Made by a program: the position numbers and the translations under genes. Below are positions 1 to 64,000 of a DNA stretch of 64,000 nucleotides, one piece after another. Every line of letters begins with the position of its first letter. The stretch's first letter is position 1. Below the pieces are notes generated by a model, which ran no database searches, was not told the origin of the DNA, and was given only the letters and a program-made list of their open reading frames with translations. This stretch comes from Halobellus rarus (GTDB taxonomy: Archaea > Halobacteriota > Halobacteria > Halobacteriales > Haloferacaceae): positions 62,001-126,000 of the forward strand of contig NZ_JANHDI010000014.1 in the NCBI RefSeq assembly GCF_024494595.1, in the 5' to 3' direction.

Positions 1-735
1 ATTCGCGCCGTCGTAGTACAGCAGGCCGCCCGCGTCGTGGACGATGTCGGCGATCTCGGCGATGTCGCGCTCGAAGAGCCCGACGGTGTTGGGGTTCGTC
101 AGCATCAGCGCCGCCGTCTCCTCGGAGACGGCCGCTTCGAGGGCGTCGAGGTCGACGCGGCCGTCCTCGCCGGAGGGCAGCTCGACGACGTCGTAGCCGG
201 CCATCGCCGCGCTCGCGAAGTTCGTTCCGTGCGCCGACGCGGGCACGATCACCTCCGATCGGGGATCGCCGCGGGCCTCGTGACACGCCTTCGCGATCAT
301 AATCCCGGTGAACTCACCGGCCGCGCCCGCGGGCGGCTGCAGCGTCACCGCGTCCATCCCGCCGATCCGCGCGAGGTAGTCCTGGAGGCCGTAGAGGAGT
401 TCGAGCGTCCCCTGGACGCTCTCCTCGGAGCGGTCGGGGTGGACGCTCCCGTTCGGGTCGGCCGCGACGTCCTCGGTGAACGAGGGGTTGTACTTCATCG
501 TGCACGACCCGAGCGGGTACGGCCCGGTCTCGACGCTCCAGTTCATCTGCGAGAGCCGGGTGTAGTGCCTCGACAGCTCCGGCTCGGAGAGCCCGGGCAG
601 TTCGAGACTGTCTCGGGTCAGATCGTCGGGCAGCGGCGACTTCCCGTCGACCTCGACGGTCGTCGTGTCCTTCTCGGAGAGCAGCGATTCGTACCGGTCG
701 TCGTCGCCGTAGCGTGCCTGATCGTGGTTCATCAT
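1..735 (-). CDS. gcvPB: glycine dehydrogenase (decarboxylating) subunit 2, partial
   Basis: This is the second half of the split P-protein, the PLP enzyme that decarboxylates glycine and passes the aminomethyl group to the H-protein. The first 245 residues are visible, including GSCTMKYNP near residue 77. The left edge cuts the gene inside a DGAN segment, so the PLP-lysine region is outside the window. The ATG overlaps the upstream gcvPA stop as ATGA, so the two subunits are probably translationally coupled. It is the last gene of the gcvT-gcvH-gcvPA-gcvPB operon. Confidence 0.95.
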
Positions 736-2078
736 AGTGCCTCCTCGAACGCCGCGACGAGCGCGTCCGCCGCCTCGGCGTTCACGTCGGTGACACAGAC
801 CTGCAGCCGGTGGTCGCCGACGACGTGGACCGCGAAGCCGTCCGCTTCGAGGTCCCGCGCGATCGCCGGGGCCGGCTGGTCGGTCCGGACGAGGAACTCC
901 CGGAAGTGGTGTCGGTCGTGGACCGGCGCCTTGAGTCCCGGGAGTTCGTTCAACCGCGTCGCGAGCGACGCCGCCTCGCGAACGCACTGGCTCGCGAGGT
1001 CGACGAGGCCGTCCGGACCGAGCCAGGCGAGGTGCATCGCGGTCCGCAGCGCCACCCACGCCTGGTTCGTGCAGATGTTCGAGGTGGCGCGCTCCTTGCG
1101 GATGTGCTGCTCTCTGGTCTGCAGCGTGAGCGTGTACGCGCGCTTGCCGCCGGCGTCCTCGCCGGCCCCGACGAGCCGTCCGGGGACCTGTCTGAGGAAG
1201 TCCTCCCGCGTCGCAAAGAGCCCTAGCCCCATCCCGTAGGCCGTCGGCAGCCCCAGCGCGTCGGCCTCGCCGACGACGACGTCGGCACCGACGCTCGCCG
1301 GCTCTTCGAGCAGGCCGAGCGCGACGGTGTCGGTTCCGAGACAGAACAGCGCGCCCGCCTCGTCGGCGACGTCGCCGATGTCGGAGAGGTTGGCTTCGAT
1401 CGTCCCGTGAACCGTCGGGTTCTCGGCGTAGATCATCGCCGCGTCCCCGTCTGCGAGTTCCGAAAGCGCGTCGACGTCGACGGTCCCGTCGGCCATCGGA
1501 TACGTCTCGACCGCCAGATCGGTGCCGTCGACGTAGTTTTCGAGCACCGCGCGCTTGTTCTCGTGGAGGATTTCGGGAATCCACACGACGGATCCGGACA
1601 CCTTCCGGACCCGATCGGCGAGCCTGGCCGCCTCACCCAGCGCCGTCGCGGCGTCGTACATCGAGCAGTTCGCGACCGGGAGCCCGGTCAGCTCGACGAC
1701 GAGCGACTGGTACTCGAAGAGCGCCTGCAGGAACCCCTGGGCGATCTCCGGCTGGTACTGCGTGTACGAGGTCAGGAACTCGGCTCGCTGAGAGAGGTCG
1801 TCGACGACCGACGGGACGTAGTGTGAGTGGTGATCGCGTCCGAGGAACTCGGTCAGGTCGTCGTTCTTCGCGAGCGCCGACGTCAGCTCCGCGCGGAGTT
1901 CGCGCTCGCTCCGGGGCTCGATTCCGAGGTCGCCGTCGAACCGAACTTCGGATGGAACGTCGAAGAGATCCGCCTCGCTGTCGACGCCGACCGCCGCGAG
2001 CATCTCGGCGGTCTGCTCGGGCGTGTGCGGCGTGTACGGGCTGCCGGCGACCCGCTCGTGACGTCCACCCTCGCTCAT
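732..2078 (-). CDS. gcvPA: glycine dehydrogenase (decarboxylating) subunit 1
   Basis: This is the first subunit of the two-subunit glycine decarboxylase (P-protein). The 448-residue length and the conserved [20 protein letters not shown] and [10 protein letters not shown] segments match the archaeal/Gram-positive GcvPA family. I chose the ATG at 2078 because a near-perfect Shine-Dalgarno sequence (GGAGGTG) ends six bases upstream. The GTG at 2087 lies inside that site. A 70-base gap separates it from gcvH, and it overlaps gcvPB by 4 bases. It works with gcvPB, gcvH and gcvT in glycine breakdown and one-carbon supply. Confidence 0.95.
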
Positions 2079-2084
2079 CCGTCG

Positions 2085-2091
2085 CACCTCC
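2085..2091 (-). promoter_or_regulatory. Shine-Dalgarno site of gcvPA
   Basis: GGAGGTG on the minus strand lies six bases before the ATG at 2078 and is complementary to the 16S rRNA 3' end. It decides the gcvPA start. It also fits an internal operon gene, since first genes of haloarchaeal operons are mostly leaderless. Confidence 0.7.
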
Positions 2092-2148
2092 CGCTGACCG
2101 AGAGGGCAGTTCGCGTCCGCGTCGAACGCACGTTCGGGTGCATCGTGA

Positions 2149-2529
2149 TCACTCGGTCTGCTCGCGGTAGTCGTCCGCGGAGAGCAACTCGTCGAACTCG
2201 GCGTCGTCGCCGACCTCGACTTCGAGCATCCAGCCGTCGCCGTAGGGTTCCTCGTTCACCAGTTCGGGGCGGTCGAACAGGTCCTCGTTGACGGCGGTCA
2301 CGGTCCCCGAGACAGGCGCGTAGAGGTCCGAAACGGCCTTGATCGACTCGACGACGCCGAACTCTTCGCCCTGCGAGATCTCGTCGCCGACAGCCGGCAG
2401 TTCGACGAAGACGACGTCGCCCAGTTCGTCTTGAGCGAAGTCGGTGATGCCGACCGTCGCGGTCTCTCCGTCGGTCGTTGCGTACTCGTGCGATTCCTGG
2501 TACTTGCGGTCTGTGGGTACTTCGAACAT
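2149..2529 (-). CDS. gcvH: glycine cleavage system H protein
   Basis: This 126-residue lipoyl carrier shuttles the aminomethyl intermediate between P- and T-proteins. The lipoyl site is the lysine in [10 protein letters not shown] (about K64), in the usual place for the family. The ATG overlaps the gcvT stop by one base (TAATG), which indicates coupled translation. The acidic C-terminus is typical of haloarchaeal proteins. Confidence 0.97.
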
Positions 2530-3620
2530 TAGTTGTCCTCGATGAATGGTGTGGTAACGATTTCGGCGCGCTTCTCCTGTCCGCGAACGACGACCGAGAG
2601 TTCCGTCCCGGGCTCAGAGAGCGACGTCGGGACGTAGCCGAGCGCGATCGGCTCCCCCAGCGTGGGGCTCATCGTCCCGCTCGTCACGTGGCCGACGACG
2701 TCGCCGTCGTCGACGATCTCGTGGCCGTGCCGGGCGATCCCGCGTTCCCGCAGGAGCAGGCCGACGAACGTCTCCTCGACTCCCTCCTCGGCGACGGTGG
2801 CAAGCGCGTCGCGACCGACGAAGTCGGTATCGAGCGCGACGGTCCAGCCGATCCCCGCCTCGTAGGGGGTGCGCGGCTCCGAGTCGGGATCGAAGTCCTG
2901 CCCCGAGAGGAGAAAGCCCATCTCCGTCCGGAGCGTATCGCGGGAGCCGAGCCCGCAGGGGGTGCAGTCCGCCGCGAAGTCGGACCAGACGGGCTCGACC
3001 TCGTCGGTCGGACAGATGATCTCGAACCCGTCCTCGCCGGTGTAGCCCGTCCGCGAGACGAGCGATCCAACGCCGGCGACGTCGGCCCTAATCACGTCAC
3101 CCCACGATAGCGGGGCGACGTCGGCGTCCGTCGCGTGGTCGACCGCCTCGGCTGCGTCCGGCCCTTGCACCGCCACCATCGCCCACGCGTCGGTCTCGTT
3201 TCGGACCTCGCTGTCGAGGTCCCACTCGTCCCTGTGGTCGACCCACCGGCGGTACGCCGCCTCGTCGTGGCCGGCGTTCGGCACGAAGAGGTACCGGTCT
3301 TCCGCCTCGGGCAACCGGTAGACGATCGTGTCGTCGACGATGACCCCCGATTCGTCGGTGATCGCCGAGTACTGCGACTCCCCGGGCGAGAGCGCCTCGA
3401 CGTCGTTCGACGTGAGCCGCTGCATCAGGAGCGTCGCGTCCGGGCCGCTCACGACTATTTCGCCCATATGTGAGACGTCGAAGATCCCGACCGAGTCGCG
3501 CACGGCCTCGTGCTCGGCTCGGATCGATTCGAACTCGACGGGCATATCCCACCCGCCGAACCCGGTGAACGTCGCGTCTGTGGCGTAGACGTCGTACAGC
3601 GGCGGCTTCCGAAGGGCCAT
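2529..3620 (-). CDS. gcvT: glycine cleavage system aminomethyltransferase (T protein)
   Basis: The T-protein transfers the methylene group from H-protein to tetrahydrofolate and releases ammonia. The 363 residues from [10 protein letters not shown] carry the family features [20 protein letters not shown] and [12 protein letters not shown]. The frame stays open to 3773, but the upstream codons do not resemble the family, so the ATG at 3620 is preferred. It is the first gene of the gcv operon. I could not fix its TATA box with confidence. Confidence 0.95.
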
Positions 3621-3966
3621 AGTGGACGGAGGGTTCGCGGCAAGAAATGTTTTGGTATGTCGGCCGCCCTCTGCGGGTGGTAAATCGTATACTGCAATAA
3701 CAAACGTGGGTTTCCGAGGGAGCTCATTCGCGTGGAGCGAGGTACGAAAAGAGCGGAGCGGCTTCGTTATCAAATGGCGACGCCTTCACGAGACGCGGTT
3801 TTGAGTAATTCGATGACCCGTCTCCCCGTCCCAAATACGGACCGGCGGTCGTCGCTGTCGGAGCCGACACCTCGAGAACAACGGGGCGACACGACGGAAG
3901 GAGTCCGAGCGAGTGCGAAGAAGGCCCCGAAGGAGATGGGGCCCACCGAGAGCGGTTCGGGTGAGT
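3621..3966. other. intergenic region upstream of gcvT
   Basis: These 346 bases have no convincing coding frame. They should contain the gcv operon promoter near 3640-3685 (minus strand) and, at the far end, a hairpin behind the DUF1328 gene. Confidence 0.5.
3923..3943 (-). terminator. hairpin downstream of the DUF1328 gene
   Basis: The arms GGCCCC and GGGGCC are separated by 9 bases and lie 24 bases past the stop at 3967. This could end the DUF1328 transcript. There is no strong T tract on the minus strand, so the call is tentative. Confidence 0.3.
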
Positions 3967-4185
3967 CTACAGAATGAACGTGACAATAGCGAGGACGACG
4001 AAGATGATGACGAGCCATTTTGCGATTTCCATACTGATTCCCGCGACCCCCCGAGCACCGAGCACCGCTGCGACGATCGCGAGTATCAAAAAGAGGACTG
4101 CAAGCTCGATGAAGCCTCCGCCGAACTGCAACGGCACGGCCTGGACTGAGACAGCACTATCCAGAACTCCGTGTGGGAGTACCAT
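3967..4185 (-). CDS. DUF1328 family small membrane protein
   Basis: This 72-residue protein of unknown function has two hydrophobic segments, [19 protein letters not shown] and [16 protein letters not shown], joined by a short ARGVAGIS turn. That is the layout of the small UPF0391/DUF1328 proteins common in bacteria and haloarchaea. The frame extends to 4293, but the ATG at 4185 fits the family length and has an AT-rich TATA-like stretch (GTTGAAATAC, about 4205-4215) 20-30 bases upstream. Confidence 0.75.
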
Positions 4186-4502
4186 AGCGGACCTACGTTT
4201 CCCGAGTATTTCAACCCGCGACGTATTCACTCCGCATCGTATTTTTGAGTAACCGGATAACTCCGTTCGAGTAGCAGTGATCCATCCGGACAATCAGGCC
4301 GTTATCCCATTGGGAAATTCGGAGTTGCTATTCACTCCGTCGATTCTCGGTTCCGTCGTTCCGTCCGGTAACGGAATTCTCCCTGACCAATTCTCACCGG
4401 ACAGTGACCCGTTGCGGGGGGACGTGCTGTCGTTTGCGCCGGCTTCACCCAGTCGATGACTGGTTTTATGCAGCCACCTGTGGACATCTCTCACGACACG
4501 CG
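4186..4502. other. divergent intergenic region, DUF1328 gene / antiporter gene
   Basis: These 317 bases are AT-richer than their neighbours and have no supported gene. They hold the minus-strand promoter of the DUF1328 gene at the left and the antiporter promoter at the right. Confidence 0.5.
4449..4470 (+). promoter_or_regulatory. antiporter promoter with palindrome next to the TATA box
   Basis: A perfect inverted repeat (CCAGTC-gat-GACTGG, 4449-4463) directly abuts a TATA-like TTTTATG at 4464-4470. This is 33 bases before the ATG at 4503. The palindrome occupies the TFB-recognition position and is a candidate operator. Confidence 0.55.
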
Positions 4503-5483
4503 ATGGTGAGCGGCGGACCCGCCGTCCAGGTCGGTCTTCTCGTTGCGACAGTCGCGGGGCTCTGGGTCGGGGCCCGTTTCCTCGTCGATTCCGTGGTCCG
4601 ACTGGCCCGCCGGCTCGGGGTGTCGGAGCTGACTATCGGCCTCACTATCGTCGCCGCCGGCACCTCCACTCCGGAGCTGGTGGTCACCGCCGACGCGGCA
4701 CTGGCCGGCCTGGGGGCGATCGCGGTCGGCAACGTCGTCGGGTCGAACATCTACAATCTCGCGTTCATACTCGGCGTCGTCTCGCTGGTTCGGGTCGTTC
4801 CGATCGAGCGGTCGCTGATCCACCGCGACGGTGTGGTTCTGGTCGTGAGCACGCTCGTCGGTGCCGCAGTTATGCTCGACCGCACGGTGTTCCGTGTCGA
4901 AGGGGCCGTGCTCGTCGTCTCGTTCGTCGCCTACACGGCGTACCTGCTCCGAACCGGAGCGGACCCCTCGACCGCGGATCTCGGTCCCGAAAAAGCGGGG
5001 ATACCGACGGCACTGACCGAACGTGTGACGTTCCGTGGGCGGGATGCGGTCCTGTTGGTGCTGGGGCTCGCCGTGGTCCTGGTGAGCGGCGACCTGATGG
5101 TGGGGGCGGCCACCGCGCTGGCGCGAGGAGCGGGCATCCCCGACTCGGTCATCGGCGGCACCATCGTCGCTGCGGGCACCGCGACCCCGGAGTTCGCCGT
5201 CTCACTGGTGGCGATGCGGCAACGACGGCTCGGCGTGTCCGTGGGGAACATCGTCGGAAGCAACGTCTTCAACGTGCTCGGCGTGTTAGGGGTTGCCGCG
5301 GTCATCCGACCGCTGTCGTTCGGATCCGTCGCGCTCGAGTCCGTCGCGTGGCTCGTCGTCGTCACCGTGGTCATAGTCGCGGCGCTGTGGACGGGCCGAC
5401 AGCTCTCGCGGCCGGAGGGAGCGCTGTTCGCTGCCTCGGAGGTCGGACGGTGGATCCTGGGACTGCTGGGGCTGGTCGGCTGA
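4503..5483 (+). CDS. Ca2+/Na+ antiporter (CaCA family, YrbG-like)
   Basis: This 326-residue inner-membrane exchanger has two inverted halves. Each carries an alpha-repeat: GLTIVAAGTSTPELVVT (about residues 40-56) with GNVVGSNIYNL, and GGTIVAAGTATPEFAVS with GNIVGSNVFNV. The acidic residues in the TPE motifs are the cation ligands. The length and roughly ten membrane segments fit the family. The start at 4503 fits the TATA box 33 bases upstream. The ion specificity is inferred from the family only. Confidence 0.9.
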   Translation: MVSGGPAVQVGLLVATVAGLWVGARFLVDSVVRLARRLGVSELTIGLTIVAAGTSTPELVVTADAALAGLGAIAVGNVVGSNIYNLAFILGVVSLVRVVPIERSLIHRDGVVLVVSTLVGAAVMLDRTVFRVEGAVLVVSFVAYTAYLLRTGADPSTADLGPEKAGIPTALTERVTFRGRDAVLLVLGLAVVLVSGDLMVGAATALARGAGIPDSVIGGTIVAAGTATPEFAVSLVAMRQRRLGVSVGNIVGSNVFNVLGVLGVAAVIRPLSFGSVALESVAWLVVVTVVIVAALWTGRQLSRPEGALFAASEVGRWILGLLGLVG

Positions 5484-5546
5484 GAGACGCCCGAGACGAG
5501 GGCAATAACGGACACCACCCCCGATTGAAACACAGAGGGGGCCAGT

Positions 5547-6341
5547 TCAAGCGTCGCTCTGTCCGTAGGCGTCGAACCAGCCAGTAACGGTCTGCTCGAG
5601 CGCCCCGGTCGTGCTCCCGAGGTTCAGCATCTGGTAGCCGTTCGTCGCTTTTTCGTTGACGTCGTCCATCCCGAACCCGAGACCTGCGACGGGGACACCC
5701 GCATCGAGGGCCGTCGATCGGACCGTCTCGACGGCTTCCTGCACGTCCGGATGGTCGATTTCGCCGGGGCAGCCGAGCGACACCGAGAGATCGAGCGGGC
5801 CGATGAAGACGAATCCCAACTCCGGGACGGCGAGGATGTCGTCGAGGTTCTCGATGGACGCCTCGGTCTCGATGGTCACACCGACGAGGGTCTCTCTGTC
5901 TTCGGTGGCGATGTAATCGTCAGCGAGACCCCAGCGGCGAGCCCGCGGCGACGCCAGTCCGCGGTCACCGGGGCCATCGTCGTAGCGGAACCGGGCGGAG
6001 CGAACCGCCTCTCGGACTTCCTCGGCGGTTTCCACGCGGGAGAGGAACACGTTTCTCACACCGAGATCCAGCGCTTTCCGGACGAGCGTTGGATCCGTAT
6101 CGGGAAGCCGAACGAGTAATTCGATATCCGTCCGTTCGGCGGCGCGGAGCAGGTCTTCTAACCGACTCGCGTCCCACGGGTCCGGTCCGCCGTGTTCGAG
6201 ATCCAGCCAGACGAAATCCAAGTCGAGCTCACCGTAGAACTCTACGAGCGTCGGACTGTACGTGTTGTCGAGTATCCCGAGCGCGATCTCTCCGTCGTCC
6301 AGGGTCGCGGCGAGGTCGTTAGCGGGCTGGGTGGAATTCAT
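5547..6341 (-). CDS. HpcH/HpaI aldolase (citrate lyase beta) family protein
   Basis: This 264-residue TIM-barrel class II aldolase is of the 2-keto-3-deoxy-sugar-acid or 4-hydroxy-2-oxoacid type. Conserved features are FVWLDLEHGG, the R-x-P near LLVRLPD, VTIETEASIENLDDI (metal-binding Glu) and GFVFIGPLDLSVSLG (metal-binding Asp). The ATG at 6341 is preferred over an in-frame TTG two codons earlier. The substrate cannot be read from the sequence, and the gene has no pathway neighbours. Confidence 0.85.
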   Translation of the reverse strand: MNSTQPANDLAATLDDGEIALGILDNTYSPTLVEFYGELDLDFVWLDLEHGGPDPWDASRLEDLLRAAERTDIELLVRLPDTDPTLVRKALDLGVRNVFLSRVETAEEVREAVRSARFRYDDGPGDRGLASPRARRWGLADDYIATEDRETLVGVTIETEASIENLDDILAVPELGFVFIGPLDLSVSLGCPGEIDHPDVQEAVETVRSTALDAGVPVAGLGFGMDDVNEKATNGYQMLNLGSTTGALEQTVTGWFDAYGQSDA

Positions 6342-6359
6342 AAACAATCTGATGTGGTA

Positions 6360-6545
6360 TTACTCGTCGGGGCGGTTTCGGAGTCTGTCGATCCGGGCTT
6401 CGACGTCGTCGATCGCCTCTCGCACGTCCTCGCGGGCCTCACTACCTGCTTCTCTCGACTCGTCGATGACCTCGTCGAACTCCTTGCGCACCTGAGCGAT
6501 CGCTCTATCAACTCGCTTGAACCGGTCTTTCTCTTGGTTGCTCAT
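6360..6545 (-). CDS. small coiled-coil protein, hypothetical
   Basis: This 61-residue, highly charged protein (from MSNQEKDRFK) is almost certainly one long amphipathic helix, with Ile, Val, Phe and Leu spaced in heptads. I do not recognise a named family. It lies 18 bases upstream of the aldolase start on the same strand and could share its transcript. Codon use is typical of the genome. Confidence 0.6.
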   Translation of the reverse strand: MSNQEKDRFKRVDRAIAQVRKEFDEVIDESREAGSEAREDVREAIDDVEARIDRLRNRPDE

Positions 6546-6737
6546 CGCAGGTAGAAAGTTCGGGACACTCGAAAGAAAACACGCTGTATTTTCATCATAC
6601 AAGTATATGTGATTAATCGAGAGACAGGTACCGGTCGGCCGATCGCCGGTGGTTTTTTTGCGGTAATTTCGTGAGGAGCAGACTCGTTAAACACGCGCGA
6701 GCGCCGTGGTTATCTGGTTTCGGGGCGAACACCGACT

Positions 6738-7019
6738 ATGGGACGGTTAGTAGAACTCGACGCGACCGCGCCGCTGAAACTCGACGAGTCCGACTTGGAC
6801 TCCGAAAAGGGAGACGTCGCCGTCTGTCGCTGCGGTCTCTCCGGGGAGTTCCCGTTCTGCGACGGTACCCACCGGAAGACCAGGGCCGAAGACGGCGACA
6901 CCCTGTACCGGTACGTCGAGGTGGATGAGACCGTTCGTCGCCGCGCGGTCGATCACGTCGCCTACGTCGCCGACGAAACGACGGACGACGACAGCGAATC
7001 CACCACCCGTCAGGAGTGA
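6738..7019 (+). CDS. CDGSH iron-sulfur domain protein
   Basis: This 93-residue soluble protein contains CRCGLSGEFPFCDGTH (about residues 31-46). That is the complete C-x-C-x(n)-P-x-C-D-G-x-H ligand set for a [2Fe-2S] cluster with three Cys and one His. A single CDGSH domain fills the first two thirds and an acidic tail follows. A role in electron transfer or cluster handling is expected from the family. No linked partner is visible. Confidence 0.9.
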   Translation: MGRLVELDATAPLKLDESDLDSEKGDVAVCRCGLSGEFPFCDGTHRKTRAEDGDTLYRYVEVDETVRRRAVDHVAYVADETTDDDSESTTRQE

Positions 7020-7062
7020 CGTCGCGACGGGCGGTTTCGACGCGAAACTGTATTCGGTTTCG

Positions 7063-7076
7063 TTATTCTTAATTAG
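7063..7076 (+). promoter_or_regulatory. TATA-like element of the wtpABC operon
   Basis: TTATTCTTAATTAG lies 22-35 bases before the ATG at 7098. This puts the transcription start past the alternative ATG at 7086 and supports 7098 as a nearly leaderless start. Confidence 0.5.
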
Positions 7077-7097
7077 ATACTTAATATGGTTTCTACT

Positions 7098-8030
7098 ATG
7101 TCGACGGGGAGGGGAATTTCGAGACGGGCGTACCTGGCGGCGGTCGGAACCGCTGCCGCCGGTGGATATGCCGGCTGTACCGGAGCGGCCGCCGAATCGG
7201 TCTCCGTTCTGTCGGCCGGAAGCCTCGCAACCACCTTCGACGACTACGTCGCACCCGCATTCGAAGCGGAGACGGGGACCGCGGTTCACGGCGAGTACTA
7301 CGGAACCAACGCCGTGATGCGGATGGTCGAGGATCGAACGAAACACCCCGACGTGATCGTGAGCGCAGACGCGACGCTCCTCCGAGACCGACTCTACGGC
7401 GAGTTCACGGACTGGGACGTCGAGTTCGCGACGAACAGCCTGGGTCTCGGCTACCATAAGTCCACGTCGGTCGGGCGGGCCCTCGACGCCGGACGTCCCT
7501 GGTACGAGGTGGCGCGCGAGGTCGACGACGGTGAGGTCGCCATCAGCGACCCGGACCTGGACCCGCTCGGCTATCGCGCGCTCCAGGCGTTCGAACTCGC
7601 AGAGCGCGAACACGGCCTCGACGGCTTCCGGGAAGAGATGTCCCGACGCGTGTATCTAGAACCGGAAGAACCGCAGCTGATGGCCGGTGTCGAGAGCGGC
7701 TCTCGCGCCGCAGCGGTCGTCTATCGGAATATGGCCGTCGATCACGGAATGCCGTTCGTCGAGTTCCCCGACGCGTACAACTTCTCCGACCCGTCACTGT
7801 CAGATCACTACTCGACGGCCGCGTATACCACAGAAGAGGGATACACGGCGGAGGGCCGTCCGATCATCTACAACGCCACGACGAAGCAGGGTGCCGACAA
7901 CCCGGACGCGGGCCGGCGGCTGGTGCAGTTTCTCGCCGATAACCCTGGCCTCCTCGACGAGGCGGGACTGACCGTCACAGCCGATCTGCCGCGCGGTCAC
8001 GGCGACCTCCCGGAGGACGTCGAGGGATGA
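7098..8030 (+). CDS. wtpA: tungstate/molybdate ABC transporter substrate-binding lipoprotein (WtpA/ModA-like)
   Basis: This is the extracytoplasmic oxyanion-binding component of an ABC importer. The N-terminus has a twin-arginine signal (SRRAYLAAVG) followed by a lipobox (YAGC), as in exported haloarchaeal lipoproteins. The mature part starts SVLSAGSLATTF, the type II periplasmic-binding fold typical of ModA/WtpA. The length is 310 residues from 7098. It overlaps the permease gene as ATGA. Tungstate versus molybdate cannot be decided by eye. Confidence 0.85.
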   Translation: MSTGRGISRRAYLAAVGTAAAGGYAGCTGAAAESVSVLSAGSLATTFDDYVAPAFEAETGTAVHGEYYGTNAVMRMVEDRTKHPDVIVSADATLLRDRLYGEFTDWDVEFATNSLGLGYHKSTSVGRALDAGRPWYEVAREVDDGEVAISDPDLDPLGYRALQAFELAEREHGLDGFREEMSRRVYLEPEEPQLMAGVESGSRAAAVVYRNMAVDHGMPFVEFPDAYNFSDPSLSDHYSTAAYTTEEGYTAEGRPIIYNATTKQGADNPDAGRRLVQFLADNPGLLDEAGLTVTADLPRGHGDLPEDVEG

Positions 8031-8845
8031 ACCGCACTGACACCGTCGGTTCCGGGCGATCGTTTCGGGTTCCGGGACGGCTCGTTCCGGCGGTTCTCGG
8101 CGGGTTCCTGCTCGTTTACTTCGCGTTTCCGTTTCTGTCGTTTCTCTCGCGCACCGGGACGGCGAACGTCGCCGCCAGGCTGTCGACGCCGGAGGCACAG
8201 GCGGCGATCCGTAACTCGCTTCTCACCGCGCCCGTCTCGACGGCGGTCGCGACGGTGTTCGGCGTGCCTCTGGCGTATCTCCTCGCGCGGGCGTCGTTCG
8301 TCGGCAAGCGGCTGGTCGAAGGGATCGTGGTGCTGCCGCTGGTCCTCCCGCCGGTGGTCGGGGGGGCGATGCTCCTGACGGCCGTCGGACGGTTCACTCC
8401 GGTCGGGCGCGTCGCGGCCGCCGCGGGCGTTCCGCTCACGGGGAGCCTCCTCGGCGTCGTCCTCGCCCAGACGTTCGTCGCCGCGCCGTTCGTCGTCATC
8501 ACGGCACGCGCGGGCTTCGGCAGCGTCGACGAGCGACTGGAACAGGCCTCTCGGTCCCTCGGATACGGACCGCTCGCGACGTTCTGGAACGTCTCGCTCC
8601 CGCTGGCCCGCGGGGCGATCCTCGCCGGAATCACCCTGACGTTCGCCCGGGCGATCGGTGAGTTCGGGGCGACGATGATGGTCGCGTACAACCCTCGGAC
8701 GATTCCGACGCGGATCTGGATCGACTTTATTTCTGGTGGCATCGACACGGTCGTCCCACTCGCGCTCGCACTGCTCGCTATCACGCTCGCCGTTATCACC
8801 GCGGTACAGCGATTCGGCCGGATTCCGACGGTGGTCGACGGATGA
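8027..8845 (+). CDS. wtpB: tungstate/molybdate ABC transporter permease (WtpB/ModB-like)
   Basis: This 272-residue membrane permease has about six helices. It carries the ModB-type signature AIGEFGATMMVAYNPRTIPTRIW near the C-terminus and the EAA-loop region DERLEQASRSLGYGPLATFWN that contacts the ATPase. The start overlaps the end of the binding-protein gene by four bases, so the two are co-expressed. About 95 bases of degenerate GTGA/AATGA-rich sequence separate it from the ATPase gene. Confidence 0.9.
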   Translation: MNRTDTVGSGRSFRVPGRLVPAVLGGFLLVYFAFPFLSFLSRTGTANVAARLSTPEAQAAIRNSLLTAPVSTAVATVFGVPLAYLLARASFVGKRLVEGIVVLPLVLPPVVGGAMLLTAVGRFTPVGRVAAAAGVPLTGSLLGVVLAQTFVAAPFVVITARAGFGSVDERLEQASRSLGYGPLATFWNVSLPLARGAILAGITLTFARAIGEFGATMMVAYNPRTIPTRIWIDFISGGIDTVVPLALALLAITLAVITAVQRFGRIPTVVDG

Positions 8846-8940
8846 GAGTAGGATCGACGGACGAATCTGGATACCGACGAAGGACACTAGTGACCGGCGA
8901 ATGATGCAGGTGAGTGACGAATGAGACGGGTGAGAGTCGA

Positions 8941-10029
8941 GTGAGACTGGCAATCGACGCCCTCTCGCACCGCTACGGCGACGAACTCGCCGTCGACGAC
9001 GTGTCGTTCGGGATCGAGGCGGGCGAACTGGTCGCGCTGGTCGGCCCGAGCGGGTGTGGGAAGACGACCGTCGTCCAGTCGATCGCGGGCCACGTCCGCC
9101 CGACGGCCGGCCGGATCGCGCTCCACGGCGAGGACGTGACCGGGGTACCGCCGGAGGATCGAGGGGTGAGCATCGTCTTCCAGCGGTCGACGCTGTATCC
9201 GCACATGACCGTCGGCGAGAACGTCGCCTACGGGCTCGACGCCCGGGGCGTCGCCCCCGCTCGCCGGGAGGCGTTAGTGTCGAAACACCTCGAGTTGGTC
9301 GCGCTCGACGACCAGCGCGAGGCGCGCCCGACCGAGCTGAGCGGCGGGCAGCGCCGACGGGCGGAACTGGCGCGGGCGCTGGCACCGTCGCCGGACGTGC
9401 TGTTGCTCGACGAGCCGCTATCGGCGCTCGATCGGACGCTGCGTATCCGGTTGCGCGAGGAGATCGCGCGAATCCAGCGGGAGACCGGCGTGACGACGCT
9501 GTTCGTCACGCACGACCAGGAGGACGCGATGGCGCTGGCCGACCGCCTAGTCGTGATGAACGAGGGCCGAATCGTCGGCAGGGGGCGGCCGCGAGACCTC
9601 TATGAATCCCCGCCGACGCCCTTCGTCGCGTCGTTCCTCGGTCGGGCGAACACGTTCTCGGCGACGGTGCTGAAATCGAATCCGCTCACGGTCCGTCGAG
9701 GCGACGAAACCGTCGAGATCAGAGGCGTGAAGGCGGATGTCTCAGACGACTCGACGGTCACGTGTCACGTTCACCCCGAGGACCTCTCGGTTCGTCCGGC
9801 CGAGAGCCGGGCCACGAACCCGTCCATCCGAGGGACGGTCGCTCACGTCGCCGACGTCGGTCGCCGCTACGACGTGACAGTCCGGATCGGATCGGGCGAG
9901 GACCTCGTCGCAGAGCAGGTGTCGTCGCCGCCGGCGGTCGACGACGACGTCGCCGTGGCGTTTCCGGGGGATCGTCTCCACCTGTTCGATCGCGACGAAG
10001 GACGTCGGGTGCCGCTGTCGGCGGTTTGA
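8941..10029 (+). CDS. wtpC: tungstate/molybdate ABC transporter ATP-binding protein (WtpC/ModC-like)
   Basis: This 362-residue ATPase energises uptake through the adjacent permease. It has Walker A GPSGCGKTT, Q-loop FQRSTLYPHMTV, signature LSGGQ, Walker B LLLDEPLSALD and H-loop FVTHDQEDA. A TOBE-type ligand-sensing domain follows (about residues 235-355). I chose GTG 8941 because GGTGAG lies at a ribosome-binding distance and the ABC domain begins at once. GTG 8914 is in frame and would add nine unremarkable residues. Confidence 0.9.
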   Translation: MRLAIDALSHRYGDELAVDDVSFGIEAGELVALVGPSGCGKTTVVQSIAGHVRPTAGRIALHGEDVTGVPPEDRGVSIVFQRSTLYPHMTVGENVAYGLDARGVAPARREALVSKHLELVALDDQREARPTELSGGQRRRAELARALAPSPDVLLLDEPLSALDRTLRIRLREEIARIQRETGVTTLFVTHDQEDAMALADRLVVMNEGRIVGRGRPRDLYESPPTPFVASFLGRANTFSATVLKSNPLTVRRGDETVEIRGVKADVSDDSTVTCHVHPEDLSVRPAESRATNPSIRGTVAHVADVGRRYDVTVRIGSGEDLVAEQVSSPPAVDDDVAVAFPGDRLHLFDRDEGRRVPLSAV

Positions 10030-10221
10030 GCGACGGAGATCACGCTGCTCCCGACCGCCCGGCAGATCGAGACGGATGGGCGAGGGTCGGTCGTCTACCA
10101 CCTGAACAAGATTTCAATTCAGATCTAATTCAAGCTAGGGGCACAGCTGCGGCTTTGACGACTGTTCTCGCGGGAGATGCCGGTTTTTGGCCCCACTGTA
10201 GCGCTCGCTACCGGAACAGTT

Positions 10222-10243
10222 AATTTAGATATTCATCAACTAA
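10222..10243 (+). promoter_or_regulatory. arsR-acr3 promoter and possible operator
   Basis: A TATA-like TTTAGATAT (10224-10232) ends 17 bases before the ATG. It overlaps a short inverted pair, TTAG (10225-10228) and CTAA (10240-10243). ArsR proteins usually repress their own promoter by binding such a dyad. The exact site is inferred. Confidence 0.45.
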
Positions 10244-10249
10244 TTGGTG

Positions 10250-10699
10250 ATGGCACAAGCAACGGAACGGCTCCAGCGCTACCTGGAGGACGAACTCGGA
10301 GAGTGTCGCAGCGAGGACGTCGAGCGCCGACTCGACGAGCTCGGGACGCTCGAGGCGGCGCTCGGCCGAGACCAGGTCGAGGCCGAACTGGACGTGGTCT
10401 CCGCGCTCGCGAACGAGACGCGCTACACCCTCGTCCGGGTCCTCGTCGCCGCCGGGGAGGAACTGTGCGTCTGTGAGTTGAACGCGGTCGTCGACGTGAG
10501 CGAGAGCGGGCTCAGTCACGCGCTCTCGAAACTCGTCGACGCGGGGCTCGCGGAGGGCCGAAAGGACGGGCGCTGGAAGATGTACCGGGCGACCAACCGC
10601 GCGGTGGCGCTCGTCACCGTCGTCGAGGGGAGCGTCAGCGGCGGCGCGGCCGGTGGCGCGAACGGCGGCGGGATCGGCAACACGTCGGGAGGCGAGTGA
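10250..10699 (+). CDS. arsR: ArsR family transcriptional regulator
   Basis: This 149-residue metalloid-responsive repressor has a winged-helix domain (about residues 45-115) with ELCVCEL at residues 71-77. That is the classical C-x-C arsenite-sensing motif in the recognition-helix region. The C-terminus is a Gly/Ala-rich tail. It sits 6 bases before the ACR3 arsenite exporter, so the pair forms an arsenic-induced operon. The ATG at 10250 is chosen over TTG/GTG codons just upstream. Confidence 0.9.
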   Translation: MAQATERLQRYLEDELGECRSEDVERRLDELGTLEAALGRDQVEAELDVVSALANETRYTLVRVLVAAGEELCVCELNAVVDVSESGLSHALSKLVDAGLAEGRKDGRWKMYRATNRAVALVTVVEGSVSGGAAGGANGGGIGNTSGGE

Positions 10700-10705
10700 C
10701 CGCCG

Positions 10706-11887
10706 ATGAGTGAGGCCCACGAGCACGGCCCGAACTGCGAGTGCGAGAGCTGTGGGGATCCGCGGTCGATGGACTTCCTCGATAAGTACCTCACCGTCTG
10801 GATCTTCGGCGCGATGGCGGTCGGCGTCGGCCTCGGGTACGTCGCCCCCGCCGTCACCCGGCCGATCCAGAACCTCCACCTCGTCGAGATCGGGCTGATC
10901 CTGATGATGTACCCGCCGCTGGCGAAGGCCGACTACTCGCGGCTCCCGACGGTCTTCAGCAACTGGCGGGTTCTCGGGCTGAGTCTCGTGCAGAACTGGC
11001 TGATCGGCCCGACGCTGATGTTCGGACTCGCGGTCGTCTTCTTCAGCGGACTCGTCCCCGGGCTTCCCGCGCGCCCGGAGTACTTCCTCGGGCTCGTGTT
11101 CATCGGGATGGCCCGGTGCATCGCGATGGTGCTCGTCTGGAACGAACTCGCCGAGGGATCGACGGAGTACGTGACCGGCCTCGTGGCGTTCAACAGCCTC
11201 TTTCAGATCGTCACCTACGGCGTGTACGTCTGGTTCTTCGCGCTGTTTCTGCCTCCATTGCTCGGGATGGAGTCGCTGGTCGCGGGCATCTCGACGTTCG
11301 ATATCACGCCGATGCAGGTGTTCGAGGCGATCGTCGTGTTCCTCGGGATCCCGTTCGCCGGCGGCTTTCTCACGCGGTACGTCGGGACCCGCCTCAAGAG
11401 CCGAGCGTGGTACGACGACGTGTTCGTTCCGAAGATCGACCCGCTGACGCTCGTCGCGCTGCTGTTCACCGTGATCGTGATGTTCGCGACGCAGGGCGGC
11501 GCGATCGTCGCCTCGCCGGGCGACGTCCTGCTCATCGCCGTTCCGCTGACGATTTACTTCGTCGTGATGTTCCTCGTCAGCTTCGGGATGGGACGCGGGA
11601 TCGGCGCGGACTACTCGACGACGACGGCGATCGGCTTCACCGCGGCCTCGAACAACTTCGAACTGGCCATCGCGGTCGCCGTCGCGGTCTTCGGCGTCGG
11701 CTCCGGGGTCGCGTTCGCGACCGTCGTCGGCCCGCTCATCGAGGTTCCCGTGTTGCTGGCGCTCGTCAACGTCGCGCTGTCCTTCCAGCGGAAGTTCGAC
11801 TGGGGCGGCTACACGACCGGAAGCCTCGACGGACCGACCGGCGAAGTCGCGGCCGACGCGGCCGACTCGACGACCGACGACGACTGA
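10706..11887 (+). CDS. ACR3 family arsenite efflux transporter
   Basis: This 393-residue membrane protein exports arsenite. Ten or so hydrophobic segments run from about residue 30, with the ACR3 signature FIGMARCIAMVLVWNELA (conserved membrane Cys) and FTAASNNFELAIAVAVAVFG. Ahead of the first helix is an unusual soluble extension with His and Cys (H5, H7, C11, C13, C16), which could bind metalloid. The gene is coupled to arsR. The acidic tail is a haloarchaeal trait. Confidence 0.95.
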   Translation: MSEAHEHGPNCECESCGDPRSMDFLDKYLTVWIFGAMAVGVGLGYVAPAVTRPIQNLHLVEIGLILMMYPPLAKADYSRLPTVFSNWRVLGLSLVQNWLIGPTLMFGLAVVFFSGLVPGLPARPEYFLGLVFIGMARCIAMVLVWNELAEGSTEYVTGLVAFNSLFQIVTYGVYVWFFALFLPPLLGMESLVAGISTFDITPMQVFEAIVVFLGIPFAGGFLTRYVGTRLKSRAWYDDVFVPKIDPLTLVALLFTVIVMFATQGGAIVASPGDVLLIAVPLTIYFVVMFLVSFGMGRGIGADYSTTTAIGFTAASNNFELAIAVAVAVFGVGSGVAFATVVGPLIEVPVLLALVNVALSFQRKFDWGGYTTGSLDGPTGEVAADAADSTTDDD

Positions 11888-11928
11888 TACTGTCCGACAG
11901 CGACGAGGGCTCGACTCGGCTTTTCCGA

Positions 11929-13272
11929 CTACGCGTACGCCGCGAACTCCTCACCGAAGAGGAGGAAGTAGCCCGTTCCGACGACGCCGACGGCGGCCGC
12001 GACCGTGAACGCCACCTCGGGGCTCACGAACTCCCAGAGGTAGCCGCCGAGGGCCGCACTCGGGATCACGACCGTGTTCCGCAGCAGGTAATAGGTCCCG
12101 GTGACGCGCCCGCCGGCACCCCGCTGTGCGGGGCCGACGATCAGCGCCTTGTGCGAGGGGAGCCCGGCGAAGCGGAGCCCCGAGAACGCGAAGACGAGAA
12201 CCATCGCCACCGAGGTCGCCGGCGCGTAGATCAGGACGACCGGGAAGGCGGCGTAGACGGCGAACCCGAGCGCGACGACGGGCTTCAGCCCGACGCGCTC
12301 GGCCGCCTTCGCGGCGGGAGCCATCACGAGCAGCGCGATCAGCATCTCCACGCCGAGCAGGTAGCCGAAGAACGCGGCCGGCGAGAGGTCGATCGCGTAG
12401 GAGACGCCCGGGAGCGAGACAGTCGTCTCCAGGCCGACCTCGTAGATCCGCGTGACCACGAGCACGAAGAAGACGTAGACCATCCCGTTGGCGAAGCGGA
12501 CGAGCGTGTCGCCGACGAGCAGGGGTCGCAGCTCGCTCGGCATCTCCCGAAGATCGCGTCTGACCGCTGCGACGCCGGCGAAGGAACCGCCGATCGTGTC
12601 CTCGCTCGCGTCGTACAGCAGGTGCTGGACGACGGTGCCGACGACGCCGAAGGCGACCGCCACGGCGAGAACGTACCGGAAACTCACCGTGAACGCCGGA
12701 TGGAGGCCGATGAGCACGGCCGCGAGCACGGGGCCGACGAGGAACGCGGTCCGCCGGAACGTCTCGGTGCTGGCGAAGCCCGCGGCGAGTCGGGAGGGAT
12801 CGGTCGCCTGCTTGACGACCGCGAAGGTCGCTCCGAGTCCGAAGGACTTCCACGCCTGTGCGAGCAGCAGACCGACGAAGATCCAGACCCACGGCTCGAC
12901 GGTCAGTCCCGCGAGCGAGAGCGGGCCGATCCCGGGGGCGACGAGCCAGAAGCCGAACCCGACCGTCGACACCAGGCCGAACAGCGTGAGCGCGTACCGC
13001 GAGCCGATCCGGTCCGAGATCGCGCCGCCGGGGTACGGATAGACGGCCGAGACGACGTTACCGACCGTCCCGAACAGGCCGACGACGAACCCGCTCGCGC
13101 CGAGGGCGACGAGGTACTCCGGGAGGAACCGGTTCGTCATCTGGAAGCCGAGGCTGAACGCGAACATCGCCAGCGACAGCACCAAGACGTCGCGTTCGAG
13201 CGCGAAGAACCGACGGAAGGTCTCAAGCGGTCCCGACGCGTCGGTCTCGGGTTCTGGGGTGTCGTCGACCAT
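11929..13272 (-). CDS. MFS transporter
   Basis: This 447-residue carrier has about twelve membrane helices. The loop after helix 2 carries the MFS motif-A-like segment GGAISDRIGSR, and the mid-sequence has a cytoplasmic loop rich in Asp, Glu and Arg. The substrate cannot be inferred. It is convergent with the ACR3 gene and transcribed separately, so any link to arsenic resistance is only positional. Confidence 0.85.
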   Translation of the reverse strand: MVDDTPEPETDASGPLETFRRFFALERDVLVLSLAMFAFSLGFQMTNRFLPEYLVALGASGFVVGLFGTVGNVVSAVYPYPGGAISDRIGSRYALTLFGLVSTVGFGFWLVAPGIGPLSLAGLTVEPWVWIFVGLLLAQAWKSFGLGATFAVVKQATDPSRLAAGFASTETFRRTAFLVGPVLAAVLIGLHPAFTVSFRYVLAVAVAFGVVGTVVQHLLYDASEDTIGGSFAGVAAVRRDLREMPSELRPLLVGDTLVRFANGMVYVFFVLVVTRIYEVGLETTVSLPGVSYAIDLSPAAFFGYLLGVEMLIALLVMAPAAKAAERVGLKPVVALGFAVYAAFPVVLIYAPATSVAMVLVFAFSGLRFAGLPSHKALIVGPAQRGAGGRVTGTYYLLRNTVVIPSAALGGYLWEFVSPEVAFTVAAAVGVVGTGYFLLFGEEFAAYA

Positions 13273-13359
13273 CTACCACCGGGACGGTCGCGTCGAATCG
13301 TAAAGTAACCCCGGTCGTGGGTGGGAGCCTCCACGACAGCCGCGTCCGAGCGGGTCGAA

Positions 13360-13818
13360 TCAGGCGTCGGAGACGGCGCTCTCGTCCGACTGTTCCTCCC
13401 GATACCGCGACGCGTGCTCGTCGAGGAGGGCCTGCCGCTTGCGCTGGGCCGCTTCGGACATCAGCTCCTCGCTCCACTCGAACCCGTGGTCGGTTTCGAG
13501 TTCGACCGACTCGACGCCGTCGAGGTCGCCGACCTCGCCTTCGACCTCCTCGATGAAGTACGGGACCATATGGCACATCGGCGAGGTGAGCCGCATCTCG
13601 ACGTCGACGTGACCGTCCTCGACCTCGACCGACTTCACGAGCCCCATCTCGACGATGTTCAGGTTCGAGCCGGTGGCGGCGCTGCAGGGATCGACGATCT
13701 CGCGCAGGCGCTCGTAGACGCGGGCGGCGGGGACGCTCCCGTCGGCGTCGATCCGATCGATGGTGTCGGGGGCGACCGCGGATCCGGCGTCGCCGGGGTT
13801 CTCGGATTCGGCGCTCAT
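13360..13818 (-). CDS. DUF59/MIP18 family metal-sulfur cluster assembly protein
   Basis: This 152-residue protein has a DUF59 fold. The segment RLREIVDPCSAATGSNLNIVEMGLVKSV leads to RLTSPMCHMVPYF, where the Cys of the T-S-P-M-C motif is the conserved family residue. Family members (SufT, PaaD, MIP18) help mature iron-sulfur proteins. The start overlaps the amidohydrolase stop as ATGA, so both are made together. The C-terminal 40 residues are charged and unlike the core family. Confidence 0.85.
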   Translation of the reverse strand: MSAESENPGDAGSAVAPDTIDRIDADGSVPAARVYERLREIVDPCSAATGSNLNIVEMGLVKSVEVEDGHVDVEMRLTSPMCHMVPYFIEEVEGEVGDLDGVESVELETDHGFEWSEELMSEAAQRKRQALLDEHASRYREEQSDESAVSDA

Positions 13819-14885
13819 CGAGCCACCTCGAAGCCCGTGGACTGCCACTCGTCGGTCAGGTCGACGTCGCTGTACTCGTCGTCCGCGATGTCCGATCGGA
13901 TCTCGTCGATGTCGAAGCCGTGCGCCTCCGCCCAGTTCTCGCCGAGGATCTTCTCTTTGTCCTCCTGGGTGATCTCGAACGTTCCGGAGAAGCTCTGCAT
14001 CTCCGGGAAGTCGTACTCCCAGAAGCGTTCGAGCAGGAGGCCGGGGTGGAAGTGCGGCGCGCCGGTGCCCCAGAGGATCTTCTCGAGCGCCTGCTCGCCG
14101 CCGCCGTAGAGGAGGTCTTCGAGCGTCTCCGCGAACGACTCGGGCGCGGTGATGAGTTCGGCCAACGTGAGTTCGAGGTTGACGTAGACGTTCGGGTGGC
14201 GGGCGATCTGCCACCCCGTCTCCTCGGCGAAGGACAGCCCGCCGTGGACGATCTCGAAGGTGAGATCCGGGAACGACGCCGCCGCCTCCTCGACGTCGCC
14301 GACCTTGTACGAGTCCATCGGGACCGCGCCGAACGGGAGCGCCTTGTGGACGGCGACGACGTCGAGGCCGAGGTCGGCGGCGCGTTCCCACAGCGGGAAC
14401 GCGACCTCCGGATCGTCCATCTTGAACCCGTGGTGCGTCCCGTCGGCCTCCCAGTAGGATGGGTACACCTTCACGCCGTGGGGGTCGAACGCCTCGACCT
14501 GCCGGGTGAGTTCCGCCTGCGGGTCGTCCATCCCGACGGCGTCGATGCTGGCCAGCGCCGCGGTCCGCGTCGGGTTGCGCTCGACGAACTGCTCGGCCTT
14601 CGCCTCGGCGGTGAGCCCGTCGTAGAACACCGTGATAGATTGCGGATGGATGACGGCGAAGTCGGTTCGGCTCTCCCGAAAGAGCGAGTTCTCGGTCTCC
14701 TCGATCGGCCAGTCGCTGAGGAACGACTCGCGGGTCCGCCGGTACCCCTCGGGCATCTTGCTCTCTAACCCGACGCCGATCTCGGCGACCTGCTGTGCGT
14801 ACCGTGGCACCCTGAAGTTCGATTCGGCCTGGTTGTACGCGTGTACGACCGCGTCCGCGACGAACACGTCGTCCAGTTCTCTCAT
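13815..14885 (-). CDS. amidohydrolase family (amidohydro_2) TIM-barrel protein
   Basis: This 356-residue predicted metal-dependent hydrolase or decarboxylase is related to ACMS-decarboxylase-like amidohydrolases. Supporting segments are GVKVYPSYWEADG, VAVHKALPF, FEIVHGGLSFAEET, HPNVYVNLELTL and KILWGTGAPHFHP (late Asp position replaced by Gly-Ala-Pro here). It is coupled to a DUF59 gene. The same pairing accompanies bacterial multicomponent propane/phenol monooxygenases, but no oxygenase is nearby. The reaction is unknown. Confidence 0.75.
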   Translation of the reverse strand: MRELDDVFVADAVVHAYNQAESNFRVPRYAQQVAEIGVGLESKMPEGYRRTRESFLSDWPIEETENSLFRESRTDFAVIHPQSITVFYDGLTAEAKAEQFVERNPTRTAALASIDAVGMDDPQAELTRQVEAFDPHGVKVYPSYWEADGTHHGFKMDDPEVAFPLWERAADLGLDVVAVHKALPFGAVPMDSYKVGDVEEAAASFPDLTFEIVHGGLSFAEETGWQIARHPNVYVNLELTLAELITAPESFAETLEDLLYGGGEQALEKILWGTGAPHFHPGLLLERFWEYDFPEMQSFSGTFEITQEDKEKILGENWAEAHGFDIDEIRSDIADDEYSDVDLTDEWQSTGFEVAR

Positions 14886-15008
14886 AGGTAGTGAATGATA
14901 GACCGTGATGATATTTGTTGGGGGCCGGACGCGTAGCGCCGTGAGCCGATCGAGACGGCGAGCGATCAGGGGGCGAGCAATCGAGGCGGCGACGTACGTC
15001 CGACAGTT

Positions 15009-15290
15009 TCAGCTCCCGGCGGACCCGGTCTCCGCGACGTCGACGGGGGGACGGGACGCGGCGTCGTCGGCCCGCCAGACGTTCCCGCGGCGGCCGACAC
15101 GCGAGAGGTCGAGGCGAACGGACTCCCCGGCCGACAGCGACGATAGCGCCTCGCGAGTGGTCTCGTCGGCGAAGTCGACCAGGTGGTAGGTCGCGTGTGT
15201 CGCGGTCGAGCGCACCGTCACCGCGTCGTGGCTGTTCATCTCGGATACGATTATGAACGAATCAGACCCGTTCCCGGGATTTGAACTCAT
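15009..15290 (-). CDS. haloarchaeal hypothetical protein
   Basis: This 93-residue protein without a named domain has a conserved-looking core, AVTVRSTATHATYHLVDFADETTREAL...GESVRLDLSRVGRRGNVWRA, suggesting a small beta-rich fold. ATG 15290 is supported by TTTATC about 32 bases upstream on the minus strand. ATG 15239 is an in-frame alternative that begins exactly at the conserved core. It is divergent from mscS. Confidence 0.55.
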   Translation of the reverse strand: MSSNPGNGSDSFIIVSEMNSHDAVTVRSTATHATYHLVDFADETTREALSSLSAGESVRLDLSRVGRRGNVWRADDAASRPPVDVAETGSAGS

Positions 15291-15471
15291 TCTATTCAGT
15301 TAGTGGGAGAATTAGTTGATAAAGTTGTTCTATAAAGTGTATAAGGTGTATGTACGCCACAGTCGGATAACGAGTGGCAGTCATCGCGCGAATCGGGACC
15401 GCGAGAAGCAGCCACCGACACCCGGATGGCGGATTCGGGGAGCGGCGATCGCCCCCGACGGCCGAGAAACG

Positions 15472-15479
15472 GTTATCTC
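15472..15479 (+). promoter_or_regulatory. TATA-like element of mscS
   Basis: GTTATCTC lies 22-29 bases before ATG 15501. This fits a leaderless transcript and argues against the longer frame from 15426. Confidence 0.5.
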
Positions 15480-15500
15480 ACAGAGACGCCACGGGTCGGT

Positions 15501-16649
15501 ATGATCGAACCGCTGCTCCGCCTCTTCGAGGGGCTCTCCGCGACCGAGGCGACGCTGGCGGTGCTTCTCGTCTCCGTCGCGGCCGCCGTCGCGATGGAGT
15601 TCGTCGTCCTCCGATTGGCCAAACGGTACGTCTCCTACACCGACACGGAGTACGACAACATCGTCTTCTCCACCCTCCGCGCGCCGATGGTCGTCACCGC
15701 GGCCCTGGTCGGCGTGTACGTGCTCACGCAGGTCCCCTCGGTGCGATCGTCGGTGCTGCTCGATCCGGGGACCATCGACGACCTGTTCGGGCGGCCCGCG
15801 CTCTCGATCCTCGTCCTCGTGTGGGCGTACGCCGCCAACGAGGTGGTGAACCGACTCGTCGCCGCCGTCAACGAGGAGGGCGGCCGGTTCGATTTCGCGC
15901 CCGTCTTCTCGAACATCTGGACGCTTTCGGTCCTCGTCGGCGGCGCGGGGACGCTGCTGTGGCTCTGGGGCATCGAGATCACGCCGCTTCTCGGGGCCGC
16001 GGGCGTCGCGGGGATCGCCGTCGGCTTCGCCGCGAAGGACACCGTCGCGAACTTCTTCGGTGGGATCGCCCTGTACTTCGACGACACCTACAAGCTCGGC
16101 GACTACATCGTCCTCGACGACGACACCGCCGGGACGGTCATCAAGGTCGGGGTCCGCTCGACGACGCTTCTCACCCGCGACGAGGTGATGGTCACCGTGC
16201 CCAACGCCGCGCTCAACGCCGCGAAGGTGACCAACGAGTCGGCTCCGCAGCGTCGCCGTCGCATCCGGGTGCCCATCGGGGTCGCCTACGGGACCGACAT
16301 CGACGCGTTCGAGGAACTCCTCGTCGAGGTCGCGGCGGCGGAGTCGCTGGTCCGCGACTCGCCGAAGCCCCGGGCGCGGTTCCGGTCGTTCGGCGATTCG
16401 GCGCTGCAGTACGAACTCCTCTGCTGGGTCAACGGCCCCACGCGACGGCGGCGAGCGCAGCACGAACTCAACCGCTCGCTGTACAAGGCGCTGAACGCGG
16501 CCGGGATCGAGATCCCGTACCCGAAGCGCGACGTGACGGTCACCGAGGCGGTCTCCGACATCGCGGCTGACGCCGACGCGGGGACGGCGGCGATCCGCGC
16601 CAGGGAGGACCGAGCCGCTGACGGGCGCGAGAGAGACGGTCCGGCGTAA
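15501..16649 (+). CDS. mscS: MscS family mechanosensitive ion channel
   Basis: This 382-residue channel releases ions and osmolytes on membrane stretch. Three to four hydrophobic segments are followed by the pore helix and MscS core (GAAGVAGIAVGFAAKDTVANFFGG, Gly/Ala-rich as in TM3). The beta domain has DDTYKLGDYIVLDDDTAGTVIKVGVRSTTL, and an alpha/beta cytoplasmic domain ends near residue 345. An Arg/Asp/Glu-rich tail follows. For a salt-loving cell this is a housekeeping osmotic valve. Confidence 0.93.
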   Translation: MIEPLLRLFEGLSATEATLAVLLVSVAAAVAMEFVVLRLAKRYVSYTDTEYDNIVFSTLRAPMVVTAALVGVYVLTQVPSVRSSVLLDPGTIDDLFGRPALSILVLVWAYAANEVVNRLVAAVNEEGGRFDFAPVFSNIWTLSVLVGGAGTLLWLWGIEITPLLGAAGVAGIAVGFAAKDTVANFFGGIALYFDDTYKLGDYIVLDDDTAGTVIKVGVRSTTLLTRDEVMVTVPNAALNAAKVTNESAPQRRRRIRVPIGVAYGTDIDAFEELLVEVAAAESLVRDSPKPRARFRSFGDSALQYELLCWVNGPTRRRRAQHELNRSLYKALNAAGIEIPYPKRDVTVTEAVSDIAADADAGTAAIRAREDRAADGRERDGPA

Positions 16650-16749
16650 GGGCGGCGGTCTGGACGGTCCGAGAGGTCCGTCCCCGAGCCGCCGTCGTCG
16701 AGATCTGCGACATCGTCGTCGTTATGTTCCTGCCCGCGAATGCTGCGGT

Positions 16750-17259
16750 ATGGACCTCCTGGGACGGTTGTACGCGGAGAATTCCGACGGCGACGGCCCC
16801 GAGGAACCGCGGGTCGCGCTCTTCGTCGACGGGCCGAACGTCCTCCGCGACGAGTTCGACGTCGACCTCGACGACGTCCGCGAAGCGGCCGCGGCGGCCG
16901 GACAGTTGACGGCGATGCGCCTCTACCTCGACGAGCACGCGACGCCGGGGCTGATCCAGGCCGCCGAGGCGCGCGGGTTCGAGGTCGTCGTCACGAGCGG
17001 CGACGTCGACGTCCGTCTCGCGGTCGACGTGACCCGCTTCGCCGTCGAAGACCGCGCCGACGTGATCGCCATCGCCTCCCGGGACACGGATTTCAAGCCC
17101 GCCATCGAGACGGCGAACGCTTACGGCTGTCGGACCTTCGCCATCGCGCCGGGGGAGTTCGGCCGGTCGGACGCCCTCCGGAACGCCGCGACCGAGCGCG
17201 TCACGATCGAGGAAGAGAGCGAGGACGACGGCCCCACGCTCGTCGGTTACGACGGATAG
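16750..17259 (+). CDS. NYN/LabA-like PIN-fold domain protein
   Basis: This 169-residue protein has the NYN nuclease-like fold. ALFVDGPNVL (about residues 23-32) carries the first catalytic-type Asp and Asn, VTSGDVDVRLAVD the second acidic cluster, and IAIASRDTDFKPAIE the third. The order matches archaeal LabA/TIGR00288-type proteins, which are presumed RNases. The N- and C-termini are acidic. No partner is evident. Confidence 0.85.
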   Translation: MDLLGRLYAENSDGDGPEEPRVALFVDGPNVLRDEFDVDLDDVREAAAAAGQLTAMRLYLDEHATPGLIQAAEARGFEVVVTSGDVDVRLAVDVTRFAVEDRADVIAIASRDTDFKPAIETANAYGCRTFAIAPGEFGRSDALRNAATERVTIEEESEDDGPTLVGYDG

Positions 17260-17367
17260 CCGCCAGAGAACGTCTGGCCGCTCGCCGGCACGAACACTTC
17301 TCCCGTCGGTCCTCTGACGCACACTGGAAAGCGGACGAACTTTTGAGTCCGAGTGCGGAGAGGAGGT

Positions 17368-18216
17368 ATGGAAGAACTCGGGACGCCGGTACTCGACAAC
17401 CACCTCCACCTCGATCCGGAACACGGCCGCGGTCTCGACGCCGTCCGCGACTTCGCCCGCCTCGGCGGCACGCACCTGCTCGTTGTGAACAAGCCGTCGT
17501 GGCTCCTCGGCGTCGACCCCGACGCGGGCGAGGACTTCCGACCGGTCTTCGAGACGACGCTCGACGTCGTCGAACGGGCCAGCGAGATCCTGCCGGGGAA
17601 AGCGTGGCCCGTCCTCGGCGTCCACCCCGGACTCGTCTCGAAACTCGTCGACGACCGCGGCTTCTCGCCCGAAGAAGCCGGCGGCCTGATGCGCGCCGGC
17701 CTCGATCAGGCGGCCGAGTTCGTCCGCGACGGCGACGCGCTCGCGCTGAAGTCCGGCCGGCCCCACTACGACGTCTCCGAGGCGGTGTTGGCGGCCTCGA
17801 ACGAGGTGATGCGCCACGCGTTCGCGCTGGGCGCGGACCTCGACTGCGCAGTCCAGTTGCACACGGAGGCCTCGGAGGATCTGACCGAGGTAGCCGAGTG
17901 GGCCGAGGAACGGGGGCTCCCGGCGCATCGGGTCGTGAAGCACTACGCGGGCGGGACGCTGGCGGGGCCGACGCCGAGCGTGATGAGCGAGAAAGATCGA
18001 TTGAAGATCGCCGCCGAGTCGGGCGAATCGTTCCTGATGGAGACGGACTTCGTCGACGATCCCGACCGTCCGGGGATGGTTCTCGGCCCGAAGACCGTCC
18101 CGCGTCGCGTGCGGTGGTTGCTCGACGAGGGGCACAGTGCGGCCGTCGAACGCGCCCACGCGGAGACGCCGCAGCGAGTTTACGGGATCGACACGCGCGC
18201 GTCGCTGAAACGGTGA
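17368..18216 (+). CDS. TatD-related metal-dependent hydrolase
   Basis: This 282-residue TIM-barrel protein has the amidohydrolase-type metal motif DNHLHLD at the N-terminus (H-x-H), then VLGVHPG, LKSGRPHYDV, VQLHTEAS and VKHYAGG, and ends with a METDFVDD segment equivalent to the catalytic Asp strand. Such archaeal proteins resemble TatD DNases, but the substrate is unproven. ATG 17368 is preferred. An AGGAGGT abuts the ATG too closely to act, and CTTTTGA about 30 bases upstream may serve as TATA. Confidence 0.8.
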   Translation: MEELGTPVLDNHLHLDPEHGRGLDAVRDFARLGGTHLLVVNKPSWLLGVDPDAGEDFRPVFETTLDVVERASEILPGKAWPVLGVHPGLVSKLVDDRGFSPEEAGGLMRAGLDQAAEFVRDGDALALKSGRPHYDVSEAVLAASNEVMRHAFALGADLDCAVQLHTEASEDLTEVAEWAEERGLPAHRVVKHYAGGTLAGPTPSVMSEKDRLKIAAESGESFLMETDFVDDPDRPGMVLGPKTVPRRVRWLLDEGHSAAVERAHAETPQRVYGIDTRASLKR

Positions 18217-18306
18217 GTGATTCCGGACCAGAGGGCGGGTCAGACCCCCACCGCGCTGGACCGTGTGCCGGTCCGCGTCGGAACTTCGAGAAATAACCTG
18301 ATCAAT

Positions 18307-18315
18307 ACTTATATT
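18307..18315 (+). promoter_or_regulatory. TATA box of a 51-residue zinc protein gene
   Basis: CTTATATTC ends 22 bases before ATG 18338, ideal spacing for a leaderless haloarchaeal transcript. It supports the short gene that follows. Confidence 0.6.
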
Positions 18316-18337
18316 CGTAACCGGACTACTTTCGAAT

Positions 18338-18493
18338 ATGCCCCACGGCCAAGACCGGGAAGGCGCGAACAGCCCCGACTCCGAATCGACGTACGAGTGT
18401 CTCCAGTGCGGCGAGATCGTCTCGGCAAAATCGCACCCCGGTGGCTGCGAGTGCGGCGGCGAGTTCCAGAACCGGGGCAAATCACTCGAGTGA
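18338..18493 (+). CDS. short zinc-ribbon-like protein (rubrerythrin-like domain)
   Basis: This 51-residue protein starts MPHGQDREGA and holds two Cys pairs, YECLQCGEIV (C21, C24) and GGCECGGEFQNRG (C37, C39). This is the pattern of tiny haloarchaeal rubrerythrin-like zinc domains. It is easily overlooked because of its length. A good TATA box and a clean stop at 18493 support it. The function is unknown. Such proteins are often proposed to act as protein-protein or nucleic-acid adaptors. Confidence 0.75.
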   Translation: MPHGQDREGANSPDSESTYECLQCGEIVSAKSHPGGCECGGEFQNRGKSLE

Positions 18494-18659
18494 TCGTCGA
18501 TCCGCTCGATGTGAGAACCGACGAGAGCGTGCGGCCGGATGCCCACTGGGTTCCAAACGCGACGATAGTCGCAAATGCCGCTGTCGTTAGTACCACGGAC
18601 CCCCCGAAAATCGGGCCTCGACAAGAAAGGCATTTGAATCCCGGCGGAAATGGTGGAGT

Positions 18660-19259
18660 ATGACCGAGGCCGAGGAGACTTACTACACCGAAGAACGCTG
18701 GCAGAACTGGCTCTCCCGCGTCGAAGAGGAAGAGCTCGATCCCGAGAACGAAGACTCCGCGCGACTGCTCTTGAACCTCCAGGACGACGCCGCCATCGCG
18801 GTGGCGAAGATCGTCTCCGCGTACGAGGAGGACCGCCTGGACGACGAGGAAGCGATCGAGGAACTCGAACGCGTCCGGACGATCGTGCTCTCGGAGCCCG
18901 AACTGGACATCGACGACGACGCCGCGCGCGAGGACAAGGAGATGCTCGTCGACGGCGTCCAGACGAGCCTCGTCTGCGTCTTCTACGCCGCAGAGGAGTA
19001 CATCGTCGCCGGTGCGGCCGAGGAAGCGCCGATGGGCGAGTACGTCGAGGCCGCCGCGGCCGCCGAGCGGGACGACGATATGGACGCCGCGCTGGGCTAC
19101 CTCGTGCAGGCCGGCACGCGCATCATCGTCGGCGACGAACTGGATATGGCCGTGGTCGACGACCTGGAGTACGGCCTCGTCTCCGAGTGGGTCAACGGCC
19201 TCGACAGCCTCCAGAGCGCGATGAGCGACCCGGAAGTCGTCGAAGAAGAAGAGGACTGA
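18660..19259 (+). CDS. DUF2150 family protein
   Basis: This 199-residue, very acidic, mostly helical soluble protein is of the haloarchaeal/euryarchaeal DUF2150 type. It is recognised from TYYTEERWQNWLSRVEEEELDPENEDSARLLLNLQDD and SLVCVFYAAEEYI. No catalytic motif is visible. A TTTGAAT stretch about 28 bases before the ATG is a possible TATA box. Confidence 0.8.
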   Translation: MTEAEETYYTEERWQNWLSRVEEEELDPENEDSARLLLNLQDDAAIAVAKIVSAYEEDRLDDEEAIEELERVRTIVLSEPELDIDDDAAREDKEMLVDGVQTSLVCVFYAAEEYIVAGAAEEAPMGEYVEAAAAAERDDDMDAALGYLVQAGTRIIVGDELDMAVVDDLEYGLVSEWVNGLDSLQSAMSDPEVVEEEED

Positions 19260-19319
19260 CCCCGAAGCGGAACCGACGTCACGCCTTCTGGCCTCGGTCC
19301 GTCTCGTAGCGGCGGCACG

Positions 19320-19327
19320 TTTTTATC
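19320..19327 (+). promoter_or_regulatory. TATA box of the 19350 gene
   Basis: TTTTTATC lies 23-30 bases before ATG 19350 and indicates a leaderless start. Confidence 0.55.
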
Positions 19328-19349
19328 CGGTAGCCGCTGAATCGGAACT

Positions 19350-21083
19350 ATGTCTCTTCGAGACGACGACAGGGCCGTGACCGTCCAGATCGGCGCGGTC
19401 CTGCTTTTGGGCTTTCTCGTCGTCTCGCTGTCGCTGTATCAGGCGACGGTCGTCCCGAACGAGAACCGCCAGGTCGAGTTCCAGCACAACCAGCGCGTGC
19501 AGGCGGATATGCAGGAGGTCAGGAACGCGATCCTCGGGACGGCGTCGTCCGGATCCGCCGCTCCCGTCGGCGTCGAATTGGGAACGCAGTACCCCTCCCG
19601 CGCCGTCGCGGTGAACCCCGGTCCACCGAGCGGTACGCTCTCGACGGCGGAGCTCGGGACGGTCCGGATTTCGAACGCCAGGGCCGACGATCAGGCGACA
19701 GCCGATCCCGACTACCCAGAGACGGCGGACTTCTGGGACGGCGAGGACCACACCTACCCGACGAAGTCGCTCGTCTACCGGCCGGACTACGCGAACTACG
19801 ACGCCGCCCCGACGACGGTCTACGAGAACGGCGTCGTGTACAACCGATTCGACTCGGGGAACCTCACGCGTACCGGCCAGCCGATCGTCGCCGGCACGCG
19901 CATCTCGCTCGTCGCGCTCGACGGTAACCTCTCTCGCGGCGGTGCGAGCACACTCTCACTGGACCCACAGGCGGTGAGCGTCTCGACGCGCACGATCAGC
20001 GTCTCGAACGTCTCCGCGGGGGAGAACGTCTCGATCTTCGTTCCCTCCCGGCTGAACGCCCAGACGTGGACGGACCTACTGAACGAGACTGGGGAGTACG
20101 ACCCCGCCGCCGACCCCGATAACGACGCGCGCGTCTACCGGGTCGAAAACGTAGAGAGCGACGGACGAGACGGCGTCGAACTGTACTTCGAGCCCGGGAC
20201 GACCTACCAGTTGAAACTCTCGAAAATCGGCGTCGGGAGCGGCGTCGACGACACCGATCCCGCGTACCTGACGAGCATCGAAGACCTCGAGGAGAACCCC
20301 TTCGAGGGCCGCACCTATCCCTTCGTGGTCGAGTCGCGCGACAAGTACAACAATCCGGTTCCGACGACCGTCGGGGCCGGCAGCGAAGAGACGACGGTTC
20401 CGGACGGCGTGGTTCTCGAACCGGGCCGCTACCGCTATCAGTACACCGCGCCCGATAGTTCGACAGCGAGTTCGGATTCGATCGGGGTGTCGTATCGAGC
20501 TGAGTCCGACGACGGTCCGTACGACGTCAGTAGTCCCAATTTCGAGGGTGAGCGCGTCGAGAACGTGGAGTACGACGTGAACGTACAAGCCGGAGGTGGC
20601 AGCGGCGGAGGTAACAACGGCGGTGGGACAACTACGCCCGGGGGAGACGATGCCTTCGGAAGTGTTGTGCAACAGTCTTTCAGAGGCGGCCCGGACCGGG
20701 GGTACGTGAAGTTTACAGTGACAAATCAAGAGTCTTCGTCTCTCACGATCGAATCCATTGAAGTCACCTCGAACGGGGCGAACAGAATATACGAATCACA
20801 GGGCGGAAGTAGCGAAGGTAATACGGAGTTCTTCCTTTCTTCAGGCGGATCAGATGCGATCTACGAATCGGGAGACAGTGGGTCGTTTTACAGCTTGGGC
20901 GATACCCAGCAACTAGATAGTTCAATCACAGTAAACGCCGGTTCAGATCTCTCCGTGACGTTGTCACAGTTCCGAAACGGGAACTCGATCGCGAATATGG
21001 AAAATGACGAGGTCTCAGTCACATTTTATTACTCGGATACAAGCGCGGATCCGACGACCGTGACCTTCCAAGTCCAGCCATAA
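19350..21083 (+). CDS. pilin-like secreted protein, haloarchaeal
   Basis: This 577-residue surface or secreted protein of unknown function has a short charged N-terminus (MSLRDDDRAVTV) followed by one hydrophobic helix (about residues 12-31), as in archaeal type IV pilin-like proteins. A large Thr/Ser/Asp-rich beta domain has several N-x-S/T sequons. A Gly/Thr-rich linker lies near residues 412-432. After the linker, the last 145 residues use more AT-rich codons than the rest. A second pilin-like gene follows about 100 bases later. Confidence 0.7.
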   Translation: MSLRDDDRAVTVQIGAVLLLGFLVVSLSLYQATVVPNENRQVEFQHNQRVQADMQEVRNAILGTASSGSAAPVGVELGTQYPSRAVAVNPGPPSGTLSTAELGTVRISNARADDQATADPDYPETADFWDGEDHTYPTKSLVYRPDYANYDAAPTTVYENGVVYNRFDSGNLTRTGQPIVAGTRISLVALDGNLSRGGASTLSLDPQAVSVSTRTISVSNVSAGENVSIFVPSRLNAQTWTDLLNETGEYDPAADPDNDARVYRVENVESDGRDGVELYFEPGTTYQLKLSKIGVGSGVDDTDPAYLTSIEDLEENPFEGRTYPFVVESRDKYNNPVPTTVGAGSEETTVPDGVVLEPGRYRYQYTAPDSSTASSDSIGVSYRAESDDGPYDVSSPNFEGERVENVEYDVNVQAGGGSGGGNNGGGTTTPGGDDAFGSVVQQSFRGGPDRGYVKFTVTNQESSSLTIESIEVTSNGANRIYESQGGSSEGNTEFFLSSGGSDAIYESGDSGSFYSLGDTQQLDSSITVNAGSDLSVTLSQFRNGNSIANMENDEVSVTFYYSDTSADPTTVTFQVQP

Positions 21084-21180
21084 TCCGTCGGGAACGTTTC
21101 AAAACTTGGCTTTCATTGAAATAATCATTTTTGATTTTTCCATACGAAAGTTCACTTAGGTCCACAATTAAGTACGCCCA

Positions 21181-22578
21181 ATGAGTGCGTTTCCCGCCAA
21201 CCGCGCCCAAGCAGAATCCCTCGGGAGCCTGCTCCTCGTCGCGGTAGTCGTCATCAGCGCGACGACCTTCGGCGCGTACTACGTCGCCTCGACGAGCGGC
21301 GGGGGCGCGGGCGGGTCGGCGGGCAGCGCCGGCGGAGCGGCAGGGTCGACGGCGGACGTGACGCTCGCTGCGACCGAGGAGACGCTCCGACTCTCGCACA
21401 ACGGCGGACCGTCGGTCCCGATCGAGGACCTTCGGGTGACCGTCGAAAACGGCTCCGGAGAGTACTCCTACGCCTTCTCTGACGGCCGGATCCGAAACGA
21501 CGGCGGGGAGAACGGGCAGTTCGACCCCGGAGAGACGTGGCGGCTCGGATGGACACAGTCGCCCGGTACGTCGGTCACTATCGCGCTCGTGAACACCGAC
21601 TCCGAGACGCTGGTGCTTCGAGAGACGACGACAGTCGGGTCGGACGCCGCGGGCGAAACGAGGGGGAACGCCGAGGGGACCGACACGAACGAGGCCGTCG
21701 TCGACGTCGACGCCGGGCCACAGCGGACCGTCTCGGGCGAGGCGGGGTCCTCTGTCGTCCTTGACGGGACCGTGAACAGTGCGGCGAGTGACTTGGACTA
21801 CGAGTGGGAGATCACCGACGACGACGACGTAGCTGAAGGAGCGATCGAACTTACCGAGGACACGACGACCGAGCCGACGTTCGAGATCCGCGAGAACGTC
21901 ACCGACAGGGACCACACGGTCGAGGTCGAGTTTACAGCCAGCAACGACACCGCGTCGGGGGCGGATCAAACGGCAGTCCTGATCGAGCGGTTCAATCGTC
22001 CGCCGGTCGCCGACGCGGGTGAGGATCGGGAGTGGAGTGGCGGCGATGACAGCGACGACGACGATGACGACGATGACGGTGATGACGGTGATGACGACGA
22101 AGACGATGCCGATGCACTCGCAAAGCCCGTCACCGTAACGGGGGCGGCGGTTATCTACCCGCCGAACCTCGATTCGGGGCTCGTGAGCGATACGGATGAC
22201 GACACGGAACTCGACGATTCGTTCGTCGAACTCGACGGGACGGGGAGCTACGACCCTGATGGCGACGAACTGCAGTACGAGTGGCGGGTCGTCGACCAGG
22301 GCGACTTCGAAGACAGTGACCTCAACCTCGTCGACAGCGAAAGTGCGACGCCCAAACTTTCCCTCCTGACGGTTCCCGACGACGAGCGCCGGAACATCAC
22401 AGTTGAGCTAACGGTGACCGACACCTCGGGAGTAACCGACGCAGATCGCGTGAATGTGACTGTAGTCCCGAGCGTCGAGGACGACGATGACGACGGCTGG
22501 TGGGACGATGATGACGACGGCTGGTGGGACGACTGGTGGGACGGATGGGGTAGCTGGTGGAACGATCGTGGACGGTGA
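21181..22578 (+). CDS. pilin-like secreted protein with PKD-type domains and Trp/Asp tail
   Basis: This 465-residue predicted cell-surface protein starts NRAQAESLG before a single hydrophobic helix (about residues 12-35), like archaeal pilin-type precursors. A Gly/Ala/Ser linker and a beta domain follow. Two PKD/Ig-like units come next (VVDVDAGPQRTVSGEAGSSVVLDG; FVELDGTGSYDPDGDELQYEWRVVD), separated by an Asp-only stretch near residues 293-312. The last 30 residues are a striking repeat of GWWDDDDD-type units. It is probably exported and anchored by its N-terminal helix. Confidence 0.75.
   Translation: MSAFPANRAQAESLGSLLLVAVVVISATTFGAYYVASTSGGGAGGSAGSAGGAAGSTADVTLAATEETLRLSHNGGPSVPIEDLRVTVENGSGEYSYAFSDGRIRNDGGENGQFDPGETWRLGWTQSPGTSVTIALVNTDSETLVLRETTTVGSDAAGETRGNAEGTDTNEAVVDVDAGPQRTVSGEAGSSVVLDGTVNSAASDLDYEWEITDDDDVAEGAIELTEDTTTEPTFEIRENVTDRDHTVEVEFTASNDTASGADQTAVLIERFNRPPVADAGEDREWSGGDDSDDDDDDDDGDDGDDDEDDADALAKPVTVTGAAVIYPPNLDSGLVSDTDDDTELDDSFVELDGTGSYDPDGDELQYEWRVVDQGDFEDSDLNLVDSESATPKLSLLTVPDDERRNITVELTVTDTSGVTDADRVNVTVVPSVEDDDDDGWWDDDDDGWWDDWWDGWGSWWNDRGR
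22046..22110 (+). repeat. GAY-codon microsatellite-like tract in the pilin-like gene
   Basis: A run of GAC/GAT codons with occasional GGT encodes an Asp-rich linker. The sequence is prone to slippage. Confidence 0.7.
22486..22530 (+). repeat. tandem 21-base repeat encoding DDDGWWD
   Basis: Identical 21-base copies lie at 22486-22506 and 22510-22530 (period 24). They encode the Trp/Asp tail, and shorter degenerate copies follow to 22560. Confidence 0.8.
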
Positions 22579-22674
22579 AAAACGAGCGCAAGCAGCACCC
22601 CTTCGCTGCACACTTAGACGATCGTCGACAGTGCTATCGACAAAACAATAAGCGGTACGCGAGATAGGCGAGGT

Positions 22675-24012
22675 ATGACTGCCGTCGGCATCGACGCCAT
22701 CGAACTCTGGACGGGCAAACTGCGACTCGATCTGCCGAACACCTTCGCGCCGGTGAAGGGCGAAGACCCCGGCAAGTACACGAAGGGGATCGGAATCGAG
22801 TACTCCTCGCTGCCCGACGTCTACGAGGACATCGTGACGATGGGCGCGAACGCGGCGAAGCGCCTGATGGACCGACGAGGGCTCTCTCCCGACGACATCG
22901 GTCGGATCGACGTCGCGACCGAGTCCGCCTTCGACAACTCCAAGCCGGTCTCGACGTACGTCGCCGGCTGCTTAGAGCAGGTCTACGACGGCGACTTCCA
23001 CCACGCGAACAAGGGCGAGCGGAAGTTCGCCTGCCTGTCGGGAACGCAGGTCATCGACGACGCGTACAACTGGATCCGCGCGGGCCGCAACCGCGGGCGC
23101 GCGGCGCTCGTGATCGCGACGGACACGGCGCTGTACGAGCGCGGCGATCCGGGCGAGGCCACCCAGGGAGCCGGCGCGGTGGCGATGCTCATCGACGAAG
23201 ACCCCGACGTCGTCGCGCTCTCGACCGAGCAGGGCTACGGCAGCGCCGACGAGACCGACTTCCTGAAACCCAACCAGCAGTTCCCGAGCGTCGACGGCAA
23301 GCGCTCGATCCAGGTGTACCTCGCGCGGATGCGCGAGGCCCTCGAAGACTACGAGTCAGTCGCCGGCGACACCCACCCCGACGACTTCGTCTACTTCCCG
23401 TTCCACACACCCTACCCGGGAATGGTCCGGAAGGCCGCGCTGCTCGGGTATCGCCACATCACCCGCGACACCGACATCGAAGACGCCCTCGCCGACGACA
23501 TCGGGATGCAGCCGCGCGAGGCCGACTTCGCGGCGTGGGACGACTACGAGGAGGCGATCCGGGCGTACATGGACGAACTGAAGGAGACCCGTCGGTACCG
23601 CGAGTGGTACGAGCGGGCGATCGAGCCGACGATTCAGATATCCGGGCAGGTCGGCAACTGGTACACCGGCTCGGTCCACATCGCGCGCCTGTCGGCGCTC
23701 CGGGCGGCCGCCGAAGAGGACGCCGACCTCGCGGGCGAGAAGTTGCTCGTCGGTTCCTACGGCTCCGGCGCACAGGCGGAGATCCACGCCGAAACGGTGC
23801 AGGACGGCTGGCGCGAAGGCGTCGAGGCCGTCGAGGTCGAATCGCGCCTCGACGACCGTTACGACCTCTCCTACGAGGAGTACGAACTCGTCCACGACGT
23901 CCACAACCACGAGAAGGAGGTCGAGGTCGACGAGTTCACCCAACCCTCCGGCGAGTTCGTCTTCACCGGTTGGGGTCGGATGAACGAGCGGCGCTACGAG
24001 TACGTCGAGTGA
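22675..24012 (+). CDS. hydroxymethylglutaryl-CoA synthase
   Basis: This enzyme condenses acetyl-CoA and acetoacetyl-CoA to HMG-CoA, the entry to the mevalonate route for archaeal lipids. The 445-residue thiolase-fold protein has GIGIEYSSLPDVYEDIVTMGANA, the nucleophile region KFACLSGTQV (C120), FHTPYPGMV (catalytic His) and the late NWYTGSVHIARLSAL. The gene is usually called hmgB or mvaS. A convergent HTH regulator follows at once. Confidence 0.95.
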   Translation: MTAVGIDAIELWTGKLRLDLPNTFAPVKGEDPGKYTKGIGIEYSSLPDVYEDIVTMGANAAKRLMDRRGLSPDDIGRIDVATESAFDNSKPVSTYVAGCLEQVYDGDFHHANKGERKFACLSGTQVIDDAYNWIRAGRNRGRAALVIATDTALYERGDPGEATQGAGAVAMLIDEDPDVVALSTEQGYGSADETDFLKPNQQFPSVDGKRSIQVYLARMREALEDYESVAGDTHPDDFVYFPFHTPYPGMVRKAALLGYRHITRDTDIEDALADDIGMQPREADFAAWDDYEEAIRAYMDELKETRRYREWYERAIEPTIQISGQVGNWYTGSVHIARLSALRAAAEEDADLAGEKLLVGSYGSGAQAEIHAETVQDGWREGVEAVEVESRLDDRYDLSYEEYELVHDVHNHEKEVEVDEFTQPSGEFVFTGWGRMNERRYEYVE

Positions 24013-24035
24013 GGGAGCCCCATACGCTGCACCGC

Positions 24036-24743
24036 CTACGGCAACCGGCGCAGGTCGTCGAGCATTTCCTCTAAGTCGCGATTAGAGATGGCAAGCGAGA
24101 AGCCGTCGATTGTCGCGAGCGCCGGCGCGTGCTCCCAGAGGTCATCTTCGGTGAGGCCGTGGAGGATGACGGCGTTCGGCGTCGGGTTGACGACGCGCAT
24201 CGCCACGAGCGGCGACTCCCCGCGGGTGACGCCCGTGAACACCAGCGCGCGCGACGTCGACTGGCCGTAGAGCCGATAGAACTCCTCCGAGGAGAGCCGG
24301 GTGATCGCCTCGATGCTGTTGATGACCGTGTGCCCGCTGATCCGATCCTGGTCGCCGCGGACGAGTTCGGTCGCGTCCATCGCGTCGTAGAGGGTTTCGA
24401 GCGGGATCGACGTCGGGTACTCTCGGAGGTCCTGAACGATGTCGCTCTCGAAGCCCGCCGAGATGACGCGGGCGTACTGGCGGATCCGGCCGCCGCCGCG
24501 GGACTCGTCGATGTCGAGCAGCGCCTCGACGATCCGGCGGACGACGCCGATGCCGGGGCTCTCGCGGCGGCCGCTCTCGTAGTCGGAGATAACAGACGAG
24601 GAGACGTCCAACTGCTCGGCCAGGGCGGTCTGGGAGACGTCGAAGTCCGTCCGCCACTTCCGGAGGGTCGCCCCCGGATCGTCACTCAACGTAATCTCGC
24701 CGGCGATGCGACGCGCGAGGTCCTCTCTGGGTACCGTCGTCAC
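24036..24743 (-). CDS. HTH (Xre-type) transcriptional regulator
   Basis: This archaeal regulator has an N-terminal helix-turn-helix (DPGATLRKWRTDFDVSQTALAEQLDVSSSVISDYESGRRESPGIGVVRRIVEALL, about residues 20-75) and a C-terminal sensor-like domain ending AISNRDLEEMLDDLRRLP. Convergent with HMG-CoA synthase, it is a candidate regulator of that gene, but this is inference from position. No ATG suits it. GTG 24743 is preferred by comparison with the expected short N-terminus, and GTG 24779 is possible. Confidence 0.8.
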   Translation of the reverse strand: MTTVPREDLARRIAGEITLSDDPGATLRKWRTDFDVSQTALAEQLDVSSSVISDYESGRRESPGIGVVRRIVEALLDIDESRGGGRIRQYARVISAGFESDIVQDLREYPTSIPLETLYDAMDATELVRGDQDRISGHTVINSIEAITRLSSEEFYRLYGQSTSRALVFTGVTRGESPLVAMRVVNPTPNAVILHGLTEDDLWEHAPALATIDGFSLAISNRDLEEMLDDLRRLP

Positions 24744-24924
24744 GACCGGCAACCCCCAGAGAGCGGGTTCTCTCGGCACATACTGGTGGGACGTGGGGGA
24801 GGCGGCCGCAAAAGCGTATCGAAGGTGGGGTTCGACGAACGCCGATATTGTTCGGCCAGACGCGGGCGCGAGAGCGCCGATCCCCGCACGAACGTTCAAG
24901 TCCGATCGCGGCGCAGATACCGCC

Positions 24925-25635
24925 GTGCCGTCGACACTGGTTCACGTCTCGCTCGCGTTGCTGCTCGCCGCCGGACTGCTCGGCGAGGAGTTCGACGCCC
25001 GGAGCGCGCTCGTCGTCGCGGCGGCGACCGTGATCCCGGATCTCGACGTCGCGCTCGAACCCCTGCTGTCGGGGGCGCATCGATCGGTCGGTCACACGTT
25101 CCTGCTCCCGGCGATCCTGTTCGCGGTGCTGCTGTGGGATTCCCGTCGCGGGGCCGCCTCTGCGATCCGTCGCCGGTACGGGGACCGAGGCGTCCGCGTG
25201 ACGTTCGTCTCCGTCTTCTGCATCTTCGGGGCGGCGATCGTTCCGGACCTCGTCGTCGGCGGCGTGAACGCGCTCTACCCGCTGCACGACGCGTTCTACA
25301 CGGTCGACGGGCGGCTGTTCTACTCGACGGACCGCGGGTGGGTGCAGACCTTCGTCGACCTCGCGCCCGACGAACCGACGGAACGACGGACGACGGGCAA
25401 CTTCGACTTCCGGACGGTGCTCGACGCCGAGCCCACGCTTGGAGTCGAACAGCCCGATTCGGACGAGTCGGGAGCGGGCGGTGGCGGTTCCCCCCCGCAG
25501 CGCGTCGAGCGCCTCTTCCCGGTCGCGATGACGGGCTTCCGGGCCTGGCTGCTCCCCTTGTCGGCGTTCGTCACGGCGACACGGCTGTGGCGAGCGCGCC
25601 GGACGTCCGACCTCGACGACGGAGATGACGTGTGA
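24925..25635 (+). CDS. membrane-bound metal-dependent hydrolase (YdjM/DUF457-like)
   Basis: This 236-residue membrane protein starts VPSTLVHVSLALLLAAGLLG (His in the first helix). It continues AAATVIPDLDVAL and HRSVGHTFLLPAI, the His/Asp pattern of the YdjM-type inner-membrane hydrolase family. A hydrophilic, Gly-rich insertion near residues 150-195 precedes a last helix. The start codon is GTG. The upstream frame continuing to 24706 overlaps the divergent regulator and is rejected. Confidence 0.75.
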   Translation: MPSTLVHVSLALLLAAGLLGEEFDARSALVVAAATVIPDLDVALEPLLSGAHRSVGHTFLLPAILFAVLLWDSRRGAASAIRRRYGDRGVRVTFVSVFCIFGAAIVPDLVVGGVNALYPLHDAFYTVDGRLFYSTDRGWVQTFVDLAPDEPTERRTTGNFDFRTVLDAEPTLGVEQPDSDESGAGGGGSPPQRVERLFPVAMTGFRAWLLPLSAFVTATRLWRARRTSDLDDGDDV

Positions 25636-25703
25636 ACCGGCGCGTATCGAACCACAGCGGCGGATGGCAGTGCTCTTGTTTCTTCCCCCGAGAAGGAACA
25701 CCA

Positions 25704-26276
25704 ATGAGCGAACAGGCAGAGGTCGACGTCCACGTCCGTCCCTACGACCCCGAATCCGACCGCGAGGCGCTCTGGGAGTTGAAGCGCGGCTTCGAGCTGG
25801 GAATCGGCGAGGGGACCGGCGGCGACGAGAAGGGCGCGGTCTACGAGGAGAAGTTGACAGCGGCGTATCGCGAGCGGTGGCTCGCGTGGGTGGACCGCTG
25901 CGTCGGAGAGGAGTCGAAATGCGTCGTCGTCGCCGAGACCGGAACGGACCCGTCGACGGGGGGCGCCGGCGCGTCAGATACCTCGACCGCCGCAGGCGGT
26001 GACACCGGCGTCGTCGGCTACGCGTTCGTCCTCCCGGAGTCGCTGTCGTTCGTCTGGGACGCCGCCGTCCTCAACGAGATCTTCGTCGCCCCCGACGAGC
26101 GGGGAACGGGCGTCGCCGACGCGCTGATGGACGCCGCCGTCGGGTGCGCCCGGTCGCAGGACCTCCCACTGGATCGGATGGTGCTCGACGTGGACCGCGA
26201 GAACGATAGGGCACGGGCGTTCTACGAGCGCTACGGGTTCGAACACTGGGGCGAGATGGTCGCCAGAGAGCTGTAG
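25704..26276 (+). CDS. GNAT family N-acetyltransferase
   Basis: This 190-residue acetyl-CoA-dependent transferase has a core GYAFVLPE...LNEIFVAPDERGTGVADALMDAAV, matching motif A with the R/Q-x-x-G-x-G/A acetyl-CoA loop (here RGTGVA). LDVDRENDRARAFYERYGFEHWGE is motif B. An acidic Gly/Ser/Thr-rich insertion sits before the core. The acceptor is unknown. Confidence 0.88.
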   Translation: MSEQAEVDVHVRPYDPESDREALWELKRGFELGIGEGTGGDEKGAVYEEKLTAAYRERWLAWVDRCVGEESKCVVVAETGTDPSTGGAGASDTSTAAGGDTGVVGYAFVLPESLSFVWDAAVLNEIFVAPDERGTGVADALMDAAVGCARSQDLPLDRMVLDVDRENDRARAFYERYGFEHWGEMVAREL

Positions 26277-26300
26277 TCGGGAGTCGCCGGCGAACGCCAG

Positions 26301-26897
26301 TTACGTTCCAGTTCCGGACGCCAGCGCGCCGACGGCACCGCCGATCGCACCGAAGACCAGCGGGTAGACGATCCCCGCGAGGAGGATCGCCGTCACGAGT
26401 GTCGGGCCGGCCGTCGAGTCGCCGACGGAGATTGAAAAGAGAAACGCGCCGGCGATCGCCAGCGGGAGGTAGCCGAGCGTGACCGACGCGCCGCCGACCG
26501 CGCCGGCGAGCGGCGTCTCCGTGCGGCCGACAGCCGCGACGAGGCCGCCGGCGACGACGAGCACCAGCGGTGGAAGGAGAAACAGCGCCGTCGGGAAGGC
26601 GTCGCCTTCTCCGACGAGGTTCACCGCCGTCGACCCGAACAGTCCGGGGATCTCGCTCGTGACGTAGTGGGCACTGTAGAAGATCCAGCCGACGAGCTTC
26701 CACGTGCCTGGGTCACCGGTCGCGATCTCCAGCACCCTGGACGCCAGGGAGTTCGCGATCCGCTGGCCGGTCACCGCGTAGGTGATCGCGTACGCGACGA
26801 GATACGAGAGGACGCCGCCGACGGCTGCGGCGCCGAGCGTCCGTCCGTCCGGAGCGATTCCAGCGCGCGACGTCGAGGACGATTCGGGGCGAGGCAT
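26301..26897 (-). CDS. haloarchaeal membrane protein, hypothetical
   Basis: This 198-residue protein has five or six hydrophobic segments rich in Gly and Ala and no recognised catalytic motif. It resembles haloarchaeal transporter-like proteins of unknown role. The gene is convergent with the GNAT gene and ends 24 bases away. Confidence 0.6.
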   Translation of the reverse strand: MPRPESSSTSRAGIAPDGRTLGAAAVGGVLSYLVAYAITYAVTGQRIANSLASRVLEIATGDPGTWKLVGWIFYSAHYVTSEIPGLFGSTAVNLVGEGDAFPTALFLLPPLVLVVAGGLVAAVGRTETPLAGAVGGASVTLGYLPLAIAGAFLFSISVGDSTAGPTLVTAILLAGIVYPLVFGAIGGAVGALASGTGT

Positions 26898-26931
26898 CGT
26901 GTCTACGAGGCCGGGGAGACGTAGGTATCTT

Positions 26932-26972
26932 CTGGTCGCTACCGATCGTCACTGGTCGCTACCGATCGTCAC
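26932..26972. repeat. perfect 20-base tandem duplication
   Basis: CTGGTCGCTACCGATCGTCA occurs twice back to back (26932-26951, 26952-26971) just upstream of the minus-strand membrane gene at 26897. Confidence 0.9.
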
Positions 26973-27014
26973 CGGACGCCACGCGTCGGCAGCGGCGAAT
27001 CGCCTCGTTAGCCG

Positions 27015-27500
27015 TCACTCGATCCCGACCGGCGGCTTCTCCCGCCGGCCGGTGATCTCCTCGGGACGGAGCCGGTAGAGTTGATACTCCAGTTCCCGCG
27101 GGGCCTCCTCGTATATCGTGAAGAACGGAATGTCGATCGATCGGATCGCTTCCACCACGGTGCCGTCGATGTTCGCCTCCGGAATCTCCGAGAGCGGGCC
27201 GCGGACGACGACCGACTCCCAGCCGTGGTCGCCCTCCGCGGTGACGACGAGCGCGGCCCGGTCGGAACGCTTCAGGTAGCGTCGCTTTTCGGACTCCTCG
27301 CCGAATCCGAGGCGGAGATACAGTTCACCGGCGTCGGCGTCGTAGCCGTACGAGACGGGGATCGCGTAGGGATCGCTCTCCTCGGCGAGCGCCAGCACGC
27401 CGACGCCGCCCGTCCCCAGTAGTTCGTCGATCGCCTCGCGGTCCAGCACGACCGCACTCTCCTCGTCGGTCATATCTAACTGTTCGGCCTGTTGACTCAT
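27015..27500 (-). CDS. pyridoxamine 5'-phosphate oxidase family (FMN-binding split barrel) protein
   Basis: This 161-residue flavin-binding protein is of the NimA/PNPOx-like type. REAIDELLGTGGVGVLALAEESDPYAIPVSYGYD is the start of the split barrel, GELYLRLGFGEESEKRRYLKRSDRAALVV the FMN-contact region, and WESVVVRGPLSEI the dimer strand. The reaction is unknown, since many haloarchaeal members are general FMN or F420 enzymes. The start is 27500, with ATG 27473 an alternative. It is divergent from rfcL. Confidence 0.85.
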   Translation of the reverse strand: MSQQAEQLDMTDEESAVVLDREAIDELLGTGGVGVLALAEESDPYAIPVSYGYDADAGELYLRLGFGEESEKRRYLKRSDRAALVVTAEGDHGWESVVVRGPLSEIPEANIDGTVVEAIRSIDIPFFTIYEEAPRELEYQLYRLRPEEITGRREKPPVGIE

Positions 27501-27592
27501 AAACTATCGCCCGCTGTAGGAATCGCCTGCCAACCGCCGCGATCGGCTCCCGACCCGCAGAAGCTAAACGGGTCTCGCCCCTTCGCCCGACA

Positions 27593-29077
27593 ATGACCGA
27601 CTGGACCGAACGGTACCGTCCGTCGACCCTCTCGGAGGTCCGCGGCAACAACAAGGCCCGCGACGCCCTGAAAGAGTGGGCCGAGACGTGGTCCGAGCAC
27701 CGCGAGCCGGTGGTCCTCCACGGCGCGCCCGGCGTGGGAAAGACCTCCGCGGCCCACGCGCTGGCGAACGATATGGGCTGGGAGGTCGTCGAGCTCAACG
27801 CCTCCGACGAGCGAACTGCCGACGCCATCGAGCGGTTCGCGGGGCGGGCCTCGCGCAATTCGACGCTCGCCGGATCGGTCGGCGACGGCAGCGGCGGCCG
27901 GCAGCTCGTCGTGATGGACGAGGCCGACAACATCCACTACCAGTACGACCGCGGCGGCAAGCAAGCGGTCACGAGTCTCCTGAAGGGGGCGAACCAGCCG
28001 ATCGTCCTCATCGCCAACGAGTACTACGATATGTCGAACGGGCTGCGCAACGCCGCCCGCGAGATCGAGTTCCGCGACGTCTCCGCGCGTTCGATCGTGC
28101 CCGTTCTCCGCGACATCCTGCGGAAGGAGGGGATCGAGTTCGACGAGGAGGCGCTCGAACGGATCGCCGAGGAGAACAGCGGCGACCTCCGCGCCGCGGT
28201 GAAGGACCTCCAGGCGACCGCAGACGGGAAGCCGAAAGTGGCCCTCGAAGACGTGACGACGGGATCGAGAAACCGCGCTGTCGGGCTCTTCGAGTTCCTC
28301 GACGCGGTGTTGAAAGAGAAGCCCGCCGAGGAGGCGCTCCGGACGGCTTACGACGTCGACGAGACGCCCGACGACCTCCTCCAGTGGGTCGAGGACAAGG
28401 TGTCGCTGGTCTACGAGGGAGAGGAGCTCGCCCGCGCCTACGAGTTCCTCTCGAACGCCGACGTCTGGACCAGCCGGGTGTACACGACCGACTTCGACTA
28501 CAGCTGGTGGCGCTACGCGACCGACAACCTCGCCGGGGGCGTCGCGGCCGCGCGCGACCGAACTCGCGGCGGGTGGACGCAGTACGGCGGCGCCCCCTAC
28601 CGATCGACGCGGGATTCGACCCGCGACGAGGTCGTCCGGTCGATCGCCGAGTCCGGGGGCTTCTCGATGACGACCGCCCGCTTGGACGTGCTGCCGTTCC
28701 TCGCGGCGATGACGCACCACTGCAAGCCCCGGGAGCTGACGGTCGCGATGGCCGCGTGGTACGACCTCGACGAGGCGGCCGTCTCCTACGTCACGGGCAG
28801 CGGCGAGACGACGAACAAGGTCCAGTCGATCGTCGCGGACGCGGGCGAACTGCGGTCGGAAGCGGTCGAAGACCACGCCGGCGACGCGTTCGTCGAGCGC
28901 GCCTCAGAGGAGCGCGAGGACGACTCGGACGGGGAGGCCGACGACGGCGACGACCAGCAGACGCTCGGTTCGGACGTGCTGGACCGCGACGAAGCCGGCG
29001 CAGACGCAGACGACGCGACGGCGGACGCCGAGGCCGCCGAAGACGACGGCCAGGCCGGCCTCTCGGACTTTATGTGA
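27593..29077 (+). CDS. rfcL: replication factor C large subunit
   Basis: This is the clamp-loader large subunit that opens PCNA onto primed DNA with the small subunit. It has the RFC box at the N-terminus (WTERYRPSTLSEVRGN), Walker A GAPGVGKTS (about 44-52), Walker B VVMDEAD, and sensor 1 IVLIANEYYDMSNGL. The C-terminus is strongly acidic and ends QAGLSDFM, a PCNA-interacting PIP-type box. The 494-residue length is normal for haloarchaea. Confidence 0.96.
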   Translation: MTDWTERYRPSTLSEVRGNNKARDALKEWAETWSEHREPVVLHGAPGVGKTSAAHALANDMGWEVVELNASDERTADAIERFAGRASRNSTLAGSVGDGSGGRQLVVMDEADNIHYQYDRGGKQAVTSLLKGANQPIVLIANEYYDMSNGLRNAAREIEFRDVSARSIVPVLRDILRKEGIEFDEEALERIAEENSGDLRAAVKDLQATADGKPKVALEDVTTGSRNRAVGLFEFLDAVLKEKPAEEALRTAYDVDETPDDLLQWVEDKVSLVYEGEELARAYEFLSNADVWTSRVYTTDFDYSWWRYATDNLAGGVAAARDRTRGGWTQYGGAPYRSTRDSTRDEVVRSIAESGGFSMTTARLDVLPFLAAMTHHCKPRELTVAMAAWYDLDEAAVSYVTGSGETTNKVQSIVADAGELRSEAVEDHAGDAFVERASEEREDDSDGEADDGDDQQTLGSDVLDRDEAGADADDATADAEAAEDDGQAGLSDFM

Positions 29078-29167
29078 TCGGACCGATCGCCGGCAGTCGT
29101 CGGCTGGTCTCGGAGCCGCCAGATACGAAACGGCCCATCAGCTACGTGGCCGAGAGGCGCTCGCCGA

Positions 29168-29707
29168 TTACGTGGCCGAGACGGACCGGTTGAACCGGGA
29201 GACAGCCACTTCGAGGAGAACGCTTCCGATCGCGGCCGGTCCCGCCAGGAGTGCACCGAGCGCCGCGCCCTCGACGGACCCGGTGAGCGAGATGCCCGCG
29301 ACAGCGCCGCCGACCCCGCCGAGAGCGTAGCCGGCGGTCGCATAATTGAGCGCCGACTCCCGCGGGACGCTACGGGTCACGAAGATCAGCGTCGCGCCCA
29401 CCGCGATGGGAATCCCCTCGGCGACGGCCGCGAGGAGGAGCCCCCCGGCGACCGCCACGGCGGCGAACCGGAGCAGTCCGACGAACGCGCCGGGCGTGAT
29501 CGCATCCAGTCCGCTCGCGGGGCTGAACGCGGCGACCGCGACGGCGACGAGGATGGCGGCCGCGTGGACGGCGGGCAGCGTCACTTCGATGCGCGTGCCA
29601 GTCAGGCGGGCGGCGAGCAGGCTCACCCCCGCGAGCAGCGGGAGGACGACGAGCGTCGCGATGGCCGCGAGGAGGACGAGGAACCCGGCACCGGGGACGT
29701 TGGTCAC
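29168..29707 (-). CDS. hypothetical membrane protein
   Basis: This 179-residue protein has about five Ala/Val/Leu-rich helices and a Gly-rich stretch (YALGGVGGAVAGISLTG) near the C-terminus. No family was recognised. It is convergent with rfcL and lies upstream of a strong hydrophobic start. Confidence 0.5.
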   Translation of the reverse strand: MTNVPGAGFLVLLAAIATLVVLPLLAGVSLLAARLTGTRIEVTLPAVHAAAILVAVAVAAFSPASGLDAITPGAFVGLLRFAAVAVAGGLLLAAVAEGIPIAVGATLIFVTRSVPRESALNYATAGYALGGVGGAVAGISLTGSVEGAALGALLAGPAAIGSVLLEVAVSRFNRSVSAT

Positions 29708-29800
29708 GAGCGCCGCTACGCGAACGGGCGGTAAGTGCTTTGTCGGCGGAGGGGATCGAGTACAGCGCGAATTCGCACCGGTGAGTGTTCGAAAGAGCTC

Positions 29801-30571
29801 TCAGAGCAGTTTCGAGAGGAACTGCTCGCCGCGTTCGGTCTCGGGGTTCTCGAAGAACGATTCCGGAGCGCCGGTCTCGACGATGCGGCCCTCGTCCATC
29901 AGCACGACGCGGTCGGCCACCTCGCGGGCGAAGCCCATCTCGTGGGTGACGACCATCATCGTCATCCCCTCGTCGGCGAGGCCGCGCATCACTTCGAGCA
30001 CTTCCCCCACGAGTTCGGGGTCGAGCGCGCTCGTCACCTCGTCGAACAGCATCACGCGCGGGTCCATCGCGAGCGCGCGGGCGATCGCGACGCGCTGCTG
30101 TTGTCCGCCGGAGAGCTGGTTCGGATACGAGTCCGCCTGGTCGCTCAAGCCGACCTCCGCGAGGAGTTCCTCCGCGCGCTGTCTGGCGGCCGCCTCGCCG
30201 GTCCCGCGGACTTTCCGGGGCGCGAGCGTGAGGTTCTCGATCGCCGTCTTGTGCGGGAACAGGTTGAACGACTGGAACACCATCCCGATGCGCTGTCGGA
30301 GGCGGTTGATGTCCGCGTCGGGGTCGGAGATCGAGCGGCCGTCGAGTCGGATCTCGCCGTTCTGGATCTCTTCTAAGCGGTTGGCACACCGGAGCAGCGT
30401 CGACTTGCCGGACCCCGAGGGGCCGATGACGACGCACACCTCGCCGTCCTCGACGTCCAGTGAGATGTCCTTGAGGACGTGGGTGTCGCCGAAGTACTTG
30501 TCGACGTGTTCGAACTCGAGGAGCGCGTGGTCTCCGGGGCCGCCGGCGCTGTCGCGGTCGCTGTCACTCAC
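29801..30571 (-). CDS. polar amino-acid ABC transporter ATP-binding protein
   Basis: This 256-residue ATPase is of the GlnQ/ArtP type. It has Walker [11 protein letters not shown]-loop [19 protein letters not shown] signature, Walker [16 protein letters not shown] and the H-loop [14 protein letters not shown]. The sequence ends with the family-typical [18 protein letters not shown]. It is the last gene of a binding protein-permease-ATPase operon and overlaps the permease stop as ATGA. Confidence 0.95.
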
Positions 30572-31395
30572 TGGGACTCACCTCCCCAGTCCGAGCGCTC
30601 TTCGAGGTACTCCACGAGCCGACCCATCGGGATCGTGATCGACAGATAGGCGATGGCGACGAGCACCAGCGGCGTCCACGGGTCGAACGTCGCGCTGTTG
30701 ACGCTGCGGAACTGCTGGATGAGTTCGGGGACGGCGATGACGGTCAGAAGCGAGGTGTCCTTCACGAGGATGATCTGGTCGTTGCCGACCGCCGCGAGCG
30801 CGTTTCGCCACGCCTGCGGGATCACGACCTCGCGCATCGCCTGCACGTAGCCCATCCCCAGCGAGCGGGCCGCCTCCATCTGTCCGTCGTGGACCGCGCC
30901 GATGCCGCCGCGGACCGCCTCGCCGACGTACGCCGCGTGGTTCAGCGTCAGCGCGATGATCGCCGTCGGAATCCCCCAGTCCTGAACCGGGAAGGTCCCC
31001 GGCCACAGCGTCGGGATGCCGAAGTAGACGACGAAGATCTGGAACAGGAGCGGCGTCCCGCGGAAGAACTGCACGTAGATCGCCGCGAGACCGCTCGTGA
31101 TCCTCGTCTTCGAGACGCGGGCGAGACCGACGAAGATCCCGGCCGAGACCGAGAGGACGCTGCCGGTGACCACGATACCGAGGACCAGTCCGTACGCTCT
31201 GAGGAACTGTGGAAGGATCGTCGGTATCAGCCCGTAATCCACCTGTGTCGCCAGAATGTACAGGAGAAGCAGGCCGACGCCGAGCGCGAAGAGACTCGAC
31301 AGCCCGACGCCGAGATACTTCAACGTCTGATCGTCGAAGAACCCGTCGGCGACGGCGTTGGCGTCGGCGGAGGCGTCCGCGTATGAATCTGCCAT
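30568..31395 (-). CDS. polar amino-acid ABC transporter permease
   Basis: This 275-residue HisM/GlnP-type permease has five or six helices, the [20 protein letters not shown] segment of amino-acid permeases and the EAA loop [30 protein letters not shown]. It sits between the binding-protein gene (33-base gap) and the ATPase gene (overlap). The single permease probably forms a homodimer. Confidence 0.94.
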
Positions 31396-31428
31396 AGTTG
31401 AGGCGAAGTGATGCGGCTCCGTGAGGGG

Positions 31429-32325
31429 TTATCCGGAGAAGTACTCCGAGTAGATCTCGTCGTACGTGCCGTCCTCTCTGATCGCCGCGAGCGCCTCGTT
31501 GACGCGCTCGCGGAACTCGTCGTCGTCCTGGCGGAAGGCGATGCCGTAGTTCTCGACGGTGAGCGTGAGATACGGCGGCGCGTCACCGTCGCCCTCGGCG
31601 GCGGCACCCTCGCCCTCGAGGAACACCACGTCGTCGTTGTCGTTCGCGAACTCCGCGTTGACCGTGTTGTCGTTGATGACCGCGTCGACCTGCCCGTTGT
31701 TCAGCGCCTGGAACGCGCCGGGGATCTGATCGTAGCTCTTGATGTCGAGTTCGCCGTCGAACTCCTCTTGGAGTTCCTCGGCTGCACCCGCGCCCGTCGT
31801 GCCCTTCTGGACGCCGACGGCGCGACCGCGGAGGTCCTCCTTCGAGGTGATCTCGCCGTCGTCGCGGACGATGACCGTCTGGTAGGCCGTGAAGTACGGG
31901 TCCGAGAAGTCCACCTGCTCGGCCCGCTCGTCGTTGATCGTCATCGCGGACATGATGATCCGGAAGTTGTTGTTGTTGAGCGAGGGGATGATCGAGTCGA
32001 AGCTGGTCGATTTGAACTCGTAACTGACGCCGAGTTGCTCCTCGAAGACCGCTTCGGCGATGTCGACGTCGAACCCCGTCAGTTCTCCGGAAGTCGTCTC
32101 GTACTCGAACGGGCGGTACGGGATGTCCGAACCGATGACGACGTTCGAGGGGACGATCGATTCGGTCGTCGCCGCCTCGGTCGCCGTCTCCGTCGAGTCC
32201 GATCCGGAGTCGCTGTCGCCGTCCGCTTCAGTGCTCTGATCGCCGGATCCGCCGCCGGTACACCCGGCGAACAGACCGCCGGCCAGCACGCCGGCTCCGG
32301 TCTTCACGTACGTCCGTCTGTCCAT
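31429..32325 (-). CDS. polar amino-acid ABC transporter substrate-binding lipoprotein
   Basis: This 298-residue binding protein has a Tat-like DRRTYVKTGAG start and lipobox FAGC, an acidic Ser/Asp/Thr linker, then the solute-binding protein family 3 fold: NVVIGSDIPYRPFEYE, LTGFDVDIAEAVFEEQLG, IIMSAMTINDERAEQVDFSDPYF, GRAVGVQKGTTG. The specificity within amino acids is not clear. ATG 32325 is chosen because a TATA box lies 23-31 bases upstream. Confidence 0.94.
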   Translation of the reverse strand: MDRRTYVKTGAGVLAGGLFAGCTGGGSGDQSTEADGDSDSGSDSTETATEAATTESIVPSNVVIGSDIPYRPFEYETTSGELTGFDVDIAEAVFEEQLGVSYEFKSTSFDSIIPSLNNNNFRIIMSAMTINDERAEQVDFSDPYFTAYQTVIVRDDGEITSKEDLRGRAVGVQKGTTGAGAAEELQEEFDGELDIKSYDQIPGAFQALNNGQVDAVINDNTVNAEFANDNDDVVFLEGEGAAAEGDGDAPPYLTLTVENYGIAFRQDDDEFRERVNEALAAIREDGTYDEIYSEYFSG

Positions 32326-32347
32326 AACATCGGTTCGTTGTAGAGAG

Positions 32348-32356
32348 CAATATAAC
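32348..32356 (-). promoter_or_regulatory. TATA box of the amino-acid ABC operon
   Basis: GTTATATTG on the minus strand lies 23-31 bases before ATG 32325, giving a leaderless transcript. Confidence 0.65.
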
Positions 32357-32540
32357 AACGTGTCGCTTCTGTATACGTCCGTTCACGCATCTCACGGGTT
32401 TTCGACCGCGCGTTCGGATGCTGGAGCGGACAGCGGACGACACCGGACGGGAACTGGACTGCCTGGCGACCGGACGGCTTGGACAGAATCGAAGGCGGTC
32501 GACGGAGCTGAACGGGAGCGACGGAACCGACCGAACGCGG

Positions 32541-33383
32541 TCAGTCGCCGCCGGGAACCCCGCGGGACCCCGCGGAGCCGACGTCGCGACGGAGCGCGTA
32601 CCACGCGGCGACGACCAGCGCGAGTGCGGTGAGGCCGCCGGCGAGAGAGACGTACTGGAGCGTCCCGCCGTACACCAGCCGCCCGGTGACGAGGAGCGAG
32701 ATCACGACGGCGGCGGCCACCGCGCTCAATAGACGGACACGGCGAGAGGGTCCTCCAGAGACGGCCGACGGCGACGCCCACACCGCGGCCGAGAGCAGCG
32801 CCGCGTAGGCCCCCAGACCGAGAAGGTAATACGCCGCCTGGATCGGCGGCCCGAACGTGACGAACGCGTGCGGCGTCAACGCGAGCAGGACCGGGATGAG
32901 CCCGGCCGCGACGGCGAGCACTCGTTTGACGTCTTCGGAGGAGCTCTGGCTCTGAGACGGACCGTACGCCCACGCCGCCGCGAGCGCGACGCCCGTGAAG
33001 ATGATCGACGCCGTCCCGAAGTGCGCCAGCAGGATCGCCCACTCGTAGGTCGTCACCGTGAGCGCGCCGAGGATGATCTGCGAGGGCAGGAGGATCGTCG
33101 CGCCGGCGAGCGCGAGTCGAATCCGGCGGTCTGCGCCCTCCCGCCACGCGAGGATCGTCGTCCCGAGGACGACGAACCCGGTGACCATCGCGACGAGTCG
33201 GTGGAACCACTCGACGAAACTGCTCCAGTTCGCCGGGAAGAGGCCCAGAAAGCCGTCGCAAAAGGGCCATCGGCCGGCACAGGTCAATCCCGCTCCCGTC
33301 GCCGCGGTGTACACCCCGAGCACCATCAGGATACCCGTCAACGCGGCGGAGACGCCGACGAAACGGCGGAGGCGCGCGTCCAT
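32541..33383 (-). CDS. ctaA: heme A synthase (COX15/CtaA family)
   Basis: This 280-residue membrane enzyme oxidises the heme O methyl group for cytochrome oxidase. It has eight helices in two halves. The first extracytoplasmic loop has the Cys pair GLTCAGRWPFCDG, and heme-ligand histidines lie in FVEWFHRLVA and ILLAHFGTAS. The second half is weaker but includes LTPHAFVTFG. Upstream codons to 33476 do not look coding, so ATG 33383 is used. No oxidase genes are adjacent. Confidence 0.88.
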   Translation of the reverse strand: MDARLRRFVGVSAALTGILMVLGVYTAATGAGLTCAGRWPFCDGFLGLFPANWSSFVEWFHRLVAMVTGFVVLGTTILAWREGADRRIRLALAGATILLPSQIILGALTVTTYEWAILLAHFGTASIIFTGVALAAAWAYGPSQSQSSSEDVKRVLAVAAGLIPVLLALTPHAFVTFGPPIQAAYYLLGLGAYAALLSAAVWASPSAVSGGPSRRVRLLSAVAAAVVISLLVTGRLVYGGTLQYVSLAGGLTALALVVAAWYALRRDVGSAGSRGVPGGD

Positions 33384-33507
33384 ACGTCGACCTCGGGGTC
33401 GGAGATACTTGAATCGCTCTTTCGTCGAGCGGTCGAATCGGCCGCTCGCTTGCCCCCGCCGGGACGGATTCGACACGTTTCAAAAGTCACCGGTGGAATG
33501 CGGAGGT

Positions 33508-34704
33508 ATGACCGACGGCACGCCGACCGGAGAGAGAGCGAGAGAACGCGAGAACGAGGGCGTCAACGAAGTCGACGGCGTCGTCGACCGGACGGACGAA
33601 CACCTCGAACACCGTCGCGAGCGACTCGCCGCCGTCCTCGACGAAGGGGGGTTCGACGCGGTCTGGTTCGGCCGGCCCAACTCCTTCGCGTGGCTGACGG
33701 GCGGGAGCAACGTCGTCGATCGCGACGCCGACGTCGGGGTCGCCGCCGCCGGCTACACCCGCGCCGACGGCTTCGTCGTCGTCACGAACAACATCGAAGC
33801 CGAGCGGCTCGCGGCCGAGGAGGTCCCCGAAGACTTCGACGTCACGTCGGTGCCGTGGTACGAATCCTCGCTCGCGGCGGCCGTCGCCGACGCGACTGGG
33901 GGCACGGGTGCCGCCGACTTCGACGTGCCCGGGTTCGAGACGCTCGACGCGAGTCGGCTCCGCCGACCACTCGCACAGAGCGACATCGAGCGCTACCGCA
34001 CGCTGGGACGCGACGTCGCCGACGCGCTCGAACGGGTCGCCCGCGAACTGCACGCCGACGACACCGAACACGAGGTCGCCGCCGGCCTGCGCGTCTCGCT
34101 CGCGACGCGCGGGATCGAAGCGCCCGTGGTGCTCGTCGGGGGCAGCGAACGCGCGCAGCGGTACCGCCACTACACGCCGACGCGGAGCGAACTCGGCGAC
34201 TACGCGCTGCTGTCCGTGACCGCCGAGCGCGGCGGCCTCTACGCGAGCGCGACGCGGACGGTCGCCTTCGAGGGCGCTCCCGAGTGGCTCACGGAGCGGC
34301 ACGGGAAGGCGATGCGTGTGGAGGCGACGGCGCTCGGCGCGACCCTGCGCGCCGCAGACAGCGGGGAAACGGCCGGAGACGTCTTCGACGAGATCGTCGC
34401 GGCGTACGACGCGGTCGGGGAGCCGGGCGAGTGGCGAAAGCACCACCAGGGCGGAGCCGCCGGGTTCGCGGGCCGCGAGTGGATCGCGACGCCCGAGGGC
34501 GACGAGTCGGTCGAGACCCCGCTGGCGTACGCGTACAACCCGACGGTCCGGGGAGCGAAATCCGAGGACACCGTCCTCCTCACCGACGACGGCGCGGAAG
34601 TGCTGACGAGGACGGGCGAGTGGCCCACGCGGACGGTCGCTTCCTGCGGCGACGGCGGGTTCGAGATCGAGCGTCATACGGTCCGCTCGCTCGGCGGCGA
34701 GTGA
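33508..34704 (+). CDS. M24 (creatinase/aminopeptidase P fold) family protein, probably non-catalytic
   Basis: This 398-residue protein has an N-terminal creatinase-like domain (RRERLAAVLDEGGFDAVWFGRPNSFAWLTGG) and a C-terminal pita-bread domain from about residue 170. In the usual D-x-G...S-D-x-T-R-T metal segment it reads VTAERGGLYASATRT, so both metal-binding Asp are missing. KHHQGG retains the His. It may be a substrate-binding or chaperone-like relative rather than a peptidase. The function is unknown. Confidence 0.8.
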   Translation: MTDGTPTGERARERENEGVNEVDGVVDRTDEHLEHRRERLAAVLDEGGFDAVWFGRPNSFAWLTGGSNVVDRDADVGVAAAGYTRADGFVVVTNNIEAERLAAEEVPEDFDVTSVPWYESSLAAAVADATGGTGAADFDVPGFETLDASRLRRPLAQSDIERYRTLGRDVADALERVARELHADDTEHEVAAGLRVSLATRGIEAPVVLVGGSERAQRYRHYTPTRSELGDYALLSVTAERGGLYASATRTVAFEGAPEWLTERHGKAMRVEATALGATLRAADSGETAGDVFDEIVAAYDAVGEPGEWRKHHQGGAAGFAGREWIATPEGDESVETPLAYAYNPTVRGAKSEDTVLLTDDGAEVLTRTGEWPTRTVASCGDGGFEIERHTVRSLGGE

Positions 34705-34796
34705 ACGGCCGCGTGGCGGCCGAGTGATAACCGGGACGACGCTCCCGACCTGGATCGGCGACGCTCCCGACCCGGACCGAGCGACGCTCGCGCCGC

Positions 34797-34822
34797 AGGA
34801 CTACTCGTCCCCGAGTAGTCCT
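34797..34822. repeat. perfect 11-base-stem hairpin
   Basis: The arms AGGACTACTCG and CGAGTAGTCCT are separated by TCCC. It lies between the M24 gene stop and the malic enzyme promoter and may be part of a terminator. Confidence 0.75.
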
Positions 34823-34828
34823 TCGTCG

Positions 34829-34863
34829 TCTGTCGAAGCAGCGTTCGACAGATAGCTTTTTTT
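34829..34863 (+). terminator. hairpin plus T tract, overlapping the malic enzyme TATA position
   Basis: The stem TCTGTCGAA/TTCGACAGA (34829-34852, 6-base loop) is followed by T7 at 34857-34863. It can end the M24 transcript. The same T-rich stretch lies 24-30 bases before ATG 34887, where the TATA box of the malic enzyme gene should be. Confidence 0.5.
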
Positions 34864-34886
34864 GTACCGCTATCGTCGCCGCCGCT

Positions 34887-37130
34887 ATGGGACTCGACGA
34901 CGACGCGAGGGAGTATCACCGCGAGGAACCGCCCGGCAAGATCGAGATATCGACGACGAAGCCGACGAACACCCAGCGGGACCTCTCGCTGGCGTACTCG
35001 CCCGGCGTCGCCGCGCCGTGTCGCGACATCGACGCGGATCCGACGCGCGCCTACGAGTACACCGCGAAGGGGAACCTCGTCGGCGTGGTCTCCAACGGCA
35101 GCGCCGTCCTCGGCCTCGGCGACATCGGCGCGCAGGCGTCGAAGCCCGTGATGGAGGGGAAGGGCGTCCTGTTCAAGCGCTTCGCCGACATCGACGTCTT
35201 CGACATCGAACTCGACCTCGAAGACCCCGACGAGATCGTCGACACCGTGCGGGCGATGGAGCCGACGTTCGGCGGCATCAACCTCGAGGACATCAAGGCC
35301 CCCGAGTGCTTCGAGATCGAGTCCCGCCTCCGCGAGGAGGTCGACATCCCCGTCTTCCACGACGACCAACACGGCACGGCGATCATCTCCGGCGCGGCGC
35401 TCGTGAACGCCGTCGACATCGTCGATAAGGAGTTCGAGGATCTGAAAGTGGTCTTCTCGGGCGCTGGCGCGGCCGCGATCGCGACGGCGCGGTTCTACAC
35501 CACACTCGGCGTGCGCAAGGAGAACATCGTGATGTGCGATTCCTCGGGCGTGATCGGGACCGACCGCGAGGACCTCAACCAGTTCAAATCGGAGTTCGCG
35601 TCCGACGTCGAGGCCGACACGCTCGCGGAGGCGATGGAGGGTGCCGACGTCTTCGTCGGTCTCTCGGTCGGCGGGATCGTCTCCCAGGAGATGGTCGCGT
35701 CGATGGCCGAGAACCCCGCCGTCTTCGCGATGGCGAACCCGACTCCCGAAATCGACTACGAGGAGGCGAAGGACGCCCGCGACGACACGGTCATCATGGC
35801 GACGGGGCGCTCGGACTACCCGAATCAGGTGAACAACGTCCTCGGGTTCCCGTTCATCTTCCGCGGCGCGCTCGACGTGCGCGCGACGGAGATCAACGAG
35901 GAGATGAAGCGCGCGGCCGCGGAGGCGCTCGCGGACCTGGCGCGACAGGACGTCCCCGACGCCGTCGTCAAGGCCTACGGCGACCAACCGCTGCAGTTCG
36001 GCCCCGATTACGTGATCCCGAAACCGCTCGATCCTCGCGTGCTCTTCGAGGTGGCCCCCGCCATCGCGAGAGCGGCGATGGACTCCGGCTGTGCCCGGAC
36101 CGAGGTCGACCTCGACGCCTACGAGGAACGGCTGGAGGCGCGTCTCGGCAAGTCCCGCGAGATGATGCGCGTCGTCCTCAACAAGGCGAAGTCCGACCCC
36201 AAGCGGGTCGCGCTCGCGGAGGGCGGCGACGAGAAGATGATCCGCGCGGCCTACCAGATGCGGGAGCAGGGGATCGCCCACCCGGTCCTCGTCGGCGACG
36301 CCGACGAGATCGCCGGCACGGCTGCAGAGCTCGGCCTGGAGTTCGAGCCCGAGATCGTCGACCCCCGGAGCGGCGACTGGGACCGCTACGCCGACCGCCT
36401 GTACGAACTGCGGCAGCGCGAGGGCGTCACCAAGCGCGAGGCGCACGAACTCATCCGCGGCGACAGCAACTACTTCGCCAGCGTGATGGTCGAGGAGGGC
36501 GACGCCGACGCGATGCTGACGGGGCTGACCCACCACTACCCCTCGGCGCTGCGGCCGCCGCTGTCGATCATCGGCACCGCGCCGGACGCCGAGTACGCGG
36601 CCGGAGTCTATCTGCTGACGTTCAAGAACCGGGTCATCTTCGCCGCCGACACGACGGTCAACCTCGATCCCGACTCGGACGTGCTCGCGGAGATCACGAA
36701 ACACACCGCGGAACTGGCCCGGCGGTTCAACGTCGAACCCCGCGCGGCGATGCTGTCGTACTCGAACTTCGGGAGCGTCGACAACGCGGGCACGCGGAAG
36801 ATCCGCGACGCCGTCTCCGACCTCCACGCCGACGAGGAGGTCGACTTCCCGATCGACGGGGAGATGCAGGCCGACACCGCCGTCGTCGAGGACATCCTCG
36901 CGGGGACCTACGAGTTCTCCGACCTCGATCAGCCCGCGAACGTCCTCGTCTTCCCGAACCTCGAATCGGGCAACATCGGCTACAAGCTCCTGCAGCGCCT
37001 CGGCGGCGCGGAGGCCATCGGCCCGATGCTCGTCGGGATGGACAAGCCCGTCCACGTCCTCCAGCGCGGCGACGAGGTGAAGGACATCGTCAACCTCGCC
37101 GGCGTCGCCGTCGTCGACGCCCAGGAGTAA
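34887..37130 (+). CDS. maeB: NADP-dependent malic enzyme (malic-PTA fusion type)
   Basis: This enzyme oxidatively decarboxylates malate to pyruvate. The 747 residues comprise a malic enzyme domain (about 1-425; [11 protein letters not shown] with the catalytic Tyr, [32 protein letters not shown], dinucleotide site [14 protein letters not shown]) and a phosphotransacetylase-like domain (about 426-747; [35 protein letters not shown]). The latter is probably regulatory, as in other MaeB proteins. The full length is normal for the fusion family. Confidence 0.95.
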
Positions 37131-37172
37131 CGGCCGGAGTCCCGGCCGTCGATCCGGGGCCGGCGCACCGAC

Positions 37173-37847
37173 TCAGTCGCTCGCCCGGCCCTCGAACCGC
37201 GACGGCGGCGGGTACTGCGGATCGGCGTTGTCGGTTCCCTCCTCCGGAACCGCGGCGGCTCCGGCCTCGCCGGCGTCGATCGGGTCCGGGACCACGCAGC
37301 GGTCCGGTCGGCGGTTGACGTGCGCGTAGTCGCCGGGGGCGTTCGCGAGGGGGTGGGCGGGGTTCTCCCGGCCGTCGATCCGGGCCGCCCGGAGCTCCTC
37401 GAACCCGGCGATCCGCGCGCAGATCCCCCGCCAGTGAGATTCGCTGCCGGACGGGATCCGCTCGCGGCCGGTCGGTCGCCACTCGGCGTCGCCGGCGGAC
37501 CCGGCCAGCACCTCGCCGTTCACCGCGGCCGCGAGGTGGTCGTGATCGACGAGGACGCCGACGCGTGCGTCCGAGGGCGTTCGGGCGGCGAGGACGTCCA
37601 GGCCGAGGTGCAGCGCGCGATACTCCGCGACGTTGTTGTTCGGGGCGGTGTCGGGCAGGGAGACCCGCGCGACGCGGGTGCCGTCCCGCGCCTCGATCAC
37701 CGCGCCCAGGCCGCCGCCGTCGCGGCGATACGACCCGTCGGTCGCGACGTAGAAGTGTCGGTGGTGGGTGCGCGGCGGGTGCGCGATGTGTGGCGTCGGC
37801 GAGTCGTCGAACAGGTCACGGAGCGTCGGACGGCCGTGAGCGGCCAT
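37173..37847 (-). CDS. ribonuclease H-like protein (RNase HI fold)
   Basis: This 224-residue protein has an RNase H core: VATDGSYRRDGGG (D37), NNNVAEYRALHLGL (E75), and GVLVDHDHLA (D101 or D103). The position of the fourth acidic residue reads NPAHPLAN, giving His165 instead of Asp. The N-terminus has several His residues, and the C-terminal 55 residues are an acidic/Pro tail unlike the core. It may still cleave RNA-DNA hybrids, since the fourth carboxylate varies in some families. Confidence 0.75.
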   Translation of the reverse strand: MAAHGRPTLRDLFDDSPTPHIAHPPRTHHRHFYVATDGSYRRDGGGLGAVIEARDGTRVARVSLPDTAPNNNVAEYRALHLGLDVLAARTPSDARVGVLVDHDHLAAAVNGEVLAGSAGDAEWRPTGRERIPSGSESHWRGICARIAGFEELRAARIDGRENPAHPLANAPGDYAHVNRRPDRCVVPDPIDAGEAGAAAVPEEGTDNADPQYPPPSRFEGRASD

Positions 37848-37945
37848 ACCTCCGCTAGTTCGTGCGCGTTCTTAAAGATATCTCAGCGAACGGGGTCGAC
37901 AGACTCGCCGCAATAGTTAGACGGCGGGGAGACGAACCGTCGTGT

Positions 37946-38467
37946 ATGGCCCGAATCCAGTCCCTGACGGCGCGCGAGTTGATGACGACGGACGTCGAGA
38001 CCGTCTCGCCCGACGACGACGTGAGCGAGGTGCTCGGGCGACTCGCTCGCGCTGACTTCAACGGCTTCCCCGTGGTCGACGAGGGCGCGGTCGTCGGCAT
38101 CGTCACCCAGCACGACCTCGTCGACCTGTTTCAGACGAAGGACCGGACGCTGTGGATCCCCGTCGGCTTCCCCCCGTTCCTGGAGACGCTCACCTACGCG
38201 GTCGACGTCTCCTGGGACGACTTAGACCTGGGGATCGACCTCCTGCGGAACACGAACAAGCCCATCCGGGAGGTGATGACCGAAGACGTGGTGACCGTCG
38301 CCCCCGAGGCGTCGCTCGACGAGATCCTGGACCTCATCGCGGACGAGGAGCGCGACATCAACCGACTGCCGGTCGTCGAAGACGGCGCGCTCGTCGGGAT
38401 CGTCGCTCGACAGGACGTTATCCGGGCGATCCGGGACGAGCGGCGGGCGGAAAGCGAGAACGCCTGA
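37946..38467 (+). CDS. CBS-domain pair protein
   Basis: This 173-residue protein is made of two CBS domains: LMTTDVETVSPDDDVSEVLGRLARADFNGFPVVDEGAVVGIVTQHDL and VMTEDVVTVAPEASLDEILDLIADEERDINRLPVVEDGALVGIVARQDV. An intervening helix region WIPVGFPPFLETLTYAVDVSW is typical of archaeal members. It probably senses an adenine nucleotide. No effector domain is fused. ATG 37946 is used, as the longer frame from 37862 is not supported. Confidence 0.88.
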   Translation: MARIQSLTARELMTTDVETVSPDDDVSEVLGRLARADFNGFPVVDEGAVVGIVTQHDLVDLFQTKDRTLWIPVGFPPFLETLTYAVDVSWDDLDLGIDLLRNTNKPIREVMTEDVVTVAPEASLDEILDLIADEERDINRLPVVEDGALVGIVARQDVIRAIRDERRAESENA

Positions 38468-38488
38468 ACCGCCTCCCGAACGATCGAC

Positions 38489-38764
38489 TCAGAGCACTTC
38501 TTCGCCGCGCTTCTCGTTGAGCGCGTCGCTCACGAGGAACGCGCCCTGGTCGCCGAAGCCGTAGGTGGTGGCGTTCGCGCCGCCGTCGACGACGACGGCC
38601 AGTCGGCCGCGGTAGGAGTCATCGCCGGCCTCGTATCCGTCGACGACGATCACGGGAAAGTCGTCGAGGGAAAACCGATCGCCGAAGCTGTAGTAGTCGT
38701 TGAACGCGTTCTCCACCTGGTCGAGTTCCTCGTCGGTCGGTGGCCGATAACTCGAACCGTCCAT
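38489..38764 (-). CDS. haloarchaeal hypothetical protein
   Basis: This 91-residue acidic protein (from MDGSSYRPP) has a helical N-terminus (DEELDQVENAFNDYYSFGDRF) and a beta-rich remainder (FPVIVVDGYEAGDDSYRGRLAVVVDGG). No named domain was recognised. It is convergent with the CBS gene. Confidence 0.6.
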   Translation of the reverse strand: MDGSSYRPPTDEELDQVENAFNDYYSFGDRFSLDDFPVIVVDGYEAGDDSYRGRLAVVVDGGANATTYGFGDQGAFLVSDALNEKRGEEVL

Positions 38765-38844
38765 ACCGCGGTCATCGACGCACCAATACATAAAACGTCG
38801 CCGGCGAACGAAACGTTGAGAACACCCGGGACCCCACTGTCCCT

Positions 38845-39774
38845 GTGACCCGGTACCGCAACCTGCTCTTATTCGTCCTCCTGGCCGCCGCGTGGGGGTC
38901 GGCGTTCATGGCGATCAAGGCCGGCCTCGCGTACATCCCGCCGGTCCTCTTCGCGGCGCTCCGGTACGACATCGCCGGGGTGCTGATGCTCGCGTACGCC
39001 CTTTACGCCACCGACGACCCGCTCCCGCGGACGCGGGGACAGTGGACGCTCGTCGGCATCGGGGCGACGCTCCTCATCGCCGGCTACCACACGCTGCTCT
39101 TCATCGGCGAGACCGATCCGGCCGTCACGTCGGCCGCGGCGGCCGTCATCGTGAGTCTCAGCCCCGTCCTGACGACCGGCTTCGCCCGACTGTTCCTCCC
39201 CAAGGAGCGACTCACGGCCGTCGGAATCGCGGGCCTGCTTCTCGGCCTCGTCGGCGTCGTGATCCTGTCGAACCCCGATCCCCAGAACCTCCTGGCCGGC
39301 GGCGCCGTCGCGAAACTCCTGATCTTCGGGGCCGCCGCGGCGTTCGCGCTCGGGTCGGTGCTGACCCGTCGGGTCGAGGCCGAACTCCCGATCGAGACGA
39401 TGGAGGCGTGGTCGATGGTGGGCGGCGCGCTCATCATGCACGTGGTGAGCCTCGGGATGGGCGAGTCCCTGGGGGACGTCGCCTGGACCGCCGAGTCGCT
39501 GGCGGCGCTCGCGTACCTCTCGGTCGTCGCGAGCGCGCTCGGCTTCCTCATCTACTTCGACCTGCTGGAGCGGCTCGGGGCGATCGAGATCAACCTCGTC
39601 TCCTACGTCGCGCCGGTCTCCGCCGCGCTCGCGGGATGGGCGGTCCTCGATGAGGTCCCGACCGTCTACACCGTCGTCGGCTTCTTCGTCATCTTCGTCG
39701 GATTCCTGCTCCTGAAGCGACGGGCGATCCGCGCGGAGGTGCCGCGGCTCCGGAAGATGGTGTCGCGGTCGTAG
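38845..39774 (+). CDS. EamA family (DMT superfamily) transporter
   Basis: This 309-residue protein has ten membrane helices in two EamA repeats: LLAAAWGSAFMAIKAGLAYIPPVLFAALRYD near the start, and LGFLIYFDLLERLGAIEINLVSYVAPVSAALAGWAVLDE in the second half. It starts with GTG. It is a metabolite exporter by family, with unknown substrate. Confidence 0.9.
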   Translation: MTRYRNLLLFVLLAAAWGSAFMAIKAGLAYIPPVLFAALRYDIAGVLMLAYALYATDDPLPRTRGQWTLVGIGATLLIAGYHTLLFIGETDPAVTSAAAAVIVSLSPVLTTGFARLFLPKERLTAVGIAGLLLGLVGVVILSNPDPQNLLAGGAVAKLLIFGAAAAFALGSVLTRRVEAELPIETMEAWSMVGGALIMHVVSLGMGESLGDVAWTAESLAALAYLSVVASALGFLIYFDLLERLGAIEINLVSYVAPVSAALAGWAVLDEVPTVYTVVGFFVIFVGFLLLKRRAIRAEVPRLRKMVSRS

Positions 39775-39840
39775 TCTCGGGGAAAGTCGGTCGAGCGGCC
39801 GGGCTGGGTCGAATAACTGCGGTCGAATGCTGAACGACGG

Positions 39841-40455
39841 TTACAGGTCGACGTCTTCGGTCGCGAACGCGCCCTCGTCGACCTCGGGGTCGTACTCCTC
39901 CACCGCCGTGAGGACCATCTCCAGGGTGGCTTTCGGACTCCAGCGCGCGGTGTTGACCGAGAGGTCGTAGAAGGACTGATCGGAGATGTCGATGTCGTAG
40001 TAGGACTTGTACCGACCGGCCTCGCTGACCTCGCGGACGCGCATCTCCGCCTCCATCTCTTCGCGATCGCGCGTCCTGTCGACGCGGACCTCGTCCGGGG
40101 CGTCGAGCCAGATGCGGAGGTCCGCGCGGTTGCCGGCGATCCACCCGGCGAGCCGCGATTCGAGGATGAACGGCTTGCTCGACGCGCCCCACTTCTCGGC
40201 GATCGTCCGGAGACGACGGTCCAGCGCGCGGTCGATCTCGTCGGTCTCGTCGGTCTTCGCGATGAGTTGCGAGAGCGACATATCCCGCTCCTCGGCGAGG
40301 TCGCGGAAGATGTCCCCGCCGGAGACGTACCCGCAGTCGAGCGCGGCCGAGAGCCCCTCACAGAGCGTCGTCGCACCGCACCCGGGCGGCCCCGAGACGG
40401 TGATGAAGAGGTTGCTGTCGACCGACCGCGCCGTCGGGACGTCGTCGTCTGTCAT
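39841..40455 (-). CDS. cytidylate kinase-like protein with altered P-loop
   Basis: This 204-residue nucleoside-monophosphate-kinase fold protein is close to archaeal CMP kinase (YVSGGDIFRDLAEERDMSLSQLI, LESRLAGWIAGNRADLRIWLDAP, YYDIDISDQSFYDLSVNTARWS). The P-loop reads SGPPGCGATT (about residues 21-30), so Ala28 replaces the Walker A lysine. It may be a paralogue with altered or lost kinase activity. ATG 40455 is chosen. The upstream region is a divergent promoter shared with the DUF1684 gene. Confidence 0.8.
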   Translation of the reverse strand: MTDDDVPTARSVDSNLFITVSGPPGCGATTLCEGLSAALDCGYVSGGDIFRDLAEERDMSLSQLIAKTDETDEIDRALDRRLRTIAEKWGASSKPFILESRLAGWIAGNRADLRIWLDAPDEVRVDRTRDREEMEAEMRVREVSEAGRYKSYYDIDISDQSFYDLSVNTARWSPKATLEMVLTAVEEYDPEVDEGAFATEDVDL

Positions 40456-40649
40456 AGACGTTGAGGACTTACCACCGAACCACAAAAAGCCGCGGGACCT
40501 CGCGCCGCTTCGATGGATGAGAGCACGTCACGGACGACCGCGTCGCTGGCGTATGATCGAATCGGAACGACGCCTGCGAGCATCGATAACCGCCGTCGCC
40601 GGCGGCTCGGAACCGTCAGACGTTACGGCGCGGCGCGCGTGCGTCCGGT

Positions 40650-41240
40650 ATGACCGACGACGAAGACGAGACGATCGAAGAAAACGCCGCGACCGACGAG
40701 GACTACGTTTCGGAACTCCGGCGGAACCGCGCGGAGAAGGACGACTTCTTCGGCTCCCATCCACAGTCGCCGATTCCGCCGGAACACCGCGACGGTTTCG
40801 ACGGCCTGGATTACTTCGCGCCCGCACCGGAGCACCGCGTCGACGCGACCGTGGAGACGCACGCGGACCCGGAGCCGGTCCCGATGGAGACGACCGCGGA
40901 CAACGAGGTTCGGTACGTCCGCGTCGTCACCTTCGAGTTCGGTCTCGCCGGCGGGACCCACCGGCTTCACGGCTACAAACAGCGCCCGGAAGACGAGGAG
41001 GAGCCCATCTTCGTCCCGTTCCGCGATAAGACCACCGGGCAGGAGACCTACCGCGGCGGCCGCTACCTCGAACTCCACCCGGCTGGAGAGCTCGACGACG
41101 GCGAGACGGTCACTCTCGACTTCAACCTCGCGTACACGCCGTTCTGCGCGTTCAGCGAGACGTTCGAGTGCCCGCTGCCGCCGGAAGAGAACTGGTTAGA
41201 GGCGGCCGTCCGCGCCGGCGAGAAAAGCTGGCGGCCCTGA
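40650..41240 (+). CDS. DUF1684 domain protein
   Basis: This 196-residue soluble protein matches the DUF1684 pattern: LRRNRAEKDDFFGSHPQSPIPPEHRDGFDGLDYF at the start, then GGRYLELHPAGELDDGETVTLDFNLAYTPFCAFSETFECPLPPEENWLEAAVRAGEK. The conserved AYTPFCAFS and CPLPPEEN segments define the family, whose biochemical role is unknown. Confidence 0.88.
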   Translation: MTDDEDETIEENAATDEDYVSELRRNRAEKDDFFGSHPQSPIPPEHRDGFDGLDYFAPAPEHRVDATVETHADPEPVPMETTADNEVRYVRVVTFEFGLAGGTHRLHGYKQRPEDEEEPIFVPFRDKTTGQETYRGGRYLELHPAGELDDGETVTLDFNLAYTPFCAFSETFECPLPPEENWLEAAVRAGEKSWRP

Positions 41241-41282
41241 GCTCGGAACCGGCGTGAGAGGACCGCCGGCAGTGACCCGTGT

Positions 41283-41321
41283 TACCGAAAGTTCATAACA
41301 ACGCTTCGACTACTTTCGGTA
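41283..41321 (+). promoter_or_regulatory. inverted repeat in the HTH-10 gene promoter
   Basis: The perfect 10-base arms TACCGAAAGT (41283-41292) and ACTTTCGGTA (41312-41321) are spaced 19 bases apart, just before ATG 41330. They straddle the expected TATA and start-site region and are a candidate operator. Confidence 0.6.
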
Positions 41322-41329
41322 GATCCTCG

Positions 41330-42028
41330 ATGGCCAACGAGTCCTCCTCCGACCGGGACGACCCGGTCTCCGAAGTCGAGTTCACCCTGCGTGGCTCGAA
41401 GTATCCGTTCGTCGCCCTCTCGGACGCCGAAAACTGCACGGTGGAACTCGTCGGGATGCTTCCCCGCGAGGGGGACCGGTACGCGGAGTTCTTCAACGTG
41501 AACGGCGCGGATCCCCAGCGCGTCCTCGCGCTCACCGAGGAGTACGAGACCGTCGAGTCATCGCTTCTCAGCTCCTACGACGACGTGTCGCTCTTCGAGT
41601 TCCTCGTCGCCGACGGCTGCCCGGCGCAGCGTCTCGGTGCCCTCGGCGGACTCCCGCGGACGGCCAGAGCGGCGGACGGCGAGGGCCGTCTCGTCGCGGA
41701 GGTCCCGGCGCAGTACGACACCAGGGCGGTCATCGAGGGGTTTCTCGACGCGTATCCCGACGCCGAACTGACCGGAATACGCGAAAAGGAGACCATCGAG
41801 CCGATGTTCAGCGGGGGGACGTATCAGCAGCTGCTGTCGACGCAGCTGACCGAAAAGCAGCGGGAGGTCATTCAGACCGCCTTCGAGGCGGGGTACTACG
41901 ACTGGCCACGGGAGGCGACCGGCGAGGACGTCGCGGCGGAGCTCGAAATCGCCTCAGCGACGTTCTCCGAACAGATCCACGCCGCCGAGCGCAAGCTCCT
42001 CTCGGCGCTGTTCGCGGACGCCGAGTGA
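41330..42028 (+). CDS. bacterio-opsin-activator-like HTH-10 transcriptional regulator
   Basis: This 232-residue haloarchaeal regulator has a C-terminal HTH-10 (Bat-type) DNA-binding domain, LTEKQREVIQTAFEAGYYDWPREATGEDVAAELEIASATFSEQIHAAERKLLSALF (about residues 170-228). An N-terminal unclassified sensor region has a conserved AENCTVELVGMLPREGDRYAEFFNV stretch. ATG 41330 is used. An inverted repeat at its promoter hints at autoregulation. Confidence 0.87.
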   Translation: MANESSSDRDDPVSEVEFTLRGSKYPFVALSDAENCTVELVGMLPREGDRYAEFFNVNGADPQRVLALTEEYETVESSLLSSYDDVSLFEFLVADGCPAQRLGALGGLPRTARAADGEGRLVAEVPAQYDTRAVIEGFLDAYPDAELTGIREKETIEPMFSGGTYQQLLSTQLTEKQREVIQTAFEAGYYDWPREATGEDVAAELEIASATFSEQIHAAERKLLSALFADAE

Positions 42029-42035
42029 GGAACCG

Positions 42036-42377
42036 TCACCGCGGGGCGGACCGCGACACGACCGTCCGACCGTCCCCGTAAACGGCCACGTCGCACCCCT
42101 CGTACCGGAAAGTGACCGAGAGCCCGTCGGGTGCACGAGGACGCTCGGAGTCGCCCGTGATCAGGGCGTCGAGGGCGTCGGTGTCGACTACCTCGTACAG
42201 CGGTCGGAGTCGCGTCGGGTCCGTGTGGGTCGCTTCGGCGACCGCCTCGACGACGGTGTGAGAGGGAGATTCGCCGTCTGAATGCGTATAGACGACTTTG
42301 GGGCTGTCCCCCGCGCCGTCGACGCCGGAGCCGGTGCCCGCATCGTCGAGCGGCCGTGGGTCAGAGTGATTAGTCAT
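42036..42377 (-). CDS. HalOD1 output domain protein
   Basis: This 113-residue protein is dominated by a halobacterial output domain 1: SPSHTVVEAVAEATHTDPTRLRPLYEVVDTDALDAL and VTFRYEGCDVAVYGDGRTVV. It is a small signalling-output module found only in haloarchaea, with unknown target. It is convergent with the HTH-10 gene and ends eight bases away. Confidence 0.85.
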   Translation of the reverse strand: MTNHSDPRPLDDAGTGSGVDGAGDSPKVVYTHSDGESPSHTVVEAVAEATHTDPTRLRPLYEVVDTDALDALITGDSERPRAPDGLSVTFRYEGCDVAVYGDGRTVVSRSAPR

Positions 42378-42519
42378 AATGATCTAGACACCTCGTCCTT
42401 AGGACGGGAAGGATATAGGAAACGTCCCTACACATCGAGGGACCGGGAGCGATGGTCGGCCTATCTGGGGGACAGATGCCGGGCGAAAGGCGTTTGGTCC
42501 GGACGGACGACCTTCGGGT

Positions 42520-43611
42520 ATGGACCCGCGAATCCGCGAGCACGCACGGACCGTCGCCGACCACTCCACGGGTATCGAATCCGGCGACCGCGTGGTGATC
42601 AGCGCGCCGGCGGCGGCCGAAGACCTGGTGGTCGCACTCCACGAGGAGTGCGCCGAGCGCGGGGCACACCCCGTCTCGATCAACAGCGACTCCCGGGCGA
42701 CCCGGGCGTTCCTCCGGAACCACGACGGCGACTTCGAGACGCCGGAGCACCTGCTCGCGATGTACGAGGAGATGGACGTCTACGTCGCCGTCCGCGGGGA
42801 CGTCAACGCCACCGAGACGTCGGACGTCGACCCCGAGCGCAACGCCGCCTACCGCCGCGCGATGAAGCCCGTCCTTCAGGAGCGACTCTCGAAGACGTGG
42901 AGCCTCACGCAGTACCCCACGTCGGGTAACGCGCAACTCGCGGGAATGAGCACGGAAGGCTACGAGGACTTCGTGTGGGACGCCGTCAGCCTCGATTGGG
43001 AGAAACAGCGCGAGCACCAAGAACAGATGGTCGAGATCCTCGACGACGCCGACGAGGTTCGAATCCGGTCGGGCGAGGAGACCGACGTCACGATGAGCCT
43101 CGCGGGCAACGAGACGCTCAACGACTTCGGCGAGGCGAACCTCCCGGGCGGCGAGGTGTTCACCGCGCCCGTCAGAGACGAGGTCGACGGCGAGGTCCAC
43201 TTCGATATGCCGCTGTATCGCCAGGGTCGAGAGATCGAAGACGTGCGCGTCCGCTTCGAGGACGGCCGCGTCGAGTCCTACAGCGCCGGCCGCAACGAGG
43301 ACGTGCTCGACGGCATCTTCGAGACCGACGAGGGCGCGCGCTACCTCGGCGAACTCGGCATCGGGATGAACCGCGCGATCGATCGGTTCACGTACAACAT
43401 GCTCTTCGACGAGAAGATGGGCGACACCGTCCACATGGCCGTCGGCTCGGCGTACCCGGACACCGTCGGCGAGGAGAACGAGCGCAACGAGAGCGCCGAA
43501 CACGTCGATATGATCGTCGATATGAGCGAGGACTCGGTGATCGAGGTCGACGGCGAGGTCGTCCAGCGCGACGGGACGTTCGTCTTCGAGGACGGCTTCG
43601 ACGAGGCCTGA
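42520..43611 (+). CDS. M29 family aminopeptidase
   Basis: This 363-residue dinuclear-metal aminopeptidase is of the thermophilic (AmpS/PepS) type. Metal-ligand segments are visible: FGEANLPGGEVFTAPV (first Glu), ARYLGELGIGMNRAI (second Glu), DEKMGDTVHMAVGSAYP (His) and HVDMIVDMSE (His-Asp). The length is slightly shorter than the bacterial average. It probably trims peptides in the cytoplasm. Confidence 0.92.
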   Translation: MDPRIREHARTVADHSTGIESGDRVVISAPAAAEDLVVALHEECAERGAHPVSINSDSRATRAFLRNHDGDFETPEHLLAMYEEMDVYVAVRGDVNATETSDVDPERNAAYRRAMKPVLQERLSKTWSLTQYPTSGNAQLAGMSTEGYEDFVWDAVSLDWEKQREHQEQMVEILDDADEVRIRSGEETDVTMSLAGNETLNDFGEANLPGGEVFTAPVRDEVDGEVHFDMPLYRQGREIEDVRVRFEDGRVESYSAGRNEDVLDGIFETDEGARYLGELGIGMNRAIDRFTYNMLFDEKMGDTVHMAVGSAYPDTVGEENERNESAEHVDMIVDMSEDSVIEVDGEVVQRDGTFVFEDGFDEA

Positions 43612-43638
43612 GCCGGCTTCGGCCTTCCGTTTCGCCTC

Positions 43639-44805
43639 CTACTCCCACGACAGTCCGGTCGTATTCTCCGGCGCGGCGAGCGGGCTCGTCGGCAGCCCCG
43701 GAGCCACCTCGGGGTCGTTGTAGCCGCCGGGGGCGACGTCGTTCGGCCCGTCGGGATAGCACAGCGACGCGAGCAGTTGGACGTGGTCGCGGCCGACGCC
43801 GAGTTCGAACTGCCCGCCGCCGTAGAGCGACACGCCACGGGCCTCGGCCCACTCGATCGTCTCGAACAGCGACTCGGCCGTGCCGAACCGCGAGGGTTTG
43901 ATATTCAGCCACTCGGGCTCGAAGGGCAGCTCTTCGACGGATTCGACGCCCGTGATCGGATAGTCCCACGAGACTCGGTCCTCCTCACCGTCGAAGAGCG
44001 GGCGCGTCTCGTCGGTCAGTCCCGGATCTTCGATGACGGCGTCGGGGAACGCCGAGAGCAGCCGCTCGTAGAGGTCCGGATCCGGATCGGCGTCGACCTC
44101 GGTGCCCTCGTAGAGCCCCTTCAGGTCCAGAATGCGGACCGCCTCGGTCGCCGCGACGGCGTCGACGACGTCCGCGTCCCAGTCGGGCGTCGGGTCCAGT
44201 TTGAACTCGGTGCCGGGGTAGGCGTCCAGGACCGCGTCGAGCCGATCGGTCGTCGGCGGGTCGCCGAGTCGCATCGAGGCGACGAAGCGGACCGGCTCGG
44301 CGTCGCGGTCGACAACCGCCGAGAGCGACAGGCCGTTCTGCCGGAGCGCGAGATCCAGCGCCGCCGACTCGACCGCCCAGCGGCGATAGTGCCGCGCCGT
44401 CTCGCGCTCGGGAGCCTTCGTCGGGAACAGGTCGATCTCGTCGAGGCGGGACGAAAACTCGGCGAACGTGTACTCGCCGGCGAAATCGAACGCCGGCGCG
44501 TCCGCGAGGGCGTCGTGATCTTCGGTGTCGTAGGTGACGTCCTCGCCGCGGCCGGTGTGAACTGATCCACTCGTTCCGGCGTCCGCCGACGCCGGCCCGG
44601 AGAGATGAAACGTGGTCGTCGTCCGGACGAACCCGCTGGAGGTGTCGCGCTCGCGTCGGGTCCGCTCGGCCGATTCGATCGAGAGGGGGAGGTCGGCGAC
44701 GGCGTCGAAGAGGTCGCTCATCGGAAAACCGGTTCGCGCGTCACGGGGAAAAACGTGTGCGTCGACGTCCAGGACGGCAGTCGTCGGGTTCGGAATCTCG
44801 GGCAT
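43639..44805 (-). CDS. enolase superfamily (mandelate racemase-like) enzyme
   Basis: This 388-residue protein has a capping domain and a barrel in the order of the enolase superfamily: ESAALDLALRQ at the domain joint, FKLDPTPDWD (catalytic Lys position), VRILDLKGLYEGT (metal Asp), FPDAVIEDPGLTD (metal Glu), VSWDYPITGVES (metal Asp), LNIKPSRFGTAESL (second Lys). The reaction is undetermined. It lies 29 bases downstream of a DUF1405 membrane protein on the same strand. Confidence 0.85.
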   Translation of the reverse strand: MPEIPNPTTAVLDVDAHVFPRDARTGFPMSDLFDAVADLPLSIESAERTRRERDTSSGFVRTTTTFHLSGPASADAGTSGSVHTGRGEDVTYDTEDHDALADAPAFDFAGEYTFAEFSSRLDEIDLFPTKAPERETARHYRRWAVESAALDLALRQNGLSLSAVVDRDAEPVRFVASMRLGDPPTTDRLDAVLDAYPGTEFKLDPTPDWDADVVDAVAATEAVRILDLKGLYEGTEVDADPDPDLYERLLSAFPDAVIEDPGLTDETRPLFDGEEDRVSWDYPITGVESVEELPFEPEWLNIKPSRFGTAESLFETIEWAEARGVSLYGGGQFELGVGRDHVQLLASLCYPDGPNDVAPGGYNDPEVAPGLPTSPLAAPENTTGLSWE

Positions 44806-44834
44806 CAGTCGTCGACGCCGAGGGCGACGGGCCG

Positions 44835-45614
44835 TCAGTCTCGACTGCCGTCGACCCGCAGCTCCAACTTCTTCACGCGCGTCGCGAGCGCGAAGAACGT
44901 CGCGACGAACGTGAGCACGACCGCGCCGGCGGCCGCGAGCTGAAGCACCGTCGTCCCGCCGCCGATCCCGACGACCGTCGCGTCCGCGAGCGGCAGCGAG
45001 GTGTGGTGCGGATCGCCGACGATCGGGACGAAGTAGTCGACGACGTCGTTGAGGCCGTACCACGCGAGCGCGACGGCGACGGCGCGGACCGGGAACTCGG
45101 AGATCCTGTGGAGGACGAACGCCTGAACGACCATCGCGAGGTGGCTCACGAACAGGAAGACGTAGAGCGGTAGCCACGTCGTCTGCAGGAAGGCCTCCGA
45201 AAACACCGTGAGGACGTACGGCGTCCACAGCCCGAGCTTCCAGCAGCCGAAGAAGGCCAACGCCGCGAGGTACTCGTTCGTCCGACCGAGCTTCCAACTG
45301 GCGAAGGCCAGGGCGATGAAGAGCGTCGCCATCGGGCTGTCGGGGACGAACGGCCACATCGCGACCGGTTCCGCGGCGAACTGCCAGGTGATGAGCGGAT
45401 CCGACAGCGGCAGGGGGTGAAAGCCGTAGTACCAGAAGCCGAACGCGGTCCCGAGGAGGTTGATCGCGACGACGAGCCAGGCGAAGCGGAGGCCGACGTT
45501 TTCGAGCCACGTCGGCAGCGGTGCGAGCCACCGCGGGAGGTCGTCGGCGGTCGGGAGCCCGTCGCCCGAGACGAGGTCGTGGAGTACCGAAGACGACGCG
45601 CGGGACGGTTCCAT
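44835..45614 (-). CDS. DUF1405 family membrane protein
   Basis: This 259-residue integral membrane protein has six or seven helices. Recognised features are NLLGTAFGFWYYGFHPLPLSDPLITWQFAAEPVAMWPFVPDSPMATLF and GCWKLGLWTPYVL, typical of the DUF1405 family in archaea and bacilli. The function is unknown. ATG 45614 fits the family start. Long frames continuing upstream are out-of-frame readings of pdxS. Confidence 0.9.
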   Translation of the reverse strand: MEPSRASSSVLHDLVSGDGLPTADDLPRWLAPLPTWLENVGLRFAWLVVAINLLGTAFGFWYYGFHPLPLSDPLITWQFAAEPVAMWPFVPDSPMATLFIALAFASWKLGRTNEYLAALAFFGCWKLGLWTPYVLTVFSEAFLQTTWLPLYVFLFVSHLAMVVQAFVLHRISEFPVRAVAVALAWYGLNDVVDYFVPIVGDPHHTSLPLADATVVGIGGGTTVLQLAAAGAVVLTFVATFFALATRVKKLELRVDGSRD

Positions 45615-45782
45615 ACCCGACGCTCGAATCCAGGCGAAAAAGCGGTGGCGGTTCCGGTAGCGAAGGGGGAGACCCCTGACCGGGACGGACTCCCGTCGAC
45701 CGCCGCGACCGAGACCCGTCTCTGGCGAATCCATCGGCGGCTCGCGACCGCCGAACGCCACGCCGACGGCGTGACTCAACGG

Positions 45783-45790
45783 TTTAAGTA
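45783..45790 (+). promoter_or_regulatory. TATA box of pdxS
   Basis: TTTAAGTA lies 23-30 bases before ATG 45813, close to the haloarchaeal TATA consensus. Confidence 0.65.
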
Positions 45791-45812
45791 CGTTCGACCG
45801 TAATCGAGAGAT

Positions 45813-46721
45813 ATGCCCGAGGAGACCGATCTGACCGAACTCCGACGCGGGACCGACCTCGTCAAGCGCGGGTTCGCGCAGATGCAGAAGGGCGGCGTCA
45901 TCATGGACGTCGTCGACGCCGAACAAGCGAGAATCGCCGAGGAAGCCGGCGCGGTCGCGGTGATGGCGCTCGAAGCCGTCCCCGCGGACATCCGAAAGCG
46001 CGGCGGCGTCGCGCGGATGGCCGATCCCGCGGACGTCAAGGAGATCGTCGAATCGGTCTCGATCCCGGTGATGGGGAAGTCCCGCATCGGTCACACGAAG
46101 GAGGCGCAGATCCTCCAGTCGGTCGGCGTCGATATGATCGACGAGAGCGAGGTGCTCACGCCCGCCGACGAGCGCTACCACATCGACAAGCGCGACTTCA
46201 CCGCGCCGTTCGTCTGCGGCGCGCGCAACCTTGGCGAGGCGCTCCGTCGGATCGACGAGGGCGCGGCGATGATCCGGACGAAAGGCGAGGCCGGAACCGG
46301 CGACGTGAACCAGGCCGTCCACCACCAGCGCAACATCAAGGGCGCGATCCGCGAACTCGAAGGGAAGACCCACGAGGAGCGCGAGAAGTGGGCTCGAGAG
46401 AACGAGGCCCCCGCCGAACTCGTCCACGAGACCGCCGAGATGGGCCGTCTCCCCGTCGTGAACTTCGCCGCCGGCGGCATCGCGACGCCCGCCGACGCGG
46501 CGCTGATGATGCACCACGAGTGCGACGGTATCTTCGTCGGCTCCGGTATCTTCGGCGCGGAGAACCCGCCGGAGATGGGCGAGGCCATCGTCGAGGCCGT
46601 CAACAACTGGGACGACCCCGACGAACTCGCCGAGATCGCCTCGAACCTCGGCAAGGGGATGAAAGGCGAATCCAACACGGACCTCCCCGAAGAGGAGAAA
46701 CTGCAGGGCCGCGGCGTCTAG
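45813..46721 (+). CDS. pdxS: pyridoxal 5'-phosphate synthase lyase subunit PdxS
   Basis: PdxS builds PLP from ribose 5-phosphate, glyceraldehyde 3-phosphate and ammonia. The 302 residues are highly conserved: [57 protein letters not shown] (Schiff-base Lys region), [12 protein letters not shown] and [17 protein letters not shown]. The glutaminase partner pdxT is not adjacent. A T-rich stretch (46739-46743) after the stop may terminate it. Confidence 0.97.
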
Positions 46722-46859
46722 GCCGGCGAATCCACCGTTTTTACTGAATTCCGCGGGTCCGTATCACGCGATAGCCAGACGTAGCGCGTCGGCTGAGAGA
46801 CCGAAGCGGGAGGCGGAACGAAAGAAAACGCGGAGATCGACCAACCGGACGGGAACCGA

Positions 46860-47735
46860 TCAGTACAGCGTCGCGCCCTGACTCACGCGTGTCTGGTACG
46901 CCCGGGACTCGACGCCGGCGTCCGCGAAGGCGTCGACCATCGCCGCGGCCACGTGTCGGCGGTTCGAGTCTCGACACGGCGCGATGACGGCCGGGCCGGC
47001 CCCGGAGACGGTGACGCCCGCCGCGCCCGCCTCGAGCGCCGCCTCGCGGACGGCGTCGTAGCCGGTGATGAGTTCCGCGCGGGCGGGCGTGACGACGCGC
47101 TCGTCCATCCCGAGCCCCACCAGTTCGGGATCGTCGCGGCACATCCCGACCGCGAGCGTCGCCGCCGAGCCGACGGTGTGGACGACGTCCTCCATCGACG
47201 CCGAGGTGGGGACGACGCCGCGGGCGTCGCGGGTCGAGACGGCGATCTCCGGGAGACAGGCCACCAGCGGGATCGAGGCGTCGACGGCGGTGACCGCGTC
47301 GCCGCGGGCGACGGTGAATCCGCCGAGCAGCGCCGGGGCCACGTTGTCGGCGTGGGCCTCGCCGGAGACGACCGCCTCGCCCTCGGCGGCGACCGGGACG
47401 AGTTCCTCCCTGGAGAGGCCCCGGTCGTAGAGGGCGTTCAACGCGACGGCCGCCCCGGCCGAGCTGGCCGCGGAGGAGCCGAGTCCAGACGAGGGGCGAA
47501 CCCCCTTGTCGATCTTGATGTGTGCGGGGGCGTCGAGCGCCTCCGCGACGGCACCGACGACGTTCTTCTCGGGGTCTTCGGGGATGTACTGGCTCCCGAC
47601 GCCGGTCATCTCGATGGTCGTCCGATCGGCCTTCTCGACGCGGACGACGTCGGTGGGGCGGTCGAGGGCGACGCCGAAGACGTCGAATCCGCTTCCGAGA
47701 TTCGCGCTCGTCGCCGGGGCCCTGACCGTCTGCAT
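46860..47735 (-). CDS. thrB: homoserine kinase
   Basis: This GHMP-family kinase makes O-phosphohomoserine for threonine synthesis. The 291 residues show the N-terminal VRAPATSANLGSGFDVFGVAL, the ATP loop VRPSSGLGSSAASSAGAAVALN and the C-terminal GVTVSGAGPAVIAPC, in the canonical GHMP order. A CCTTTTTACC stretch about 30 bases upstream may be the TATA element. It is convergent with pdxS and divergent from the flavoprotein gene. Confidence 0.95.
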   Translation of the reverse strand: MQTVRAPATSANLGSGFDVFGVALDRPTDVVRVEKADRTTIEMTGVGSQYIPEDPEKNVVGAVAEALDAPAHIKIDKGVRPSSGLGSSAASSAGAAVALNALYDRGLSREELVPVAAEGEAVVSGEAHADNVAPALLGGFTVARGDAVTAVDASIPLVACLPEIAVSTRDARGVVPTSASMEDVVHTVGSAATLAVGMCRDDPELVGLGMDERVVTPARAELITGYDAVREAALEAGAAGVTVSGAGPAVIAPCRDSNRRHVAAAMVDAFADAGVESRAYQTRVSQGATLY

Positions 47736-47855
47736 ACGCGTCAGGTTGCCCAACGAGGGTAAAAAGGTAGCGAACGACGGTACCGTGGAACTCGTTCGAG
47801 CGAGTCGGGAGCGTCGGAACGGAAAGCACTTTCCGGCCAGTCGAGTAGGGGGCGT

Positions 47856-49223
47856 ATGATCGGCGTCGTCGGCGGCGGGATCGCGGGACTCGCGGCCGCC
47901 TATCGGTTGCAACGGCACGGCCACGACGTGCGAGTCTTCGAGGCCGCAGACCAGTTGGGCGGCCTCGCGGCCACGTACGAGACCCGCGGTGACGACATCG
48001 AGAAGTTCTATCACCACCTCTCGAAATCGGAGGAGACGATCGTCGAACTCGCCGAAGAGCTGGGGCTCGGTGATCGGATCGAGTGGCGCGTCGGGACCAA
48101 CGGCTACTACGTCGACGGCGTCGTCCACCCGCTCGATACCCCGTGGGAGATCCTCGCGTACCCGCACATGAGCCTCTACGACAAGTTCAGGCTGGGGATG
48201 CTCACCCAGGGGATCGACGTGCGCGGGCTCGTCCCCGACTTCGACGCCTACGACGACCTCTCCGAGTACGAGCACGTCACGGTCCGGGAGTTCGTCGAGG
48301 AACACACGACGAAGAGCGTCTACGAGAACTTCGTCGATCCGCTCCTCGACGGCAAGTACGGGGACAGAAAGGACGACATCTCGGCGGCCTGGTTCCTCGG
48401 CCGCGTTCGGTTCCGCGGGGAGCGGGACCTCCTCCGCGGGGAGATCCTCGGCTACTTCGACGGCGGGTTCGGCGTCCTGCTCGACGCCCTCGTCGACGCC
48501 GTCGGGCGGGAGAACATCGCGACCGACGCGCCCGTGACGGACCTCACCGTGGCGGACGGGCGGGTGCAGTCGCTGACAGTCGGACGCGACGGCAAACAAG
48601 AGTCACACGACGTCGACGCCGCCGTCGTCGCGACGATGCCGAACGTCCTGGAGTCGCTGACGGGCTTCCCCTGCGAGATCGACTTCCAGGGGGCGATCTG
48701 CGGGCTCCTCACGATGGAGGAGTCGCTGCTCGACACCTACTGGCTGAACGTCGCGCACGACGCCCCTTTCGGCGCGCTCGTCGAACACACGAACTTCGTC
48801 GAGCGGGAGCGCTACGGCGGCGATCACCTCCTCTACGTCGCCGCGTACGTCCAGGATAGCGAGGAAGACCTGTGGCGGATGGACGACGACGAGGTGAGAG
48901 AGACGTGGCTCGACGAGATCGAATCGATGTTCCCCGACTTCGATCGGTCCGCGGTCACCGAGTGTCGGGTCGCGCGCAACCCCCGGGCCGCGCCGATCTA
49001 CGAGCGCGGCTACCTCGATCTCGTGGTTCCGTACCACCTCGACGAGGCGGTCGGCGAGGGCGTCTACTACGCCGGGATGGCCTCGGAGGCACAGTACCCC
49101 GAGCGATCGCTCAACGGGGGAATCGTCGCCGGTTACGAGGTGGCCGACCGGATCGAGGCGTCGGGGGAAGCCGACGACGAAACTGAGCCCGAATCGGCGA
49201 CCGGATTCGAGTTCGAGGACTGA
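47856..49223 (+). CDS. NAD(P)/FAD-dependent oxidoreductase (amine oxidase/protoporphyrinogen oxidase-like)
   Basis: This 455-residue flavoprotein starts with the dinucleotide motif IGVVGGGIAGLAAAYRLQRHGHDVRVFEA, followed by GGLAATYETRGDDIEKFYHHL (FAD GG motif). It ends with GVYYAGMASEAQYPERSLNGGIVAGYEVADRI (C-terminal FAD contact). The middle resembles the flavin-containing amine oxidase or UDP-galactopyranose-mutase-like group often near surface-sugar genes, though none are near. The substrate is unknown. Confidence 0.85.
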   Translation: MIGVVGGGIAGLAAAYRLQRHGHDVRVFEAADQLGGLAATYETRGDDIEKFYHHLSKSEETIVELAEELGLGDRIEWRVGTNGYYVDGVVHPLDTPWEILAYPHMSLYDKFRLGMLTQGIDVRGLVPDFDAYDDLSEYEHVTVREFVEEHTTKSVYENFVDPLLDGKYGDRKDDISAAWFLGRVRFRGERDLLRGEILGYFDGGFGVLLDALVDAVGRENIATDAPVTDLTVADGRVQSLTVGRDGKQESHDVDAAVVATMPNVLESLTGFPCEIDFQGAICGLLTMEESLLDTYWLNVAHDAPFGALVEHTNFVERERYGGDHLLYVAAYVQDSEEDLWRMDDDEVRETWLDEIESMFPDFDRSAVTECRVARNPRAAPIYERGYLDLVVPYHLDEAVGEGVYYAGMASEAQYPERSLNGGIVAGYEVADRIEASGEADDETEPESATGFEFED

Positions 49224-49259
49224 AGGAAGTCCGACGATGTTCCGAGAGCGCGTTCGAAC

Positions 49260-49871
49260 TCAGGCCTCGGTCTCGTCGGCGTCGCTCTCGGCGTCGACGT
49301 CCTGGAGGCCGGGCGCGATCTCGACGTCGACGTCCTCGGGTTCCTCGCGGCCGCCGACGCGGACCTCGCCGTCGTCGCCCTCGACGTAGACGTCGTCGGC
49401 GAAGCCGCCCTCGGCGTGGGGGTGCTCCGGATCGTCGAGGCGCTCCGGCGTCGCCGGCGCGTCCGGGATCTCCTTCGTCCGGAAGTTCCCCAGCGGGTTC
49501 GCGATGTCGATGTCGTAGCGCTCGAAGAATTCTTCGTAGCGCTCGTAGTGCGTCTCCAGTTCCTCGACCGGGAACTCCATCATCTCCGTCCAGCCGTGGT
49601 TGTAGAAGTCGAAATTCGCCTGTACGTGCGTGATCTCTCTGGCCTCCGCCTCGGTGAACCCCTCTTCGAGCGCGCGGACGTACGTGTCGAACGTCAACTC
49701 GAAGAACGTCGCCATATGCGGCTCGCGCTCCTCGCGGTGGTCTGGATCGGCCTTTTCGCCGAACACGCGGACGTGGAGGTCGACGAGTTTGTCCGTCGCG
49801 ATGTCGCCGACGACCGGCATCGTCAGCGCCTTCTTCGCCGCGAAGTGGCGGATGTTCTGGCGGAGTTTCAT
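49260..49871 (-). CDS. DUF6149 family haloarchaeal protein
   Basis: This 203-residue protein (from MKLRQNIRHFAAKKALTMPVVGDIATDKLVDLHVRVF) has a conserved helical core and a very acidic tail. The HMATFFELTFDTYVRALEEGFTEAEAREITHVQANFDFYNHGW segment is the most conserved-looking part. The function is unknown. ATTCAAGTTC about 30 bases upstream is a possible TATA element. Confidence 0.75.
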   Translation of the reverse strand: MKLRQNIRHFAAKKALTMPVVGDIATDKLVDLHVRVFGEKADPDHREEREPHMATFFELTFDTYVRALEEGFTEAEAREITHVQANFDFYNHGWTEMMEFPVEELETHYERYEEFFERYDIDIANPLGNFRTKEIPDAPATPERLDDPEHPHAEGGFADDVYVEGDDGEVRVGGREEPEDVDVEIAPGLQDVDAESDADETEA

Positions 49872-49989
49872 CGAGTCGGCGTTGGGACCGGGCGAACTTG
49901 AATGACACGCGTTCACTACCGATGCTGAGCGGCGAAGTCCGCCACGGCTGGGAACACTTCGGAAGCCCCCGCGGTCTCGACTCGGTGCG

Positions 49990-50105
49990 CTCGCTGTGCT
50001 CCTCGTCGTTCGCTCCGCTCACTCCTGCGGTGCTTGCGTCGCGCGCCTTCGCCGTCACTTCGCTCCGCTCGTGACGAGCCATCCACTCGCTTCGCTCGTG
50101 GAGAC
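49990..50105. repeat. cluster of short GC-rich palindromes
   Basis: It includes GTCAC-(12)-GTGAC at 50054-50075 and CCAC-(11)-GTGG at 50083-50101, plus related CGTTCGCTCCGCTCAC and GTGCGCTCGCTGTGC units. They resemble dispersed palindromic elements seen between haloarchaeal genes. Confidence 0.5.
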
Positions 50106-50332
50106 GCCGAGACCGCGGCCCGTTCCATTCCCGCCCGGCAGTTCTCCGGGGCCATCGCCTTCCGAAGGCGTTCTGCATCGTAAAGCCGACGCTGTCTCGT
50201 GGGCGAACAGTCGGCACACCGCCCGCGACGACGTCCTCGCAGCGCCGTCGTCCGTGTCCCGCGTCGACGTGCCGAGCAACCGCGACCCGACGCGGGCCGT
50301 CGTCAGATCACGGGGGCTCTGGCCGCGGGTTC

Positions 50333-50341
50333 GTATATAAA
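50333..50341 (-). promoter_or_regulatory. strong TATA box without an assigned gene
   Basis: On the minus strand the sequence reads GTTTATATAC, a near-consensus archaeal TATA box. The expected transcription start is near 50308. The next gene leftward begins 430 bases away and has its own TATA-like site. Confidence 0.5.
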
Positions 50342-50407
50342 CCTACGTCCGGTCGAGAAACGTCGAGAGATCGAAAAAACAGTCAGTCAGCCGTCGTCCC
50401 TATCGTC

Positions 50408-53653
<3,246 letters not shown>

Positions 53654-53676
53654 CACGCTGTTGAAGTCCGTACATC

Positions 53677-53684
53677 GTAATAAG
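53677..53684 (-). promoter_or_regulatory. TATA box of carB
   Basis: CTTATTAC on the minus strand lies 24-31 bases before ATG 53653. Confidence 0.6.
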
Positions 53685-53748
53685 CCCGGCGAAATACTAC
53701 GAGATGCGAAAAGCCATTTCGAAATTCGTAACGTCTCGCCACGGAGCC

Positions 53749-53973
53749 TCACTCGACGAACCGGTACCGGTAGGGGCTTCCCTCGACGACGTCGATCGGA
53801 CCGCCTCGTTCTTCGATCTGTCCGAGAACGGTCGCGACCCTGTAGGTCGTCTCGAAAGCGTCGACGTCGCGTTCGCGGAGTCGATCCAGAATTTCGCGGG
53901 CGGTTATGGGCTCCTCCGCGTCCTCGAGGACGTCGAGAAGCTGCTCGAACCCGGGTGGCCGGGTCGCGATCAT
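53749..53973 (-). CDS. small winged-helix-like protein
   Basis: This 74-residue protein looks like a minimal winged helix: FEQLLDVLEDAEEPITAREILDRL (helix 1-2), VDAFETTYRVATVLGQIEERGG (recognition helix), VVEGSPYRYRFVE (wing). It may regulate transcription. It precedes carB on the same strand, but the 95-base gap holds carB's own TATA box. Confidence 0.6.
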   Translation of the reverse strand: MIATRPPGFEQLLDVLEDAEEPITAREILDRLRERDVDAFETTYRVATVLGQIEERGGPIDVVEGSPYRYRFVE

Positions 53974-54088
53974 ACTCGCGGTGACGCGCCGGCGACGCTT
54001 AGGTTTCAGTGCGACAGGCGTCGGACGGGCGGGAGCGGCGGGCGGAAAACCGGTCGATGCGGAGAGAACGAGCGTGACGCCGTCCCGC

Positions 54089-54622
54089 TCAAGCGTACAC
54101 GTCGTCTTCGGACAGATCCCGCTCCGCGCGGTATTCGGCGACGAACTCGCTCACGTCGAAATCGAGCATCTGCCGTTCGAACTCCGAGACGGCATCGTCG
54201 TCGTCGGCGTGACTGACGGCGTGTTCCATCAGTTCGACGACGAGTTCGACGACGATCTCGTGTAGCCGTCGCGAATCGAAGTCGGTCACCCAGAGGATCC
54301 CCGCGCCGACGTCGCCGTCGTCGCTCACGTCGGCGGAGACCACCCGCTGGGGAAACTCTTCGAGGACGATGCCCATCAGATGCGCCGTCCCGAACTCCGG
54401 CATCTCCTCGCTGGTCGTCGAGACGGCGTCGCGAAGCACCGAGACGAGGAATTCGGGAACGAACCGCTCCGGAGGATGGACGTCCATCACGACCGCGTGT
54501 GCGTCTCCGCAGGAACACTCGAACTCCCGCATTCCCAGATCGAGCGAGCGGACGGATCTGGTCTCGCCACACGGCAGATCGAGCGTCTCACCGCCGTCGC
54601 CCGGAACCTGCGGTTGTGCCAT
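54089..54622 (-). CDS. DUF5815 family haloarchaeal protein
   Basis: This 177-residue acidic protein has a Cys/His-bearing N-terminal half (LDLPCGETRSVRS, MREFECSCGDAHAVVMDVHPPERFVPEFLV), suggesting a zinc site. A helical C-terminal half ends in RDLSEDDVYA. It matches the haloarchaeal DUF5815 type as far as I recall. The function is unknown. Confidence 0.7.
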   Translation of the reverse strand: MAQPQVPGDGGETLDLPCGETRSVRSLDLGMREFECSCGDAHAVVMDVHPPERFVPEFLVSVLRDAVSTTSEEMPEFGTAHLMGIVLEEFPQRVVSADVSDDGDVGAGILWVTDFDSRRLHEIVVELVVELMEHAVSHADDDDAVSEFERQMLDFDVSEFVAEYRAERDLSEDDVYA

Positions 54623-54688
54623 AGATTCAGTTGTCGGCGGCAGTGGTTAAACGTCGCGCTCTCGGGTCAGCGTCGCGTTCCCGCCGCG

Positions 54689-54940
54689 TCACTCGCTCGC
54701 GGTCGCGTACAGCAGGGGGCCGACGACGAGGAGCGCCAGACCGAGAAAGAGGTAGTGAACCGGCACGAGCGACTGCGGCGTCAACGCGAAGATCAGCCCG
54801 AACGCCATCGTGTTGAGCGCGAGGAGCTTCTGCGATTTCAGGGGGAGCACGCCCACTGTCGCGAACACGAAGACGAGCAGGAGCGCCTGCCCGACGTTGT
54901 AGTTGAGCAGGAAACTGTCGACGAGCTGTAGGGGGAGCAT
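54689..54940 (-). CDS. small membrane protein
   Basis: This 83-residue protein has three hydrophobic helices (VGQALLLVFVFATVGVLPL, LLALNTMAFGLIFALTP, VHYLFLGLALLVVGPLLYATASE). ATG 54940 is supported by CTTTAATAC about 30 bases upstream on the minus strand. The frame continues upstream to 55060 through non-coding-looking sequence. The function is unknown. Confidence 0.65.
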   Translation of the reverse strand: MLPLQLVDSFLLNYNVGQALLLVFVFATVGVLPLKSQKLLALNTMAFGLIFALTPQSLVPVHYLFLGLALLVVGPLLYATASE

Positions 54941-54998
54941 CCTTGTCCGGAGTTTCGGCGCGAATCGAGTATTAAAGTTCCGTTCTTCGTGGGTGATC

Positions 54999-55020
54999 CC
55001 ACCCCTGTCCGAGGGGGTGG
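54999..55020 (-). terminator. hairpin after the 55024 gene
   Basis: The arms CCACCCC and GGGGTGG are separated by an 8-base loop, starting four bases past the stop of the upstream minus-strand gene. Confidence 0.4.
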
Positions 55021-55023
55021 CAG

Positions 55024-55269
55024 TCAGTTCGGCCCGGTGATGTCCATCGGGCGGATCCAACCGTACCAGATCGCGAAGATCATCCCACCGTATCCGAGCA
55101 TGAATACGAGCGCGCCGAGGTCGTTGTAGCCGAGCTCGCCGAGCAGTCGGCGCACGATACCCGAGCCCGCGATACCGACCACGAGGATCGCTGCCAGCAG
55201 GAGTTTGTCACGGCTCAACTCGAAGAGGCGCTCCTCCCCGTCGTGTTCGCTCCGCGTGTCGTCGCTCAT
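55024..55269 (-). CDS. small membrane protein, haloarchaeal
   Basis: This 81-residue protein has a charged N-terminus and two hydrophobic helices (LLLAAILVVGIAGSGIVRRLLG, LGALVFMLGYGGMIFAIWYGWI). No family was recognised. It is the last gene with chromosomal character before the integrase region. Confidence 0.65.
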   Translation of the reverse strand: MSDDTRSEHDGEERLFELSRDKLLLAAILVVGIAGSGIVRRLLGELGYNDLGALVFMLGYGGMIFAIWYGWIRPMDITGPN

Positions 55270-55531
55270 TGCTCGAGTCTTTGACCTGCAGCATCCTCAC
55301 CCTGTCGGAACGCGGTTATCGCGCGGCGGCGGCGGTGAGATAACGCACCCACGACTGGGTACGTCGGATAGAGCAGCTGCTCTCAGTATATGAGTCGTCG
55401 AAGGTTAGGTGGCTGGGGAGTTGTGGGGCCCCAACCACGGACGGCCAGAGACCGTCCGTGTGGAAGGTGGGCCAACACGGTTTTGGCCGTTTCACCAACT
55501 CGTGCCGCCATATTTGAACCGTTTCGGGACA
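55270..55531. other. structured intergenic region at the likely left end of the element
   Basis: There is no supported gene. Inverted repeats are dense: GTTATC/GATAAC (55315-55344), the 14-base palindrome AGAGCAGCTGCTCT (55370-55383), CACGGACGG/CCGTCCGTG (55436-55460) and GGCCAA/TTGGCC (55470-55488). No tRNA gene was recognised. The attachment site probably lies here, downstream of the integrase, but cannot be placed from one end alone. Confidence 0.5.
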
Positions 55532-56563
55532 TCAGATATCGTCCGGAATGTGTTTCTGGCGGCGGCGCGCGCGCTCCCGATTCCCCGCCTTGTCGTAGTG
55601 CTGTTCCAGCACGTCCTCGGACGCGTCCCCGCGATCACTGATCACGGGGCGCGGCGTCCCAGCAGTCCGGTGCGCTGTCACGCTCCCGGTCCGAATCTGG
55701 TGCGGCGAACGGGACGACGGGCACTTACTCGCCTCACCCCCACCACTCGCCTCGCACTCGTCGATGTCGCGATCGTGCGGACACCCGTCGTTGATCTCGC
55801 ACGGGCGCGTGACATCGTACATCCAGGATTGGATCGTCGAGACGACCGGACGGCCGTGGGTCGTCGTGATTAACGGTGATCGACCTTCGTCGTCGACGAT
55901 CCCGATGCGCGGGCCGTCGATGTAGTCTTGGACCACCTCGGCGACCCAGTCCTTCAGAATCACGTCACGTTCACCGCTAACCCCGTTTTTCAGCGGCGTC
56001 TCCGGCGGTCGGTGTCTAAACGATAACGCTCCGTCTTCCGGATCCCAATCCTCCAGATCGAGCGCTCGGATTCCCCCGCGCCGCGCTGGAACGCGCCACG
56101 CTAACAGAAGCGAGACGTGCTTCCGACTGGCGTACTCGTACCGACGGAGGTAATCAAGAATCGCTTTCATCCGTTCGGAGGAGATCTTCGTGTCGTCGCT
56201 CTGCTCGTCCTTCGACGGCGACGGGACACGGATCCGATCCGGAAGCGTCTCCGGAACGCCTCGAAGGTCGGCGACGCGGAGCAGGAACTGTTTCAGCGTC
56301 GAGACCTGCCCCTGCATCGTCATAATGTTACACGGATCACGATCGCCGTTGTCCTCGCGCTTCCAGACGCGCCACTGGTGGACTGTCCGAACGTCGACAT
56401 CGTTCATATTCGAGATTCCCTGCTCTTCGAGCCAGTCGGTGAACGTCCGGAGGCGGTACTCGTGATCGCGAAGCGTCGCCGCGGCCAGCTCGCCGCGACG
56501 CTCGTCCAGGTAGATGTCGAGAGCGGCCTCCGGCGTGATCGGCTCCAGGTCCTCAACACTCAC
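55532..56563 (-). CDS. tyrosine recombinase/integrase
   Basis: This 343-residue phage-type integrase has an N-terminal SAM-like core-binding domain (TPEAALDIYLDERRGELAAATLRDHEYRLRTFTDWLEEQG). Its catalytic domain has the first Arg in AWRVPARRGGIRALDLEDW, H-x-x-R in SPHQIRTGSVT (about H288, R291) and the nucleophile in VLEQHYDKAG (about Y323). A Cys/His cluster before the H-x-x-R box, as in other haloarchaeal integrases, suggests zinc. Its 5' end overlaps the DUF6884-like gene by 11 bases. Start GTG 56563 follows a perfect Shine-Dalgarno. Confidence 0.93.
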   Translation of the reverse strand: MSVEDLEPITPEAALDIYLDERRGELAAATLRDHEYRLRTFTDWLEEQGISNMNDVDVRTVHQWRVWKREDNGDRDPCNIMTMQGQVSTLKQFLLRVADLRGVPETLPDRIRVPSPSKDEQSDDTKISSERMKAILDYLRRYEYASRKHVSLLLAWRVPARRGGIRALDLEDWDPEDGALSFRHRPPETPLKNGVSGERDVILKDWVAEVVQDYIDGPRIGIVDDEGRSPLITTTHGRPVVSTIQSWMYDVTRPCEINDGCPHDRDIDECEASGGGEASKCPSSRSPHQIRTGSVTAHRTAGTPRPVISDRGDASEDVLEQHYDKAGNRERARRRQKHIPDDI

Positions 56564-57509
56564 GCGGATCACCTCCGATCTCCGCGTACTCGACAGCGTG
56601 ACCCGTGCGCTTCCGGTGGAGAACCTCGTTCACGGCCGCGAGCACGCGATCGTCCTCGACGACGTCCTCGTGGTCGCACCCGTGACAGACGACGTGATAG
56701 ACGACGTCTCCGGGACTATCTTGTCCGCCGTCAGTCACCAGCCGTTGCTGTTCAGACTCTCCTCCACCTGAAGTTGGACCCGACCAGTGATTCACTTGAT
56801 TTATCACAGTCCGTTTCTGGGTGAATGCGGGTATTGATGAGCTGTCAGCGCGACTATTCAGTCGGGAGTGTGCCTCTGGCAAAACGACTGCGGCGGGATA
56901 TGCCTCCCACACATTCCTTTGATAAAACGAACACTCCGTGTTACCTACACACTGAGCGGTAGCTCCTCCAGGTCTCGAACTTTCGTCTTCTGATACGTTC
57001 GATCCGCCGTCGGTGACGAGCCGACTCTGTTCCGCGCTCTCGGTCTTAACGCGCTCGGAGAGCCATCCCATCTGCTCGCCGATTCCACCGAGATCGTTCG
57101 TCTGAAGCGGGAACGTGACGGTCGGATCGATACCCGAAGAGAACGACTCTCGCTCTCGAAGCGGGTCGAGGTAGCTCCGCCCCGCGAGGACGATGATCTC
57201 CTCGATCTCGACGCCCTTCCCGACCTCGTTCGCGATCCAGTCGATCAGCGACATCCCGACCGTATGCGCGAGCGCGTCAAGGCGGTCCTCGTCGAGGTCG
57301 TCGATGCTCGTCTCGTAGGGATCGAGTTCCCGATCGGGAGTGACGAGCGCGTGCTCCGCCGAGAGGATCAACCACTCGTCGCCGATCGTCTCGGCGTACT
57401 CGCGCTTCTTCGCGAAGTACGTCGACGTGTACAGGTCCGCGGCTCGCGTCGGTTCGTCGCGCTTGGCTGCACCGCACCCGACGATCACGAGCGTCTTCGA
57501 GTGGGTCAC
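56553..57509 (-). CDS. DUF6884-like protein fused to a small Cys/His module
   Basis: This 318-residue protein has three parts. Residues 1-155 (KTLVIVGCGAAKRDEPTRAADLYTSTYFAKKREYAE, WLILSAEHALVTPDRELDPYETS, IIVLAGRSYLDPL) resemble the DUF6884 family found in phages. Residues 170-255 look degenerate, with lower GC. Residues 265-318 (VVYHVVCHGCDHEDVV...HAVEYAEIGG) resemble stand-alone haloarchaeal Cys/His modules. RLVTDGG occurs at both joints (163-169, 256-262). GTG 57509 overlaps the upstream stop as GTGA. Confidence 0.75.
   Translation of the reverse strand: MTHSKTLVIVGCGAAKRDEPTRAADLYTSTYFAKKREYAETIGDEWLILSAEHALVTPDRELDPYETSIDDLDEDRLDALAHTVGMSLIDWIANEVGKGVEIEEIIVLAGRSYLDPLRERESFSSGIDPTVTFPLQTNDLGGIGEQMGWLSERVKTESAEQSRLVTDGGSNVSEDESSRPGGATAQCVGNTECSFYQRNVWEAYPAAVVLPEAHSRLNSRADSSSIPAFTQKRTVINQVNHWSGPTSGGGESEQQRLVTDGGQDSPGDVVYHVVCHGCDHEDVVEDDRVLAAVNEVLHRKRTGHAVEYAEIGGDPREC
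56568..56576 (-). promoter_or_regulatory. perfect Shine-Dalgarno of the integrase gene
   Basis: GGAGGTGAT on the minus strand lies four bases before GTG 56563. It is the full complement of the 16S rRNA tail and rejects GTG 56572, which lies within it. Confidence 0.75.
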
Positions 57510-57916
57510 TGCGACCCCTCCGAGACACGATCGACCGCGTCGAGGTCGACCCGTTCGTCCAGATCCAGCGCCGCGTCTTCGACCCACCCGGCGAGACTCC
57601 GCCCGGATCGAGGCGGCGTCGGTTCCGCCGGCGGGTGATCGTGCAGCTCCGGGAGTCGATGGTCGAACGTCCGGATCAACTCCAGCAGCGCCGCGTTCTG
57701 GATCCGCTGCTGCTCTGCGATCTCCTCGAGGGCGTCGGCCTGGCGCTCCAGGGCGTTCAGTTCCTCGAAGGAGCCGCCGTCGGTAATGAGCCGTTTCTCT
57801 TGACCTGTGGCTTCTTGTGGACCGGGGTCGGTGTTTGATCCGATGTCTACTGAAGAAGACGCAGAACTACACAGTACTCGGAAAGTACGAGAGGACGGCT
57901 CTTCAGTGGTGGTCAC
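57506..57916 (-). CDS. coiled-coil element protein with unclear, possibly lost, start
   Basis: The supported part begins around 57795 (KRLITDGGSFEELNALERQADALEEIAEQQRIQNAALLELIRTFDHRL) and runs as a helical, probably coiled-coil protein to 57506. No ATG, GTG or TTG lies in frame until GTG 57916, which is inside the opposite-strand AbrB-like gene. Either it starts there (136 residues, antisense overlap of 74 bases) or its 5' end was destroyed when the AbrB-like gene was inserted. Confidence 0.5.
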   Translation of the reverse strand: MTTTEEPSSRTFRVLCSSASSSVDIGSNTDPGPQEATGQEKRLITDGGSFEELNALERQADALEEIAEQQRIQNAALLELIRTFDHRLPELHDHPPAEPTPPRSGRSLAGWVEDAALDLDERVDLDAVDRVSEGSQ

Positions 57917-58052
57917 GGTTCCGCCCGAAGCTGTCGAGAGATCCGGTATCGAGGTCGGTGAGCAGGTGATGATCGGAAGCGTCGAGGACGGACCCGTGAC
58001 GCTGGTTCCTTGGAGCGAGGACGACATTCGCTCGATAGTCGGCTCCGAGTAG
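57843..58052 (+). CDS. AbrB/SpoVT-type swapped-hairpin DNA-binding protein
   Basis: This 69-residue protein has an AbrB-like core, LHSTRKVREDGSSVVVTVPPEAVERSGIEVGEQVMI. Such proteins regulate transcription or act as antitoxins. It is the only plus-strand gene inside the minus-strand operon. Its stop (58050-58052) touches the stop of the neighbouring gene with no gap, and its 5' end covers the place where the next operon gene should start. No toxin partner is adjacent. Confidence 0.75.
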   Translation: MSTEEDAELHSTRKVREDGSSVVVTVPPEAVERSGIEVGEQVMIGSVEDGPVTLVPWSEDDIRSIVGSE

Positions 58053-58502
58053 TCACGCGTCATCCACAGGCACCTCCGACACGAACTGTTCGCGGAGCGC
58101 CTCGCTCGTCGCTTCGACCGCCGACTCAACCCGCTCGCGCAGATCGTTTTGGACCTCATCCGGTAACTCGCTCGGATCGGTACCACCGTCGGTCTCGACA
58201 CCGTCGCCGCGGTCGGCATCGTCGTTCCCTCCGTATACCACTTCAGCGTCTTCCGTATGCATCTCGAAGTTTTTCTTGATGGTCTCCGGGCCGTCCGATT
58301 CTTTGACGAATCGATGTGGCTCTCCAGTGATCTCTTCGGCGACACTCACGAGTTTTCGCATCGCGTCTTCGACGATCTCGACTTGGTGGGAGTCGGGACC
58401 GTGCCCCAGCATCGAAGCCTGATAGAGATGGGGCTCGTCGACGACATCCTCCTCGACGAGCAGGAGAGTGTGTTCTTCGCCGTTCTCTTCCCATTCACTC
58501 AT
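58053..58502 (-). CDS. element operon protein, hypothetical
   Basis: This 149-residue acidic protein has an N-terminal part that may form a small alpha/beta fold (EHTLLLVEEDVVDEPHLYQASMLGHGPDSHQVEIVEDAMRKLVSVAEEIT). A degenerate GVETDGG lies near residue 104 before a helical C-terminus. It overlaps the upstream gene by eight bases. No family was recognised. Confidence 0.6.
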   Translation of the reverse strand: MSEWEENGEEHTLLLVEEDVVDEPHLYQASMLGHGPDSHQVEIVEDAMRKLVSVAEEITGEPHRFVKESDGPETIKKNFEMHTEDAEVVYGGNDDADRGDGVETDGGTDPSELPDEVQNDLRERVESAVEATSEALREQFVSEVPVDDA

Positions 58503-58833
58503 CGCTGATCACCTCGACGTCGAGGAGTTCTCCGAGACGGGGCTGTCGATTCGTCGACCGTCCGCCGGTCGTCTTGATGACGATTCCCTCGTGGTGCTTC
58601 GCTTCGATATTCCAGACCTGAACGAAGACGTCGCCTTTCAGATCGCTCGTGAAACCGTACAGGGCGACGGCGTCGTGGTCGACGACGCGCGCCTCGATGC
58701 TCTGGTCGTTCGAGCTTCGCGTCGAATCGTAGGATAACCGAACCTGCGCGCCGGATTCGACCGCTTCGAGCCGCCCGAGGAGATCACGACGCTCCTCGAC
58801 GTCGAGCCGCGTGAACGTCTCGGAACTACTCAT
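58495..58833 (-). CDS. element operon protein, hypothetical
   Basis: This 112-residue protein has a helical start (FTRLDVEERRDLLGRLEAVESGAQVRLSYDS) followed by beta-strand-rich sequence (IEARVVDHDAVALYGFTSDLKGDVFVQVWNIEAKHHEGIVIKT). No family was recognised. It overlaps the genes on both sides (ATGA upstream, eight bases downstream), so it belongs to one coupled operon. Confidence 0.6.
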   Translation of the reverse strand: MSSSETFTRLDVEERRDLLGRLEAVESGAQVRLSYDSTRSSNDQSIEARVVDHDAVALYGFTSDLKGDVFVQVWNIEAKHHEGIVIKTTGGRSTNRQPRLGELLDVEVISDE

Positions 58834-59663
58834 CGCGCATCACCGTCCTCGATGGGCGCGAAGTTCTGCTGGGTCATCCCCGGCACCGGCAGATGGCCGT
58901 TCCGCTCGTAGCCGGCCTCCGTCAGCGCCTCGTCGATCTCCTCGACGTCCTGGTCGTCGGGTTCGCTCTCGATCACGAAGTGACCCGCGCGGTCGTCGTA
59001 CTGCGCGATGCTCTCGACGTCGGCGTCGGGGATCGACGCGACGGCCTCGAACAGATCCTCGTCGACGTGCTCGGGAACGCCGCCGTCGCTGACGAGCTGC
59101 CCGTGGCCGCAGTTCGGACAGTAGACGCCCGTTCCCGGATCGATCTCCTCCGGAAGCTCCGACCCGCACTCGGCGCAGGTGGGTCGTCCGCCGTCTGTTT
59201 CGATGCGACCGCAGAGATGCGAGAAACACGTATCGCAGACGTTTCCACGGCGGCGCTCATCGCGGATTCGAGACGAACGGACCGGAAGCCCCGATCCTGG
59301 AAGCAGCGCGCCACAGAGCACGCTGCTCCGTTCTCCGGAGTCCGTGAACGCGGCCGTCGAAGCGTCAGTCTCGAAGTGGAGAACGCCGTTCGAGTCGTAT
59401 CGGAGCCGCTCGATCTCGTTGGTATCGATTCGACACCGAGTTTCGGTACGCTCCGGCGCGCCGCCGTCGGTCAGTATTCGCCCACTTTCGTCCATTCGTT
59501 CACGGGCGCGGAATTCGCCCGCGGGCAGGAAGCCCGTCTCGTGGCCGCAGGGTTCCAGCGTACGCCGGCCGGGAGCGCGCGCCGAGATACCCGTGACGAC
59601 CGCACCGCAGATCGGACACCGCGGACCGGTGACGGTCCACAGCTCCGGAGAACGCGCCGCCAT
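58830..59663 (-). CDS. modular zinc-ribbon protein with three TDGG joints
   Basis: This 277-residue protein is built from Cys modules: RCPICG...EPCGHE (residues 16-41), CGAL and CDTCFSHLCG (117-152), CAECGSEL...YCPNCGHG (163-188, a complete zinc ribbon). A C-terminal acidic alpha/beta region (about 197-255) and the tail MTQQNFAPIEDGD follow. RILTDGG (62-68), RIETDGG (153-159) and QLVSDGG (189-195) sit between modules. It may be a serial fusion of small haloarchaeal viral proteins. The function is unknown. Confidence 0.65.
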   Translation of the reverse strand: MAARSPELWTVTGPRCPICGAVVTGISARAPGRRTLEPCGHETGFLPAGEFRARERMDESGRILTDGGAPERTETRCRIDTNEIERLRYDSNGVLHFETDASTAAFTDSGERSSVLCGALLPGSGLPVRSSRIRDERRRGNVCDTCFSHLCGRIETDGGRPTCAECGSELPEEIDPGTGVYCPNCGHGQLVSDGGVPEHVDEDLFEAVASIPDADVESIAQYDDRAGHFVIESEPDDQDVEEIDEALTEAGYERNGHLPVPGMTQQNFAPIEDGDAR

Positions 59664-59851
59664 CAGGCCTCACCTCTCGGAACGTACCGCGCGTCGATCT
59701 CCCCGAGTGGAGTCAGTCCGAAGTCCTCGGGCAGGTGCGAGGCGATGTGCGTGCTCGTGCGGACGCGGAGCGTGGAGAGCTTTCGCCCGCAGGCGGGACA
59801 CCGGACCAGCCGGACGCGATTGCTCCGGCCGGCGGGATGCGCGATCGCCAT
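59663..59851 (-). CDS. small Cys-pair protein
   Basis: This 62-residue basic protein has one C-x-x-C (VRCPACGRKLSTL) and ends LGEIDARYVPRGEA. It may bind zinc with a partner or be half of a zinc site. Its ATG overlaps the PadR-type stop as ATGA, and its stop overlaps the next ATG by one base. Confidence 0.6.
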   Translation of the reverse strand: MAIAHPAGRSNRVRLVRCPACGRKLSTLRVRTSTHIASHLPEDFGLTPLGEIDARYVPRGEA

Positions 59852-60210
59852 CACGCGCCCTCCTCGTCGTCGCCGGCGAGCCACGCGCGGCGGGCCTCCA
59901 GGACGGCCTCGCCGTGCTCGGTCAGCGCGTACTCGTTCGTGCGCTTGTCGCGTGCTTCCTTCTCGACCAGCCCGTCGTCGACGAGGCGGTTGAGGTTCGG
60001 GTAGACGCGCCCGTGGTTCTGCGGTTCGCGGTAGTACGCCTCGATCTCGTTCTTCAACGCGACGCCCTTGCTGGGTCCGCGGCGGGCGATCGCCCAAAGC
60101 ATATCGCGGGCGAACGCGGGGAGATCGGCGAAGATGTCGCCGTGGTTGTGGTATCGATTCGACTGGGTCTGTGGGCAATCGTTTTGGCCCTGGTTCGCTG
60201 ATTCGCTCAT
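59851..60210 (-). CDS. PadR family transcriptional regulator
   Basis: This 119-residue winged-helix regulator is the first gene of the element's minus-strand operon. The core DLPAFARDMLWAIARRGPSKGVALKNEIEAYYREPQNHGRVYPNLNRLVDDGLVEKEARDKRTNEYALTEHG is typical of haloarchaeal PadR-like proteins, with the Y-P-N-L-N/L-V recognition region. ATG 60210 follows a structured leader of about 75 bases. It probably controls the operon together with the divergent repressor-like gene. Confidence 0.85.
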   Translation of the reverse strand: MSESANQGQNDCPQTQSNRYHNHGDIFADLPAFARDMLWAIARRGPSKGVALKNEIEAYYREPQNHGRVYPNLNRLVDDGLVEKEARDKRTNEYALTEHGEAVLEARRAWLAGDDEEGA

Positions 60211-60285
60211 GGGTCGATTGAAAATCCCTTGGACGGGATTCGACCCAACCCCGGCGTGCTCCAACACGTCGGGCCTTCTGGCCCG
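60211..60285 (-). promoter_or_regulatory. structured leader of the PadR operon
   Basis: Nested inverted repeats abut the ATG. The outer arms GGGTCGA/TCGACCC (60211-60217, 60240-60246) enclose the inner arms ATCCC/GGGAT (60224-60228, 60235-60239). A second hairpin CGGGCC-ttct-GGCCCG lies at 60270-60285. The structure could act in RNA or bind a regulator. Confidence 0.55.
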
Positions 60286-60306
60286 GAAGGGCTGGGTCAC
60301 TTCGTC

Positions 60307-60314
60307 GTTTAAAT
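60307..60314 (-). promoter_or_regulatory. TATA box of the PadR operon
   Basis: ATTTAAAC on the minus strand lies about 97 bases before ATG 60210. The leader is therefore about 70 bases long, unusual for haloarchaea. Confidence 0.55.
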
Positions 60315-60332
60315 CCAGCTGACTTATACTTT

Positions 60333-60385
60333 ACTGAGCATTGCTCAGTGAACTATGAGCTAACCCCTGCAATTATAGAGCTAAC
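60333..60385. promoter_or_regulatory. operator region between divergent element regulators
   Basis: The palindrome ACTGAGC-att-GCTCAGT (60333-60349) is followed by ATGAGCTAAC and TAGAGCTAAC. The (T/A)GAGC cores start at 60335, 60356 and 60377, exactly 21 bp (two helical turns) apart. The last lies next to AATTATAG, a likely TATA box for the rightward repressor-like gene. Confidence 0.65.
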
Positions 60386-60414
60386 ACCGGTAAATACACG
60401 TGATCGGTGGTAAT

Positions 60415-60705
60415 ATGACGGTTCTCGATAAGGCAATGGATGTAATGCGAAAGTCTGCGGATTGGATGGTCCCTTCGGATGACCGGATTCTCGAACTCCT
60501 CAGGGAGCACGGCAATCTGACACCGCAGGCTGTCGACGATCTCGGTGGACCATCGGCCGGACACGCTCAAGATCGACTCCCAACGCTCACGAAGTTCGGA
60601 CTGACAGAGCGGATTTCGCGTGGTCTCTATCGAATCTCCGAGAAGGGAATCGCCTACCTCGACGAGGACCTTGATGCTTCCGAGCTTGAGCCCGTCGACG
60701 ACTGA
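60415..60705 (+). CDS. phiH1-repressor-like winged-helix regulator
   Basis: This 96-residue protein resembles the repressor family of Halobacterium virus phiH1: KSADWMVPSDDRILELLREHGNLTPQAVDDLG, then HAQDRLPTLTKFGLTERISRGLYRISEKGIAYLDEDLDASELE. The wHTH spans nearly the whole protein. ATG 60415 has GGTGG upstream. GTG 60400 is an in-frame leaderless alternative. Divergent from the PadR gene, it probably keeps the element silent, and autoregulation is suggested by the overlapping operator. Confidence 0.85.
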   Translation: MTVLDKAMDVMRKSADWMVPSDDRILELLREHGNLTPQAVDDLGGPSAGHAQDRLPTLTKFGLTERISRGLYRISEKGIAYLDEDLDASELEPVDD

Positions 60706-60921
60706 TCCGTTGCTTTCGGGCTGAATTGCGCTTGTTTCTGTGTTGACCACAGACGGTCAGATGCGTGTGTGGGTAATAGGCGGCGTGGGGCCGTGATCGA
60801 ATAATTGGAAACAGTGAAAATTCGCCTTTTATTCATCCGACATAAACTGTGGGATTACAATGGATTGCTGCCAATGATTTACGTAGATGGATTTTTGTAT
60901 TGTATCACAACATAATAGGGT

Positions 60922-61569
60922 GTGACTAGAATAGACCACTCTCCTCTCTTACCGATAAGTTTTGTATTTGCTACATTGATTCTTTTCGTTGCCTATAATA
61001 AATTGTCTGAAGGCCCAACTCCATTAAAAGAACAAGCATTAAATATATTAGTTAAATCAGGTCGAATTCCGAAACTTTATTCAACGGTCAGTGTAGGGGT
61101 TTTTTCCTTATTGGCAGTACTAATAGTGGGCCAGATCCTGCAATCGACAGCCATAGTATTAGTCACGCTATTTTATGCAAGTGTACTATTCTTCGATAAT
61201 ATATTCGATAAAAACACACCAATGCCAAGGATTGAAAAACCCGATAGATACTACGATAGCGAACATACTAACGAAAAAGATACACAGGGTTTCAAATTTG
61301 AGTTCCAAGTGCGGAATATTGGAGGAAGAAAATTACAAAATCCGACAGTTCAGTATAAATTGTATGACATATATGATGACTCAAATACACCTTGGAAAAA
61401 CCTATCAACGGATAATTCTACAATTGAACCCGGTATGACTAACTCATATAGCATTGATGGCTGGCCAGTCACAGAAGGATCTTCTGTGGATTATGTTGTA
61501 GTTATTCGAGTGAAGCCTTATCTCGGGTTCTCTCTTTCACGGGATAGGAAATCGTTCACTATACCTTAA
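60922..61569 (+). CDS. AT-rich three-helix membrane protein
   Basis: This 215-residue protein has three hydrophobic segments near residues 10-25, 53-70 and 74-92, then a soluble beta-rich domain (FKFEFQVRNIGGRKLQNPTVQYKLYDIYDD...VDYVVVIRVKPYLGFSLS) that resembles CARDB/Ig-like folds. It starts with GTG. Codon use is AT-rich and unlike the chromosome. It lies 54 bases before the ATPase gene and may be its partner. No family was recognised. Confidence 0.65.
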   Translation: MTRIDHSPLLPISFVFATLILFVAYNKLSEGPTPLKEQALNILVKSGRIPKLYSTVSVGVFSLLAVLIVGQILQSTAIVLVTLFYASVLFFDNIFDKNTPMPRIEKPDRYYDSEHTNEKDTQGFKFEFQVRNIGGRKLQNPTVQYKLYDIYDDSNTPWKNLSTDNSTIEPGMTNSYSIDGWPVTEGSSVDYVVVIRVKPYLGFSLSRDRKSFTIP

Positions 61570-61591
61570 GCTCGTGAATCCGGAGGCCAGC

Positions 61592-61603
61592 TTTTATTTA
61601 ATA
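61592..61603 (+). promoter_or_regulatory. TATA box of the large ATPase gene
   Basis: TTTTATTTAATA lies 21-32 bases before ATG 61624, so the ATPase gene has its own leaderless promoter. Confidence 0.6.
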
Positions 61604-61623
61604 TCGCCGAGAGTTCTTAATCA

Positions 61624-64000
61624 ATGAAGCAGCGTCAGGCAACTCCAACTAAGAACTGGAAGGATATCACTGATGACCACAAAAAAACACGAGAAGTAGT
61701 AGAACAGAAGATATCAACTGTGGCTGAGGGGGGCGAAGCAGATCCCCTCGCTGTGGTCGGTCCTTATCGGTGTGGGAAGACACAGTTGTTATACCACTCA
61801 TTTGACTTTTGTTGGGAAAATGGACTTCCAGCGTTGTATACAGACGCAAAATCAATTTTTAAAGAGTTCGAAAAATCTGAATCAGAAGATATCGCTAAAT
61901 GGCTGTCTCAACGTACCACGACTCAAGTTCAGGCACTTATTGAGGGGAAAGACGCGGATTGGTTGCCAAACTGGGAGCGAGAAGAAGATCGACTTGCTTG
62001 GTTGAAGGATGTAGTAAATGAGGGTTCGTTTGATGAGAATTATGCAGTGTTACTGGTTGATGAGGTTGAGCAAGCATATACAGACTTACGATCGAAAGAC
62101 CTGGTTGATGATGAAAACCCATTACGCATAATTTTGGACGACACGGAGGGGGTCTATCAGCTATGGGCCTTCGGGTTGGTATCAGCCTATGAGTTTTTGG
62201 GCGAAGCAGATTATGCGCGGTTTAGGGAAGTTCGTATCCCTCTTCTAGATGTTGAAGATGTTCAAAGAAACCTTCTGAACAATGGTAAAAACGCTGACCT
62301 TGCCAATGGAATTTGGTGGCTTGCTAGGGGAAGAGTTGGTTGGAGTAATAAGCTGATAGAAGAGGCCCCATCCACTGACGAAGATATCTCAGCGTGGGTC
62401 CAGTGGGTTAGTAGCTTGGATTTTGAAGGCACGAGTCCTTTGAATAAAGACGTTTGGACGAATAGTGATGTTGATCGTGGTCAGTGGGATAATGCTCGGA
62501 AAGCAATTCTATTCCTAAAAAATGAATACCCTGATTGGGAAATACAGTCTCCTTCAGGAGACTCGATTTCGGTTGATAATATGAAGGGCCTCAGTCTGGA
62601 TATTATTCTAAATATTTCTTCCGTCGATGCTCCTCCCGCTAGTAAAGAGATGGTAGAGCGAAATTTGAATCGGCTATGTGACAGTCTTTCGACTAAGTCT
62701 AGTTGGAAAGAGAGTACACATTACTTGCCTGCAAATATGTTAACAGAAAATAAATCTGTTGGAGGGTTTCTAAAGCTTCTACAAGATCTCATTACCTCTT
62801 TTGAACCACGTGGTTCGATAAGGGCAAAAGCTAACGAGATAGTCGAAGAAGTGTCTACAAACGAATTCCGGGTTTCTTGGTCGGATCGGTTCTACAATAA
62901 CATAGACAGTGAACACGGGGCTTGGTCTATTCGACCTTCTATTGTTTCCGAAGCATACCCATCAGTAGCTGTAAATCCGAACCAGCTCACAAAAACGGCT
63001 ACCAACGAACTAAGGGATAATATTCACACAGGGATCGAGATCGACCCAAATATTGACTCGGGCCATATTGGATATGAAGTGTATTTTTGTCCAAACATCG
63101 ATAGTGTGAATAGCGTAATTGAAAAGGCTGCCAAACCACGAGATATTCAAAAAACATATTGTATTATAATCCCAGATCTTGATTTGGCGGATGTTGATAA
63201 TTCTGAGAAGTTAACGCAACTTATTGAGGTTCAAAGAATTCAAGTCATTACCGAAACTGCATCACGGCTATGGGACTTTTTAATTCAATTGCGGGTTTAC
63301 TTGGAAGATAACTTTGGAATCGAACAGCCAGTAACCCAAAATAAGATCAATAATGCGTTAGATTCTGAGCCGGATCGAGAGAACAGAAATACGATTCAAA
63401 CTCTCTTTGATCAAGTGTATAATATTTCTGAATCCGCCGTAAATGACTGCTTAGATGATTTCAGGCAACACTACTCCCGACGTGATACGAACACCCCAGT
63501 ATGGGCGGAGTCTCATTTAGACGAGGAAGCTCCACCCGGAATGTACGGAGGAGGTAGTCTGCCACGGAGAGGACTTTCTTTCGCATTAGTATGTTCCGTT
63601 GCGGACATTGACACAAATCACAGCTACATCGATTTGCGTAAGGAACTTTTGAACGGAATAGATGAAGGTTATATCGAAGCCTCAGGTCAAGAATTTGGCT
63701 TTCAACAGTTTCTCACTTACGTCTTCTCAGAAACGGGTTACTCAGACCCTGTTAGATCGACAAGAAAATTATATGTCTCATCTCAGGAAGGGAGAGATCC
63801 GAGTATAGATCATCTACAGGAGTATTTACTTAGTCTAAGCGAAATGAGTGAAGAATTAGACATACTCACAGATATGGGTGCGGAAAGTGATGCGATAGAT
63901 ATCATAAACGGCACCAGATTACGAGCACATCTAGGTCCTGAGTTCCTTTGGGGGACATATCTAGATGGTTCATCTACGCAAAATTCAGAAAAAGTTATTG
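61624..64000 (+). CDS. large P-loop (AAA+-like) ATPase, partial, AT-rich
   Basis: The frame is open from ATG 61624 to the right edge (792 codons seen, no stop). It has Walker A AVVGPYRCGKTQLL (GPYRCGKT, residues 46-53), Walker B YAVLLVDEVEQAY (D146, E147), and an arginine-bearing segment RFREVRIPLLDVEDVQRNLL. GIWWLARGRVGWSNKLI may be the sensor 2/lid region. The remaining 550 residues show no known domain by eye. The codon use is foreign. A defence or conflict ATPase is plausible but unproven. Confidence 0.75.
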   Translation, partial: MKQRQATPTKNWKDITDDHKKTREVVEQKISTVAEGGEADPLAVVGPYRCGKTQLLYHSFDFCWENGLPALYTDAKSIFKEFEKSESEDIAKWLSQRTTTQVQALIEGKDADWLPNWEREEDRLAWLKDVVNEGSFDENYAVLLVDEVEQAYTDLRSKDLVDDENPLRIILDDTEGVYQLWAFGLVSAYEFLGEADYARFREVRIPLLDVEDVQRNLLNNGKNADLANGIWWLARGRVGWSNKLIEEAPSTDEDISAWVQWVSSLDFEGTSPLNKDVWTNSDVDRGQWDNARKAILFLKNEYPDWEIQSPSGDSISVDNMKGLSLDIILNISSVDAPPASKEMVERNLNRLCDSLSTKSSWKESTHYLPANMLTENKSVGGFLKLLQDLITSFEPRGSIRAKANEIVEEVSTNEFRVSWSDRFYNNIDSEHGAWSIRPSIVSEAYPSVAVNPNQLTKTATNELRDNIHTGIEIDPNIDSGHIGYEVYFCPNIDSVNSVIEKAAKPRDIQKTYCIIIPDLDLADVDNSEKLTQLIEVQRIQVITETASRLWDFLIQLRVYLEDNFGIEQPVTQNKINNALDSEPDRENRNTIQTLFDQVYNISESAVNDCLDDFRQHYSRRDTNTPVWAESHLDEEAPPGMYGGGSLPRRGLSFALVCSVADIDTNHSYIDLRKELLNGIDEGYIEASGQEFGFQQFLTYVFSETGYSDPVRSTRKLYVSSQEGRDPSIDHLQEYLLSLSEMSEELDILTDMGAESDAIDIINGTRLRAHLGPEFLWGTYLDGSSTQNSEKVI

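Follow-up and report, generated by a model that had tools for sequence, protein, structure and literature searches.

In the window, the 64,000-nt stretch of Halobellus rarus DNA analysed here, a cluster of small genes encodes repeated copies of a peptide, [RE]LVTDGG, which is a genuine motif and marks the seams of module exchange; the exchange itself is documented by comparison of related elements, and the molecular route suggested for it below is inferred. We put at about 0.6 the probability that [RE]LVTDGG is a joint peptide between exchangeable modules of a class of haloarchaeal integrative elements. The cluster and its neighbours comprise the following genes:

55532-56572, minus strand: SNJ2-type tyrosine integrase with 50% identity to that of SNJ2
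56553-57509, minus strand: protein of the form DUF6884 (YaaA-like, putative nucleic-acid binding), RLVTDGG, a segment, RLVTDGG, Cys/His module
57506-57841, minus strand: coiled-coil module (SFEELNALERQ...) after RLITDGG, its N-terminal module apparently lost here
58053-58502, minus strand: small acidic protein with a GVETDGG copy
58830-59495, minus strand: zinc-ribbon protein with three motif copies
59851-60210, minus strand: PadR-like winged-helix protein, free of the motif in the window

Translation of both strands recovered seven copies of the motif, all in frame on the minus strand within 2.8 kb:

59460-59480, minus strand: RILTDGG, in the zinc-ribbon protein, five residues past its likely start (MDESG-RILTDGG)
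59187-59207, minus strand: RIETDGG, degenerate, within the zinc-ribbon protein with a Cys-rich stretch on either side
59079-59099, minus strand: QLVSDGG, separating the zinc ribbon (CPNCGHG) from an acidic C-terminal domain
58182-58202, minus strand: GVETDGG, degenerate, in the linker of the 58053-58502 protein
57773-57793, minus strand: RLITDGG, left joint of an exchanged cassette; DNA identity with a second element, L188, begins inside it
57003-57023, minus strand: RLVTDGG, right joint of the exchanged cassette, immediately past the DUF6884 domain
56724-56744, minus strand: RLVTDGG, second copy, ahead of the Cys/His module, which L188 and L270 encode as a gene of its own

The first-pass annotation had placed these copies in four consecutive genes. 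There are indeed four carriers (three copies in the zinc-ribbon protein, one each in the small acidic protein and the coiled-coil module, two in the DUF6884 protein), but they are not strictly consecutive, as a copy-free gene at 58495-58833 and an opposite-strand gene at 57843-58052 intervene. The ES-x-EQ flanks common to two of the copies, also pointed out there, are real. The opposite-strand gene is MazE/AbrB-like, and its start abuts the coiled-coil module. The coiled-coil gene lacks an evident start codon, so the arrival of the MazE/AbrB-like gene seems to have cost it its N-terminal module.

The motif cluster is part of a haloarchaeal integrative element whose integrase belongs to the SNJ2 family, with 50% identity to the SNJ2 enzyme over 342 aa (E 1.8e-106). 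A search for tRNAs within the window returned none. Right beside the element, at 60400-64000, the G+C content falls from about 0.66 to 0.41-0.52, and this region is probably another island. In the accessory protein gp3 of betapleolipovirus SNJ2 a PadR module directly follows RLVADGG, and in phiH1_295 it follows QLVTDGG; a PadR module after the motif is found in phiH, SNJ2, L010, L122 and L218, unlike the window copy. Helper proteins increase the activity of the SNJ2 integrase (PMC8371274), and DUF6884 has a YaaA-like fold that is probably DNA-binding (PMC11701544). Given this helper role, the PadR fusions and the DUF6884 fold, most of the modules joined by the motif likely bind nucleic acid.

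That the motif lies at module borders, as proposed at first pass, was borne out by comparison of related elements, between which DNA homology stops inside the motif codons. One such comparison is with L188, a second element of the window genome located on another contig:

57003-57784, minus strand: 782-bp cassette comprising the coiled-coil module and DUF6884 genes, 92.2% identical to L188 1022-1803

Similarity begins inside RLITDGG and ends at the last base of RLVTDGG, and the outer sequences are unrelated on both sides. The next genes are 82% (Cys/His) and 65% (integrase) identical between window and L188, whereas L188 and L270, from Halobellus captivus, are about 85% identical throughout, indicating that the cassette moved by itself. 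The simplest reading of these alignments is that it passed from one element to another, each of the two crossovers falling within motif codons. Since the cassette contains the final part of one gene and the first part of the following one, such an exchange would replace the back half of one protein together with the front half of another.

Four DUF6884 genes (window, L188, L270 and L271) are 73-92% identical through the last base of the motif, and their tails beyond it are mutually unrelated:

Window: decayed segment followed by the Cys/His module
L188: CPECGQ zinc module
L270 (Halobellus captivus): CAGCGCIHP zinc module
L271 (Halobaculum gomorrense): methyltransferase-like region, named from sequence motifs rather than a family search

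The pattern thus matches the kind of border known from VENN: the sequences are homologous as far as a conserved peptide, and the modules past it are unrelated. More distant DUF6884 proteins often just end, in ATDGG and a few residues, and many stand-alone ones (L169-L180, L272, L273) terminate in (A/V)TDGG followed by a few residues. At L271 3515-6668, DUF6884 is fused via LITDGG to the DNA methyltransferase-like region, RLVTDGG precedes a second methyltransferase-like region, and a C5-cytosine methyltransferase-like gene adjoins; this locus is possibly a modification or defence module.

The tail of the window gene has a history that can be partly traced through the segment between its two motif copies:

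56726-56966, minus strand: segment between the two RLVTDGG copies, ending in the second copy, 73% identical to L189 7580-7823

The L189 sequence, in the same genome downstream of truB, is non-coding with in-frame stops and matches the 240 bp before the second RLVTDGG. The segment is not a widespread repeat, occurring in two places among 60 family genomes, both of them in the window genome. In view of this non-coding relative, and of the Cys/His module being a stand-alone gene in L188 and L270, the window DUF6884 gene (predicted protein of 317 aa) looks like a young fusion, made via a decayed upstream leader that already carried the peptide.

Proviruses L277 and L278, which are 93-95% identical across 7.4 kb, offer the cleanest natural experiment of module exchange. 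In one gene, two TDGG copies enclose a segment that is unrelated in the two proviruses, with the N-terminal part and the C-terminal module common to both and identity returning at GTCACCGACGGTGGA. L115 and L118 have the N part in common (94.6% over 1187 bp) up to the motif, past which they differ, while the pairs L010/L122, L016/L102 and L109/L121 have only the C part in common. Two loci of one genome, L008 and L091, differ by insertion or deletion of a module between two motif copies, and the segment between two copies in L245 and L246 is a separate gene in L193. Over all motif proteins, from comparison loci many of which were fetched because they bear the motif, 85 of 491 interior ends of protein homology fell at a motif, compared with 30.7 ± 11.5 at random positions (0 of 2000 shuffles as high). 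After collapse to homology families, the excess was small (9 of 23 at the motif, 6.8 expected), because a few large families dominate.

Structure prediction is consistent with a flexible joint. In the AlphaFold2 model of the window DUF6884 protein, the domain is confident to about residue 165 and pLDDT stays below 50 from residue 167 on, that is, from the motif (about residues 162-168). In that of L277, RVATDGG coincides exactly with a low-confidence hinge, residues 38-44, on either side of which a module is better predicted, although this model is poor overall (alignment two sequences deep, mean pLDDT 42.5). Low confidence at the motif is suggestive of disorder, not proof of it.

Homology that ends at the joint, cassettes swapped at both ends, conservation at the level of the peptide and low predicted order at the joint are the observations on which the following model is built. 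Small, mostly nucleic-acid-binding modules (zinc ribbons, PadR winged helix, DUF6884, coiled coil, Cys/His, methyltransferase) would be joined in series by acidic, disordered linkers in which [RE]LVTDGG is the recurring core. Between related elements, single modules would be swapped, as would cassettes made of two half-genes; each crossover would fall within the codons of one of two joints, leaving the reading frame and the folded domains unbroken. The crossovers may use the 8-17 bp of identity that follow from a common peptide and common codons, by ordinary or viral homologous recombination or by strand annealing, and the peptide may persist because joints are tolerated there and kept as hinges.

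Against the joint reading it can be held that a mere flexible linker would not need a fixed [RE]LV part, and this same excess over linker needs would be expected if the peptide were a short linear motif read by a partner (a protease, proteasome adaptor, chaperone or DNA-transaction factor), with recombination merely following. Conservation of the peptide while synonymous sites are free also suits such a motif, as do its occurrence near N-termini (SNJ2 gp3, phiH1_295) and the related ATDGG tails that end DUF6884 proteins. Copies are, however, N-terminal, internal or C-terminal in unrelated proteins, with no common partner or position rule, and we regard a linear motif of this kind as rather unlikely. 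Somewhat less probable again is a broader idea that combines it with the joint, a "joint code" in which one peptide, both read by a common partner and serving as an in-frame crossover zone, would free small DNA-binding modules for exchange among viruses, plasmids and integrative elements.

The cluster might alternatively be an effect of composition bias and local duplication acting on an ordinary acidic haloarchaeal linker, and the frequency of the motif bears on this. In the predicted genes of window 1-55000 (16,025 aa) [TSA]DGG does not occur, and the relaxed motif has four matches in 1,413 aa here, compared with 1-2 per 100,000 aa in random chromosomal sequence of related haloarchaeal genomes. 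DNA patterns detected no RLVTDGG elsewhere in the window genome; the one further match is an RFITDGG frame on contig C16 in a non-coding-looking frame. DNA patterns for RLVTDGG and RFVTDGG gave 74 sites in 293 genomes of the order (0.25 per genome), and the scrambled, composition-matched RVLTDGG gave 27 sites in 146 genomes (0.18 per genome). Genome-wide counts were therefore rejected as proof, a raw count carrying little weight when the scrambled peptide is almost as common, and a reversed-pattern control overstates the enrichment. The two sets differ in where they lie: RVLTDGG sites are mostly within folded methyltransferases, acidic N-terminal stretches or wrong frames, unlike RLVTDGG sites, which are repeatedly between modules of small proteins.

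The near-equal frequency of the scramble, flanks rich in D, E and P, and named viruses that lack an excess of the full motif all fit the ordinary linker. This explanation is already weakened by the rarity or absence of permuted motifs in the same motif-bearing proteins and by homology that stops precisely at the motif, two-ended swaps included; we consider it improbable and prefer the joint between exchangeable modules.

The motif is typical of one class of elements and not of all haloarchaeal mobile DNA, as its density in named haloviruses and plasmids is at background (2.0 relaxed motifs per 100,000 aa, chromosome 1.8; these sequences were picked by similarity to neighbouring modules and not by motif). 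Near DUF6884 genes the density reached 20.8 per 100,000 aa in elements fetched as DUF6884 neighbours, a set that includes relatives of the window gene and is thus not independent. In viral contigs scanned by DNA pattern, matches were mostly unrelated or out of frame, only L078 and L080 being clearly of haloarchaeal type, and phage and plasmid collections queried with the zinc-ribbon protein, the Cys/His tail and the L277 region gave almost no matches. In mobile-element contigs chosen by motif, 21% of [TSA]DGG copies were in the last 25 residues, compared with 11% expected.

The conserved thing is the peptide rather than its DNA. The first-pass annotation had seen in the copies a CCGCCGTCGGT core shared beyond what the peptide needs, and had considered the motif to be either a processing or sorting peptide, a role that is possible, or the scar of a recombination site that shuffles small genes into fusions. 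Relative to genome codon usage, the motif does appear biased to ACC GAC GGC, but as a sign of a DNA site this bias was discarded, as it vanishes when the comparison is made with identical residues that have identical neighbours (T before D, G in DGG); the core reflects ordinary context-dependent codon choice with no extra shared bases, and across all copies synonymous positions match the codon-context expectation. Nor was homogenisation detected among copies in one element, synonymous codon sharing being 0.519 within and 0.515 between elements. A Shine-Dalgarno origin of the DGG codons is not favoured, GGA being rare in the first Gly codon. The absence of residual codon bias and the equal likeness of copies within and between elements identify the peptide as the conserved unit, which speaks against a site-specific recombination site; of the earlier proposal, the joints of module shuffling are supported and the dedicated DNA site is not.

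A core of a site for the neighbouring tyrosine integrase, acting in the manner of a shufflon, would fit the direct copies flanking cassettes and sharing up to about 17 bp, the adjoining integrase gene (55532-56572, as regards the motif a candidate only) and an SNJ2 att core that can be only 13 bp (PMC8371274), yet the borders lack a common conserved DNA site, variation at synonymous positions is what codon context leads one to expect, copies resemble each other no more within an element than elsewhere, exchanged copies differ in the core and no inverted arrangement was seen, making this very improbable.

Conserved joints between exchangeable modules are known; new, as far as could be searched, are the peptide, the module set and the setting. 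Phase variation of the haloarchaeal myovirus phiCh1 was reportedly described by Klein et al. in 2012. Like shufflons, phiCh1 phase variation is recombinase-driven and works by inversion at conserved DNA sites; coding segments of a mobile element are swapped in frame there as here, but for the window motif neither DNA-level site conservation nor inversion was found. In mosaic tailed phages, short shared sequences lie at module borders where recombinants occur, mostly between genes, whereas the motif joints are intragenic and encode a fixed peptide. The VENN motif of CdiA effectors is a short conserved peptide separating a constant part from a variable toxin part, with unrelated C-terminal modules swapped beyond it (PMC5371414), and the present motif is likewise a short peptide bordering exchanged, unrelated modules. 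CdiA, however, is one large secreted family with one border, while [RE]LVTDGG occurs again and again, in many cases with several copies in one protein, linking small intracellular modules that are unrelated and lying before or behind a given module. The carriers are zinc ribbons, PadR, DUF6884, coiled coil and similar proteins rather than secreted polymorphic toxins with immunity genes; by analogy, the motif works like a VENN-type joint without being a member of that family. SNJ2-type elements share with the window an integrase and, in gp3, the joint ahead of PadR, and a description of the peptide or of module shuffling was not found in the literature on them. Neither the motif string nor the phenomenon was found in a literature search that covered only a minor part of the subscription papers.

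As a sequence tag for module-exchange seams in archaeal mobile elements, the motif makes shuffling countable, datable and testable. It goes some way towards accounting for the many one-of-a-kind combinations of small modules among the proteins of these haloarchaeal elements, and it provides natural fusion joints functional in proteins from cells living at high salt.

The peptide also occurs in other contexts. A conserved group of small chromosomal proteins, present in several genomes of one family (L012, L015, L017, L018 and L020), carries ..PVDEP-RLVTDGG-x-P-xPGVP and is, as far as seen, unrelated to the mobile modules. At L219 (G178:C60) 55-3204, a 1049-residue protein bears four [RE]LVTDGG copies, and the modules between them are duplicated.
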